From Corynespora cassiicola (lineage: Eukaryota; Ascomycota; Dothideomycetes; Pleosporales; Corynesporascaceae): a stretch of 64,000 nt of DNA. The stretch is taken from assembly GCA_022059125.1 (NCBI GenBank), contig JAEUWY010000012.1:1364001-1428000 (forward strand). The letters run 5' to 3'. The translations under genes were made by a program, and so were the position numbers. The notes under the pieces are model-generated. The model made no database searches. It was not told the DNA's origin and was given only the letters and a program-made list of their open reading frames with translations. This document shows positions 1 to 64,000 of this stretch, piece by piece (positions within the stretch are counted from its first letter, which is position 1; each line of letters starts with the position of its first letter).

Positions 1-1490
1 CCAGCGGACTTCCTCTTCCTAGAAGTGGCCTTGCGCGAGGCCTGACCATGACCACTGGGAGGCGAAGGCTCAGTGGCCGGGCCAGTGAAGTCGTGCACGC
101 GCTTCATGTGGTCAAACAAGTTGTAACGACGAGGGAAGCCGTTGCCCATGACCGAGCGTTCACAGTCAGGGTAGTGGCAGAGGTGAGGACGGATGCCATG
201 AGCATGCATGCCGTGAGCCTCTCTCTCGTGGCGAAGGAGGCAGGCGGTGGAAGAGAACTGCACACCGAAGCATGCCTTCCGGGTGCACCTGAAGGGCTTC
301 AGGTGCGAGTCCACATACTTGTCGTAGTTGCACTTCAAAGGTGTGGGCTTGTGGTTGCATCCAGCCTGACCTTCGTTTGGGCAGTGGTACTTTCCGTTCT
401 CATCGGGAGTAGCTTGGTAAAGAGGGTGGTTGCGTGCCACCTTGCCCTGCTCCTCATCCATGGTCTTGGCCTCTGCCGCGTCTGAGGCCGAAAGTATCTC
501 ATCCTCATCATGGACTGAATGTGTGACATGTGACGCGGAACGGACTTCGTCTGAGTCGTGCCTACAGCGAGTGTTAACAAGCGAAGATGGGTATGATAAG
601 GAGGTTCGTTCCTACCTGGAATCCATCTGTTGGGGAAGCTCATACCCGGAAGCATGGGGCATTTGGGAGCTCACTGCGCTGGAGGGAGACATGACAAACG
701 GGCCGAATCCAGCCTCGCGCCGGGATTCCTCCTTCATGGCGAAGGAAGAAGAGCTGCGGACTGACGAGGGGCGAACGGAGGTGTCAAGGCGGGGCTTGGT
801 CATGTGTCGCTGGTTGGTCGCTGGGGTGTTGAAAAGCATGGAGCTGTCTTGACTGGCATAGAGAGTGGCATCGATGCTTGGTGACGACTTGGGGAACGGT
901 GCGAATGAGAATGTGTTGTACGCATCGGCAGTCGGCCAGTGGAGTCCCATATCAATGGCGCTGGTGGGTGTGAATCGGGGAACACTGGTGGAGTATTGGG
1001 TGTAATCCTGTCCAGTAGAATAATTAGCAAACGGGTAAGATCCCTCTGCCGACTCCATGTCTGCAGCAGCAGATGGAAGGTGCATCCGGCTCATGTCGGT
1101 CGGGTGCTCAGGGAAAGCACTGAAGTTGTCAGAGCTCAGCGAGGGTGACGAGTAGATGTCGTTTCCCATGAATTGGTTTCCTCTCCGGGCATCCTGGGTG
1201 AAAGTCTGGTAACTCTCGGACATGGCTGCTCCGCGCCGGCTGGCGCCCGACTGGCTCTGGTAGGCGCTATCCATGCTATACTCAGAAGTTGTGTCCTTCA
1301 GCTCGAAAGCATCAGAGCCGTTCATGTCCCGGAGATCAGTAGAGAAAGGAAAGAGCTCCTGTCCGGCAATGGCGGGTCCAGAAATGTCCTCTCTCCACTT
1401 GGCAATGTTCACGGCCTGAAAATTGGTATAGGAAAAACTATCCGTAGACGGGTCGAAACAAGACTCGCTGGGCAGAGGGGTTAGTGTCAA
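1..1490 (-). CDS. C2H2 zinc-finger transcription factor (3' end outside window)
   Basis: Probable nuclear DNA-binding regulator. Exons read are 1490-616 and 561-1 (intron 615-562, GTAGGA...CTGTAG), running off the left edge. The first exon encodes about 290 residues rich in Ser, Tyr and Pro, as in a fungal activation or regulatory region. The second encodes paired zinc-finger-like segments: a Cys pair followed by LLRHEREAH, then HLCHYPDC followed by YNLFDHMKRVH. After these comes a basic tail (SRKATSRKRK). The start is unresolved. The frame is open up to 1490 but has no upstream ATG there, and a CAG acceptor near 1470 suggests one or more short 5' exons; an ATG at 1673 is a candidate but its phase does not fit simply. 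The first in-frame ATG is near 1323. The family looks like an uncharacterised fungal C2H2 group; I do not recognise a named orthologue. Confidence 0.8.
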
Positions 1491-3693
1491 AACAAAAAAA
1501 CAGAGTGTGCAGAAATGGCAAGACGATTCGGGAGGGGTAGAACTGTGTACAAAGAAAAAACGCCATGTTAGTAGAAAGGCCCAGAGAAGCCAGGGGGATT
1601 CCTATCAGTGGGAATGTATTAGCACAAGTGCAGTCGCAGCGGAGGGGCAAGACGTACCAGAATCAACCTTCATCGTAGCTCACCGGAGGTTGGTGGGTAG
1701 GCGGTGAGATTAGCGAATCCTCCTGGAAGGCGAAAGGGTTGCTGCTCCTGGGTATTCAGGCCGGGTCACATCAATCGCAATCCCTCGGAGCAGTGATAAT
1801 CTTGGGGTCAATACCAGAGATCCAGTGCCTTTTCAATCCGGACGGGAAACAACCAACCAGTGGATCCAGAAACATGGAAACAGGGAACGCAGAAGGGTAC
1901 AATACCAGACCATGGAACATCCTTCTTAAGCACGCTAGAAGTTAGTTTTCGAGATCAATGTAGTTGGGTGGATGCAAGGCAAACATAAGCCTCTATGTAC
2001 GTACTTTGTGATCCAAATCATCCAAACAGAATCCAAAGGAGCAAGAGTCCAATGCCTGGGCAGGCTTCCTGGGGTGGGCATCCTTGGGCTGGGTAGCATC
2101 CTAGGCTCAGTCCATTGGGCAAATTCATCTCGGCTGGTCCTGTGGCAAGTCCATGTGGCTTCATCCGGCAACAAGCTAGCAAGTCCAAGGCAGGGAAGAA
2201 CCAGTGGAAATCCATTTGTCGAAAAGCGGTTAGCCAAAGTCGAGCGATATCATGATGAACGACTTTGCTGGAGCGTGACTACAGTGTATCCTTGGCGTTG
2301 CAGGTAGCGTGCCACTAGTCGAGGATCGCCCAGAACGGACGCGATGATCGCTTCATAGCCTACGGAAGGCTCGCTTCCCGCGCTCACCGACTTTTCGAAA
2401 GCTCTGCATCAAAAGCCCCGAAGTCGGGGCAGCGAGTTGCGACCTTTGGAGTGTCGAACCTACGGCTGCTGCAAGGGCAGACAGGCTGTCGCATAGAATC
2501 TCTAGATAGATCCAGGGCAGATAATCCAGTCAACAAGGCTGAGGCCATCCGGGGTGTCAGGTTAGACAGTGAACAAAAGGAAGCGGCCCAAGGCATATCC
2601 CACAGGTGGCGGGAAGGTCAGTATACGGCGCAAGTCAATCCAGAGGAATCCATCCGGGTTTGGGAGGGTGAGACCTGGGCTGCTGTATGGCGGCGAAGAC
2701 AAAACTGAAGAAAAAGACGAAGGAGAGTACATGACTTGCTCAACACATAGTGCTCAGAAAACAACAAACGCGAAAACAGGCAGAAATCAATCAAAACTCG
2801 GGGATAGGACCGTTGGGCAGTAAGTACCTGGTAAGGGCTTCGTCTGGGCTCCGAATTGACATCCTGAGCAAGGGCTCTTTGTTGTGCCTACAGAACTTGT
2901 GGATAATAATTGGGAGATTTTCGCACGGATATGTCGAGTAGTAAGCGGTGCGTGTAGGTGTTGTTGAGGTGTCGAGTGAATTTTGTTGAGGTGTGTGTGT
3001 GTGAGGAGAGGAAAAGAGGAGCGAAAAGGTGGGCGGGGGGGATTCAAAAACCAAAACAAGAGGGCGGGCGACCGGTCAGCCGTCTTAGGGAACCAATACG
3101 GGATAGCGCTGGAAGTGACAACTCATCCAAAAGGTGGGGCCATGGTTTTTGTCGCAGTCCTGAGCACGTCCGAGGCAGATTGGCCAGCAGACTGGGATGG
3201 GGGCAGCCACGTTCTTATTCTTGCTGACGCTCAGTGTGAGAGGTCCGCAGCAGTAGCACGTCCCGTCCCGCCCCTCGACCTCTCGCAAGCGCTGTCAGGA
3301 TGGTTGGACGCCGTCGCTCTCGGCGATATGCAGGCCTGTCCGCCGATGGCACAGGCCCAGGATTGGGAATTTGGATTGAATTGCGCATCCGTGCTGTGTT
3401 GCACTGCGTCCTTTCCAGAAGGGATCCCCGCTGCTCCCACCACCTGCGCGAAAAGGGGAGCCGGCTCGATAACGCCGCCAACGTCGCGGCCTGCTGCGGT
3501 CGGACGCTTACGACCCTGCGAGCACGACATGCTGATTACTTCTTGGGACGTTGGAGCAGGGTACAGCGAGAAGAGCCTGTCGCAGTGCCGTCGCTAGATT
3601 GTTCGAGAAAAGGACGCAACACTATGAACCAAATGCTGTTCGCTGGTGCAGAGAGCCAGAGGGCCAGCATGTGCGAGATTGATTGACACGGCC

Positions 3694-3725
3694 GTGGACG
3701 AGTGGACGAGTGGACGAGTGGACGG
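3694..3725. repeat. Short tandem repeat, 8-bp unit x4
   Basis: Four consecutive copies of gtggacga, the last ending in g instead of a. It lies in the gene-free region upstream of the C2H2 regulator. No function is inferred. Confidence 0.9.
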
Positions 3726-5200
3726 ACGGGTCAGTTTTCCCTTCAGCCGCCTCAAACGTGCTGGCCTGCAGCCCTCGTCATCCCCCCAAGCTGCAAAGAA
3801 ATTACCTGTAATTGTGCATGGCCTGGCAACGGGCTGGCTGCATTTTGACATAATGGCACGAGGGCATGACGGTGGGGAGCGCATTTTCACAGTAACACGA
3901 GGCACTTGTAGCAATCACGGTCGGCGGCCCCGTCGCACAACTGACATCGGCGGCTATCCCAGCGCCTTGGAGAGCAGCGTGCAACATGCTGGTCAAGAGC
4001 ATAGACACGCCGGTTCTTTCATCCGACAACGGCATTGTTCCGAGTCGAACAACGGGAGCCGCGAGTTGCCTGTGCGACACAGCGGCCCTCTGTGTAGAGT
4101 TCGCTGGCACAAGAGTCTGTGGTTCAAGTCAGCCCATGCCTGGTCAGAAGAAAGGGGCTGGCGACAAGGAAAAGACGGCAATCAGATAGGAGCGAAAGAC
4201 AATGCTGATTTTGTTTCCCCAGCGGTCCGTAGACCATCGGTTGAACTATGCTTATTTTGTGTGATCATCATAGTGGGAGACTATGGTTGGCGTTGAAAAG
4301 AGAATTCTGACATACCTATCCTGGAAGCCCCGAAGGGTTGGTCATCACCATGGCTGCTTGCAAGGTAGTGGAAGAGTCAATATGAGCGCTCTGCGGGCCT
4401 GGCCTTGGGGTGACCCATCAAGTATCCAGGCCGGGAACTATTGCAGGCGGCTTGCTGCCTGTGTCAGTGTCTGGCGAGTCGGCAGACACGAGAAAATCTC
4501 CTGGAGGTACCGGAAGGCGCGTCCCAGGATGGACAATCTCAGTGGGTGTCGTCGGGATCAACCCGAGGCGCGCGGTTGGAACTCGTAAAGGACGGGACTG
4601 AAGGACTGGAGCTTGTCCGGGCGATGCGAGAAAGGCTGAAAACCGAGACCGAAGAGGGGTGTGAGCTTGGAAAGGCCCCTGTCGCTCTTGACGCCTGAAG
4701 GGAGGGCTCGCTGCCCAACCCTATAAAGACAGAGCCTCAAGATGACAGCGCCCGCCGCCGTCCCCCCTCCCGCCCGCAACGCGGAACTCGCAGCCATGTG
4801 CGTCCCAGGCTAGACGGCGTGAAGTTTGTTCTGATTGATCGACAAGTTTGGGCTCCGGATGCCAGCAACGAGGGGCAAAATGAAGATGAGAGGATGAGAG
4901 TCGGCGCTCGTAAAACGAAGCTGCGGTCAAATTTGCTTCGCTAAGCGGCACCACCTCGGGCTTGCTCAAATTGTGCAAACAGAACAAACCGCGCCAGGCC
5001 TTGCATCTGGCTTGGCGCCGGTACGTCATTTGCCAGACTCGAGAAACGAGCGTCCCACCATCATGACGATAAGCTAAAGATCAACAGGGCTCCCGTGCCA
5101 CTCCAGATCGAGGGGCGAGTCTCAGGAACCCTCGAGCATGACATCAAGGAGCTCGTCGACCTTCGATTCCTTTCTTGCTCAGCGCTGCGTCTCCACAATT

Positions 5201-5230
5201 CCGTAGCACTCCGTAGCACTCTGTAGCACT
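5201..5230. repeat. Short tandem repeat, 10-bp unit x3
   Basis: Three copies of ccgtagcact, the third with c to t at its second base. It lies in noncoding sequence. Confidence 0.9.
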
Positions 5231-6011
5231 CCACCACGCAAGAGGCGTGCGTTGCTTCGGACGAACTGTTCAATCGCTGGCCCGGATTAGAGTTCGCCTC
5301 CTCTCTTTCTGAAACATAATCACGCACATCTGTCCGACTCTTCGTCGATGCGCGGCAGCGGAACACGCATCCCCGGCCCATGCACACCGTCACCATTTCA
5401 AAAAACGACTAACCGTTCCCCGAGAACCACAGGTTCGGCGGCCGCGTGTCTCTGTCTTTTGTCCCACAATATCCAAACCTCTGGTCCGTGGCCGACGAAG
5501 CGGCTGGATACACAATGCCACTCCCCCTGGCTTATGTATGGGACGGACGCGCTCGGTACTGCCCAGGTGGGCAGGTGACCTTGGTCTGCGCATCCGGGCA
5601 CGTGACACTAGTCCCATCATGACTTCCAAGGTTCGTGGAGAGTATATGACACGCACTAATTGAGCCGACTGCATCATCCATTAGTTGATCGTGGATTACT
5701 GTAGTGATCTGCTCCCTATGCTTCCCTTTGTGTCATCGTTACCGTACTCCAGGGTCCAAGCTACACTGGCTGAATGCGGGGGAGCTTCTTTGTGAGCTTA
5801 TTGGCACGATCGTGCATCAACATCGTACTTCTCATATGATTTCGAGATCACTGCAGTGAGGGGCACAGCTCAGCTGAGACCCTTCTTATCTACCTTCCCT
5901 CCTCTCCAATCTCATTGTCCATCACCAGCTAGCGGCCTGTCTTCATCAATTCTCTATCTCATTTCATCTCGTCTCATCCCATCTGCACCCATCACAGAGC
6001 TCTTTGTTCAA

Positions 6012-6424
6012 TATGCCGTCTCCGTTTCACCAGAAATACTCTACCCAAACTCACAAGGTCTTTGGAGACAACACTGTACCAGTTATGCCGGAGGGTCCGA
6101 AGCAAGACACAGAGCGCAGAGCATCAGATGCCTCGACTGGCTCCAGCCATTCACCCACTGAACGTAGGAGGGTTCGTTGGCCTCTTCCGAGACTTCCGCT
6201 GCTATCTCATCTTGCCCTTCTCCAAGACCAGTGTAACTGACTGGACATCGCAGTCCTCCGCAGCAAACCGCTTTGCGGCGTTGGAGGCACTCAAGCGGCC
6301 CACGGACGAGCAAAGCACGCAGAGGCGAGCTAGTCTGCAGGACTCATACGCCAAGCCTGGCTTCTTTGGTAGCATGTGGAACAAGTGGGTTGACCTCCGC
6401 GAGATTTCGTTGGCACTGTTCTAA
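6012..6424 (+). CDS. Small uncharacterised fungal protein, two exons
   Basis: The ATG at 6012 follows a CT-rich leader. Exon 1 encodes about 53 residues, beginning MPSPFHQKYSTQTHKVFGDN and ending in a Ser/Thr-rich stretch. Exon 2 carries a compact block with NRFAALEALKR, QRRASLQD and AKPGFFGSMWN before the stop at 6422-6424. The intron runs from about 6169 (GTAGGA) or 6176 (GTTCGT) to an acceptor near 6250-6260. The canonical GTAGGA donor needs the acceptor inside the TCCTCCGCAG run, while the weaker donor keeps phase with the CAG just before it, so the junction is ambiguous by a few codons. Small proteins with a PGFxGxMWN-type end are familiar from filamentous ascomycetes, but I cannot assign a function. 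The last 9 residues look atypical and a further intron is possible. Confidence 0.6.
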
Positions 6425-7099
6425 ACGCTCTAAAGTTTCACGCGCGGACCGATTAATCCCCCGCCCTCGCAGCAACAAAAGGAACCTCGAGACACTACTA
6501 CACTGAGGCAGTAAGGACAATAGTGTATCCGTTGGGTCAGCGGGCTGATGTCTTCAAAGAAGCGACTTTATGTGGAGAGATTAAGCCGATCTGCGCGTCA
6601 ACCGAATGGACGTGAGCCTTGCGAATCCTGTCCATAGTGGGTTCAATTATGTATTATGTATCATATGAGATTGTGAATCAATACGAACCAACATCATTAT
6701 TCCACAAAAGTGAGCCCGCAAATTGACTTATCTTGATATACAGTTACTGCCCAGATCCCAAGGCTCATGGAGTGAATAGAGCTTGGGCCATGTAAAGAGG
6801 GTGCCCCACTTTATCGCGATTGGCCAGATTTACGAATGACGCATCCGACTTCGAGTTCCGAACATCTAGCTTCAACAGTGATCACCACCAACAGCACCAC
6901 ACTTCACACTAAACCGTTGTCTATACCTACGATTTCGGCGCATAATACACCGAGACTGTCGAGCACTCACAGGACTGAGCACTATACACGCACGTCAGAT
7001 AAAGTTTGTGCGCCCAAGTCTCTCATTCTTCACAAGCCTCTAGCGTCCAAAGCAAAAGGCTATACCAACCTCTTCACTGCGCAATAATCACCTTGTATC
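6425..7099. other. Intergenic region
   Basis: This 675 bp stretch separates two plus-strand genes. It is moderately AT-rich and holds the small gene's 3' flank and the use1 promoter. A plus-strand frame at 6836-7087 is open for 83 codons but is Thr/Ser-rich with no domain, and is probably leader sequence. Confidence 0.6.
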
Positions 7100-8095
7100 A
7101 TGACAACTCAAGGGCTGCCTCAGTCTGATTATCCAGACCCAACGCCTATCAATCTAACGCGACTCCTTTCGCGATTAGAGCATGTAGTACTCTCCGAGCC
7201 GTCACCGTCACTCAGGAAGTCAAGTTTCGAACGGGCGAGGGTCAGCGCGGTAAGCCTGGATTTCCAACCATTCCATATCTTCGTTTCAATTTAGCCCACG
7301 TGTAGTCAGGCCATCTGCCACGCAAACATAGAATTGACAATTTCCCAGAACATTGAGCATGCACGAACCCTTCTTCTAAACCTAGAGCACTCCGCGTCAA
7401 CGCTGCCCTCCAAATCCAAGAAGTCCGCACTCCAAATCGACCTCCAGCAAAAGCGAGAGCTTATAAAACAACTGAACCAGCGGTTGTACGAACTCAATCA
7501 GTTAGATGATTCGGACACAGAGGGATCTGTAGGATCCGAGGACGAAGACGAGGATCAGTTTCCTTCCTATGCGCCCAGAATAAAAACAGACGCCGGAATT
7601 GAGGTTTCCGGGGCACCTGGAGGGGATGGGGGGCTTCAAAACGCAGCGCAGAATCTCACTTCGGAGCTAAGAAAACGAGGTGGAGTGGGAAAGGATGATA
7701 AGGCCACATCGACAGGGACATCTTTGTTCCCCACCAAGCCTACTACTACCACGGGCGATCCGTCTGACGCGCAGACGGAAGCTATTCTGTCGCATGATCG
7801 TTCAGAACAAGAGGCCCTCACGAACAGTTTACTAAATATGGCACATCAGCTCAAGCAGCAGTCAGTGACATTTGGACAGACTTTGGACGGCGACAAAGGT
7901 GTTCTTGATCGGGCTCTGCAGAATTTGGATAAAAGTTCATTAGGTATGGAGGCTGCAGGGCAGAAAATGGGCACACTCCGGCGCTTGACTGAAGGTAAAG
8001 GCTGGTGGGCTCGCATGCAGCTTTATGCCTTTATTTTCGGCTTATGGGTCGCCGCGTTCCTCATAGTGTTTGTAGGGCCGAAAATTCGGTTATAG
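7100..8095 (+). CDS. USE1: Use1-type ER SNARE
   Basis: Predicted tail-anchored SNARE of Golgi-to-ER retrograde transport, acting at the ER with Sec20, Ufe1 and Sec22. Exons are 7100-7249 and 7349-8095 (intron 99 nt, GTAAGC...CCCAG), giving 298 residues. An alternative in-frame acceptor at 7309 would add 13 residues; the 7348 acceptor gives the smoother family-like join ARVSA-NIEHARTLL. Visible parts are an N-terminal helical region (LTRLLSRLEHVVL), an acidic linker near residues 90-110, and a SNARE-like heptad segment at about 210-265 (SLLNMAHQLKQQSVTFGQTL onwards). A single C-terminal membrane anchor of about 20 residues (LYAFIFGLWVAAFLIVFVG) is followed by only PKIRL. Length and layout fit fungal Use1. 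Confidence 0.85.
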
Positions 8096-8531
8096 GATGG
8101 ATGCACTCTTTATTTCAATATTGGATAATTTTGGCATTGTGTTCCAGTTTGCGATTTGGGGGTTATGGAGCATATTGAGGGCGTTGGTGTAGGCAGAGAT
8201 ATCATTGGCACAGCTCGGGAAAAGGGTTGTCAAGTTGGGGCACCAGGGGCGTTGCTGGGATGGCTTGAACATTCTGTACACCATAGCATGTATTATCAAG
8301 TCCCAGTCGTCAAGGGCTAAACACTAAGCAATCCACTTCTTCCTCCCTTCCAACCCCACATCATTCAAAGAGACAGTATGGACCCTGCGTGATTCGATCT
8401 CTTGGCGTGCCGATCATGGCGTAGTGACAACAACCTTGGAAGAAACTCAAGATCGGGCTCGGTGTCCGCTCACTCCTGACCTCAGTACACGATTAAAGGA
8501 AAAGTCATTCATTAACAATAGCATATTCATC

Positions 8532-9355
8532 ATGGCCATGGAGATGTTTCAATTGGGCGGTCGCTGTGCGTACACACCTCCTTATTTTATTATGCTACAC
8601 CTCGCAACCCACTTCTCACACCTCGGCTGCCCCAAGCTCTGAACTGACCCGGTCCCGCAGCGCTCAACCACGCATCCGACGATGTAGAAGCCGAGTACGA
8701 CCGCCTCCGCGACCTCGCGCGCGCAGAAGCCGAGAAGCGCAACTCATGCTTCCAGCGCTCGCGCGAAGCCTACGAGTCCGGCGACGGGGCCGCCGCAAAG
8801 GAGCTCTCGAACGAGGGCAAAGCGCACGCGGCGCGCATGGACGATTACAACCGGCAGGCGCGCGACTTCATCTTCCGCGAGAACAACTCCGAGGGCCGTG
8901 TCGCGAGCGACACCATCGACCTGCACGGCCTGTTCGTCGAGGAGGCCGAGGACATACTGGAGCAGCGCATTCGCTCGGCCCGGCAGCAGGGCCAGACGCA
9001 CCTCCATGTCATTGTTGGGAAGGGGAACCACTCGAGCGGACACGTTCAGAAGATTAAGCCCCGCGTCGAGGCCCTGTGCGAGGAGCTCGGCTTGCAGCAT
9101 GCTACCGAGGAGAATGAGGGGCGCATCTTTGTCAATCTGCAGGGCGGCTCTGTTGACCAGATGCCCCCGCCGCCCCAAGCCCCCTCTTATGGTGGCGGAT
9201 ACCCTGGCCAGCATGGTGGAGAGCATCATGGAGGGCAGCAACATGGTGGCCAGCACCATGGTGGACAGCAACAACAGCAACAGAATGACGAAGTTGAGGA
9301 CATGGTCAAGAAGGGGGTCAGCAAGTTCTTCAACCAATGCTGCATCGTTATGTAA
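8532..9355 (+). CDS. DUF1771-Smr domain protein with C-terminal CaaX box
   Basis: Exons are 8532-8565 and 8661-9355 (intron 95 nt, GTGCGT...CGCAG), 242 residues; ATGs at 8538 and 8544 are alternative starts. A helical DUF1771-like region (about residues 20-85, with AEYDRLRDLARAEAEKR) leads into an Smr domain at about 95-180. The Smr motif is DTIDLHGLFVEEAEDIL, with HVIVGKGNHSSG and IKPRVEALCEELGL. Smr domains bind or cut nucleic acid; this two-domain form resembles yeast YPL199C. After it comes a His/Gly/Gln-rich low-complexity linker (QHGGQHHGG repeats). The protein ends FFNQCCIVM. The last four residues, CIVM, form a canonical CaaX prenylation box, with a second Cys before it that could be palmitoylated. 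A membrane-tethered role is inferred. Confidence 0.85.
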
Positions 9356-10527
9356 AAGATTGATGCGTTGGATTTCAGATGATACCCAGAGTTTAGCTAC
9401 TGGCGACTTGTTGTATATGATTTACAGAGGACGAATGTAATTGGATATATATCCTGTTGGGAGAGATTACGTGCAAAAGAAAAGTATGCGTTGCATTTGA
9501 GTCATACAATATGGATCATGATTGGAATGATTCACCATGATTACCATGTGCTACGCGAAGTCTTAGGCAGTTCTAGACCTGTCTCCACGGTTCTGTAACG
9601 AAGACTTGTTGCCCGAATGTGGATCACTAATTGTTGTCTCATTTTGGACCCAGGTGGGGTGTTGCTATCGCCGCCGTCCTTCTGTCATAGTCCAGATACC
9701 TGACTTTCTCTCGGAGTTTAGTGGTTGCTCAACATAATCTGGTGTTAGATTTATGACCAAGGCCGTTGGCGTCACTAAAGCTAGATCGAACTCGCTTCTT
9801 CTATTGTAAGGCTTGTGCTTCAGCGAGCACTGTTGAATTGGAACGCTAGTGAGAATAGCGTTAGTTCATGTATTGGCCCGTAAAAAGTTGGACTCTAAAG
9901 AAACGGCAATCTTTATTTGCAAAAACCTCTATGCATCTAAAAGGTCCTGCACTTGTTTTGATACAGGTCTCCTACCTTATAAAAAAGGGGTTCCCGAGTC
10001 TATATAAGATACTCATGTCCAACGCATCATTAAGAGTTTGGAGAGCTATACTTTTGACAAGTTTGGATATTCGAAGGGCATCACGACGCAGAAGCTCGTA
10101 TTCAAGCGACTTCTGACTTTACGATGCACCAAACTGAGAACTTGCTTGAGGTTCTCATCTTTCACATAAAGTGGAATAGCATATCTAATACGAAGGAAGC
10201 AGATGGCTTTGGCTAAAGAATCAAGACTCTATATGATTCACCCGACCTTTTATTGGTTATTGACAGTCAATTCGTGCTTGCTTGTGAGTTGAACACAATC
10301 TGTTGACTTCTGGTCAGTGCGTAGCCCCAATAATACGGTGTTCTCTCTTGCCCCAGAGTAAACTGCACTGCTCTCATTTTGTCGTCTAGTTGTAGACAAC
10401 TCTCACATCTTTCTCATCCTGTCCCCTGGCTACAAGCGACTCTCAAATCTCGCCCTTACGCTCAAATTGCCTATGTGCTATCAACTTCGTTTCGTCTGCG
10501 TTTACTCATCATCTTGTTATTTTCGCC
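9356..10527. other. Intergenic region, about 1.2 kb
   Basis: Moderately AT-rich noncoding sequence. The only sizeable frame (9868-10116, 82 codons) has no domain and no splice partners. The last 150 bases before 10528 are CT-rich, consistent with a fungal promoter and leader. Confidence 0.6.
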
Positions 10528-12236
10528 ATGAACAATATTGGTGAACGACAGCACCATTCCCTACCCTCTCGCAAGCGTGGAAAGACTCCCGTCAGAAAAC
10601 CAGCGCTTAGCATCTGGCCCTATGACACCTTTCGCTCAATTGCTGCTCGCACTGAACAACTGCCTCTTAGAAGCATTCGATCCCGATCTTGCGTCGCAGA
10701 GCCATCGTCAAGAGTAAGAACGCGTCATTCTTGGATGGATGTAAAGTATTAAGGACCAGCAGCGCTCACAAGCACAGAGTGAAGAGGCACAACCTCTTCT
10801 TGGAGAACATGTAGCTAGACAAGCCAATGCGAATCGGGCGAGGGATTTGACGGTACGCGAAGAAACACCAGAAAAATTGCAAGGCTGACAGCCAGACAGA
10901 ATCAAGAGCCCAAACCTACTGAGCCATTCTCTCATACACGTAGAACTGGGGAGCATGTTGTCCGATGGAATGTAGGAGACGACGATCGTCGCAGGCAGAG
11001 CGACGATCCTCAAGCTTCGTCATCTGCGCCTAAATCTTGGTCACTCGGACCCCCCAGCTCGGACCATATGCCGGAGCAAAGAAGATTTCGGCAACTGTTT
11101 GATTTCCTTCGGAGGGACAAGAATCCAAAGACGGATATAGCAAAAGTAAACAGAAAGTCCCTGATGGATGTCAAGCTGAACCACTCAGAGCTAGAAATTT
11201 CCAAGGTCTTTGAAGGCTGTCCGTTATTTGACACAAGATCAAGTTTCGATCAGCACTCAGAACAAGGCAACTGGAAAGATGCGGTGAATGCGGCTGCCAG
11301 TGACTGTGTGTCGCTGGACATCGATCCTGAGGCCGAGGAGTTCAAGTTCTATCGGGAGATTAGGGAAGGACTAGGGCCTGTCGACCCCGTTCTTCAGGAG
11401 CCACTCACAGTTCTTCCCCGGCAAAACCTCGACCCCGAGACGGTGGGTATGAGCGCTCAGCGCGTGAGCTACTTCGGGACTTATAATCCCTCCAGAACCG
11501 GCCCTCGACAGAATGCACCAAACCGCCGTCCGGAAGAGATCGAAATAGAACGGGAAAAGCCCCCGCCTATTCCCCCACGAGCTCCAGAGCGTAATCAAGC
11601 AAATCGGATGATGCCAAATCGCACTCGCCGGGGAAACAGTCCTTATCCATTGCGGGGCTCATCAAGGCATATTGAGCGCAGCGCAGATCAGAACGCCCAA
11701 TAGACTGGATCTTACCCGCAGACGACACAGCATGTACGCTTCCCAGATCCAGTGAGAGCTCGTCTGGGGGCCCACCAAAGAGTGGTATCATCCCTGGAAC
11801 ACCAGCTCCACATTCCGGTCCCGAACGCCAGGTGAGACCGCGGCATCGATCCAGGAACGCTCCCGCTGTGGAGCAGAACATCCCTGCTGCCCCGGATAGC
11901 CTGTATCAACCGCACACATTCAATTTTGTTGTCGAATAGGTACCTTCACCGAGCTCAACGCTTCACAGGGCTGGAATTCAGACACCAGTGAACCAAACGG
12001 GTATCTTGGACCCACAACAACACCCGCAACAACATGCGACCGGCCAGATTCATATAAATGGTGGTAGTATAGGCCATAAAATGGCCTTGGATGAAGTTGC
12101 AAGTTGGGCGACTTCGTCGCCCAATACCGGCCATAGTACGGATCCGAGTGAAGAGTCACCACCATGGCTACCTCAAAACGGCGAAGAACCTAGGCATGAA
12201 CAAACTAGGGCAAAGAAAGGAACATTTCTGGTGTAA
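10528..12236 (+). CDS. Uncharacterised multi-exon protein (3' half of model uncertain)
   Basis: The ATG at 10528 opens exon 1 (10528-10713). Exon 2 is 10754-10852 and exon 3 starts at 10900; the introns are 40 and 47 nt. Exon 3 stays open to a TAG at 11701-11703. Before it lie acidic, Pro-rich and Arg-rich stretches (EREKPPPIPPRAPERNQ) without a known domain. A second frame is open from about 11680 to a TAG at 11937. A strong donor at 11833 (CAG, then GTGAGA) and that TAG used as acceptor give a phase-0 intron, after which the frame runs to TAA at 12234. The switch between the frames needs another intron, for example a weak donor near 11639 to acceptors at 11703 or 11721. The protein may therefore be 470-530 residues. 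No family was recognised. A decayed gene is the alternative. Confidence 0.45.
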
Positions 12237-14004
12237 AAAACGGCCGAACTGTTTGACCCTCGAAACAGAAACCACCAAAGCGTCACTGTCTCAACGACTT
12301 GCCAAGTAACATGGCCCAGGACTCCACTGCATCACGAGGCTTATTTCCCCAGACTTTACACATGCTAGTGCACCGTAGATCAACGGGGAGGCTTCATGAG
12401 CCCCGCACTATAGCCACTTTCCGTCATGGTTTTGGGAAACATGGCCGGAAGATCAAATGCTGGCGGAGTAGCAAGACACGGCAAAAATCTTGGAATCTCA
12501 CTTATCGACGAGGATCTGGAACATGCGCCCAATAACGTCTCTTGGCCTGCCGTACGGCGGACAGAAAGGGAAGCTCAGTAGTCTGCGGTGTGCGGCGCTC
12601 TATGGAGGGTGACGTCGGGCAAGTGCAAAGGCACAGGGAAAAATGCAGTAGGGCAGTTGGTCTCACCGCCTGACCTGTCCACCGACCGACGAAAATTGGG
12701 CGCTTTACGTAGTGCGCTTATTGCAAGGCCGAGAACCCAAGGATTCCACGACATGGACATGCTGCCCTGTAAGCATGGCGACAAGGCTGATCGGCGTGCG
12801 GTGGCTCAAAGGTCACTACCCCAGATTTCAAGCGCGTGGGCGCCTTGGTTAGCAAGTCGATATACGGCAATGAAGAGCAAGCTGGTAACCACGCGCACGC
12901 TTGCCCATGCGAGGCGACTTGGACCTGGCCTCGGGGAAGCGCGCTCGGGACTGTTTCCTGAACCCGGGGAAACACAGCACAGCGTGTGGCCGGGGCAACG
13001 GCTCTGCTACACTTGCGACACTATAGCAGCGAAGAAGACTGGGGCAAGAAGGTGAATGACGTGAAGAGGAATGCGCGGTGCGGAGTGCAGCATATGCGCT
13101 CGGTCGGCTATTGGCTCCCATAGCGCAGGTTTCCCGAAGAATGGAGTGTGAATGGTTGTGGTGTTGTCAGAATCTGTGCATGACGGGTGGCTTGTGACTC
13201 TGCGGGTAGGGTAGGGGTGCTCTCGGGTCATCCCCGCTAACCGCTCTCGGAACATAGGGAGGTTTTGCGAAGGAATCCACCTTTCTTGACGCTTCTTGAC
13301 GGGCCTTGTCGTGATCCATGTAGATAGCACGGACTTGGCCCTGGTGCCTTCTTCGAAGTGTGAGAATGTAGATGGAGCTTTGATATTGAGAAGCAGTAAC
13401 TTGCTCGCAACAGAGCGAGCCTTTTGATGATGCCCACTGCGCAGGCGGAGCCGGCCCCGAGATCGTCAGGAGGGACCACAGCAATTCCATCGGGGCATTT
13501 GTCGAGCTAGCCGTACCATAGTTGTGTTATTTTCCCCACAGATGTCGGGTGCAAATCCTGACGTCCGTAGGGAATAACGCCCTGCCACGCACCGCAGATC
13601 ATGGCTCGAGGCAGCTGGTCAGTGCATGCTACCGGATCGGATCAACCGCGTCCGACCACCGCTACAGCATCAACCCTCTCGTCGGCACAGCGTGCAGAGA
13701 GACCTGATTCGGCAGGTCCCATTGTCAACTGGTACGCGCCCGTTGTGCCCCTTCTCTCGGCAATTTAAGGAGTAAAACAATGGATGCACTCGTGACGCCT
13801 TGTAAGAAGCCAATCCTGCTCGCTGTGGAATCCCCGATCCAACCACCGAGGATGCCTTTCACTCGGCGAAGCGGGCCACTACAGCAAACCGTAAAAAGCA
13901 AGGGCTAAGGACCTTGCGACTATATAGGGCAGCTGTTCCTCTCCAGCAATGGCTCGTCACCACTCTCCGACGTCACTGGCCTTTCTGGCTCACTCCCAGT
14001 TACC
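12237..14004. other. Intergenic region, about 1.8 kb
   Basis: No convincing gene. A 155-codon plus-strand frame (12588-13055) and the 78-codon frame at 12299-12535 have no domain. The latter could be a 3' extension of the preceding gene if a GTGTAA donor at about 12231 is used. The right end is the alpha-glucosidase promoter, with a TATA-like ctatatag at 13920-13927, about 80 bp before the ATG. Confidence 0.55.
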
Positions 14005-17000
14005 ATGACATTCCTCAAGACCTGCCTTCTCTTCTGGGTCAGCTTTGTTCACTGGAGCAATTCAGTACCACTCAAGCGCGCCGACGACTGTCCTGGCTAT
14101 AAAGCGAGCAACGTCCAGCAGACAGACAATGGCTTCACGGCGGATTTAACTTTGGCCGGCGCGGAATGCAATCTTCACGGCAAGGACCTTCAAGACCTTA
14201 AGTTTGCAGTCGAGTACCAAACGGGTAAGCACTATCAGCTCATATACCACGATGACGGGCTTGATCACACACATTTCCACTGTATTCTACGGGTTATAGT
14301 GTCCCCGACGCCGTGATACTTGGTCGTCATCTTCCCTGCCCCTGCTATCCGCCGTTTCCCCGAGATCTACCGAGATTGCGGCCTAGGCGCCTCCACATCG
14401 CTACGGAGCGCAGCATCACTGACCTGATCAGATTCTCGCGTCCACGTGATTATATACGATAAAGATGAGCAAGTATATCAGGTTCCTGAATCTGTCTTCC
14501 CGCGGCCTGGAGGCTCGGTTAGCGCCTACTCATCATTACTCGACATATCAATAGAAGAAGAGCCTTTTTCCTTCACCGTTACCCGCAAGAGCAACGATGA
14601 GGTTATTTTTACCACCAAGGGATCCAATATTGTCTTCGAGGATCAATACTGGCGACTACGGACCTCTTTGCCTGACAATCCGTCTCTATACGGTCTTGGA
14701 GAACACACGGATTCTCTCAGGCTGCCGACATCCAACTATGTCCGCACCATGTGGGCTCGCGATGCAGGTGCTGTGCCTCAAAACTCTAATTTGTATGGGA
14801 CTCACCCAGTATATTACGAGCACCGAGGGGGCTCCGGGAACACCCACGGTGTTGTTCTCGTCAACAGTAATGGTATGGACGTCAAGATCAACAACGAAAA
14901 TGGTCAATATTTGGAATACAACGTCATCGGTGGTGTTATTGATCTGTATTTCTTGGCTGGTCCCGGACCCATGGATGTCTCGCGCGAGTATAGTGAGATC
15001 TCCCGGCTGCCTCAAATGATGCCATATTGGGGTTTTGGATTCCACCAGTGCCGATTTGGTTATTCAAGCGTGGAAGAGGTTGCGGCAGTAGTAGCGAACT
15101 ATTCTGCAGCGAACATTCCTCTCGAGACCATGTGGACAGGTAAGGATACTTCATTATCGACCAGATGATATGGGCTGACATAGGCAGATATCGATTATAT
15201 GGACCAATATAAAGTCTTTACCTTGGGCGAGAGATTTCCTCTTGCCGGTATGCGCGATTTGGTCAACAATCTCCATGAGCACAATCAACATTACATTGTC
15301 ATGGTAGACCCGGGTGAGTATCATCATCCTCATCCAGATTTTCTGCTAATGACCAATAAGCTGTTGCTTACGATAACTATGACGCCTTTAACAAGGGCGT
15401 AGAAGCAGACATATTTCTGAAGAGCAGCAATGGGAGCATTTATGTAGGCAGGGTTTGGCCTGGTGCAACTGCGTTTCCCGATTGGTTTCACGAGAATACA
15501 CAAGGTTATTGGGACGCAGAATTTGCATCCTTCTTCAATCCCGATACAGGTGTCGATATCGATGCTTTGTAAGTGTTTGGTTGCAGCTAAAAGCCTCCGA
15601 GCTGACATCTATTTAGGTGGATAGATATGAACGAGCCCTCCAACTTCTGCGAGTGGCCTTGTGACAATCCTTTTTCAGAAACCGAAAGCAATACAGATAT
15701 TGTGCCCACTCGCCGCCAACTTGCTCCCCGGCAAGAGGTGGGTACCAAGAAGGGCCTATTGAATCGAAACCTCCTGGACCCATCATATAAGATCAAGAAT
15801 ACCTTTGGCGTGCTTAGCAATAAGACAGCCAGGACAGATCTCATTCATCAAGGTGGCTGGACTGAGTATGATACTCACAACTTGTACGTTGATTTCTCGC
15901 ACTCACGCCACAAAACTGATGTTGTATCAGATACGGCACGATGATGAGCAGCGTCAGCCAGAAGAGTATGCTCAAGCGACGTCCCGATAAACGCCCAATG
16001 GTCATTACTCGCAGCACTTTCCTTGGCGCAGGTAGTTATGTGGGCCATTGGCTCGGAGACAACCTCTCTGCGTGGGACCAGTACATCGCTTCCATTAGAC
16101 ACTTCCTGCAGTTTACGGCATTCTTCCAGGTACCTTTTGTAAGTTGTTCAATTAGCATTACAGAGCTTTTCGCTGATTAGTCAGGTCGGAGCCGACGTTT
16201 GCGGCTTCCTCGCGGATACAACTGAGAATTTGTGCGCACGCTGGACTGTTCTAGGTGCCTTTTACCCCTTCTACCGGAATCACAATGTCGCGGGAGCTCG
16301 CTCCCAAGAAGCCTACCGCTGGGAGTCTGTTGCAGCAGCCGCCCGAAAGGCCATCGATATCCGCTACAGGCTATTGGATTACATCTACACTGCTTTGCAC
16401 CAGCAGACTGTCGATGGAACCCCTATGATAGCTCCCTTATGGTGAGTGGCTAATACAAAGCAGCATTGAAGCTGATACTGATTATTCGTCAGGATGCATT
16501 ACCCAAGTGACTCGGCAACCTACGGAATTGAGACGCAGTTCGTTTGGGGACCGTCTCTTTTGGTCAGCCCTGTTACAGAGCAAGACACCACATCCGTTTC
16601 GTTCTATCTTCCCAATGATGTTTGGTACGACTTGTTTACCCTCAAGGCTGTGGAGGGTGCAGGCAGCACTATTACCTATTCGAACCTTACAACTTCCGAT
16701 ATCCCAGTGCTTGTGCGCGGTGGCTCCATCATTCCTGCGCGTGTAAATAGCGCCAATACCACGCGCGCACTTCGAGACCAGGACTTTGAGCTTCTAGTCG
16801 CACCAGACCAAGATGGAAATGCCAGCGGCACTCTCTACCTTGACGACGGCGAAAACCTAGTTCAAAGTGGCACTAGCGAGATCAGCTTCAGCTTCGACGG
16901 AAGCAAGATCAAGGCTGAAGGCACCTTTGACTTCCCGACCGTGCTCAGATTTCGCAGCGTCAGCGTATTTGGCAGTGATGGCGGCTTGAAGTATGTATTG

Positions 17001-17063
17001 GATGAGGCGCTGGATGGTCCTTGGGAACAAGATGTTGGGTCTTTGACCCCGGAGAAGCTGTAA
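14005..17063 (+). CDS. Secreted GH31 alpha-glucosidase
   Basis: Extracellular retaining exo-alpha-glucosidase releasing glucose from maltose and starch oligosaccharides. Eight exons: 14005-14224, 14432-15139, 15188-15313, 15361-15568, 15617-15883, 15931-16138, 16185-16441 and 16493-17063. All junctions keep phase, giving 854 residues. A signal peptide is visible (MTFLKTC, hydrophobic LLFWVSFV, then S/N), followed by a Kex2-like KR before ADDC. GH31 landmarks in order are [22 protein letters not shown], the nucleophile Asp in [10 protein letters not shown], the probable acid/base region [25 protein letters not shown], and the beta-sandwich end [10 protein letters not shown]-glycosylation sites are present. 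It is shorter than the roughly 950-residue AgdA type, closer to other fungal secreted GH31 enzymes. The gene stands alone. Regulation is not visible. Confidence 0.93.
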
Positions 17064-17798
17064 GATCTGGTTGGGACGCGGATTTGTATGAGTGTGATGG
17101 CTATTGAGCGTCATTGTTCCCGGCTGTGCCCGATTTTTCTTGGTATGAATTCATATATGGACTTTCGTTTACGGCTGTGTCTAGAGTAGACGTAGCCTAA
17201 TAATGAAGCAGTATTCTTTAAATACTCTAAAATTTAGTATCTTAAATTTAGCATATGCTCAGGAGGAGTGTGTTAATAAAGGTCTATGTTTGAAGATGCA
17301 AACAAAAGCTTGAAGCTGGATTTCGCAACATATTACCTAGGTAGTTACTTGGGTGCTCGATGAAGGTACCTTACGGGGAATCTCTGTCCCTGGGATCACT
17401 TGTTAATAGCTTACTACCACAACAATTAATTAAAAATTTAATCTAAGCAGCATTAAGTATTAATCAATTATATGTAGATAGGGCTATAATAATGATTAAG
17501 GAAGGAGTTATGGGTGACTAGTGACCCCAGGACACCCATTTTCTCCAAGGTACATAGATTATGTGTGAACCAGGAGATTCAGCGCATAGTTTCACTGTAC
17601 ACTAATACCTTTTTAATCAGGTAAACAAAAAGACACAGAACACTATAGGAGGTATCTTTGGTGAGCTTCAAGGTTTGAACTTTGTACGGGTGGTGTCACG
17701 TGCACTCGTTTCGCGTGCTGTTTCCCCGCCAGACGCGAACCTCGTCAACGCCATACGACGCGACCGACTCAACCCCTCATTCCGTTCGCAAACATACA
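17064..17798. other. AT-rich noncoding patch
   Basis: Between the alpha-glucosidase stop and fta4, bases about 17200-17640 are strikingly rich in A, T and TA steps (for example taattaaaaatttaatc near 17430), with no open frame. This is far more AT-rich than its neighbours and may be a remnant of a mutated repeat. No terminal repeats or coding remnants were found. The last 130 bases are GC-richer promoter sequence. Confidence 0.6.
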
Positions 17799-18599
17799 AT
17801 GTCAACACAAGGAACCGTCGTTGAGCAGAAGCAGAAATTCCTTCTGCTACAAAAACAAGCTCTATCCAGGGGAATTCCGCCCTCGGAGCGGCTGCTTACA
17901 ATCGCGCACGATGCTGGCATTCCCTCAAGTGTCCTCAGAGATGTCTTGGTCAAGGGTACGTCACAGATACTTACACCCCTAGTTTCATGGCTTACATGAG
18001 TAGTCAATCGCGAATTGAAACAGCATTCACGCAAAGTCTACAGCCGGCAAATGACCGAGCACGTTGTTGAGCAGATCGACAAGCTGTATTGGGACTCCGG
18101 CTCGCGCGATTTCGAAGAAGAGGAGGCCGAGACGAATACAGACACAGGGGAGGATAACAACACATTGTATCGGGGAGACGATCTGAGCCAGGACGATAAC
18201 ATCTCCAAGCTTCCCATGATATGGGACACCTCGACCGACCCACCGTCTGCGGCCGATGATAAAGAAATAGACCAAGACGATTACACACAAGCTGTTGCTA
18301 GACTTCAGGACCTATCTGCACGTCGCTTGACCCTGCAACAGAAGCTCAATACGTACAAGACCCTCCTCGAGCTCCTCGAACCGTATCGCAAACCAAAAGA
18401 GAACATCCAACCAAACCTAGTCTGGAGAGACTCGCCGCTTGCACCAGAACTAGCGAAGACGAGAACACTGGCGATACGCGTTGCGGGAAGAGTAGAAGAG
18501 AAGTTCGCCAACGAGAGCTTTGTGAACGAAGGAGAAGAAGATGTGATCATCGAGGAAGATGGAAAAGCTAAGCTCGATAGAATCTTGGCTACCTGGTAA
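17799..18599 (+). CDS. fta4: Kinetochore protein Fta4 (Sim4/CENP complex)
   Basis: Predicted inner-kinetochore subunit of the constitutive centromere (Sim4/COMA-type) complex. Exons are 17799-17955 and 18004-18599 (intron 48 nt, GTACGT...GAGTAG), 250 residues. Family-like features: an N-terminal helix with KFLLLQKQALSRGI; VVEQIDKLYWDSG near residue 75; an acidic linker followed by LYRGDDLSQDDNISKLP. A long C-terminal coiled coil (ARRLTLQQKLNTYKTLLELL) runs into EPYRKPKENIQPNLVWRD and a leucine-rich tail (RTLAIRVAGRVEEKF). The IQPNLVxRD block is what I recognise from filamentous fungal Fta4. It is a single-copy housekeeping gene with a short GC-rich promoter. Confidence 0.8.
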
Positions 18600-18984
18600 G
18601 TTCCAGGACAACAATTTGGGTTATGGCGTTTTTGAAATTTTGATACCCTCTGATTTGGATAATGAGTTCGCTACACTGCAATGAAAGGGCTCTACTACGC
18701 CTTTGAAAACAGCCAGGCGATCCTTAGGCGGCAGTTTTCATGTATGCATGATATAGCGAAAACGAAAGAAACTAGGGAAGTCGGTTCTCATCACCTGGCA
18801 AGTTCGGTCAACGAGCTGCTCGCTCTTGCTTGTGGTTAGAGCTGTGAGGGCGTGACCCCAGGCACGCCGTGTCTCTTCACCCCTCACCTCACCACTTTAT
18901 ATCGCAAGTCAAGAAATCACTAGATAAATATCTATATCTTCGATCGCTGTCATTTCTCCCTACCTCACTCGCTACCTCACCACC

Positions 18985-20072
18985 ATGTCGACCGGCCATC
19001 CGCAAGAAGATGGCTCAGACGATGCCGACAGACCTGCGCAAGTCCAGCAACCAGGTAAATTCGACAAGATAGAATCCTCCGAACAAGCTCCAAAAGCCGG
19101 GCACGGAGCTTTGCAGACACCACTCCAACATTCACACCCTCCACCTCTGCCACCCCGACGTCCAAGCCAAATCCCCTTCCCCAGCACACCCTCCGCACCA
19201 CCACCCCGGCCTTCAAGTCCCACCCCCTCACACGGCACATACACCGAACTCCCATCCGATGGCTCTACCACACCCAAATCGAACAGTGACGGCGGTCTCG
19301 ACTCCAATAGCACCGCCAATTCGCCCTCGCCCACCGACAAAGGACACCAATTGACAGGAACAGAGGATTTCAGAGTCTACAACGAAGACGGCCAACTTGC
19401 GCAATACCGCACGCCATGGTACCCTTGGGAGGTCAGCAATAGAGAGGGACGCCGCAACCTCGACATGGCCATCTTGAACGCAGCACGGATCCTGCAGCCC
19501 AGCACCGTCTCCGGGCTAGCAGCCGGCCTGATCGCCATAGAGGAGCGCAGGGTTGCAGAAGCGAAGGCCGCCCTGGAGCGCCAGGTAGGCATCGTCGCAT
19601 CCCAGACTATCCCCCCTTCTCAAATAGGAAGTGGAACGTAGCCGGATGCTGATGAGATGCACAGCAGAACGAGAAGGGAATCCGTCGCATGTTGTGGCAG
19701 TACGGCAATAGGCTTGTGGAGCGGCTGGACCACGACAAAGAGATTACGAAGAAGTTCAGGTGTGAGGGGCAGGAGATCCTTGCGGGACTGCGCGCCTTGT
19801 TTGAGAAGAAGACGTTCACTTTGCAGGCGGCGGACGAAGTCTACGAGATGACGGAGAGGGCCGACGTGTGGGCGAAGGAGTGGGATGTCATCGAGGAGAC
19901 TGAGGAGGCCGGGGAACCCGGGCTGGATGGGTCTCTGGAGCAAGAGGAGCCTGGGTATGTTCCTGGTCGCCTTGTGCCATGGGAGCCTCCGGTTATTCGA
20001 CCGAGTCGCACTTCTGTGCGGCGACCCGTCCGGTTCCCGTGGGATGGGCGCAAGAGACGAAGTCACCTCTGA
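18985..20072 (+). CDS. Uncharacterised protein, Pro-rich N-terminus and helical C-terminus
   Basis: Exons are 18985-19584 and 19668-20072 (intron 83 nt, CAG then GTAGGC, acceptor ACAGCAG), 334 residues. The first 120 residues are disordered and Pro/Ser-rich (PPPLPPRRPSQIPFPSTPS, a possible SH3 ligand). The second half is mostly alpha-helical and charged, with WYPWEVSNREGRRNLDMAI, SGLAAGLIAIEERRVAEAKA, then GIRRMLWQYGNRLVERLDHD. It ends in a basic tail (RRPVRFPWDGRKRRSHL). No family was recognised. The start ATG lies behind a CT-rich leader. A function in scaffolding or cell polarity would be a guess. Confidence 0.72.
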
Positions 20073-20330
20073 ACGGCGAAGTCATTTCACAGGCCTCAAG
20101 TCAGCGCCTTGTTCGCATGCGAACAAGTTCCACACAAAACCGCAGGCAGGTCTGGTTCATAATGAAATCCGGGTTGTCATTTACCCTTTTAACCAAGTAA
20201 AACATCCCTTCCTGCGTTGTGGTGAAGCACACGCCCTGGTATACAAGCCCAATGATACGAACCCATAATATCATTGCCCAACGCCGTCGCTATGCATTTC
20301 GAAAGCACTGTAATGACCGATTTCATGGCC

Positions 20331-21199
20331 TTATGCCCTCTCATCACTCTCATCGTCACTGCTGTCCGACCTCTCTTCCCAGCCTGCAAGCCGCCTGAGC
20401 ACTCTGTTCTCCTCTTTGACTTCTTTTAGCTCCTTCTGCAAGGATAAGTCACCCTCGTTCTGCGCCTTGAGCGCCTGTCTGGCGTAATCAGCCACTCGGC
20501 CCAACCCCGCTTGCCACTCTGCATGCTCCAAACGCAACTGCATAGACGTTGCGCGTTCTTGTTCGATGAGACCTTGGTAGTGTTTGTGAAGCGACAAGAT
20601 TGCCTGAGTCTGGTTGTAGGCGTACGGACGCAGCTTGTCCAAGAGGTGTGCGAGCGCATTTTGGTAGTCGGTGTTCAGGGACGTCAGCTCCGTGTTTGCG
20701 TCGGTGAGGTCGGAGACGGTCCTCTGCGCAGATGTGAGTTGGGACTGAAGATTTTGGATTTCGGCGGCGCGGGTTGCGGCTGCGTACGTTAGCTCACTGG
20801 CCTGCCGACCGATGTCGTGAATGATATGCGCTGCGTGTAATAGACGTCGTAATAACAACAGTTATGGACTGGCTTACAGTTCAACTCTCCATTCACCTCC
20901 CGAATGCCCATGCCGCCGACGCCTCCCTCCTCGGCTGCCCGCGCCTGTATGGCCTGCACCCCATTCACGATACCCAGCGTCTGGGCTCGGTTCTCTTCCA
21001 GCAGCTGGCTGAGCTGCTGCACAATGCCCCACATGTGATTCATGTCGGTTTGGTGACCTCCGGAGGGCAGGTTGTTCATCATGTGAATGCCATTCTGGCC
21101 TGTTCCGTTGACTTGAGACGATTGCGAGGGAGACGGCGAGGGGGCGGCGCGCGGCATGTTAACGTTGGGAGTCGAGTCCAAGAAGGAGAAGTTATTCAT
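20331..21199 (-). CDS. Uncharacterised coiled-coil protein
   Basis: Exons are 21199-20878 and 20830-20331 (intron 47 nt, GTAAGC...CGCAG), 273 residues. The N-terminal 50 residues are low complexity (Ser/Pro/Asn). They are followed by an amphipathic segment (MWGIVQQLSQLLEENRAQT) and, after the intron, long heptad-like helices (AAEIQNLQSQLTSAQRTVSD, and further blocks through LQKELKEVKEENRVLRRLAG). It ends with an acidic Ser/Asp/Glu tail. This layout suits a structural or adaptor protein; I do not recognise the family. It lies upstream-to-tail with the isomerase gene on the same strand, 531 bp apart. Confidence 0.72.
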
Positions 21200-21729
21200 A
21201 ATGTCTGGGAGACGTGAACGGGCGCCGGTAGGTTACGTGAAGCGCGACGAGCCAAGGGATGCGGCGGGCGTTTCGTGGTTTGCAGGGTCGTGGTAGGCTA
21301 GTTGTTCGGTGGTGGGCTGGCTGTTTGGACGGCGTAGAGTCGTGATTGGGCGCGGGTGAAGACGAGAGATTGCCGACTCGAGGCAGTGGAGCAGCGACGC
21401 GGCAGGAAATGATGTGGCCCCAATGACGGGACGGTACCTGCAGCTTTCCCAGGGACTTCAGTAGAGCGAAATGCAGAGGGGCTGGACGTAGCTTCGTCAC
21501 ATTGATGATGGGCAGCTTCACAGGACTGCCACCTCCGACGTTGCACCGCGTGCGGCTGCTGGTGTCTTGGCACATACGCCATGTGTGATTGGACGGCGTT
21601 TGGCGGGTTATCAGCATCTCACAGTGTCTGGATCGCATGCTTCATTATTCGTGCTTTTCTTTCTTATTCTATGTGCAGCTCATAAAACTGTAAAATTCTT
21701 TCTGTTTTCAGCCCCAAAAGAGCGAGAGC
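21200..21729. other. Intergenic region
   Basis: The 5' flank of the coiled-coil gene and 3' flank of the isomerase gene. A 148-codon minus-strand frame at 21192-21638 overlaps the coiled-coil gene's start and is His/Arg/Pro-rich without a domain, so it is not called. Confidence 0.6.
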
Positions 21730-23286
21730 TCACAACTTTTCCTTGTCGTCAATCTCGCAGAAGGCCTTGAAAGTCACCAAGCCCTCGTCATCGTCTGCAT
21801 CCGTCTCGCTCTCGATGACCAGCTCTGCCGTGGCGCCAACGAAGAAAACATACCCTTCTTCGATCTTCTCCTTCTTGGGGCCGACGCTGATAGTTCCCTT
21901 ACCCTTGGTGCACAGGATGATGCTTGGTCCCTCAATAGGGTCAAAAGTAACCTTCGCGCCAGTCTTGTTGAGCGCTGACCGGACCACAGCGAACTCTGGG
22001 ATTGGCGGATCATATAGAGTCGAGGAAGAGTTCGAACTGTACGCAGCAGCGGAAAGGGTGGCATAAGGGTAAGGCACCGGCGCCATCTTTTGCTCACTAA
22101 TAGGAGCATAGGAGTAGGTCAGCATGGTGGTGAGCGTGGAGACATCCTTAAACTTGGGAGTGAAGCCAGCACGGACAACATTGTCGGAAGAGGCCATGCA
22201 CTCGATGATGTCGCCAGAAAGGTATGCATGGATGTCGTCCGCCTTCAAGAACATCGCTTCGCCAACCTCGAGCTTGACGTAGTTGAGGAAGAATTGCACA
22301 AAAAGCCCAATGTCATTGGGAAACTGGCCATTCAGTCGGATAACGAGGTCCGCCAATTCTTGGCCGTCGTTCGAAGGGCCACCCTCTCCTGCAAAACTTG
22401 CGCCCTCTGATTTTGCGGCTTGAATTAGCTCCTCAGAGGCTGACGCGAGAGCCTCCTTTTCTGTGTTCATAACCTTGGTGAAGGCAGACTGGAGAGCCTT
22501 CTTGTTCGCATGGATATCCTCTTCCTTATCGGAGGTTTCCTTGCCCTTGATGGTGTTCTCGAAGTTTGTCGCTTCCTCCTCGCCGACCAATTTCCTGAAT
22601 GAGGGAACGGTTTGCAGGAAATGAGCGATCTCAGCCAGAGGCCTGAATCCACAGAGTCCATCGAAGGGGGTGACAGCAATTGTCATCTCAGGCTTGTGGT
22701 TGTCATCTGATTGTCCGCTTAGTACTGTTCAAATGGCCATGACCATCACACTGACCAGGATAGTTCTTTGGATCCTTGGAGTGGAGTTGCTCTGCAAGCT
22801 TCTTGTTTGGGTGTGCTTGGATACTCAGGGCCTTGTTGATAGACAGCACCTTGAACAAGAAAGGAAGCTTGTTGCCATAGCGCTCCGCAATATCCTTGGA
22901 CAGAAGTGCCTGATTGTCTTGGACAAGATCAAGAAGAGTGCGCTGCGTCTCTAGATCCTTGGAGGGCAAAGAAGGGTGCGTTCCCATCCATAACTGACTG
23001 GTCAGCTGATGTGAGGGATGTGAGGGATGGAACCGACCTCTGCATAGGGCTTCTCTTCCTGGATAGAGAACTCCTCGGAGGCCGTTGCAGCTGCAAACTT
23101 GGCGGCAGCAGAAGATTTGCCAATTTTGCCTGATCTGCTTCAGTATGCAGTTCTCATAATCGTGGCGGGGAGGTCGACGCACCCCAGTCGTAGCTGTTCA
23201 CACCTGGCTGTAATGTCAACGTGTTGTCATACGGTGGCCATGACTATAAAATTACCGCACTGAAGCCTGAGAAGAGGAACCTGCAT
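21730..23286 (-). CDS. PMI40: Mannose-6-phosphate isomerase, type I
   Basis: Cytosolic zinc enzyme interconverting fructose-6-P and mannose-6-P, the entry to GDP-mannose for glycosylation and wall mannan. Five exons: 23286-23256, 23203-23183, 23129-23038, 22993-22756 and 22706-21730, giving 452 residues; two early exons are tiny (31 and 21 nt). Type I hallmarks: [11 protein letters not shown] at residues 11-21 and ELWMGTHPS. The [20 protein letters not shown] block holds the QxH metal ligands, followed by [20 protein letters not shown]. The C-terminal cupin half includes [16 protein letters not shown] and [20 protein letters not shown]. The first ATG is set by the conserved [18 protein letters not shown] start. 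It is transcribed divergently from sgf29 across 298 bp. Confidence 0.95.
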
Positions 23287-23584
23287 TTTGAAAGCTGTCA
23301 AAGATGTTGTTTGTGAAGAGAACCGGACAACGACAAGACTGGTGGGGTACAGCAGCCCACCGTCATGCAGTCGAAATAAGCAGCGGCCACTAGCCGAGGC
23401 TTGCCTATTCCCAGCAATAGATCTCTCGCTTAAGTGCAGCCGCATCTCGTCTCTCCAGCTTGCTTCTACCACCACCTCACCTCACTTTCCACCCGCTCTC
23501 CAAGCCATCCCATTCCTCAACGCAGCGAATCAATGTGCACAGCCGTTGCATTGTAAGGTATACTGAGCTAGTCCCGCGCGCGAC
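23287..23584. promoter_or_regulatory. Shared promoter of PMI40 and sgf29
   Basis: A 298 bp interval between two divergently starting ATGs (23286 minus, 23585 plus). It contains CT-rich tracts (ctccagcttgcttctaccac region) expected for fungal start sites. No specific operator was recognised. Confidence 0.6.
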
Positions 23585-25706
23585 ATGGCTGCACGCAGCC
23601 GGCCTCGTGCAGGCCAACTGAAAGAGGAAGTTGACGAAGAACGCTCGCTATGGAATCAGATACGCGCCGAAGCCCGGCGGATAGATCAGCTTATGGTAAG
23701 GTTTACTTTTCTTCCAAGAATTCTACTTTGTGTATTGTTGTCCACCTTTCATTGCCTTCCAATGTACCGAATCATGACTATCTGCTGCCATGATGGGCGA
23801 CAGCATCTGGACTGGTTTCAAACCCGGGACAAAGCCAGACCAACAGACCAACGCCTGGCAAATCGACCTCACCCTATTCTATGCATCTGCACAAGATGCG
23901 CCTTGATATCACGGTGCTGTTTCCCCTCGGCCCCGGGAACGTCAAGCAGGAATCATATTGGATCGTCGACAATGTACTTAGAGCATCGTTTGGGTCTTCA
24001 CATCACCCACCCATGCACTATGCCATAACAATTTCAGCACTCTAAAGCATGGAAAAACAGAACAATGGTTGGAGTGGGATCAAGAAGCCTCTTAAGAGTT
24101 TACGTATTACTCGGCGCTTTCTCCTTGGCCTTCCAAAGGCTGTCTCTACTACGAGTCTAGCCCCGCGCCACTAGGATCGTCACAGCCTATGGCATCCATT
24201 TGGTTGACACGGACGGCCGGACCCAGGATCCATGTGGAATCTTTCTCATTCTGTTACAACCATCATGAACTTGTGCTGACCCCCCAGCAGGCTCAGTCAG
24301 ACCGCGCCCAAGAACGAATTTTAGAATTACAACAAGACCAAACTGCTCGAATTGGTAAGGAACAGGCTCACATGCCTCCATTCGTCAACTTTGGCTAACA
24401 TTTGCAGCCCGCGGAGATGATGCATCAGAGCGCATAAATGCCGAACTAGAAGAGCAGCTTCGAAACAACATCCGGTTGACCGAAGAAATCATGACCCTCG
24501 TCAAGGGCGAAAATGGGGATGATATCTGTGCACATCTTGAACTCCTCAAGGCCCTTCGCGAATCAAGTGACAACGTCACCCCAAACTCACGAGCGACTAG
24601 TGTCGGGAAATCTCAGCGTGACCGCCAAAACAAGAGGAAGGCCACCGATGCGGCAGATGATCGTGACAGTATTGCTGCAGATAGCCCTGCAGACAGTCCT
24701 GCCGCTAAACCAAGGCAGCTGGTAGGCGTTGTTCCGGGAAAAGACAGACTCATGGGGAAGTCCGGGGGTAGCAGAGCTGGCTCCGTTCCAGCGGTCAGGG
24801 AAGGCAGCGTAAAAGTCGAGGACGACAGAGACGAGCACGTCAAGGGTAAGAAGGCCCGCTCTTCTACGACTCCACTCTCCTCCAAAAAGGGCAAATCACG
24901 ACGATGATGGGGAAAAGCACACTACAGTGTATAGTTTCTTCATCGGCGTTTCCTCTTCGGCGTTCCATCTTCCTTTTTGACGGAATGATCATGGTATGGG
25001 ATACCCTAGGGCAGGCATTTTGCTTTTCTCTCAAGATTTCAGGAAGAAAAAAAACTACCAGCGATACCCCCCAGGCGGATTGACCCTTGTTTCTTCTTTT
25101 CCAAAAAGACCACAGTTGTCTCAATGTACCAAATTTCGGACCTCTCATGTACTCTTCTCGTGTCGATTTCCCATCTCTAGAAACACTCTTCTCCACAATG
25201 CACCGCCACCTCTACTCTCTGGCCATGCAATGCGCTAACGAAGCCTCCTCTCCGCAGAACCAAAACAACGCCTCACGGTCAACACCGAAGTCCTCTACCG
25301 CAACAACAAATCGCGCAACTCGGAGGGCGAAGGCATCCTCTGCCGCGTGACGTCGGTCATCGGCGAGGGCAAGCAGCGCCGCTACGAGATCATCGACTCG
25401 GACCCCGATCCTCCCTCGCCGGCGATCCCGTACCGCGCCTCGGTAAACCACCTCGTGGCGATCCCGCCGCCGTCGACCAACATGACGCTCCCCGACCTGC
25501 CGCCGCGGCGCAACGTGCTGGCGCTGTACCCGGGGACGACGACGTTTTACAAGGCCGAGGTTGTGTCGAGCTGGAGTGGCGGCGCAAAGGTGAAGAAGGA
25601 AGGGGATGATGGGGTCTTGGATCATGTGAGCTTGAGATTTGAGGGTGAGGATGAGGTGGATCGCGTTATGAATGTGGAGAGGAGGTACGTTTTGCCTGAT
25701 AAATAG
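23585..25706 (+). CDS. sgf29: SAGA-associated factor 29 (tandem Tudor)
   Basis: Chromatin reader subunit of the SAGA histone acetyltransferase complex; Sgf29 tandem Tudor domains bind H3K4me2/3. Exons are 23585-23695, 24291-24354, 24408-24845 and 25258-25706, all in phase, 353 residues. The N-terminal coiled coil (EERSLWNQIRAEARRIDQL, then ERILELQQDQTARI) is followed by a Ser/Asp-rich linker. The C-terminal SGF29 domain has TEVLYRNNKSRN, GILCRVTSVIGEGKQRRYEI, YRASVNHLVAIPPP, NVLALYPGTTTFYKAEVV and RFEGEDEVDRVMNVERRYVL. Introns 1 (595 nt) and 3 (412 nt) are long for this genome. Reading through intron 3 would append a basic tail and stop at 24907, losing the Tudor part. An unrecognised exon inside intron 1 is possible. 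Confidence 0.88.
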
Positions 25707-27057
25707 GTGCGCTTGTTGCTTGTATCGAAGGTCCTTGGGACTCCACCGTGTTATTGTCTTTGAGGTAGGAAAGTGTCATCATAGCCGATTGGGGGGTTGG
25801 GTTTGCGTATCATAGTTGCAGGAGAATCGAGAGGAGGTGCCGTTGTATCTAGTTTGTACAGCTGGGCGTTTGACCGGTGTGTTTGCTTAGCTGGGTAGTC
25901 CGCTCCATTGATTGTAGGCTGCTGCCTCAAGGTTTTCCGAGGTTGTCGTGGTCATTGTTGGTCTCCCTGAGAAGGCCATATTCCATTTCTCCATGCTGTG
26001 TGCCACTTAGTCCTTCTTACCATCTCGTTAGCGCTGTCATGTTCTGCATGCAATACGAAAAGGCTGGGACGAAACTTGGCGGCGCTGGCAACCGTAGCTC
26101 TCGAGGCCGAAAGACCACAACATCAGACTCGAAAGCAACAGCGGGATATGTGAGTCTGGATGTAGACGAAAGTGCCGGCCGGGCGGTCTGCTCGCTGCTA
26201 GTGGTTGCAACAATGTCACCACCACTCCACGTGCTGGATGCGCATCCCGGTCGGCAGCCAACGGCGGTGCAGGTATACACTCACCCATTCAGTTTAGCGG
26301 AAACGCCTCCTCGGCACATGGACACGATCACGATCAATCGAGCTTCTAGATCGAGCTTCTAGATCGAGCTTCTAGAAAGTGTTGGTGCCCTCGTTTCTTT
26401 TTCTCACCCGAAGCGAAACGAAACGTGGCACCGTGGAACCGGGCGACTGGAGTGGAAAAAAGCAAGGTTTCCATATACAATATCCATAGAATCATCTATC
26501 AGAGCAGCTAGGTAGACAATAATCAAATATGACTGTGAAACCTGGCCCACCGGCGCATAAAATAGCTCGCTATAAACACACACACAAGTACCCGATTCCC
26601 TTTGCAGTCCAAGATCTACAAATTCGAATAATAAGAGGGAGGGAGAGAGGGAGAGAAGTAAAAAAAAGTAAAAAAGAGGCTACTATGAGAAGCATAAAAA
26701 GGGGACAGGCCGTGTCGAATATAAATAGCACATTCACACAAAAAGCATTGGAAAGAGGCACGAACCGGGTCGTTGACCAAAAAAGCACACGATTCCAAGC
26801 CAGTCTGATGGGTATCTCCACCGGCACACCATTTGACCCGGGGAAAAGAAAGGTTCAAGTGTGAAAATTTGGGGAGGGGATTGAGGGTGCTAGAACCAGA
26901 GGCCAAGCGTATTAGAAGCATGTAGAAGTAGTAGGGTTTGTTTGATATGAAAGGGGGCATTACAATAACGACCGAGAACCGGGTATATGCAGAAGAGGAA
27001 GGCAGATGCGCATGCAGTCATACAAGGAGGGGACGTCGACGAGGTGGGAGAGGGGCA
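25707..27057. other. Convergent intergenic region, 1.35 kb
   Basis: The 3' flanks of sgf29 (plus) and arfB (minus). A 161-codon frame at 25877-26362 has no domain. The stretch includes the 13-bp tandem repeat at 26338-26376 and a purine-only tract (gggagggagagagggagaga) near 26637-26660. No gene is called. Confidence 0.6.
26338..26376. repeat. Perfect 13-bp tandem repeat x3
   Basis: Three exact copies of tcgagcttctaga in a row. The unit contains agcttctaga, so the array is rich in XbaI/HindIII-like palindromic halves. It lies in noncoding sequence between convergent genes. Confidence 0.95.
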
Positions 27058-27997
<940 letters not shown>

Positions 27998-28932
27998 GTT
28001 GGCAGTCTGGCGGGCGTGGGCTCGGGGGGTGGGTCGGGCGACAGGCGGAGGCAGGCGTGTGTTGATAGCGCGCGCGACGGGAGGCTGGACAGCGGAGCGA
28101 AAGCAATTGAGGGCAGGACAAAGCACCGTCGGGCGGGATGGAGCAGTTGCACGGCTGGCGATGGAGTGGGTCGCGGGTCGGCGTTCACGCGGGCTTGGGC
28201 GGCAGCGGGTGGGATTTATCTAGATGGGACGTGGGAGTTTTGGCGGAGGTGAGGTTGAAGCTTCAGGGTGAAACGCGCGGGAGCCAACCGAAACGGTGCA
28301 CACCCCTCCCAGCAGAGCGGCGCCAGAGCCACACGGACGCGGCCTGGGACAGCCAAAAAGGGGCCCTCGGTGACGGTCACCACCTCGACAGCCGTTCGAG
28401 CATCGTGAAGATTGCCAATTAAATCACGCTCAATGGCGCAGACGAGCCAGTCGCGTCGCTTGCCGTCGTGTCTGCCAGCTCCCGCAATCTAAGCACATGC
28501 AGGTACGCGGCCTACTCCTGTACCTACTCCTGAAGCCGGCAGCTGGGCCTGCACCACGCTGTACAGGTGCGCGCTGCACCCCGTAGAGCCGCACCCGTCG
28601 ACGCCGCCCGCCCGCGTCGAGGTAAAAGGGGGCAGCGTCGCCTACGCCGGGCCCTCGCCGTCACCCACTGCATGATGCACTCGGACACTTGGGCATGCCT
28701 CCTCGGCGGAGATTTTGCGTCTACGGACGGCATGGCTCTTCGAGTAATGCCCCTATCCGGAATACACACATGCTTTTCTACCCGCCAGCCCTTCTACCCG
28801 CCGGCACTTGTGTGCGCCCAAATTCGGCCTATCTTTGACCCGCAATTCGCATCCACCCGCCCGCCGTCTATCCTGTACGCCTGCCCGCCCGCCCCACCGG
28901 GTATCGTGTGTCGTGTGTCGTGACCGTGTAAA
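27998..28932. other. GC-rich intergenic region
   Basis: Upstream of arfB (minus) and downstream of the GT8 gene (minus). The sequence is GC-rich with long overlapping open frames on both strands, typical of GC-rich noncoding DNA. It likely holds the arfB promoter and leader. No gene is supported. Confidence 0.6.
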
Positions 28933-29986
28933 TCAGAAGCCGTCGTCGATGCCCTGCTTCTTCTCCGCCTCGGTCCGCTCCACATTGTAGTCCCACCACC
29001 ACTTGTGGCTCTCCTCCTTGTGCTCGCCGGCCTTCTCGTCCCACGGCTTCGGGCTGAGGATGTAGTGGATGTTCTTCACCTCGCTGTCGCGCCAGATCTG
29101 GTGGTGCACGCCCTCCCACCGCAGCGTCTTGAGCGCGTTGTAAATGTACGGCAATGCCACCCACCGCCCGTGGAAGAGGTCGCCGAGCAGAGACTGGTCG
29201 GCGAAGTCGTAGTCCAGCGCAGACGGCTTGGACAGCTGGTCGAGGATGAGCTGGTACACCTCCTTTGACGGGTTCACCACCTGCAGGCCGCCGTTGGGGA
29301 TCCCCAGGCCAAAGCTGGGCGACGTGCCCTCCTTCTGCGCCGCGTCGGGCTGGTCGTGCTGGGGCGTGAAGGCGCATTTCTCGGGGACCCTGTCTACATC
29401 AGCCCATTGCTCTCTCGCATTGCACACTGACAGATGTACCAGTCCTTCGGGTAGTGCGGCTTCTTCAATGGGTTGCACACGCATGCGTGGCTGGCAGCAA
29501 ACACCTTGTCGCCCTTGCCGCCCAGGCTTGGGGGATCGAGCTCCATCTCCATCAGCTCGTCCATGTTCTTGAACACCAGCATGTCGCTGTCCAGCTGCAC
29601 CACCCGGTCGTACTCGACGAGCGAGAAGGGCGTCAGCTTGCTCCAGCAGTCATAGAAGCGCGGGTCGTTGCTGTAGTCCTTGTTGTGTGTGGGCAGGAGG
29701 TACTTGACATGCTGCTTGGGGATGCCGCGCGCTTCAAGCGCTGCGTGTCCCTCGGGCGGGAACGTGTCGGTGTAGAGGGCGATGAGCGGATACTTGGAGC
29801 CGTGCTTCTTCAGGCTGTAGTCGAGCGTGAGGAGGCCAGTGAGGTAGGCCGTGTTGGTGATCAGGGTGGTCCATACTGCGCGCGCATCAGCCTTCCCCCG
29901 CCATAGACGGTTGGTTACAACAGCCCATCGGTCGTACCTCTCTTGGGGGTGCCCGTGGCAGGCGCCGAGGAATCTGCTGCTGCCAT
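28933..29986 (-). CDS. GT8-family glycosyltransferase
   Basis: Predicted nucleotide-sugar glycosyltransferase of the glycogenin/galactinol-synthase-like family 8. Exons are 29986-29938, 29875-29440 and 29389-28933 (introns 62 and 50 nt), 313 residues. Visible are the N-terminal strand VWTTLITNTAYLTGLLTLDYS, the metal-binding DxD in YDRVVQLDSDMLVFKNMDEL, and HACVCNPLKKPHYPKDW. Later blocks are FGLGIPNGGLQVVNPSKEVY (a typical NxGL-type loop), DQSLLGDLFHGRW and VKNIHYILSPKPWDE. There is no signal peptide or membrane segment, so a cytosolic location is inferred. The acceptor sugar is unknown. It is divergent from the mitochondrial carrier across about 400 bp. Confidence 0.88.
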
Positions 29987-30392
29987 GGTGGTGTGGGAGC
30001 TGCACAGGTGGAGCTGGAGGAGGGGGCCTTTATGCTTGAGCTGCAGCTGGGTGCAAGGTTAGTTGGAACGTTAGTTTGCGATCACTAAATGCCTCTCACA
30101 TGGGAGGGTTTGGTGTTTTGGAGGGGTAGCAGGGGCAGGTCCCCCGAGCTTCTTAAAGCCGAGCCCGATCTCGGCTCAGGGTCGAGATCGTCATCACGTC
30201 CACGGGTCGCGGAGGCTTGCGCTTCTCCGAAGACCCCCCGAGGACCCTCCGCATTTGCCCAGCGCAGCTTGGGGTGAAGTCAATAAATCTACCGACGCTG
30301 CGTTTAAGAATCCCGCGCCCTGCCCCTCCGTGCTTGTCAGGCGATTGAGCCGGCATGATTCAGCTGCTGCCGTCCACTGGGAGTGAGCCGCA
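29987..30392. promoter_or_regulatory. Shared promoter of the GT8 and carrier genes
   Basis: A 406 bp interval between divergent ATGs at 29986 (minus) and 30393 (plus). It is GC-rich; no specific site was recognised. Confidence 0.5.
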
Positions 30393-31501
30393 ATGTCAGC
30401 AACGGCCATGAAGACGGTAGACATCCCGCCAACGCTCGCGGACCCTGCAGACGCGCCGCAGAAGTCGCCCAAGAATTACAGAGGCTTCGTCGCCGGCGTC
30501 TTCTCCGGCATTGCGAAGCTGTCAGGTACGTCCATGCTGTCCGCCCTCGTGAAACCTCCCACTGACGCTCTCGCAAAGTCGGCCACCCGTTCGACACTAT
30601 CAAGGTGCGGCTCCAGACCACCGATGCAACCCAGTTTCGCGGTCCGCTCGACTGTCTACTTCAAACGGTGCGGAATGAGGGCGCCAGAGGCGTCTACAAG
30701 GGGGCCACCCCGCCCCTGGTCGGCTGGATGTTCATGGATTCAATGTGCGTGGGCCTCATGTTTCGGTTGCGAATGCCTCGTTGACACTTGTTTCAGTATG
30801 CTCGGCTCCCTCAGCGTCTACAGACGCGTACTCAACGACAATCTCTTCAACCCGCGCCGCTCAGGCCATGAGCAGGCCAAGCTTCCCATTGTCGGCCACG
30901 CAATGGCTGGAACCATGGCAGGTTGGACTGTTTCGTTCATTGCTGGCCCCGTGGAACACATCAAGGCGCGATTGCAAGTGCAGTATCAGGCCGACAAGTC
31001 CCAAAGGATGTACAGCGGCCCGATTGACTGCCTGAAGAAGATTGTAATGAGTTTGGTCCTTGACCCCCTTCGACGCTGACACATTGCCTGTAGTCCAAAG
31101 CACACGGCGTACGCGGCGTATACCATGGCCTGTCCGCCACCCTACTCTTCAGGACCTTTTTCTGCTTCTGGTGGGGTACTTACGACGTCTTCACGCGAGC
31201 TTTCCAGCGACACACCAATCTCAGTACTCCAGCCATCAACTTTTGGGCCGGCGGACTTTCTGCCCAAGTATTCTGGATCACCTCGTATCCTTCCGACGTT
31301 GTGAAGCAACGGATCATGACAGACCCGCTCGGCCCCGATCGTAAATTCCCCAGATGGAGAGATGCGGCAAAAGCAGTGTGGAGAGAAAGCGGTTGGAGAG
31401 GATATTGGCGAGGTTTTGTGCCTTGCTTTCTGAGGGCATTCCCCGCCAACGCAATGGCGCTGGTGGCATTCGAGGGAGTTATGAGGTCTTTGCCTGAGTG
31501 A
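30393..31501 (+). CDS. Mitochondrial carrier, Ymc1/Ymc2-like
   Basis: Inner-membrane solute carrier of the MCF/SLC25 family; yeast Ymc proteins are linked to glycine/glutamate transport. Exons are 30393-30525, 30579-30744, 30797-31043 and 31094-31501, 317 residues. All three repeats carry the carrier motif: HPFDTIKVRLQT, GPVEHIKARLQVQY (P-x-E variant) and YPSDVVKQRIMT. Each is followed by a matrix-loop motif such as GVYKGATPPLVGWMF, RGVYHGLSATLLFRTFF and RGYWRGFVPCFLRAFPANA. The N-terminus NYRGFVAGVFSGIAKLSVGH and the end FPANAMALVAFEGVMR are what I recognise as Ymc-like. The PVEHIK variation in repeat 2 is typical of that branch. The transported substrate is inferred only. Confidence 0.88.
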
Positions 31502-32034
31502 CATCAAGCAAGGATATCCGATAGAAGCGTTGTGTACAGGCAGGAACCGGTTGATCCCACGGGATGTGACCTTGATGAAATCTCGATTTGAAGGCGGGAC
31601 ATGACCAGAACACCGAACACATTACTTTCGGGGAGAGAAAGCGTGTTCTTATGCAGCGGTGGGACTGGATGATATCCTAGGACAGGCGTTTAGAGCGTAT
31701 GAAGCTTAATTGAATATCCCTCCTTGACTAGCGGGCGGGCTGTTACCTCCTATGCGGGATCTGGTTGTCACTCCTACGATGGTGGCCCGTCGCTCTTACT
31801 TGACTCAGAATACCCCATACCCTGGTGCTCTCTTCCTTGCCAAATACACGCTTTTTAACCCAATATCTCATACGACAACACAATCCGCCGCAACGCTTAT
31901 GGCAACAGTCTTAGCACTCGCTTACGTCTCAGTATCTATATCACAAACTCTCGCTCTGCCGCCCTGTCGCTTATATACGCCCTCTCCACGCTGCTGATTT
32001 GGGTCACAAACACCGTTCTGGCATCTCAACTTTG
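31502..32034. other. Intergenic region upstream of the Argonaute pair
   Basis: The 3' flank of the carrier and promoter of the first Argonaute. A TATA-like cttatatacgcc lies at about 31970-31981, 50-60 bp before an ATG at 32035. The sequence from 31860 to 32030 is CT-rich. No gene is called; a Ser/Thr-rich frame at 31752-31997 has no domain. Confidence 0.55.
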
Positions 32035-32045
32035 ATGACAATTAA

Positions 32046-32279
32046 TATGGCCGGTTCAAAGATAATCGTGGCCGAGGAGCATCCCATGCCGGTAGAGGCG
32101 GAAAGCACTTTCGAGGCTTCAACATACCTTTAAGGTTCCGTGGTCGTCAGGACTCTGGTGAAGATTTCACTAGATCCCGATGTGCTCATCAAGAAGGCGC
32201 CGGGACACCAGTGATTGCACCCTTCACACATCCACCGCAACCCGAGAATGCTGTTCAGCATGAATGTGTTGATCTCTCG
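32046..32279 (+). other. In-frame RGG-box extension of the first Argonaute
   Basis: The frame of the Argonaute exon stays open upstream to 32046, just after a TAA at 32043-32045. It encodes an Arg/Gly-rich stretch (NRGRGASHAGRGGKHFRG, then FRGRQDSGED) like the RGG tails at the N-terminus of many Argonautes. No ATG in this frame lies between 32046 and 32279. The nearest ATG, 32035, is out of frame by one base. So this is either coding sequence joined to an unseen upstream exon, or a tail lost by a small deletion. Confidence 0.6.
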
Positions 32280-35200
32280 ATGGGACCGGTTATAGTCAAT
32301 ATGCCAACTGCCAACATTAAGATCAATTCAGTGCGGGTGAATCGCCCTGACACGAAAGACAACATTAAAGCCCTACAATCGAAGGCAGCCACCTTACCAT
32401 TTCCACCGAAAGATGGAGTTACCCGCCCAACATCTGAAGTCGCCACAAACCACTTTCAAATCGGAATTGCCGTGGACCAGCAATTTTATAGGTACACCAT
32501 CTTGACACAGCCGCCTATAAGAAAAAACAGTATCAGGGATATTTTCAAGACCACTATCGACCAGTGCGATTTGCTGAAAAACAACGAGGAAGATTTGGTA
32601 ACAGACTACAACTCCTTGTTGGTGGCTTGGACATCTCTACACGACAACATCGAAGAATCCAAGTACCCAAAAAGTGGTCAGAACAAATGGGAGCTCATTC
32701 GTCTACAACACGAAGAAGGGGAAGTTCAAGTGCACATTCAGTTCGAAGGTCACATCAATGTGAAACAAATAATGAGTATCAAAAACATGAATCCCGACCT
32801 AATGCAAGTGGACATCCAGCAGGACCTTCGGGCACTGAACCTTATTGTTTCGAAGGGCCTCGACAGGAGTGGCATTCTTTCAGCAGGACCAAACGAATTC
32901 TTCATCAAGGTCGCCCGTGAGCCCTTGACAACGAGCTTGTTCACCCTTCGCGGCTACACTTACCAGATCAAGCTGGGGATGGGAGCGCTTTTGCTGAATG
33001 TCAATTCCTTGACAAGGATCTTTTTCAGCAACCTCCTTCTAAGCGAGGTATTGATGGACTTCCAAACATTTCCTTCGTTCCGCCAAAGCGAAGGACTAAT
33101 GGCTCATCTGGGGGGGGTTCAAGTTTGCCTCACATACGAACGAAAGCATGCGGATGACACGCAAAAAGCCTATTTGAATAGCCATCAGGCGCGCATCAAG
33201 ACAATCGCGGGGTTTGGAGCTCCTTTCGGTCTGCAAACATCTTATTGCGGTGGTGATACTCGGCAGCGGGTTGAAGACTTTCTCCGAACAAGTAGGTTTT
33301 CGCGCATGGCCAAACCACCGATGGTCATTATGTTAATTCCCGTCCGTCTATTTACACCCAACAGGTCATAACGTAAAGGTATATCTGCCTAGTCTTCCAG
33401 CAGTCAACCTTGGGACAATCGAAAAGCCAGAATGGTACGCTCCGGAGTGTCTTCAAATTCTACCCTGGCAATATTACAGAGGGACTCTCCCAGAGCATAT
33501 AGCCTCGATGATGCATGAAGTTTCTCGCCACCGGCCCGCTCAGGAGGCTCCTCTGCTCGTGGATGAAGCTTTGGAAGCTATGGTAGTATCCAAGGAACGG
33601 AAATGCTTTCTACGTTGTCCATCCATCTGCATAGAGCCAGAGTTGGTGAGAGTGCCAAGTTCAACGCTTCCATTCCCAGATATCTGCTACGCAGACCAGA
33701 AGATTACTGGTGGCATATCCTGGAACGTGGCAAACAAGAAGTTTTATCGGCGCAAGAGAAAAGATTTCTCAATTGCAGTTATTTCGGACTGTTACTTGGA
33801 TAAGGAAGCAAAAGCTTTTTTGCATGAAATTTGCGTGGCTGCCGATCAGACTTTCGGCGTGGCAAAGATGAAAGTTGTTTACTTGACGAGCATTGAGAGT
33901 GGTAATAATGGAGTTGTTGACCCAGCTGAAATGAGGAAAGCCATGGATCCAGTTGGTACGGATATCAACTTCTTTTTCTGGATACCTAGAGTAAGATCGG
34001 CTCAGCCATATGCCTGCTTCAAGTCTCTCGCGGATCGCGAATTCGGTATTCCATCCCAGTGCATCACCAAACAGAAGTTTGGAGTCTGGAGCCGGGAGGA
34101 AAAGATTGCAAATTTCATCATGAAGACGAACCTGAAAACAGGGGGCAGCAACCATACGGTTGAAGAACTTCATACGGTCATGAATACTACACTTGTTCTC
34201 GGCGCGGACGTTATACATACTGGTGATTTAGATTTTCCCGGTACCCCTTCTATCGCTGCAGTTGTGGGCTCCGTCGATAAATCGGCCGGCAGGTTTTTGG
34301 GGTTTGTCTCGATCGTCATTGTGATATCCACTTTTTGCTGATTCCTCTAGGTCGATGCGTCTTCAACACAGGCCCAATGCAGAAGTGGAATTCCTACACA
34401 CCCGTTATTGTATGCGCTAACCATTTCAGATCATCGACGAGCTTGAGTCCATGGTCTGTGAGCGCATCAAGGACTGGGTCATTGAACAAAAGAGACGCCC
34501 GGGACCGACCGGCAAACTACCGCAAACAATTTATTATTATCGCGACGGCGTAAGCGAGTCCCAATTCGAAGCAGTTAGAGATGAAGAGCTGCCTTTGATC
34601 GAGAGTGCGTTCGCCAAAGCAGCTGCAGAACTCGATGATGAAGGACATATTCACCAAGCCAGCAAACCGGTTCCGCCAGAAATAATGGCCATAATCGTTA
34701 GTAAGCGAAATGATGCCAAGTTCTACCCGCTTCCAAACACGGCGGACCGGTATGGAAATACCCATCCCGGAACTCTAGTTGATGACGTGATCACGTCGCC
34801 ATACCTTCAAGACTTCTTCTTGCAGTCAAATAGTGCGAGAATAGGAACGGTCAGACCTACACACTACTTTGTGATCAGAAATGACCCAAGAGTATCAACC
34901 GCCAAGTTGTGCGCCTTTGTGAGTACCCCAATTCCCCTTCGTCGACTCGCTAATCGCTGATCCTCTCCAGACCCACCAGCTATGCTTCACTTATGTCCGT
35001 ACCCCTGGTTCAGTATCATATGCCTCTCCCGCATATTATGCCGACCGCCTTTGCGACCGTGGCATGCAGTACCTGCTCAACTTCTTTGAAAACAGTGAAA
35101 ACGTTAAGAATTTCAAGACGGAGCACACTAAGTTCAACAAGAACTGTGAGAACGCGCTGCGAAGAGAGAGATTCAAGCTATGGGGTCCGAGCATAAAAAA

Positions 35201-35393
35201 GGGTAGCAACGGGAAATGGACTCGTCGCGAGAAAACACTTGTGGAGCTAGAGCAAGAACAGCTGGACAGGGCACTGGTCGACAAGGAGTGTGAGAGGTGG
35301 TCGTGGGAACTTTTTGCAAAGCATTTCTATGTGCATGGCATGGGCAAAAATCCGTGGCATCCGAATATCACAAAGACCATGTTTTGGATGTGA
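32280..35393 (+). CDS. Argonaute (PIWI) protein, catalytic residues intact
   Basis: Predicted small-RNA-guided silencing nuclease. Exons are 32280-33291, 33365-34301, 34351-34384, 34430-34918 and 34971-35393, all in phase, 964 residues from the first in-frame ATG. Domains in order: N and linker 1 (VATNHFQIGIAVDQQFYRYT, then LLVAWTSLHDNI), PAZ (ending VKVYLPSLPAVNLGTIEKPEW and LPEHI), MID, PIWI. MID residues binding the guide 5' phosphate are present: Y and K in PYACFK, Q in PSQC, and both K in NFIMKTNLKTGG. Catalytic acids: D in GADVIHTGD, E just before IIDELESMV, D in YYYRDGVSESQF and D in YYADRLCDRG. It ends in the conserved TMFWM. GADVIHTGD departs from the usual HPG. Sequence is divergent from the QDE-2 type; it is followed in tandem by a decayed homologue. 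Confidence 0.9.
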
Positions 35394-35956
35394 GTGGTGG
35401 TGGAGTTGTCGTTAGTCTTATCGGATGAGATAGCGACTGGCGGCTGGCGTCTCGCAGTAGCTCTGCAGTAGCAGTTATTGTATCACTGCTGGTATTATTG
35501 TCTGTAACTAGATTAGTTCGCCGTCTTTACACGAATTCCATCAGATTACTATCATCTTCTTAATGGTCCAAGGCTTGAGTGTAGCGCACGTCTCCACTGT
35601 CAGCATAGAATTAGTGGACATGTCTTATTCCTTCATGCTGAAACCTACGTCTTGCAAGAAATGATTTTGATTTATCGTCTGCCAACGATAACTTTAGGAT
35701 AAAACTACATTTCTGTGGCTTTTGCGAGCAGATAGAAGCACGTGTACGAGCTCAGATTGTCTCACATAAGATTTCAAGCGCGCAAACTGATTGGCAAGAT
35801 CAATCATATGACTGAGACCGGGTTCAAACTCACGACAATTAGTCTTGAGATTTGGCAGTCAATCATGTTCACTCTGTATATATAGCCCATCTGATCTCTT
35901 ACAGAGATCACCATCGACTCAATGCGATCTCTATTTGACTTCAATCCTTTCCAACA
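35394..35956. other. Intergenic region between the two Argonaute genes
   Basis: A 563 bp AT-rich stretch holding the 3' flank of the intact Argonaute and the promoter of the second, including the TATA element at 35877. No open frame of note. Confidence 0.6.
35877..35884 (+). promoter_or_regulatory. TATA box of the Argonaute pseudogene
   Basis: An exact TATATATA run 73-80 bp upstream of the ATG at 35957, followed by a pyrimidine-rich leader. The spacing is as expected for a core promoter, implying that the pseudogene's promoter survives. Confidence 0.5.
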
Positions 35957-38900
35957 ATGTCTTTTACAGGCAGACAAAACCTACCGCAGGCCATCAAAGA
36001 CCGGATCCGGGACTATCGATATGAGATACCTTGTGCCTGGTGCGGGTATCGAAATCATCATCTTTTGTCTTGTCAGCGATCTGGACAAATACCACCTATG
36101 ACCAGTTCAATCGCTCAGATGATCGGTATCCACAATAGGGGAACGCTAGGAGCTGCGAGCGCATTCATTGAAGAACTCAAGAACAAAGAGGGAAACTTAC
36201 AGCGGCCTCAATTTGATACTACACAGCAACAGAACTGAGGACACTACCGTCATTGTTCAGCGAATCAGAGCAACTTTGATATGAATCGAACATATCAAAA
36301 TACACAAAATCAGGAAGGTGTCAATGTGAACAACAGAACAGAGCACAACCAAACTGGTCCAAGGAACTGCAGCAACAACAACATAAATAGCGACATGTAC
36401 TATCCGGCAACCAATAATTCAGTACTAGCGGGTGCAAGTGGCGGAACACCGTGGAGAATGCCCGAAGGTGTCCGGAACCATAGGGAGGTTTTGAAGATTG
36501 AGAATCCGACACATCCTATCTGAGAAAGCTTTAGCAGAACGTCTGGCACTGTCTTCACTAATCACTTCAACTACACCGTTGACGTATACACCAACTTTTG
36601 GCTGTATGAGATCTTGGTACCAGACTCGGAGGATAAGCGAGATACTAAAAAATGCCTCAGACTGGCAGTGGAACAGTGGAGCTTTTTGAACACCAACCGC
36701 CAATACTTTGCAACGACGCATACGAAGCTTTTGGTAGCTTGGCGTAACCTCCATCAAGCGATCACTGAGACTCCCACTGCTGGGACCGGTCAGGTTGGCT
36801 CCACTTGGTCATTGGATATAGCAAAAAGAAACAGGGCCATCCCTCTTCGGTTCAACATCGTGCAGGAATTCAATACAAACACTATGTTGTGGTACGCCAA
36901 TATAAACCCCGAATACGAGGCGACAAACTTCAGCCAGTTCGCCAACGGCCTTAACATGATCGTCAACGAGAGTCTGGATCTTACCCGAGTTCACAAGCAA
37001 TCTGCCAACAAATTCTTCCCCAAGAACGCTCGAACGACTATCAGATCAAACTCGCTTGAAATTATTCGTGGCTACTTTTACAATGTGAAGCCAAGAATGG
37101 AAAACCTCATCTTCAATTTCAGTCTAGCACATAGTGCTTTCTTCCGCCCTATAATTGTCAGTCACTTTCTCCTTGACACTCACACTTTCCCCAATCTGGT
37201 GGATCGTTTGAACCGACTGAAAGGGCTTCGGGTATACATTGAGTACGAGCGCAAACCAGAGGCTGGTCGCATATCCACTGTTACGAACCATGACAAGGAT
37301 TGCTTCAAGAAGATCCGAGGGTTCAGTGAGGTGGTTATAGGCAAGCTAGAGTTTCAGAAGATTCTCAAAGGCGCCAATGGCAAGTTCTTAAAGAATCCAG
37401 GTGGCTCCTATCACACGGCGGACGAATCATCAAATGTTGCTTCTTATCTCGAAGATAGTAAGTGGTATGCAATCGTCTTTCAGATTTCTTACTAATATTT
37501 GTTACTAGCTTTCAACGACTTGACGGTTGATTGGTTGCTTTTAGCTGTCAATGTGGCTGAAAATGGAGATCCAATCTGGTACTCTCAAGAGATGCTTCGA
37601 ATCGTAACTTGTCAGATATACAGTCGAAAGTTTCCAAAATATCTTATTGGTGACATGGCTATAGTGGCCGCAAAGGCTCCGCGGGTCAGTAGATGTAATA
37701 TCGAAAATGAAGAACTCATTGCCCTTGGGTTTACTCCAAACGCAGACGTAAGTCAATTTGTAAGTTTCGAAGATATCAACATTGATTGCGTATGTGCTAA
37801 TAAAATGAAGCGTAACAATGTCCCGATATCTCTTGTACCGAGCATGCTACAAGTGCCCTGCCGGAACTTGGGCATTCCCCAGCCCCGATACCGGTACAGA
37901 AAGCAGATTCGATACTCACAATGCTTCTATCGCTGGAAACTTCCTAAATCCGAAACCGAATTTAAAATAAATTGCCTCTTCACAACCAAACCAAGAGTAT
38001 TTAAATATTACATTATACAAGACCGGAGGGTTAACTCTTCCAAGGCTAGCGAGTACCAACAAGATTTCCAGCAGCACCTCCCTAAGTGTGGATTCGGCCA
38101 TGGAGAAGCGCATTGCTTACCTGAAAAGATCATTGACACCTCCCTTTCTGAGCGAAACCAAATGGTGACAGCCTTGGAAGATGCCAAGAAAAAAGGTGCC
38201 TATCTCACCATGCTCATGATAGCAAATTCGAACGTGTCCATATATGCAACTTTCAAAGATCTCGTAGATCGCAGATTCGGGCTACAGTCCATCTGTATGG
38301 TAGTGACCGAGAGAGATAATAGCAATGACTACATGCTCAATGTATCAATGAAAGTTAACCTGAAGTTCGAAAGGACAAATCACATCGTCCAGGGAATCGA
38401 TGGCTACCTTTTTGACAGAAATAAAAGGGTCAATACTATGATCCTTGGTGCAGATGTTGTACATCCGGGCTCGAGCTCAATTAGTGGTTGCCTTTTCATT
38501 TCTGCCATCGTTGGATCAGTCGACAAGTGGGGCGCCCGATATCTCGGATCAATGCGTCTCCAAAGCGTCGGAAAACCGATCATGGGGTGAGACTCTGCCT
38601 TTCATCAATTATCATACATTCTAACTACTCTAGATTATTGATGAGGTGGAGGCTATGGTTGAAGAACGCCTATGGGATTGGACAGAAGAGCCAGAGGATG
38701 AGAATAGCCAACGACAGCGCCAGGAACTGCCCCAAAATATCATCTACTACCGAGATGGTGTGGGCACTGGCCAATACGAGGCGGTAAAATCCACCGAGGT
38801 CCGGGCAATTCGAAGGGCCTATGTCAATGTCGCAAGGCGCATGAGGGTTTCAGAGGGCGTTAGCATCACAGTAATTGTCGTGACAAAGCGCCACCACACG

Positions 38901-39587
38901 TGATTCTATGCGATTGATGGAGGGGATAGGTATGGAAAGGGCAGCACATTACCAGGAACCTTTGTCGACAAACTCGTCGCTTCTCCGTATTATCGGGACT
39001 TTTATCTGCAGTTACACATTGATGTCAAGGGTACGGTGCGACCAGCTCACTATTTCGTTCTCGAAAATGACACAACTCATCTGAGTTCAGGTGACTTGCG
39101 GGACTTGGTAAGCATGATTAATTATCGTCGCCCTATTGAATACCTGCTAACTTGGGTAGACTCATAGCTTGAATTACCCATACGTCCGCTCGCTAGTCGT
39201 CGTCTCCTACGCCTCCCCCACATACTACGCAGACCGACTCTGTGAGAGGGGAAGGTTGTATCTGCAGAAGTTCTTTGTTACGAACGTAGATGAAGATCTT
39301 TACAAGGACTTGAATAATTTCAAGAACGAGCAATCTGATCTCCAGAAAGCGGACAGAGACAAAAAGTATGGACCTGGAAGACAAAATAAGTCGGATAAAG
39401 GGCGGAGGAAAGCGAAGGACGATAGCAAAGCGGTTACTCTGGCTGTACAGGAGTATATTTCAAAGGAAGCAAAGAAGGCCTTCAGGAACAACCCGGACGA
39501 TAATTAACTCGATGCCGATAAAAAAGAACCGTGGAGCAATTCATAGCATCGAAATCTTGAAAAAAAAAAACAATGTTCTGGATGTAG
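35957..39587 (+). pseudogene. Second, tandem Argonaute, disrupted
   Basis: Homologous to the gene at 32280 across N, PAZ, MID and PIWI (shared TNHF, LLVAW, VGSVDK, GSMRLQ, RDGV, YYADRLC), but diverged. Main segments are 35957-37457, 37509-about 38586, 38634-39113 and 39166-39507. The N-terminus has a CCHC zinc knuckle, CAWCGYRNHHLLSC. Lesions: TGA at 38901-38903 inside PIWI where KRHHT should continue with Arg and FY. The junction at 38586/38634 is out of phase, and no Glu precedes IIDEVEAMV (the catalytic Glu position). The last frame ends at 39505-39507 while the family's terminal MFWM plus stop lies at 39573-39587 in another frame. Two earlier TGAs (36236, 36521) could be intronic. The MID Gln is also replaced (LQSIC). 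D in GADVVHPG, D in YYRDGV and D in YYADRLC remain. Confidence 0.85.
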
Positions 39588-39979
39588 GTCGACGAGTTCC
39601 TTGCCAACTTTTCTGCCCCAGGCCACCAACAACCTATTCTTTTGCTCTGTCGATCTGACGACTTCATCATACACCTCAAAGCCGAAACGAATCACTTTCA
39701 GAGTCGATAATTAAGTTCAAAAGTAGCCCATCAACTTTGATGTCAAACTTCTCTACTGATATCCTTGCTATCTTTTCTCTTTTTGTCTCTGCTGTATTGG
39801 AATATTCTCTTGATATATTGACGAGTGAATATTAAATTGATTTCTAATTTTCCCTTTAGACAAAATCTCATAGTTCATTTCATTGGACAGTATACTAAGC
39901 ACTGATTGACACCGTGGTGAAACGAAGCCCATTGTAGCATTAATAACCCTAAGTTTTCTTTTTGAATAGATCTCCTAGC
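39588..39979. other. Intergenic region between Argonaute pseudogene and HET gene
   Basis: A 392 bp AT-rich convergent 3'/3' interval. No gene and no repeat was recognised. Confidence 0.6.
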
Positions 39980-42177
39980 TCATCGGATCTCGATTTCCTG
40001 CAGACAAGCTATTTTGTGCCTCGCCCACAAACGCTCCATAGTGAAATCTCTCTCTCTCTTATCATGAACAAACTTGATGAAGCTCCCAACTCTTTTGAAT
40101 GCACCGCGTCGCGTACGAGGAGACATCAGTACCAGACCTTCGACGAAAGTTATAGTACCCCCTTCAGAAAGAGCATATTGGATAATCATCAAGACAAGAT
40201 TATCCAAGCTCCTTCCATAGTAATCGAGCGTCAGATCGTCCATCTTTACTATGAGTGGGGCATATAGGTCAAACTGTGTACTGCATGGTATCAGTTCCTC
40301 GTTTTCGTTGATAAACATGTTTATACGCCTCTCGGTTTCGATTTTGATTGAATGTACTGGAAGAAGGCGGCATTTGAGACGAATAAACCCCCTAGTGAGC
40401 TCCCCCGAAGGTTTTGTATCCACCTGGATATCCAACACGTCAACTACCTGGCGGATATCAGCCAAGGAGTACAATTGACGATAAGATTTAACGGTAGTAT
40501 GACTTCGTAAAACTGGACAGTCCGTGCTTGCCCAGCTCCATGTAGGTGCTCGCCATTTAGTCGGCCTAACTCTTGGGCTGAGTTCCTTGTCACCGTATAC
40601 CATCCAGCATAACTCTCTGGGAAAATATGCTCCCCACATTCCCGCTAGGAATTTACTATTCCAAGAAATTAAAGACGATCGTTCGCCATTGAAACTAGTT
40701 TGGAATTTGCTGTTCATGGCTTCTGAGACATTTTCAACGATTCCGGCTAGTGCGACCAGCTTATCTCTCCCTTTAGTCAATTGACAAGCGGAATATGCAT
40801 CTCTGAATGAACACCATTCTTCATAAAGAGACTCTTTCCAGGCGGTAGAAGGAGTTACATAGTGGCGTTGAGTAACATCTGAGCTAAAATCCAAAGTACT
40901 CGCTCGGTGAAAGTTATTCATAAGTTGTTTTAGGGCCCTGTTTGCTCTATAATTCTGCAACCCCCAGTCTGGCAGACCATTGGGAAAAAGTTCGTTCGCG
41001 AAAAGTTCATGGCATTCCCAATGCAGTGTTTCGCGAGTGAAATGTGCAATCCTGGGCGATAAATATCGTTCCTGCATTACCCAAGCTCTTTTATTCAGGG
41101 GAGAACTGTCGATGTTGTCTGTTAATCCCATCACACGTTCAATTGAATATCTGCCGTTTGGGAGGAAGCAGAAGCAAAGACCAGAGTGTCGAGAGCATTT
41201 GGCATCAACAATCAAGGGCATCAATGCTGTTGGATCTCGTTTGTGGAATAGGCCGATACTGCCATCTTTGGCTGCTGTGGCTGCTAATCCACACGAGGCA
41301 TGGCTATAGACATCTCTCATGCAACGTGCTTCGCTTGCCCAATCGTCCAGATCATCCTGGAAAATGCAACTGTAAAGGTGTCAATCCTGATATCCGGATG
41401 TGCACAACACTAGCTTACAGTGAATCTATCCACAGATACTGGAGTTCAAGTCTCCGGGTAACTTTAATAGCATCGCGAAAAGTTCTTGATAGCGTCGACA
41501 GCGGTATTCCTCTCCGTAATTGAGATTCCGTTCTCGCTGTTAACTTGAAAGGCTGTGAGCTTCCCCAACAGTGCGATAGAGTTGCATATTTTGCGCCTTG
41601 GTCAGTTTCGTTGCCCTGGCAAAGGCGTACATTGTCTTCATCATCCTTGCCCACATCTATAACTCTCTTTGGGATAAAACCTCTGCCTAGAAGATTGGAT
41701 CGACAACGAAGATGATTGTAATGACACTGCTTGTACTTGGTGGCAAGAAAATCCAAAGCAGAACTAGTACCAGTGTTGTCCGACAGGCGCTTAGTTATAT
41801 CGTTGAGCTCTATGGTTGATTAGACTGAAATCTATCGCATAATATTGATATGAATACTCCTTACCGCTGAAGGAGTAAAGAATTATCTTTTGGGTTTCAA
41901 TGAATGCAGGGTCCTCATATGACATGTCGATGACATACGGGCTAGGGCCTTCGATATCCGATTGAATTATATAAGTAGTGCTCTTCAACCCTTCGGCATG
42001 ATTCTCGGAGTATTTTGGGCCAGCCCAGAGTTTGGAGCACAGTGGGCACTTTGTTAAGAGAGCCAGTGCTAGAGAAACTGCATCGACATGGTGAACGAAG
42101 CGAAGTTGTGCTTCGTCGAATTTACTCTCTCCCCGGAACATCATCTGGCAGGCTTTACAAAAAGTCTCGTTAGACAT
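39980..42177 (-). CDS. HET-domain (heterokaryon incompatibility) protein
   Basis: Predicted nonself-recognition and cell-death effector of the HET family. Exons are 42177-41865, 41809-41419 and 41369-39980 (introns 55 and 49 nt), all in phase, 697 residues. The N-terminus has two Cys pairs (FCKAC and CPLC), as in many such proteins. The HET core spans about residues 165-330: YATLSHCWGSSQPFKLT, then LSRTFRDAIKVTRRL, LQYLWIDSLCIFQDDLDDW, SHASCGLAATAA and RAWVMQERYLSPRIAHF. Further in come LYEEWCSFRDAYSACQLT, RDKLVALAGIVENVSEAM and APTWSWAS, all typical of the family's C-terminal half. It appears intact. There is no STAND, WD or ankyrin domain, so it is the short HET-only type. It converges on the Argonaute pair. 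Confidence 0.92.
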
Positions 42178-43481
42178 ACTTCGATACTTTGGGTGTTAGG
42201 AAATTGAAATCTAACAACACAAGAAGCCTAAAAACGCAATATAGGTAGTTTGTTCGTTGCGAGAGTCGGACTGCGACAATATCAGCGCTCTGACCCGTCG
42301 GCTGAGCTGAGTGGTGGGGTTGGTCATACGCCAAACCTAACTTGGGTTGGCTTGATTTTGGACCCTTTGCCTTACCCTCCTACATTAGAGAATACTGTTA
42401 CGTAGACATGCGCCGTGCGGTGGATTATAATTCTACAATGAATGATTCATGATGGAGTAGAAAGATGGTGCACGATTCAGATTTAGAAATGATGCGCATA
42501 TTTATCGAACAGAAGGCAAGCTAAGTTTAAGTGTTGCTTGCTTTGATAGACTTGTGTAGCTGTTAGAATAGCTGGACTATGTCTTGTAAGATGCATGCCC
42601 GTTCGAATGCCTAATTCCGCAGTGGTGAAATGGTACGCGTGTTAACGCATTAAACTGGGCCATATCGCCGTACTCCTAGTTTCAGAAGTGTGATTCGATC
42701 CTCTCGCCCTATGAGACCCAACCTCACACGGCTCTTCATTCCCACGCTTTCCGCAGCACGTCTAAGTAAAATGCTCAGGTCATTCAGACTTACATATGAT
42801 GCTATCAGGAGGTTCATGACAATCCGCATCGAAGTCATCCCAAAGTCCATCGTCGTCATCATCGAGTTCCATCTCGCCTGGAGTTTATCTAGCCACTGTC
42901 ACTCCAAAATGTGATGATTCCCTTACGCACCGCTATGCCATCTGCAGCTCGTTAGCGTATTTTCTGTAATATAAAACTCTTCTTTGCATTGACAGTAAAC
43001 CTCATAGCGGATGTGCGTTTCTCTGTTTCGCTTCAAGGAATCGGGCCCCGCACATTGTGGGCCCCGCTTTGAGCGCTGGCAAGGAGCTGCTGGCCCACCT
43101 ATGCATCGGCAGCGTCGAATTTCGAACAGACATTTTTCAGGACGATCCTTAGATGGTCAGTCGTCGCTGCTTCGATTGCCTTGTAGGATATATTGATTCG
43201 CCATCATGGGATGAAGAGAGATGCAATGATTGAAGGTATCGAGTGGGTCCAAGCCTGAGGGGTCATGTTTAACGCGTCGCGGCCTGTGTGAAAGCACTGC
43301 GCTACATGTGACTAGCACAATAAATCAAATGGAGCTCTAAAGTGAACCTTGCCAGGCTGCTGGTGCAGATCACATAATGCGCGTCAGAAAGAAGCGTCAC
43401 GCGTCCACGTGGGATTCTCATTTAGCTACGCACAGAAGAGAAAACCAGCTAACTTCAATCGTCAATAGTAAGCTCCAATAA
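42178..43481. other. Intergenic region, 1.3 kb
   Basis: Promoter side of the HET gene and 3' side of the orphan at 43482. It is AT-rich in its first half. Short frames (70-74 codons at 42650-42914) have no domain. A segment at 42617-42712 resembles RNA polymerase III A and B boxes but does not fold as a tRNA. No gene is called. Confidence 0.55.
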
Positions 43482-44012
43482 TCAATCAAACTCCATATGC
43501 TTCCTAGCTCTTTTGTTCTCTCTGGTGGGCACTATTTCCTTCTTTTCCTCTCTGGCTCTCTTGGCCTCTCTAGCGATGCTACTCCGCTCACAACTCTCCG
43601 GATAGCTCACATATCCGTTCCACTTGGACTCTACCATCTCAATGTTGCCATGATCTTGATTCTTATATTGTCCGTCCAAGCAATCTTTGCCTTCTATGCT
43701 TTCTCGCACCTCTTCCACGGTGTCTATGTATCCAGTCATCGGGTCATACTCCTCCAAGATTGGCGATGTAACCTCATAAATTTGCCCTGTGGAATACCGC
43801 ACATGCCACTTGGGATGAGGAAATGGAAGCTTGTAGATCGGCGTTCTCGAGTAAGACATCTGGTACGGTGTGTTTGAAGTATCCAGGCCCTTCGCGCTGA
43901 GGTTTCCGAAAGGAATAGAAAGGAAGCCTGGACTTGGTGGCTCATCGGATCGTGGGAAGCCAGCTTGAAGAGAGTTGGCCATGATGTCGACTCTATGTAG
44001 CAGTCCCGACAT
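43482..44012 (-). CDS. Orphan basic protein, 176 residues
   Basis: Intronless frame from the ATG at 44012 to a stop at 43482-43484; a second in-frame ATG at 43981 starts MANSLQAGFPRSDEPPSPG. The middle is aromatic and Pro-rich (YKLPFPHPKWHVRYSTG, then PILEEYDPMTGYIDTVEE). The C-terminus is strongly charged (AREAKRAREEKKEIVP, then RENKRARKHMEFD) and looks like a bipartite nuclear localisation signal. No family was recognised. It sits between the HET gene and the housekeeping block. It may be a lineage-specific gene, and coding status is not certain. Confidence 0.55.
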   Translation of the reverse strand: MSGLLHRVDIMANSLQAGFPRSDEPPSPGFLSIPFGNLSAKGLDTSNTPYQMSYSRTPIYKLPFPHPKWHVRYSTGQIYEVTSPILEEYDPMTGYIDTVEEVRESIEGKDCLDGQYKNQDHGNIEMVESKWNGYVSYPESCERSSIAREAKRAREEKKEIVPTRENKRARKHMEFD

Positions 44013-44292
44013 GGAGTATCAGTGTCGTAATGGAGAGATAAGGAAATTTGTATGGAGATGTCGATATAATGGAAGGAGAGTGATTTGTGCAGCTGTGCGT
44101 TATGTTCTTTGTTACAAGCTCTTCCAAATTCGACAGCAAACATTAGCGGATATGAGGTAACGTGACAGCGCGCAGACAAGGGGGCACGCGCATGGAATGC
44201 AAAATCGGAAAAAATTAGGTATGTTCCGTAATTGCATAACTTGACATATGCGCGTAATCTTTTCATTATACCAGGCATGAACCTGAATGCGT

Positions 44293-45887
44293 CTAAACAC
44301 TGATAGTTTTGAAAACCCTGGATCAGTTAGTATATATGCGGGGGTTATGAGAGAGCGCACTTACCCAAATCCAGATCCACCTGTTGCCATGATAGTCCCA
44401 GGAATCTGTGGATGCCAATGAGATTCTTTTAATTGCTCCATATAATGCACAAAGAGCAACTGTGGGGGGTAGTCTTGCACGCCGGCAGTCTCCCTGCTCT
44501 CTTCATCGTCCAACTCAACAGCAAGATCCCATATGGAGAGAGTATTATCGCCTGAACAGACAGAGATAATACTATCATCCGTGGGGTGCCACTCTACAGA
44601 GGTGATCTGCTCCTTGTGGAAGTTAAATGAAGCAACGGGTGTTGGCTTTGTGTCGTTGCCCATTGACGTCGATGGCTTCCACTGCCGCAAATCCCATACT
44701 GCCCACTCGCCGTCATCTGCGCCAGTAGCGAGGAGATGCGAGGTTTGATGCGACCAGCTCAAAACGTTGACGTCAGTCTTGGAGACTTGCACGCTAACAG
44801 CAGGCTTTCGGGATTTTGACCGTGCATCCCAGATCTTCACTGTGCCGTCATTCGATGCAGATGCAAAAACATGCTTCTCAGAAGGCGACCACTGAAGTTC
44901 TTCCACGGTACCCTGGTGGCCCGTGAAAGGAGTGGTATCGGTGACAAAACCCCCGCCCTGCGTCCGAGTGGTGACGAAGATCTTGCCGGAGACGTCTCCC
45001 GTCAGCAACTTGCCTTCGGGAACCAAAGGTGACCAATCGAGCGCATATCCCTCGTTCGACTTGTGAGCTCTTATTGTGCATACGGGCTTGTTCTGTGCTG
45101 GGGTAATCGTGGTTCCTGGGGTGTCGAAGGCTGTGAGGTGTGGTGTGACATCGTGGATTAAAACCTGGCCTGACTCGGTCATGGCGGCCGTGAGTGTCGT
45201 CGCGGGTTTGGCAGAGGTCGTCTGCGGCAGCTGAAAAGCGCGTATCCGGTTTGTGCAGCTCGTCATGGGGATCGATTTTGTCTCGAGGATTGGGTCGGAG
45301 GCTTCGTCGTCTGAATCGTCGTCCTCCTCTTCGTCCTCCTTCTCCATACGCGACAGACTGCTCATTTTCATGACCATGATCTGGTTCTCCTTGTCCCTCC
45401 CCTGCGCCGCCTGAGTGCCCGCCACTGCATACACGGTTGCGGGGTATGTCTTCCGGTCCGAGCCCAAGTTGTCTTTTACAATGTCGCAAGACAGACATGG
45501 CCAGGGCGCCTCGAGGGTGTGAAGCATCTCGTACGCAGATAGATCGGGGGCCAGGGTCTCGCCAGCAGAGAGCTTGTGCCGTCCGGGAATGAATGTGCTC
45601 TGGTCGACTTCCATGGCATCTGGCGGCATGGTCAGTAAAATGCAGATGGGAATCTGGCCCCATGCCGAGGCCTAATTGGGAGCCATACTTTCACGCTCCT
45701 CTGCCTCGCGCTCCTCGTCCGGCCGCCCGTCTACGCCCGCCTCCAGGATCTCGTCCTCACTCTCGAACTCATCCTCATACTCGTCCTCGAAGTCGCCAAT
45801 CTCGTCCTGGTCGATTTCCATGGGCCGGTCGCCATTTTTTATGGCATCGAGCTCCTGCTCAGTCTGATCGGCCGGTCGCTTCGCCAT
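44293..45887 (-). CDS. RRB1: Ribosome-assembly WD40 protein Rrb1/GRWD1
   Basis: Nuclear/nucleolar chaperone of ribosomal protein L3 (uL3) in 60S assembly. Exons are 45887-45689, 45619-44365 and 44317-44293, 492 residues; the last exon is only 25 nt and adds the conserved end GSGFGVFKTISV. The N-terminus is very acidic (IGDFEDEYEDEFESEDE). Then come the histone-chaperone-like N-terminal block of this family (TFIPGRHKLSAGETLAPDLS and PWPCLSCDIV), a second acidic run, and WD repeats such as GHQGTVEELQWSPSEKHVFA, SASNDGTVKIWDARSKSRK and DDSIISVCSGDNTLSIWDLA. Length and order match Rrb1 closely. It is divergent from the Tem1/Spg1 gene. Confidence 0.94.
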
Positions 45888-46388
45888 GGTGCTGGCGTCG
45901 TGCTTTTCCTTTTTTTCCCTGAGAGTTGGGAATTAATTTTTTGGCGGGCAGCAAGTGGGGACTTGAAATTTCGAAACTTTTTTGGATGTTTGCTGCGTTT
46001 GCTTTTAGCGGCTTGGCCGACAGCCCCTCGAAGCTCGCGACGCTGGCAGCCCATTGCGACCCCTGTCGGCGACCTGTATCCCAGCACAAGCAAGCAAAAT
46101 AGACACAACAACAGCAGTCCGGCGCCGTCCACGGCCTCCTGAGCGCATTGCCCGTAGTCCGCCGCCCGCCGCCGCCTCCCTCTGCAGAGCATGCGCCACG
46201 GCGCCGTCGCGTCTCTCGCCTCCTGTCGCTCTTGACGCGTCTGCGGCTGATTCACGTCACGGCGGGGCCGTCCGCTGAGCGCCCACCGCCCACCGCCTAC
46301 CGCCTCTCATATCCCCTCCTATTCGCCCAGCCCAGACATCCCAGGCACCTCGAGTCAATCCGTGCAAAGGCGCCCACTCCTCTCCTAT
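45888..46388. promoter_or_regulatory. Shared promoter of RRB1 and TEM1/spg1
   Basis: A 501 bp interval between divergent ATGs (45887 minus, 46389 plus). It is GC-rich with CT-rich tracts near both starts. No specific sites were recognised. Confidence 0.55.
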
Positions 46389-47580
46389 ATGGATCCCCAG
46401 CCTGAACCCGCGCCCGGCGACGGCCAGGACGCGCAGAAGCACCTGGACCAGACCATGGAGGTGGACGACAGCATGAACACTACCATTACCGCCTCCTCAA
46501 CAGTCGGCCCGCTGCCTGACTTCCAGAACAACAACATCATCAACAACAACAATGGCTACAGCAGCGAGCCCCAGCGACCCCAGACCTCGTACTCCGACAC
46601 CGCCACCGCCTACCACAACTACGGCACGAGCCACGACGGCTATCCCTCGCGCTTCATAACCTCGTCCGACGCAGACACACCGCCGCGGCACGGCTACTTC
46701 AATGGAGGCAAGGAAACCCAGATGGGACAGCCCGGCTCGCGCCCGAGCTCGACCCTGGGCCACCGCTACCCCATATCCGAGGGCGGCGCGAGGCCAGCGC
46801 CCTACCAGGAGCAGAACCAGCGCAGCGCGCAGCAGGAGGCGACCAAGAACCCCAGCGTCGTTATCAAGGTGGGCATGGTCGGCGATGCGCAAATCGGCAA
46901 GACGAGCTTGATGGTCAAATATGTCGAGGGCAGCTGGGACGAGGACTACATTCAGACGCTAGGTGCGTCCCATTCCCCCGAGCACCGCGCGCGCGCATCC
47001 GCTGACTTGCACAGGCGTCAACTTCATGGAGAAGACCATTTCTATCCGCAACACCGAAATAACCTTCTCCATCTGGGATCTCGGCGGCCAGCGCGAGTTT
47101 GTCAACATGCTGCCGCTGGTCTGCAACGATGCTGTTGCGATTCTGTTCATGTTCGACTTGACTCGAAAGAGCACGTTGAACTCGATCAAAGAATGGTACC
47201 GCCAGGGGCGTGGGTTCAATAAGACGGCCATCCCCTTTTTGGTCGGTACCAAGTACGACCATTTCGTCAACTTTCCGCGAGAGGAGCAAGAGGAGATCTC
47301 GAACCAGGTAAGCCATGCATCTGCTCTCTTCCGACATGCCGACTGACCTGTCGTAGGCCAAGCGATTCGCGAAGGCTATGAAGGCTAGTCTCATCTTCAG
47401 TAGCACGAGCCACAGTATCAATGTGCAAAAGGTATGTGTCGCACTTGCAACTCGAGTGCCTCAACGCTAACTCGCTTGCAGATTTTCAAGATCGTTCTCT
47501 CCAAGGCCTTCGATCTCAAGTGCACGATTCCCGAGATAGAAAACATAGGGGAGCCGCTTCTTCTCTACCAATCCGTTTGA
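46389..47580 (+). CDS. spg1: Septation GTPase Tem1/Spg1
   Basis: Ras-like GTPase heading the septation-initiation/mitotic-exit network at spindle poles. Exons are 46389-46962, 47015-47307, 47357-47431 and 47482-47580, in phase, 346 residues. The GTPase core occupies about residues 155-346. Motifs: P-loop [37 protein letters not shown], switch [26 protein letters not shown] (NKxD variant) and [17 protein letters not shown]. The absence of a CaaX end and the ending LLLYQSV are typical of Spg1. The N-terminal 145 residues are a long disordered extension rich in Asn, Ser and Pro, as in filamentous fungal versions. Confidence 0.93.
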
Positions 47581-48147
47581 GCACGGCGGGACATGCGAAG
47601 CAAGCGCTGACCTCGCATGGCGCATATAGCAATGTGCTTGATGCGCATTGTTTAGCATGAGGAAATGGTTTCATGACTTCTTTAAGATGGGCTTGCATAA
47701 CTGGCGACTGGAGCAATCTAATACTGTTCTTGGAGGCGGGTTCAAAACGGCGTTCTTCTGCTTTGGATAAGCAGGCGGGCGTGTATGATGTAGGAACTCT
47801 TGGCCTCTTACCTTCAACGCTTAGATAGCGTGGAGAAGAGATGACGATGGAAATCTTGTACGCGAGTATACTGTAGTGTCTTATCAAGCATCAAGTTTCA
47901 TCACGTATCGATATGGTTGTGCAGTGGGGGCAATTTTAGACGAATTAGTGATGCAAGCCTAGGCGAGCGGTCTTTGACCTCCCAAAAAGTTCCAGAGCTT
48001 CCTGCAAACCTTGATCTCCACCGTCCCCCGCAGACCACCACAAAAAGCGCAATAGACACCTAGTACCCTGGCACGACTGAATTCTCCCTCGAGCCCAAAG
48101 CCAGCAAACTAGAGTATTCTAACATTCCGCCTACCGGCCCCGCTCCC
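47581..48147. other. Intergenic region
   Basis: A 567 bp tandem interval between two plus-strand genes. No open frame of interest was found; the last 150 bases are the CSL4 promoter. Confidence 0.6.
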
Positions 48148-48783
48148 ATGGCCATCCCCTCCGTCGCGCTGCCAGGGCAGCTTCTTGGGTCTGCAACAAA
48201 GTATTCGCCTGGCCCTGGAACTCATATCCACGACTCACAAATCTACGCGTCAATCGCAGGCCCTGTTCAGGCAGCTTCGCCGCCGAAATCCACCTCATCC
48301 ACCTCCTCGAAGTCGAAGCCACTTCCCCTCCTTTCGATATCCCGTCCTAGTACCGCAACCGACCCAGGCATACTCGGCACGGGCAGTGGTGGCGGAGGCA
48401 ACATCTTGCCCGAGGTCGAAAGCGTTGTGCTTGCTCGTGTGACACGACTTGGCCCACGATTCGCAAACGTTGACATCCTCGTGGTTGGCGACGTCGTTTG
48501 TCGCGAGGGCTTCCAAGGCATGATTCGACGCGAAGACATTCGTGCGACGGAGAAGGACAAAGTCAAGATAGAGGAGAGCTTCCGAATTGGCGATCTCGTG
48601 AGGGGTGTTGTCATCAGCTTGGGAGACCAGAGCAACTACTACCTGAGCACCGCACAGAACGAGTACGGCGTCGTTATGGCTACAAGCGAGGGCGGGAACC
48701 AAATGTATCCCGTCAGCTGGAAAGAGTTTAGGGATCCTAAGACCGGAAAAACGGAGAGTAGGAAGGTTGCAAAGCCATTTTGA
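48148..48783 (+). CDS. CSL4: RNA exosome subunit Csl4
   Basis: Cap subunit of the nuclear/cytoplasmic RNA exosome, bridging the ring and substrates. Intronless, 211 residues. The N-terminal domain has ALPGQLLGS, SPGPGTHIHDSQIYASIAGP and, after a Ser-rich loop, ILPEVESVVLARVTRLGPRF. The S1 RNA-binding domain follows with ANVDILVVGDVVCREGFQGM, the RREDIRATEKDKVKIEESFR block, and RIGDLVRGVVISLGDQSNYY. A C-terminal zinc-ribbon-like part is reduced. Motif order matches fungal Csl4. Confidence 0.93.
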   Translation: MAIPSVALPGQLLGSATKYSPGPGTHIHDSQIYASIAGPVQAASPPKSTSSTSSKSKPLPLLSISRPSTATDPGILGTGSGGGGNILPEVESVVLARVTRLGPRFANVDILVVGDVVCREGFQGMIRREDIRATEKDKVKIEESFRIGDLVRGVVISLGDQSNYYLSTAQNEYGVVMATSEGGNQMYPVSWKEFRDPKTGKTESRKVAKPF

Positions 48784-49412
48784 GCGGCAGAGAGCGATAT
48801 TATGCTCCCGGCATTGGCTGGAAATCACCGGCTTGACAACTACATTCGCATGCGAAGCCCAATCAAAGTGCAGCGGAATCGGCACTAGAAAGATACACCA
48901 TAGGTTAGAGATGATGAGATGCCCTACACTCATAATACCAGGCGGCGATAGGCGATAAACTTGATTAGGTCCCTATTTCTGTTATCCCCTACTGGGACGG
49001 CAGGGCCCACAATCGACTATGGGCTACAAGCGTGTGGGGGAGAAGTCTATTGGCTGCAATGTCATGCCATTTGATTGTGCTCGGCTCCTGAGGGCAAGGC
49101 TGCCGAAGATGCACGTTGGAAAAAAATATGCACGGCATGGTAGACAGCAACAATTCACGAAGAGGAAATTGAGCATTTGCTCTTCATTACTCTCCCAAGA
49201 TCAATCGCTTCGTTTGTGTTTGCCTCGAAAATGGCTGAATTATAAGTCCCGAATGAAACCACTCTAACATTGTGAAATACCTATGACTATCGTACGTTCC
49301 AATGACCAAATACAACTCGAGCGAGTTAGTATAAAATGACAACCTTCCCTAACAATCTCTTCACATTAGACCGAGGCAGAACCGAGCGCAGAGATAAATT
49401 TCTGCAGCCTAG
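48784..49412. other. Intergenic region
   Basis: A 629 bp interval. A frame at 49019-49267 (82 codons) has no domain. AT content rises toward 49300. No gene is called. Confidence 0.6.
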
Positions 49413-50216
49413 ATGTCCTCCAATTACTCTGTCGAGGTCTCTGAGGCCTGGCCTACAAGATCGTACGAGCGCAAAGAGCTCCTAGCAGATGAAATTGTAA
49501 ACACTGAGCCCTTTCCAGATTTTGACCGCGAAAGCATGACAACAGCTGAGATGCACGCATATCACTCTGATATTGGTCTTCCCCCTGCGGAACCTATAAT
49601 TCCTCCAGGTGCGGATACATTCACTCTACCCCCCCTTGAGAAGCTTAAGACTTCGGACTTCATCAAAGTGGACTTGAAACCCACCATCCTAATTCAAGTA
49701 ACCCAAGCTGAGCTATGTATAGATTACGCCGTACAATATGCACTCCGCGTCCTCAAAATCCACCCTACGCTACCCCATGCCGGCCTCCAAGGTTCTAACG
49801 GTCGCCATTGCGACCTCAAATATGAGATTCGGAACTTCTTGCAAAAGACTAACGCGAACACTTCTGGACTCGTGTTCGAGGTTGTGCCCAGGGAAATGCA
49901 GCGCAACCTCAAGTTTTGCGTGCTCAACCTGCGATTGGCAGATTATGCGAAGACTTTCTACTACGATGAGGTGATGGAGCTCATGGATCAACTGGATCCA
50001 AGTGTACTGGCTGCTTTGGAGGCAGATATATTGGGGGGTAGTGCGGGTGTAGATTCGGCGCAATTGGTGGATGTGTTGGTGGCTGTTGATAAGGCGCAGG
50101 AGGAGCCATCGATCGTGGCTGAGACGTTTGATCTCTGGAACATGGTGGTGGAGGTCTTTGTCAGGATGTGCATTTGGATGGAGAAGATTCGGTACTCAAG
50201 GGTAGCCAAGGTATAG
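49413..50216 (+). CDS. Uncharacterised protein, 267 residues
   Basis: Intronless ATG-to-stop frame. The N-terminus is acidic and Pro-rich (IVNTEPFPDFDRESMT, then DIGLPPAEPIIPPGADTFTL). The centre has alternating hydrophobic segments (ILIQVTQAELCIDYAVQYAL, FVVPREMQRNLKFCVLNLRL-like stretch), and the C-terminus is helical (SAQLVDVLVAVDKAQEEP, then WNMVVEVFVRMCIWMEKI). It is rich in Leu and Val and lacks a signal peptide. No family was recognised. Residue use looks like genuine coding sequence. It may be a lineage-restricted gene. Confidence 0.6.
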   Translation: MSSNYSVEVSEAWPTRSYERKELLADEIVNTEPFPDFDRESMTTAEMHAYHSDIGLPPAEPIIPPGADTFTLPPLEKLKTSDFIKVDLKPTILIQVTQAELCIDYAVQYALRVLKIHPTLPHAGLQGSNGRHCDLKYEIRNFLQKTNANTSGLVFEVVPREMQRNLKFCVLNLRLADYAKTFYYDEVMELMDQLDPSVLAALEADILGGSAGVDSAQLVDVLVAVDKAQEEPSIVAETFDLWNMVVEVFVRMCIWMEKIRYSRVAKV

Positions 50217-50607
50217 TATGGACCAGGAGGACTATTGGAGGACTATTGGATGACGAACATGATGGCTATGAGATACCTGACGGGTGGCAACTTCGGATTA
50301 ATCAACGACGATCAAATTATTTAGCAATCTTGATGTCAACTAATCTTCTCTTCGGCCCTTTTTCATGTGCACTCATCGCACATGAAATATTCGCTCAGTT
50401 TGTCCATCAATCTTCAGCTCAACTTTTTGTCCACTTGCTGGGCCAACATTGTATTAGTTCGACAATACATAATTTACAAGGTGTTTTACATATGAAAACA
50501 GTGCGTTTGATAAAAAAAGGTATCTGCTGATGCACAATACTGATGAAATACCCATGTCTTAGCCGAGCAAGTCACATGCTCCAAGCCAATCCTTGAAAGT
50601 CCCCCGC
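50217..50607. other. Convergent intergenic region
   Basis: A 391 bp AT-rich 3'/3' interval between the orphan (plus) and the Tim17-like gene (minus). Nothing else was recognised. Confidence 0.6.
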
Positions 50608-51790
50608 CTAACTCTTCTCTTGGCCCGTCTTCTCTTCATGTAGCCTCTTCTCTTCTATCTCCCTCTGCTTCTTTTTCAGACCCTCAATCCGCTCATCGAT
50701 CAAGGCGATTTCAACCTCAAAATGTAGAATCTTCTCGTTCATCATCTTCACGTACTCCTCATCTGACAATACCGAGAATGGACTCCACTTGCTCTTGCCT
50801 ATTCTCTGCATGAAATTCTCTTTCGGCTTGTCTTCGCCGTTATCTCTCAACGCCTTCTCTCTCTTAACGCGCTCGGTGTGATCTTCATCAAAATAGTCAT
50901 ACGTTTTCTGTCCGGCAAACCCGAAAATGGTGAACATGAGAGTGCCAGGAATAACATTTCGGGGTCCTCGAAATACAAGACCCAAAGTTGCACCTGTGAG
51001 TGCTCCTGCGATGGTGGATGCGCGCGTCCTTTCTGAAGGCAGGGGGTCAAAGTCTGTGCGAGGGACCAGAGGTACCCCACGGGTGCGGTTGTACCAATTC
51101 TGAAGACCAGGAGAATGGAGGATTGAGGTCCGGATTGTGTAAAATGTTGAGCCAATGCCAAACCATTGTGCACCCGAAACTATCGAGAACAGGATCGGGG
51201 TATTGGAACGGAGAGTTCCGAAGAAGGCGCCGGTTATAGTACCGGGGATTGCTGGTTGAATGTTAGACTGCAGCTTGAAACCCCATTATAGCCGATGCAG
51301 AAGAACATGTGGGCAAGAAAGAAAAATGATGAAAGCGCCAACGATAGACCAAAAAGAGAGTAATCAAATAGACATCTGTACCCTGCGTGCCTCGAGTAAT
51401 CAAGGGCCATGGGGTTGTCATGGCAAGGTACAAACCACAGGTCTGTTTTTACAAAATGTATCCATGCCACAGAGGCTGTTACCTCCCACAGCAAGAGACC
51501 TTCTGGTAAGAAGTGTACACCCGAGAAGGGGACATGGAAAACACGTGATATGCCTTGGCGAGGTGAAGTTTCAGTCTGGCCACGCGGCCTACGACCGTGG
51601 CATCAACGGACCAGGTCGAGGGAACAGAAGCAAAACCGATGCAAAGGACGGACTCAAGTCCTGAAAAGGAATGTGCCTCAATTGGGCACTCTAAATTATT
51701 ATACGTACCGGCAGCTCCGCCAATGAAGGCAGCTTGTCGTGCCACATGGAGGGGGTGTAAGACCTGATCTGGCTCAGGTTTTGCGGTCAT
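50608..51790 (-). CDS. Tim17/Tim22/Tim23-like membrane protein with coiled-coil tail
   Basis: Exons are 51790-51709 and 51251-50608 (intron 457 nt, unusually long here), 241 residues. Glycine-rich membrane segments in order: ARQAAFIGGAAGTITGAFF region spanning the junction as AAFIGGAA-AIPGTITGAFFGTL, then ILFSIVSGAQWFGIGSTFY, then STIAGALTGATLGLVFRG, then PRNVIPGTLMFTIFGFAGQ. Small-residue (G/A) spacing resembles the Tim17 superfamily. The C-terminal 100 residues are soluble and charged, with a coiled coil (ALIDERIEGLKKKQREIEEK). A mitochondrial inner-membrane location is inferred; I do not recognise the exact orthologue. It is divergent from TIF3 across 324 bp. Confidence 0.68.
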
Positions 51791-52114
51791 GGCTCTTTCA
51801 TGAATGGAGGCGAGCGGGCGAGTCGGGACCGGCGGTAATAGAGGCGTTTGCGGCAATGCGCAGACGTGAAGGCGGCGGAGAAGACGGCCGTCGGGGTTCC
51901 GATGACTAAGCGAGCCGAGCGAAGCCAAAGCGCACTTACGCCTGCCCGCGGCCACTTTTTCCACTCCAAGGCTCGGGTCAACCTTGACCACACCCACACA
52001 CAGCGCTACTCCACCACACTATACTCACCAGATTCACTGAGGGCTCTCACCGCTCTCAGACTATCACAGCCAGCGCGCGGTTTCCCCACGGCGCGTTGAC
52101 TGCCACCCGCAATC
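51791..52114. promoter_or_regulatory. Shared promoter of the Tim17-like gene and TIF3
   Basis: A 324 bp interval between divergent ATGs (51790 minus, 52115 plus). It is pyrimidine-rich near 52000-52080. No specific site was recognised. Confidence 0.55.
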
Positions 52115-54103
52115 ATGGGTAAGTCGTCCCTTCGTGCGGAGGCCGCCAGGCAAACCCACGCCTGCAGTTCGGCATGCCCCGCGCCGTGCGCGCCTCCAAA
52201 AAATTGAGAACGTCAAGGCTAATTGTCCGCATCGCAGCTCCTCCTAAAAAGGGCCAGCAGAAGATGTCCCTTGGGGACTTTCTGGGCGATCAAAGTATGC
52301 GCCTCCGAATTTCGCTTGCATGATGCTGTATATTGACCAGGCTGCAGCACTTGGATCATGGGCTGACGAAATGGAGGATATGCCCGTTGCTGGTGAGTGT
52401 TGCCCCACCACTACCCCTCCAGATTGTTGAGGACTAATTTTTTCCAGGCGGAGGTAAATACCCGCACGCCTTCCCCGCGCACGGCGCGAGTGCACGCACA
52501 AATACTGACGGAACAACAGGCAGTGGCGGCGGCTACGGAGGCGAAAGGCGCGCATTCAGTTCTGCTGGTGGATTCGGTTCCGACCGCGGATTTGGTAAGT
52601 CGGGTCTCCCGACACAAGACCGACGTTCGCTGACCTCACTCCCAGACCGTGGTGGCGACCGCGGATATGCTGTTCGTGAGGAGCTTCCCCTCCCCACAAA
52701 GCCCCCGTATACTGCCCACTTGGGCAACCTGTCCTTCGATGCTACTGAGGGCGACGTCCACGATTTCTTCGCTGAGTGCGAGGTCACCAACGTGCGCATT
52801 GTCGAGGACAAGTTGGAGAGGAAGCCGAAAGGCTTCGGCTATGTCGAATTTGGCAGCCTTGAGGGCCTGAAAAAGGCACTCGACCTGTCTGGCACACAGT
52901 TCCAGGGCAGAAATGTCAGAGTCAGTGTTGCTGAGCCACGTAAGTATAGATGACGCAGAGACGGATGCTTCAAGCGCTAATTTACTTCCAGCCAAGGATC
53001 GTGCTGAATCAAAGGACATGTCGGACTGGACTCGAAAGGGTCCCCTCCCTGATCTTCCAGGTGCTCGTCGCACATCTGACCGAGGCGGCGGTGGTTTCCG
53101 AAACTTCGAGGCTGGATCCGATGCTGGAAGCGAGCGTGGCGAGAGGAGGCGCGCGCCATTTGCTTCTGACGGAAAGGAGCGTGACTTCGGAAACTGGGAG
53201 CGGAGGGGCCCCCTATCGCCTGTCGCACCCACCGGATCCTTTAGGGAGGGTGGACGAGCACGTGGTAACGACGGACCTCGCGAGCGAAGGCAGTCTCCGG
53301 CTTGGGGAGAAGGTCGTTCCAATGATGGTTCTCGTCCCCCGCGCCGCGAGTTCCAGGATAAGCCGAACTACGAGAGGCAGCCCACTGCCCCCGAGCTCGA
53401 CAACCAGTGGCGTTCTCGGATGCAACCCGATGGCCAGGCCAAATCTCCCACTGCCACGCCCGATGCTAGCGTTCCATCCTCTCCCGCTGCTCGCCCTGCC
53501 GCTCCAGCTCAGCGTCCCAGGCTGAATTTGACCAAGCGAACCGTTTCTGAAGCCGAGCCAGCTCTGGCTTCGTCTACCTCTGAGAGCAAGTCCAACCCAT
53601 TCGGCGCTGCGCGTCCCATTGACACTGCTGCTCGCGAGAGGGAGATTGAAGAGAAGAGGCAGCTCACAATCCGCCAGAAGAAAGAAGCGGATGACAAGGC
53701 TCGCGACGAGAAGAAGGCCAAGGAGGCTGCAGAGAAGGCTGCAGGCAAAGAGACACCGCTATCGCCCACCACCGAGAAGTCATCGGAGGATGCAGAGGAA
53801 AAGCCACGCTCCAACTTCGAGGTTCTTCAGCGTGTGGGAGAAGAAGGCGAGGCGGCTGAAGACCCGGAGAGCGTAGATGCTTCTGCCAACGGAAACATTG
53901 TCGAAGACAAGGCTGTCAAGCCCACCGAGGTCGTGCGCGAGCCGTCCAAGGCCGAAGGCTCCTGGAGACGGAAGTCGAGCACCCCTGCTGCAGGATCCAC
54001 CACCGAAGCTCTCGAAGACGACGGCTGGAGCACTGTGACCAAGCCAAAGAACACAAAGAGCAACCGTCGTGGAGGTAACCAGAGCCGCGCGATTGCATCC
54101 TAG
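52115..54103 (+). CDS. TIF3: Translation initiation factor eIF4B (Tif3)
   Basis: RNA-binding cofactor stimulating eIF4A during 48S scanning. Exons are 52115-52118, 52238-52294, 52348-52392, 52448-52453, 52520-52594, 52646-52939 and 52992-54103, in phase, 530 residues. Exon 1 contributes only ATG G, and exon 4 is a 6-nt microexon. The N-terminus KKGQQKMSLGDFL then LGSWADEMEDMPV is the eIF4B signature. One RRM follows (AHLGNLSFDATEGDV, RNP-like KGFGYVEF, FQGRNVRVSVAEP). Then come Arg/Gly/Asp-rich repeats (RRAPFASDGKERDFGNWERR, REGGRARGNDGPRERRQSPA) and a long Glu/Lys-rich coiled region. It ends with a conserved-looking DDGWSTVTKP and a basic tail. Intron-dense 5' ends are common for this gene. 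Confidence 0.92.
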
Positions 54104-55121
54104 GTGAAATCTTCTTTTGTGTTCTTTGAGGTGCCCAGGGCGTCGTCTACGCTCTTGAGCACTGGTGCGTTATCTTCCGTACTGGGGTCTTGATGTCTGT
54201 TCATATTCCCAGGCTGTGGTGTCTTGTTTTGGCAGTTTTCAAGTATTGTCAACATTCGAGCACATCTTTCCGCGTTTCGAGCATGCTTAGCCGCTTTGCC
54301 TGCAGGGCGAATTTCGGCTTGGTTAGAGAGGCTTTCTTACCCAGAACTTTACCCCCCGGTCCCTATGCCCTCTACGTTACTTTTGATGGGCTTCTCTCCT
54401 TCCTCTCCCCACCCTCCCTTCGTCGCTATGACTACACGCCCGAACATGCACTTGTACTTCTTTCCTGCCTGTCTCAAAAGTTATGGTTCCAAAATCTCAC
54501 CATCTTCTCCTAGTTCTTGGGCATGAAAACTGGACTTGTTTTTACGATCTCCCCTCTCCGCGTCTCCACTTCTGACTTTAGCTGGGGTTGGTGGTGCTAA
54601 ACATTTTCGGTGCGTGGAGTAAGTGTTGACTTGGAGCTCAATCTCCAGGTGGGTCTACGATGCGGCGGATCTCAATAGACGTTTTTGCCCGGGCATGTAC
54701 TTAGCTCTAGGTAGATTGCAATGCGTTGTCTACTCCACTGCCGTTCCTAGTGCGTATGAAGTGTATTGGGTGTGCAGAGGAATGAGGCGATTTTTTCGGT
54801 ATTCCTACTACATCTACCGCTTCCGGAATGTCTCCCCGAAATTTCCATTCTTAAATTTGACCGAGAAACTACGGTGGGACATCCGATGGTTTGCCCAGGA
54901 TACACCAGCGTCTCGATGTTGGAGATCTCCATTGTAAGCTGATCATGTCCGCATCGGGCATGGTGGGGGACCCTGTCATTCGGCCCTCTACGTCAAGTCG
55001 GCCCAGCTCGTCCAACTTCGAGATCTTGTTTAAACTCAGGGCGTCGTCCCGATTTCCTTGCTCCACTCTCCTCTCCTCTATTTCTATTTTCGTCCTATCC
55101 ATCCCCCTTTCAGCCATCTCA
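54104..55121. other. Intergenic region, 1 kb
   Basis: The 3' flank of TIF3 and 5' flank of the next gene. The frame of the downstream gene stays open to 54891 and offers an ATG at 54949, but that stretch is hydrophobic and Phe/Ser-rich, unlike the body of the protein. I treat it as leader. Frames at 54190-54526 have no domain. Confidence 0.55.
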
Positions 55122-56354
55122 ATGCCTACAAAGTCTCAATCGCCAGGACCTAACCCTACGTCATCAGCACCAAAAGTCGCAAGATCGCGAAAAGCAGCCA
55201 TCAGTCAGTCTGAGCAGACCACCACCGGAAGAGCGGGCTCAGCTGGAGGAATTGTGCTCTCCAAAGAACAGCCTGCGAAAGCCATGAGTCCAGCAAACCC
55301 TGCCAAAGCTTCATCGCCTCCCCCGCAGGCAAATGATGCTGCGGCTGCATCGGCCACGGCAGGCCCAAATCGCCAGCGACGACGACCTCGAAAGCTGAAT
55401 CGAGAGCCGGCCTCTACTCCAGCTACCGATTCAACCAAAGCCACAAGCACACCCGCCAAGGATACTGCAGTCCCACCTGCAGCAGAGCTCGAGGCTTTGA
55501 AGTCGCGAGTTCGCGGCCTTGAAGCCAAGGTAGAGGAGCTCTACAACAACGGCGCGGTGGACCGTTCAGGCCGCTCACCACGCCGCCGCGGTAAGGGCCG
55601 CAAGAACTCCGGCCAACAGATTCCAACCACCTCCTCAGTCACCGGGACTGGCAGGGTAGAAGAATTAGAGGAGGCGGATGAGGAACTCGTCCGGCTGGAG
55701 GGCGAGCTCGAAGTCGCACGCCGAGACCTCGACACCTACCGCCAACCCCGTCCTCGCACAAAGCGCTCCCCGTCGTCGGAAACGGACTTTGTCGAAGAGA
55801 TACCCCGAGGTGGTGTCGGATATGAAGACGCGGCTGGCTCAGAGGACAGACAGGTCACGCTGACGGGCAACTATCGGATCCCACTCCCTGCCAACGTGAG
55901 CATGAACGACGTGAAGAACATCCAAAGCGGGGTCACGGCAGCACACAACGTCGCAAGGAGCTTCCTTGAACAGCGGAGGGCACAACAGGCCGCACAGAGC
56001 CCCAAGGTCGGCCCTACCAAGACGGCAACGTCCAAGACGGCAACGTCCAAGACGAAACCGGCAGCGGGCTCGACGGCCGTTTCGACCGAGGCCGGCGGGC
56101 AGCAGAGCTGGAGCGAGTGGTTTGGGGGTTACAGCATGGCGATCTCGAGGGCGGTCAGCAAGATCGAAGCTGAGGCCGCCATCGAGAGTCAGAGGGCGCG
56201 GCCTACGGCGGGTCCGAGGCGATCGAGCGCGCCGGGTGCAAAGTCCACTTCTGGTACGGCCAAGACGGCAGCGAAGGCTGGGACTCAGAGGCCGCCTCTG
56301 AAGCAAAGGCAAGGCAACTTGAGCAGCGAGCAAGTCAATGGCCTGATGGGCTAA
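55122..56354 (+). CDS. Low-complexity coiled-coil protein, 410 residues
   Basis: The start is placed at 55122 (MPTKSQSPGPNP), where the composition changes. The first 110 residues are Ala/Pro/Ser/Thr-rich and basic (RQRRRPRKLNRE). A coiled coil follows (AAELEALKSRVRGLEAKVEE, then RVEELEEADEELVRLEGELE). A conserved-looking block comes after it: VTLTGNYRIPLPANVSMNDV, then IQSGVTAAHNVARSFLEQRR. The C-terminal part has a TKTATSKTATSK repeat encoded by a 15-bp tandem repeat at about 56019-56056, an aromatic patch (QQSWSEWFGGYSMAISRAV), and ends GNLSSEQVNGLMG. No family was recognised. Possible upstream ATG at 54949 would add 57 atypical residues. Confidence 0.68.
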   Translation: MPTKSQSPGPNPTSSAPKVARSRKAAISQSEQTTTGRAGSAGGIVLSKEQPAKAMSPANPAKASSPPPQANDAAAASATAGPNRQRRRPRKLNREPASTPATDSTKATSTPAKDTAVPPAAELEALKSRVRGLEAKVEELYNNGAVDRSGRSPRRRGKGRKNSGQQIPTTSSVTGTGRVEELEEADEELVRLEGELEVARRDLDTYRQPRPRTKRSPSSETDFVEEIPRGGVGYEDAAGSEDRQVTLTGNYRIPLPANVSMNDVKNIQSGVTAAHNVARSFLEQRRAQQAAQSPKVGPTKTATSKTATSKTKPAAGSTAVSTEAGGQQSWSEWFGGYSMAISRAVSKIEAEAAIESQRARPTAGPRRSSAPGAKSTSGTAKTAAKAGTQRPPLKQRQGNLSSEQVNGLMG

Positions 56355-57671
56355 CTGGGGGAGGTGTGCATGATGCGCTATATGAAAATGTGTTATTATA
56401 ATGTTTACATGTCTGTATACGGAGTTTAGGGTTTGCTAGGGATTGAATATGTAGAAATCAAAACAAAGACGCCTGTGACTTGGTGGTAGCTGTTTGGCTT
56501 TTCGCCGCAATGAATGAGTGTTCATTCACCCAACTGACACTATTCCTGGAAAACATATGCTTCTTTATCTACTCGCTAAGCATCCATGTTGAATGTACAG
56601 TTAGAAAATCGTGCTCTTGTATAGGCTGTTAAGTGGTAGTAGATGTTTTTGGGTGCCCTACCTAACCGTCCGTTCCATCCATCCCATTAAGCCAGTCATC
56701 TAGAAGACAAAGAATTCAAACAAGGATGCACATTATCAATCATTATTACTACTACTTTAAGGTATCCGAAGGCACTCATATAGGAGCGTGTGTGCGCATG
56801 CCCAAAAAAACAGCAAAAAACTGAGGCACCTGTTGGAGTTTCTGATACCTTGGGAAAAACTCGGATTAGATTATTCCTGGTTTTCTGGGAAAAAAGAACC
56901 CTCACAGTATGTTGATGAGCTTCCTGTGATTCGAACAGTCGACTCAAGGTTGGACTGGTTTGGATATCAACTGGTAAATTTAGCGATGCGTATATGTGAC
57001 AAACCAGGTTTCTCGCATATACCGCTAGTCTATCCAAGGGATTTCCAGCAGCTCCAAGCTTAAGTTCAGCTGTTGGGCTTCTGGCCCATTAAACTGGTTA
57101 CATAGGGTCACTATGTGAGGTCAGAGGTTGTGGTTGCGTTTGCGGGAGGCAGGCAGGCGCGCTGTGCATATGCTTGGGGAAGTTGTGGCGCGTCTGCGTT
57201 TACTGTCCGTGCCTCGCCAGCCTTTCTGCCTGTCTAATAATGATTACATGCTTTTCAAAGGTGCCTGGGCGCGCCGTTGAATGACTGGTAATTCGCCTTT
57301 CTAACTTCGTAGCGTATGAATACAGTCATCCGAAGCTTGAGTAACAGCAGTATTGCATCGCCAGACAATAGTGTTGCTATCATATAAGCTACTTTGTAGT
57401 GGAAAGTTTATATTGCAACTACCTAATGCCAGCATCTTATGGGTTTGATATATGAAATCATTGTCAATTGGAACAGAGAGGAACCAGGGACTGCATAGTG
57501 ATAATATGCGCATGAGCTTCAATACAATGAAAGCATTCCAATGCAAAGCTTTTAGAGAACATGAAGGTTCAGTATGCAGAAGATGATTTTGATTGGTCGT
57601 TTGTATAGTAGAAGAAGCAGTGTAGACAACAATAGCCTGGTGGTGTCTTCCCTCAACACTTACTCTGATAC
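56355..57671. other. Convergent intergenic region, 1.3 kb
   Basis: AT-rich in parts. A 91-codon plus-strand frame (56788-57063) lacks a domain and splice context. The frame at 57301-57714 (minus) overlaps the methyltransferase end and has no domain. No gene is called. Confidence 0.55.
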
Positions 57672-58514
57672 CTATTTGGTAGCAATGACCACCCATTGAG
57701 AGGCCTTCATCCACACCTCACCGTCAACTACCTTGGTTCCTGGCTGCTCCAACAACAGCTTACTCAATAGCTCCACAGCCTCGTCCCACCTCTCCTCGTC
57801 GCTCTCCTGCCACTGTCCGATGAATCCGAGGAAAGCCCAAGTCTTCTCGGCCCAGGCCTTCAAGTCCTTGTTGCGCGACCAAGCCTCGCTCTTCTCAACC
57901 CTCAGGGCGTCCTTGCTGAAACCAGCTTCGAGCATGACTTTCTGGATCTGCTGTCCGTCGAACCAGTTGATAGGCGGGGCAGGGTATGGCTTTCCAGGAC
58001 GCAGCGTCTCGTGTACAGTCTTCATGGGTGGGAACCAAGTCACAAGCTCCCAGCAGTTGACAACCGTAGTACCACCAGGCTTGAGTGTGCGGTAGATTTC
58101 CTTGGCAGCATCAATACCAGCGTTTGCCGTGAAGAAGATGCCAATGTTGTTGATGGAATGAGTAAAGTAGTTGTCTGGGAAAGAGAGGCTTTCCGACTTC
58201 TGGTTCGACACCTCAATCGGCCAGGAATTTCTGCTGGCGTCTTCCTGGAGTCTGTCGAGGAACACCTGGTCGATGTCGGTTGCGTGGATTTTCACGTCGG
58301 TGTTGGAGGTTAGGATGTGGCGCGAGACGGTCCCTGCACCAGAGGCATTGTCGTGAATAATGGAGCCGCTTGGTATCTCGGGGATCAATTTGAGGTTGTG
58401 AGCTGCGAAGTCTGATGTAACTTTGCCGCCGGTTGCTTCGTAGGTGGAGACCTTGTTCTGGCCCTCAAGAAACGCTTTGGCTTGCTTGGGCACAACACCT
58501 ATCGGAAAGGCCAT
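57672..58514 (-). CDS. Class I SAM-dependent methyltransferase
   Basis: Cytosolic methyltransferase of the UbiE/trans-aconitate-like fold, of the kind found in fungal metabolite pathways. Intronless, 280 residues from the ATG at 58514, which follows a TATA-like tatatatcc upstream on this strand (near 58630). Motif I is SIIHDNASGAGTVSRHIL (the usual D/E-x-G-x-G-x-G is weakened to HDNASGAG). It is followed by IHATDIDQVFLD (acidic loop), SLSFPDNYFTHSINNIGIFF, and IYRTLKPGGTTVVNCWELV. The C-terminal lid region (TVHETLRPGKPYPAPPINWF) is typical of small-molecule enzymes. Substrate is unknown. It lies 660 bp from the Zn2Cys6 regulator, on the same strand, suggesting a small co-regulated group with the SDR. 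Confidence 0.88.
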   Translation of the reverse strand: MAFPIGVVPKQAKAFLEGQNKVSTYEATGGKVTSDFAAHNLKLIPEIPSGSIIHDNASGAGTVSRHILTSNTDVKIHATDIDQVFLDRLQEDASRNSWPIEVSNQKSESLSFPDNYFTHSINNIGIFFTANAGIDAAKEIYRTLKPGGTTVVNCWELVTWFPPMKTVHETLRPGKPYPAPPINWFDGQQIQKVMLEAGFSKDALRVEKSEAWSRNKDLKAWAEKTWAFLGFIGQWQESDEERWDEAVELLSKLLLEQPGTKVVDGEVWMKASQWVVIATK

Positions 58515-59176
58515 GGTGGAGTATTCTTTGAAGTGGTATAGTGGATGGAGCAGTCGTAAGATGGTGGACAACCAAATCTGAATGCAGATATATCTGTGAT
58601 CGTTCAAAACACATGGGGTGGAAGTCTTTATATATCCACATCCATGACATTCGCATCCTCCGCGCCACACATAGCGCTTACGGATGAGTCCAGGCCCTCT
58701 AACCACGTAGAGTTAATGCGCGCTCTTTCACAATTCCCAACCGTCTACCTAGCGAGATGGTTTGGTTACCTAACCATATTAGGTATAGTGATGATTACGG
58801 CGAGCTATCTCCGCTCGGCTCACTACCATATCCGAAGCGTCAACATCGACCTTTGTAACAAAGATTAATTTGACCCCCATCTCTCACTTCCCATGGATTA
58901 TTTCAGTAGACTTTTTACCGTTTTGGTCATTTCTATCGCACAAAATATCACGGAGCAGTCCAAACCTTTTACGTTAAGGAAATGTACTTTCATTGGCGTC
59001 AAGTGATCCTGCGGCACAGTTCTCGCAAGACGGATGCAGCTTCCTGGATATTAGGTAGCATCTACCCAACTAATTCGAATGGAAGGAGGAAAAGAAGAAT
59101 TGGCTAAGAGCATGCTTTTTCCTGCCTAAATCATGCGAATCGATGGACTAGCTTCAGCATTTGATACTAGACCTAT
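58515..59176. other. Intergenic region, 0.66 kb
   Basis: Promoter of the methyltransferase and 3' flank of the Zn2Cys6 gene. AT-rich; the 90-codon frame at 58596-58868 (plus) has no domain and is not called. Confidence 0.6.
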
Positions 59177-61022
59177 CTAGGTGGCAGCAAATGCGTAGCT
59201 CCCGAGAAGCTTATAAACAACCCATGGATCTGCACGGGTTTTACCACATGGCTTTGGACATGGATTTCCTACGTCTGTTTGCTTTCCAAACGGGTGAGAC
59301 GTTACACCAACTGTAGAAGACTCTGGCATATCGATACTGTACTGTATATCAGCATCCATGATTTCAAAAAGAAGTTTCAATGAGCTGGTTGGGTTTTTAT
59401 GAAGTATTCGTGCTGTCCATAACAAGATGCTGGTTGTCGGCTAAACCAGAAAATTTTAACAAAAAGAGGCAGCACGTACCATGCATCAATGATTTCTCCT
59501 TGATTATCTCGCTTCCGCAAGATATCTATGACAGAAGAGGCTTCCTTGATACCAAAATGCTCCGATATATGTCGAAGCTGGCTCATAGTCCATTCTCGAG
59601 CGGTTGGTGGACAGTTCTGAGACCATGCAACAATGTACAGGGGATAGATCAGGACATACACATCAAGAATGTGTGACATGGTATGGGTATGGCGGTCGGG
59701 AAGTGAATCCTTTGGTAGTTTGTGTTTAGCGGCAAGGTTGCAATTTGTCATTTGTGGGACGGAGGCCAAAATCTCCCGGATCATGGCTGTGATTGTGAGC
59801 TTTGCGCGTTCGATTAAAGGCCCGGCACATTCGTCATCCATGGAAGGTAGGTCATCTATGATTTGTTCGCAAAGTAGGATGCGACTCAAGCGCAAAACAT
59901 TATACATCTGTGTGATGGTTCTGTTGGGATAGACGTCGTAAACGGGGAAAAAATCATCTGGAACCATCCTTCTTGGGTCATGACCAGAGATGAAGTTTCG
60001 TTCATATGTCCATGCTGGGCCTGCTTCTAGCGCAATCTCTTCGAGCTTTTTGTCGAGCTCTATAATCTTTGTAGAATGCGACGAGCATCTTGATTCAGAA
60101 AATAGCATTTCCGCTGGTGTATCGGTGACATCAAGGATAACTCCGCTCAGTTTCCACTTGGGGTAAGATGTATCGACAAACTGAGCTGCATGTTTCCTGA
60201 TGTCTCGCACAGCTTCGGGTATCGGATCCCCCGAACACAATGAGTTTATCGTAGCGCTTAGAGCAAGTCCCATCAAAGCCTTCACTTCCTTTGGTTCATT
60301 AAACTGTCCGATTCCTCTCAGCTTGACCAAAGCAAGTGCGCCCTGTACATGCGTGTTTGAGTAATCCAGGCCAGCATCTGGCTTCATAATCTTTTCAAAC
60401 AAATCGAATAAGAGTACACTTTCTAGTGTGGAAGGCTTGCAGAAATTGTTCGGGTCTTGCATTGTCCTCGTAAATTTCTTCAATGCTGTGCCATACTTTC
60501 TCATACCTAAATCTCTTGCTGTCTGAGAAGACACTTGATGGGATAGAAAAGCAAGACTGACGGCATCGACCAGAAGGGTTAGGTGCTCAGGCGTCGTGGG
60601 CGCATCTTGGTATGCGTATAGAAACTCCCATGTCCGACTGAACTCCGCGACATAATAGGAGAAGAAAAGGTTCCTTCCTAAGACTTGGAGGTCTTGTGGT
60701 AAGTGATGGGCCTTCAATATTCCCTCGGCCCGCCGTGTATAGGTATTGTTTTCCGCAGTCAACAATTTGGAGCGCACAGCTTCGGTTTGATCGTTGAAGC
60801 GAATGCTTTCAGTGTTTCGGTAACCAGTACATGATGCCTTGGCTCTTATACAAGGACTACAATTTGGCCTCTGTAAATCGCACTATGTTTATTATCAGCT
60901 TTGTTTGCAGGATGTCGCCACAGTTTGTCAGAAAATACCCGTAATCTTTTGTCCCTGCATCTACGACAGGCCTTCGAGAGCTTGCCGCGATGAACGTGTA
61001 TGCTGGCCGTCGAATCAGTCAT
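59177..61022 (-). CDS. Zn2Cys6 transcription factor with Fungal_trans_2-like region
   Basis: Predicted pathway-type nuclear activator. Exons are 61022-60939, 60882-59480 and 59429-59177 (introns 56 and 50 nt), in phase, 579 residues. The binuclear zinc cluster is split by intron 1: KACRRCRDKRLR then CDLQRPNCSPCIRAKASC gives the full C-x2-C-x6-C-x6-C-x2-C-x6-C. The remainder is helical, with RTWEFLYAYQDAPTTPEHL, LLFDLFEKIMKPDAGLDYS, LALVKLRGIGQF and the VLRLSRILLCEQIIDDLP block, resembling the Fungal_trans_2/Acr-2 group. The last exon supplies ILLWTARILHKNPTSSLKLL and a Cys/Pro-rich end. An alternative stop exists if intron 2 is retained. It is divergent from the SDR. Confidence 0.88.
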
Positions 61023-61443
61023 AGTACAATCTGCATGTACCAATGAAACAGACTAAGGCAATCGTGAATGCGCCAATATGGAGAGAGGTGTGAAGGGGTG
61101 AAGGTGCACTGCGCGCCAGATCTTCTGGAGTTAAGGCGAACACCTGGCACTAACCCAAATAAGGCAAGCATATCGATTTATGCTCCGATTAAGTCCGCGA
61201 ATCTCACCTTCGCGACAGCACGGATTTTAAAATCGTCTTTGGGTCTATATTTACAAGCTAGTAGCTACTGGGAATGCATAACGTTGCATACTCCGTAAAT
61301 GCCGAGCTCATGAGTGAGTACGAGCTGGAACAGCCCCATGAACGAGATATAAAGAGAGAGGTGAGGTAGCCTGATAATCATATCGGAAAATACAAAGCAT
61401 TGCTCCTCATAACATCATTCTCATTGATATTCCACTTTCTTGC
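61023..61443. promoter_or_regulatory. Shared promoter of the Zn2Cys6 regulator and SDR
   Basis: A 421 bp interval between divergent ATGs (61022 minus, 61444 plus). A gatataaagaga segment at about 61347-61358 is a TATA-like element 85-95 bp before the SDR start. A tactccgta step near 61289-61297 carries a CCG half-site of the type Zn2Cys6 factors bind, but single half-sites are common. Confidence 0.5.
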
Positions 61444-62312
61444 ATGTCAAACATGACTTTTCCCTACAAGCATGTATTGGTCATCGGCGCCACGTCTGGC
61501 ATCGGCAGAGCCATGTCCGACCACTTCATCGCTGAAGGAATAAAGGTCACAGCCGTCGGCCGACGACAAGACCGCCTGGAAGAATTCGTTTCCAAACACG
61601 GCAGCGAGAATGCTTCGGGTGTTCCATTCGACATCAGCGAACTGGACAAGATCCCCGGCTTTGCTCAAGAGTACGAAGAACACCAAACAGTCCATTTTGA
61701 GTGCTTTCAACTAACCATCTCAGCGTCATGGGTGCCCATCCTTCAATCGATTGCATCTTCCTAAACGCCGCGGTCCAGCAAGCATATGCCTTTTCAAACC
61801 CAAGCACCATCGATCTGGGAGTTTTCAACCACGAAATGACAGTCAATTTCTCTTCCTTCGTCGCCCTGACCCACGCGCTGCTCCCCCACCTTCTCTCCCG
61901 CGAAGAAAAGTCCAGCCTCGTGTTCACCGGGTCGCCAATCGGTCTGATACCAGCGTTTATGTTGCCGGGTTACTCGGCATCCAAGGCTGCGCTCGATGCC
62001 TTCGTCATGTGTCTCCGGGAGCAGCTGCGGGACACCAAGATCAGCACCATGCACATCAGTCCCGGGCCTGTGATGACGGAGATGCACGACAATGTGACGG
62101 CGCAGCAGTCGGTCAAGAAGTTTGGAATGTCGATGGAGGAGTTTATAGAGCAGTCTTATGCTGGACTCGTGGAGGGAAGGGCGGATATCTTTCCGGGATG
62201 CGTGGGTGGTTCTACCAAAGAACAGTTTTTGGAGATTGTCAAGGGTAGGGAAGAGGCCTTTGAGAGGCTGTCTAAGATGATACGCAATTTTCACCAAACA
62301 ATCAATAGCTGA
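61444..62312 (+). CDS. Short-chain dehydrogenase/reductase
   Basis: Predicted NADP(H)-dependent oxidoreductase of the classical SDR type. Exons are 61444-61670 and 61724-62312 (intron 53 nt, GTACGA...CTCAG), 271 residues. Rossmann motif VLVIGATSGIGRAM (TGxxxGIG with A for T) at residues 11-24; RRQDRL suggests NADP preference. The NAG motif is FLNAAV. The active site is FTGSPIGLIPAFMLPGYSAS followed by KAAL (Ser, Tyr-x3-Lys). MHISPGPVMTEM marks the PG motif. The C-terminal tail (EEFIEQSYAGLVEGRADIF) resembles SDRs acting on small ketones. Starts directly opposite the Zn2Cys6 regulator, so co-regulation is likely but inferred. Confidence 0.92.
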
Positions 62313-62701
62313 GCTCCTTCTGTAGTCAAGTAGAAAGATAAAACGTGCTGCTTTGCTGGTCATCTGCTCGTCTTTCTTTGCACAGCAATTCCAATAACTA
62401 AATGATCACGAACATTATGGCAGTTACAGAACCGACACATGTAGGACGCAAATAATATGAACTATCAAGATGCATTCAGTGCAGATAATTATCAATGCTA
62501 GCTATCCATGAGCACTTCCCCATGCTACCGCCCGAACCTCCTCATTACAGGCCTCTCGCTCCGCAATAAAGAAAAACAAGATTAAACGTGATATTTTGCC
62601 GTCTGTATGTCGATGCGCCTGGCGCAACCGTGGTATCATCCATTTTCGAATCCAAACAAGTCGTGATCATAATGAACTATCCTACTCGGAGATTATCAAG
62701 C
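62313..62701. other. Convergent intergenic region
   Basis: A 389 bp 3'/3' interval between the SDR (plus) and the BPI-like gene (minus). No gene, and no repeat seen. Confidence 0.6.
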
Positions 62702-64000
62702 TTACACGCGGCCTTGGTAGACGGGGTTTTGGTCACCGAGGGCGGTGTTATAGCCCTGTCCACCAGTAGCCGCGCCGTTGGAGTTGAAGGCACTGTCCAT
62801 CTGGCCAGCAAGCCCCTGTCCAGCGAGCCCCTGCCCAGAGAGGCCTTGACCGGGAGCGCCATTGCCTGGGCCAGTGACGGGTGCATTGGTTCCAGCGCCG
62901 AGCTCTCCACCCACAGGGTAATCGGCACGGGCTTGGCCGATATCCTGTGTTCCGTAACCTCCAGCACGACCGTGTGGCTTGCGGGTGACCGTTCCAATCT
63001 TGGGGAGGCTGGAGGTCTCCTTGGCGGAGCCGATGGAGAAGACGGGGCTCTCCCACCTCTCGCCCTTGGCAGCAAGCTCCTTGTATTCGGTAGCCTTGGA
63101 GCTGATACCACCAGGCAAAGAAATGTCCTTGAAGATGGAGTCGTGTTGGGTAACGGCCATGTTGACGTGGGTGTCTTTGGCGCGCTGCTCCACCTGGGCC
63201 TTCTTTTGCTTGCCCTGCATGACGCGCCTGTTGACAGAAGACATGTAGCGCTGGTAGATGTTCTGGATGTTCTCAGGGTCAGGGTTGCGCCTGGCATCTT
63301 CGGCTGCCCTATCGGCCTCCAACTTGATGTCATAAATGATAGCATCAAGCTGGTTGACCGAGTCCTTGATCTGCTGCTCCAAGACACGCTGGATGACAGG
63401 ACGCATAACCTTGAGAAGTAGGGGCTTGAAAAGGCTGAAGAGGAGCTTGTGGTTACTCTTCTTGAGCTTGATCTGAAGGTTCTCGATATCGGTGGTGACC
63501 TTGTTGATCTTGAAGTAATGGATCTTGTCGTTCTTGTCGGCATTCTCCATTTCGACCTTGAAGCTGAAGCCATTGCCGCCCATGAAGACGTCCATGACTC
63601 CCTTATCGGTGACCGAAGGGAAGCCCTGTTTGCGCTTGACATAGTAGGATACGTCCCTCAGGTCCATTTGTACACCGGATACGGACAGCATGACCTTATT
63701 CTTGTTCTATAGAACCAAATTAGCGGGTTTTTTTTCATGTGTCCATCTTGAGTTGTCATACCTTGTTGGAGATGTGTTTGCGTCCCCAGCGCCAGTAATT
63801 GTCCGAGCCAAATTCCATAACATTGGGGGCAAGGTTGTCTCCCTCAATGACGAGGTTCTCGACGACACAGTCGACCATGGGGTCGCTGTACTCGATGCGC
63901 GGCACTGGAACGTAACGAACATTCTCAAAGAATCCAGGGAGGATAACATCAGTGAGATCCTTGACGAGGTGAGGCTTGAACACCATCTTGCCATTCTCAT
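62702..64000 (-). CDS. BPI/LBP-like lipid-binding protein, DUF4449 type (5' end outside window)
   Basis: C-terminal part of a larger fungal protein; exons seen are 64000-63762 and 63706-62702 (intron 55 nt), the N-terminus continuing past the right edge. The visible region begins in a beta-rich segment (HLVKDLTDVILPGFFENVRY, VPVPRIEYSDPMVDCVVENL, VIEGDNLAPNVMEFGSDNYW) resembling tubular lipid-binding (BPI/SMP-like) folds. Next come VMLSVSGVQMDLRDVSYYVK, VEMENADKNDKIHYFKINKV and VMRPVIQRVLEQQIKDSVNQ, then LDAIIYDIKLEADRAAEDAR. The tail is Gly/Gln-rich with GLSGQGLAGQGLAGQ repeats and ends PVYQGRV. I recall this pattern from DUF4449 proteins of unknown role. A lipid-transfer function is inferred. 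Confidence 0.75.

Follow-up and report, generated by a model that had tools for sequence, protein, structure and literature searches.

Fungal RNA silencing has mostly been described with two Argonautes, and two described types were used here for comparison, QDE-2 of Neurospora crassa and the Sms-2-type Argonaute of meiotic silencing. In the funRNA survey, the Pezizomycotina carry an average of 2.66 Argonautes with a range of 1 to 7 (PMC4290597), and rows from species with at least three Argonautes, including Zymoseptoria tritici, are described in a further report as outgroups of both groups (PMC6572790). Z. tritici has four Argonautes (Ago1-4), for which it is reported that Ago4 is without a homologue in Z. 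passerinii and that Ago1, Ago3 and Ago4 fall into highly distinct allele groups (PMC8303167), a pattern that fits gene turnover. Botryosphaeria dothidea also has four, and its silencing genes were reported to be expressed in response to mycovirus infection (PMC7325678).

The 44.35 Mb genome of Corynespora cassiicola (23 contigs) gave nine PIWI matches that were read as six Argonaute loci: AgoA on contig C5, AgoB on contig C15, and AgoC, AgoD and the pair W1 and W2 at three places on contig C12. Six loci is a high number yet inside the surveyed range, given the mean of 2.66 and the upper limit of 7. More than two Argonautes per genome is likewise the feature by which Z. tritici and B. dothidea resemble C. 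cassiicola, a likeness drawn from their descriptions, while a tandem pair and a zinc knuckle are not mentioned for either species in the accessible parts of those sources. There were two Dicer-dimer matches in the genome and five RdRP matches read as three loci. One RdRP locus (C15:1231780-1233726) has a TGA and a TAA inside the matched frame, which are either in introns or a sign of decay.

W1 and W2 lie on the plus strand of the window, by which we mean the whole 64,000-nucleotide stretch that was analysed (C12:1364001-1428000). The original prediction of two neighboring Argonaute genes on one strand holds: the last base of W1 is 35393, the ATG of W2 is at 35957, and 563 bp separate them. 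All six landmarks that this prediction had named as common to the two (TNHF, LLVAW, VGSVDK, GSMRLQ, YRDGV and YYADRLC) occur in both translations. The pair is also far from identical, with 30% identity over 936 aligned columns, and at the DNA level the locus matches one place in the genome, which is itself. A Pfam search with six submitted pieces returned ArgoN and Piwi in pieces of W1 and ArgoL1 and Piwi in pieces of W2, and called PAZ in neither; the PAZ columns of an aligned relative (P0004) were 98% filled in both. Taking Pfam and alignment together, with PAZ by alignment only, the ArgoN, linker, PAZ, MID and PIWI regions are covered in each gene.

A second strain (Philippines), compared through protein models only, carries the same pair. 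The nearest database protein to W1 is the W1 half of P0001 (98% identical), a public model of 1646 residues that is an automatic fusion of W1 with part of W2, and since this model holds both genes the pair is not an assembly artefact, an option that had been left open beforehand. The nearest database protein to AgoD (P0177, 97% identical) is the AgoD of this strain and has the same length as the one here, where the gene is open over 973 codons. Between the strains, 19 of 1038 residues differ in W1 (1.8%), 30 of 973 in AgoD (3.1%) and 50 of 603 in W2 (8.3%), the last count covering the residues kept by the Philippine model (604 residues, 508 gap columns) and so skipping the broken parts. The protein of W2 has therefore changed more between strains than that of W1 or AgoD (Fisher p = 1.2e-9 for W2 against the other two together), the odds of a residue difference being 2.8 times those of AgoD and 4.8 times those of W1.

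The W1 gene (32046..35393) was joined from coding exons at 32046-33291, 33365-34301, 34351-34384, 34430-34918 and 34971-35393, whose ends were placed by eye with relatives as a guide. Once joined, the exons give 1,042 codons without a stop between 32046 and the closing MFWM, and the four introns (73, 49, 45 and 52 nt) are all of the GT...AG type. The catalytic tetrad reads DEDD (34205..35045, with D at 34207, E at 34382, D at 34544 and D at 35043), in agreement with the Argonaute pattern DED(D/H) in the alignment, where DEDD is present in 61 of 75 rows, and the glutamate matches that of human AGO3 in the PDB comparison. Small-RNA-guided slicing by W1 is predicted from its sequence.

W1 had been called intact, which holds for the catalytic site and for everything downstream of its start region and fails at the start itself, where this assembly has no in-frame ATG ahead of an RGG-rich N-terminal tail (32046..32280). 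Neither the ATG at 32035 nor that at 32047 shares the W1 frame, and one that does is met first at 32280, past the tail. Splicing of a 59-nt GT...AG stretch (32092-32150) would bring the ATG at 32047 into the main frame, and the W1 protein of the Philippine strain starts in frame with the tail present, so an open version exists. The discrepancy could be a real difference, a one-base assembly error, or one that is bypassed through the 59-nt intron or the later ATG. With its start out of frame in this assembly, W1 could be decaying as well, and it is conceivable that both genes are on their way out at this locus, with the W1 start frame lost, no W1 protein made and AgoD left as the working member. 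In both strains AgoD has an open frame and the same length, as that explanation would have it. The rest of W1, however, is open and shows the fewest between-strain differences of the three genes, and the later ATG, the possible intron or a base error could each account for the start; we regard the loss of both genes as rather unlikely.

For W2 (35957..about 39587), the view that the gene was dying has stood. Its exon pieces (35957-37457, 37509-37747, 37811-about 38590, 38634-39107, and 39160-39504 and on) are interrupted by premature TGA codons at 36236, 36521 and 38901, and the reading frame changes at the PIWI intron (38590-38634). A TAA follows at 39505, and the MFWM that should close the protein (39573) is in a different frame. 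The site of the catalytic glutamate (38530..38650), next to the frame change, is a glycine by alignment, so that the tetrad is DGDD in the window and departs from DED(D/H). It reads DG-- in the W2 half of the Philippine model, and the glycine is found in both strains. At the position of the 36521 stop the Philippine gene has a sense codon, and its model stops short at a different place in PIWI. The several disabling changes point to W2 as a pseudogene, and the model of the second strain likewise ends early. Single-base artefacts at the W1 start or in W2 are possible.

The tetrad is not needed for binding in all Argonautes. Since TGA is the codon at each of the three stops that precede the TAA at 39505 and most of the W2 frame can still be read, W2 might still act, either through read-through of these codons or at the RNA level, perhaps by giving rise to small RNAs. 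The frame changes and the loss of the glutamate argue against such a role, as do the early stop at a different place in the model of the other strain and the raised odds of residue difference, and we consider it improbable. Repeat-induced point mutation (RIP) after duplication was weighed as a source of the lesions, W2 being a member of a duplicated gene family in an ascomycete with stops that are TGA. Copies that are 30-38% identical as proteins are too far apart for RIP, and the indices of W2 (TA/AT 0.72, substrate 1.21) are close to those of the whole window (0.67 and 1.28) and carry no signature of the process. RIP was rejected as hardly tenable. In the reading we favor, the loss of the catalytic glutamate from W2 would predate the split of the strains, and separate lesions would have gathered afterwards, making it a pseudogene.

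The relationships of the pair were taken from trees of 63 and 69 rows (quick searches with SH-aLRT support only) and an AU test on 34 rows. Relatives were collected by searches that needed shared five-residue words, so the limits of the clade are unsure, and the tree omits one match from beyond the class, Termitomyces P0188. In both trees W1 grouped with proteins of Alternaria, Ascochyta, Pleomassaria, Paraphaeosphaeria and other Pleosporales (P0002-P0007, P0009 and P0016) and W2 grouped with Massariosphaeria P0017, Parastagonospora P0021, P0027 and P0028, with AgoD in the sister group of the W2 group. The W1, W2 and AgoD lineages fall in one Pleosporales clade (SH-aLRT 100). A wider clade of 66 of the 69 rows is parted from AgoA, AgoB and Thyridium P0055 (SH-aLRT 99), the placement of AgoB, AgoC, P0055 and P0039 being unsure on account of their long branches. 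The wider clade takes in several unnamed metagenome proteins, and its named members here are all Dothideomycetes; Thyridium is a Sordariomycete.

A clade distinct from QDE-2 and Sms-2 had been proposed for the pair, and for QDE-2 this is borne out. QDE-2 is represented in the trees by the QDE-2-like AgoA, and W1 and W2 are outside its branch at the SH-aLRT of 99. They share with QDE-2 the N-PAZ-MID-PIWI layout, and DEDD and an RGG-rich tail are found in AgoA and the W1 frame; W1, taken from Met 32280, nonetheless scores 120 bits to PDB 2yhb compared with 289 bits for AgoA. A separation from Sms-2 would depend on AgoB, its sole representative, which is presumed to be one by elimination. AgoB matches PDB 2yhb at 143 bits when its first exon is left off; an Argonaute fold and MID-PIWI motifs are the likeness to the Sms-2 type, whereas AgoB has the tetrad DEDH and falls on the outgroup side, and neither W1 nor W2 groups with it.

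Head-to-tail order, a spacing of 563 bp and the presence of the same pair in the second strain would all be expected had a local tandem duplication at this spot produced W1 and W2 with one copy decaying afterwards, and duplication at the locus had been suggested as the direct source of the pair. Forcing W1 and W2 of both strains together, however, lowered the log-likelihood by 150 units (p-AU 8.8e-78), and the two nest with different relatives, W2 having its best match in the genome in AgoD, which lies at a distance of about 0.63 Mb and is 38% identical to it, compared with 30% for W1. W1 and W2 are not each other's closest relatives, and in these trees the split between their lineages is older than the splits among the sampled relatives of either. 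A recent tandem duplication is rejected by the AU test and we hold an origin of the pair by local duplication to be highly improbable, although a tandem duplication older than the two lineages is possible. A segmental duplication was also discarded, as 183 frames from the flanks in the window had no match around AgoC or AgoD at E 1e-3. A further 83 frames from the AgoC flanks had no match in the AgoD flanks or the window at the same threshold, and in this frame comparison the flanks of the Argonaute loci in the genome had none in common. The broader proposal of birth-and-death evolution is supported, and so is the view of one copy as catalytically plausible and of the other as broken.

AgoC (C12:130001-136500) is probably another decaying member, as judged from a hand-joined model in which 44% of the N, 20% of the linker 1 and 66% of the PAZ columns are filled and the tetrad is DQDD. 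Its relative P0051 fills 62% of the PAZ columns, so the gaps in AgoC may be partly old or due to gene models.

Linkage in relatives was judged by the proxy of contigs of equal size, on which divergent paralogues were listed in three of the five species with two divergent rows. P0001 and P0177 of the Philippine strain are both listed with a contig of 2,316,887, P0021 and P0047 of P. nodorum SN15 with one of 970,256, and P0008 and P0018 of Neocucurbitaria sp. VM-36 with one of 2,766,258. The contigs were of unequal size for P0017 and P0025 of Massariosphaeria phaeospora and for P0002 and P0032 of Alternaria alternata, the latter perhaps from different strains. The original prediction was to be abandoned if the two genes belonged to separate ancient clades at unrelated positions; separate old clades were found, and unrelated positions were not borne out, given the equal contig sizes in three of the five species. 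The P. nodorum case is among the closest known likenesses to the present locus: SNOG_10566 (P0021) and SNOG_10546 (P0047) represent two of the clade's lineages, and their locus tags differ by 20. It differs in that SNOG_10546 groups with P0012, in a lineage other than that of W1, and in that the two genes are not adjacent by tag. The RRB1/GRWD1 neighbor and the clade Argonaute were on contigs of different size in all four species listed for both (Massarina eburnea, Ascochyta rabiei, Lasiodiplodia hormozganensis and Paraphaeosphaeria sporulosa, among 120 of 2463 matches listed, where the assemblies may differ), and a conserved neighborhood is therefore without support.

Taken together, W1 and W2 are probably neighbors from two Pleosporales lineages of an extra Dothideomycetes Argonaute clade outside the QDE-2-like branch, with duplication along a chromosome behind them, W2 a pseudogene and W1 and AgoD putative slicers. 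The clade would have expanded along one ancestral chromosome, the least secure step and one suggested by the linkage. W1 and AgoD would bind small RNAs made with the Dicers and RdRPs of this genome and would slice complementary RNA through the DEDD site, most likely transcripts of transposons or mycoviruses; the mycovirus response of B. dothidea may be a parallel for this role, by analogy.

The N-terminus of W2 has a CCHC zinc-knuckle-like motif (36032..36073) with the spacing C-x2-C-x4-H-x4-C. The exact spacing occurs in 10 of 75 rows, W2 included, where none was expected, and the looser pattern C-x2-C-x(3-12)-H-x(2-6)-C precedes the N domain in 26 of 75 rows against 0.05 expected from shuffling each N-terminus, in statistics that take no account of the kinship among rows. 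W2 and AgoC carry the motif, and W1, AgoA, AgoB and AgoD lack it. Its distribution is patchy, needing 13 changes on the 69-row tree, and short gene models may hide some occurrences. Pfam zf-CCHC was above the cut-off in one of seven submitted sequences (P0017) and was not called in W2, an outcome that counts against a proven zinc knuckle, and the putative RNA binding by the motif follows from its name. No title among the literature matches listed, which were mostly outside subscription journals, named a study of a fungal zinc-knuckle Argonaute or of a Corynespora Argonaute. A bolder proposal, which we offer tentatively and think somewhat doubtful, is that of a third Argonaute family of the Dothideomycetes with an ancestral N-terminal zinc knuckle, held mostly on one chromosome and subject to immune-like birth and death, in which the knuckle would select RNA targets or guides, W1 would have swapped it for the RGG tail and W2 would be caught in mid-loss. 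A clade in which an N-terminal motif of its own comes together with linked copies and a fresh pseudogene would, if borne out, be a testable system for the growth and decay of a silencing family, and its open genes, W1 and AgoD, merit attention.

Other features were observed near the locus and elsewhere in the assembly. A HET-domain (heterokaryon incompatibility) frame is located downstream of W2 on the opposite strand (39980-41380). Contig C12 starts with a telomere array (C12:1-4000), with none in its last 4 kb (C12:2550001-2554010). TTAGGG arrays inside contigs (C1:3554575-3554670 and C2:2190800-2190925) are either interstitial telomere repeats or misjoins, and among the matches listed there were further arrays at the start of C1 and near 5.76 Mb on that contig, and further matches near 4.06 Mb on C2.
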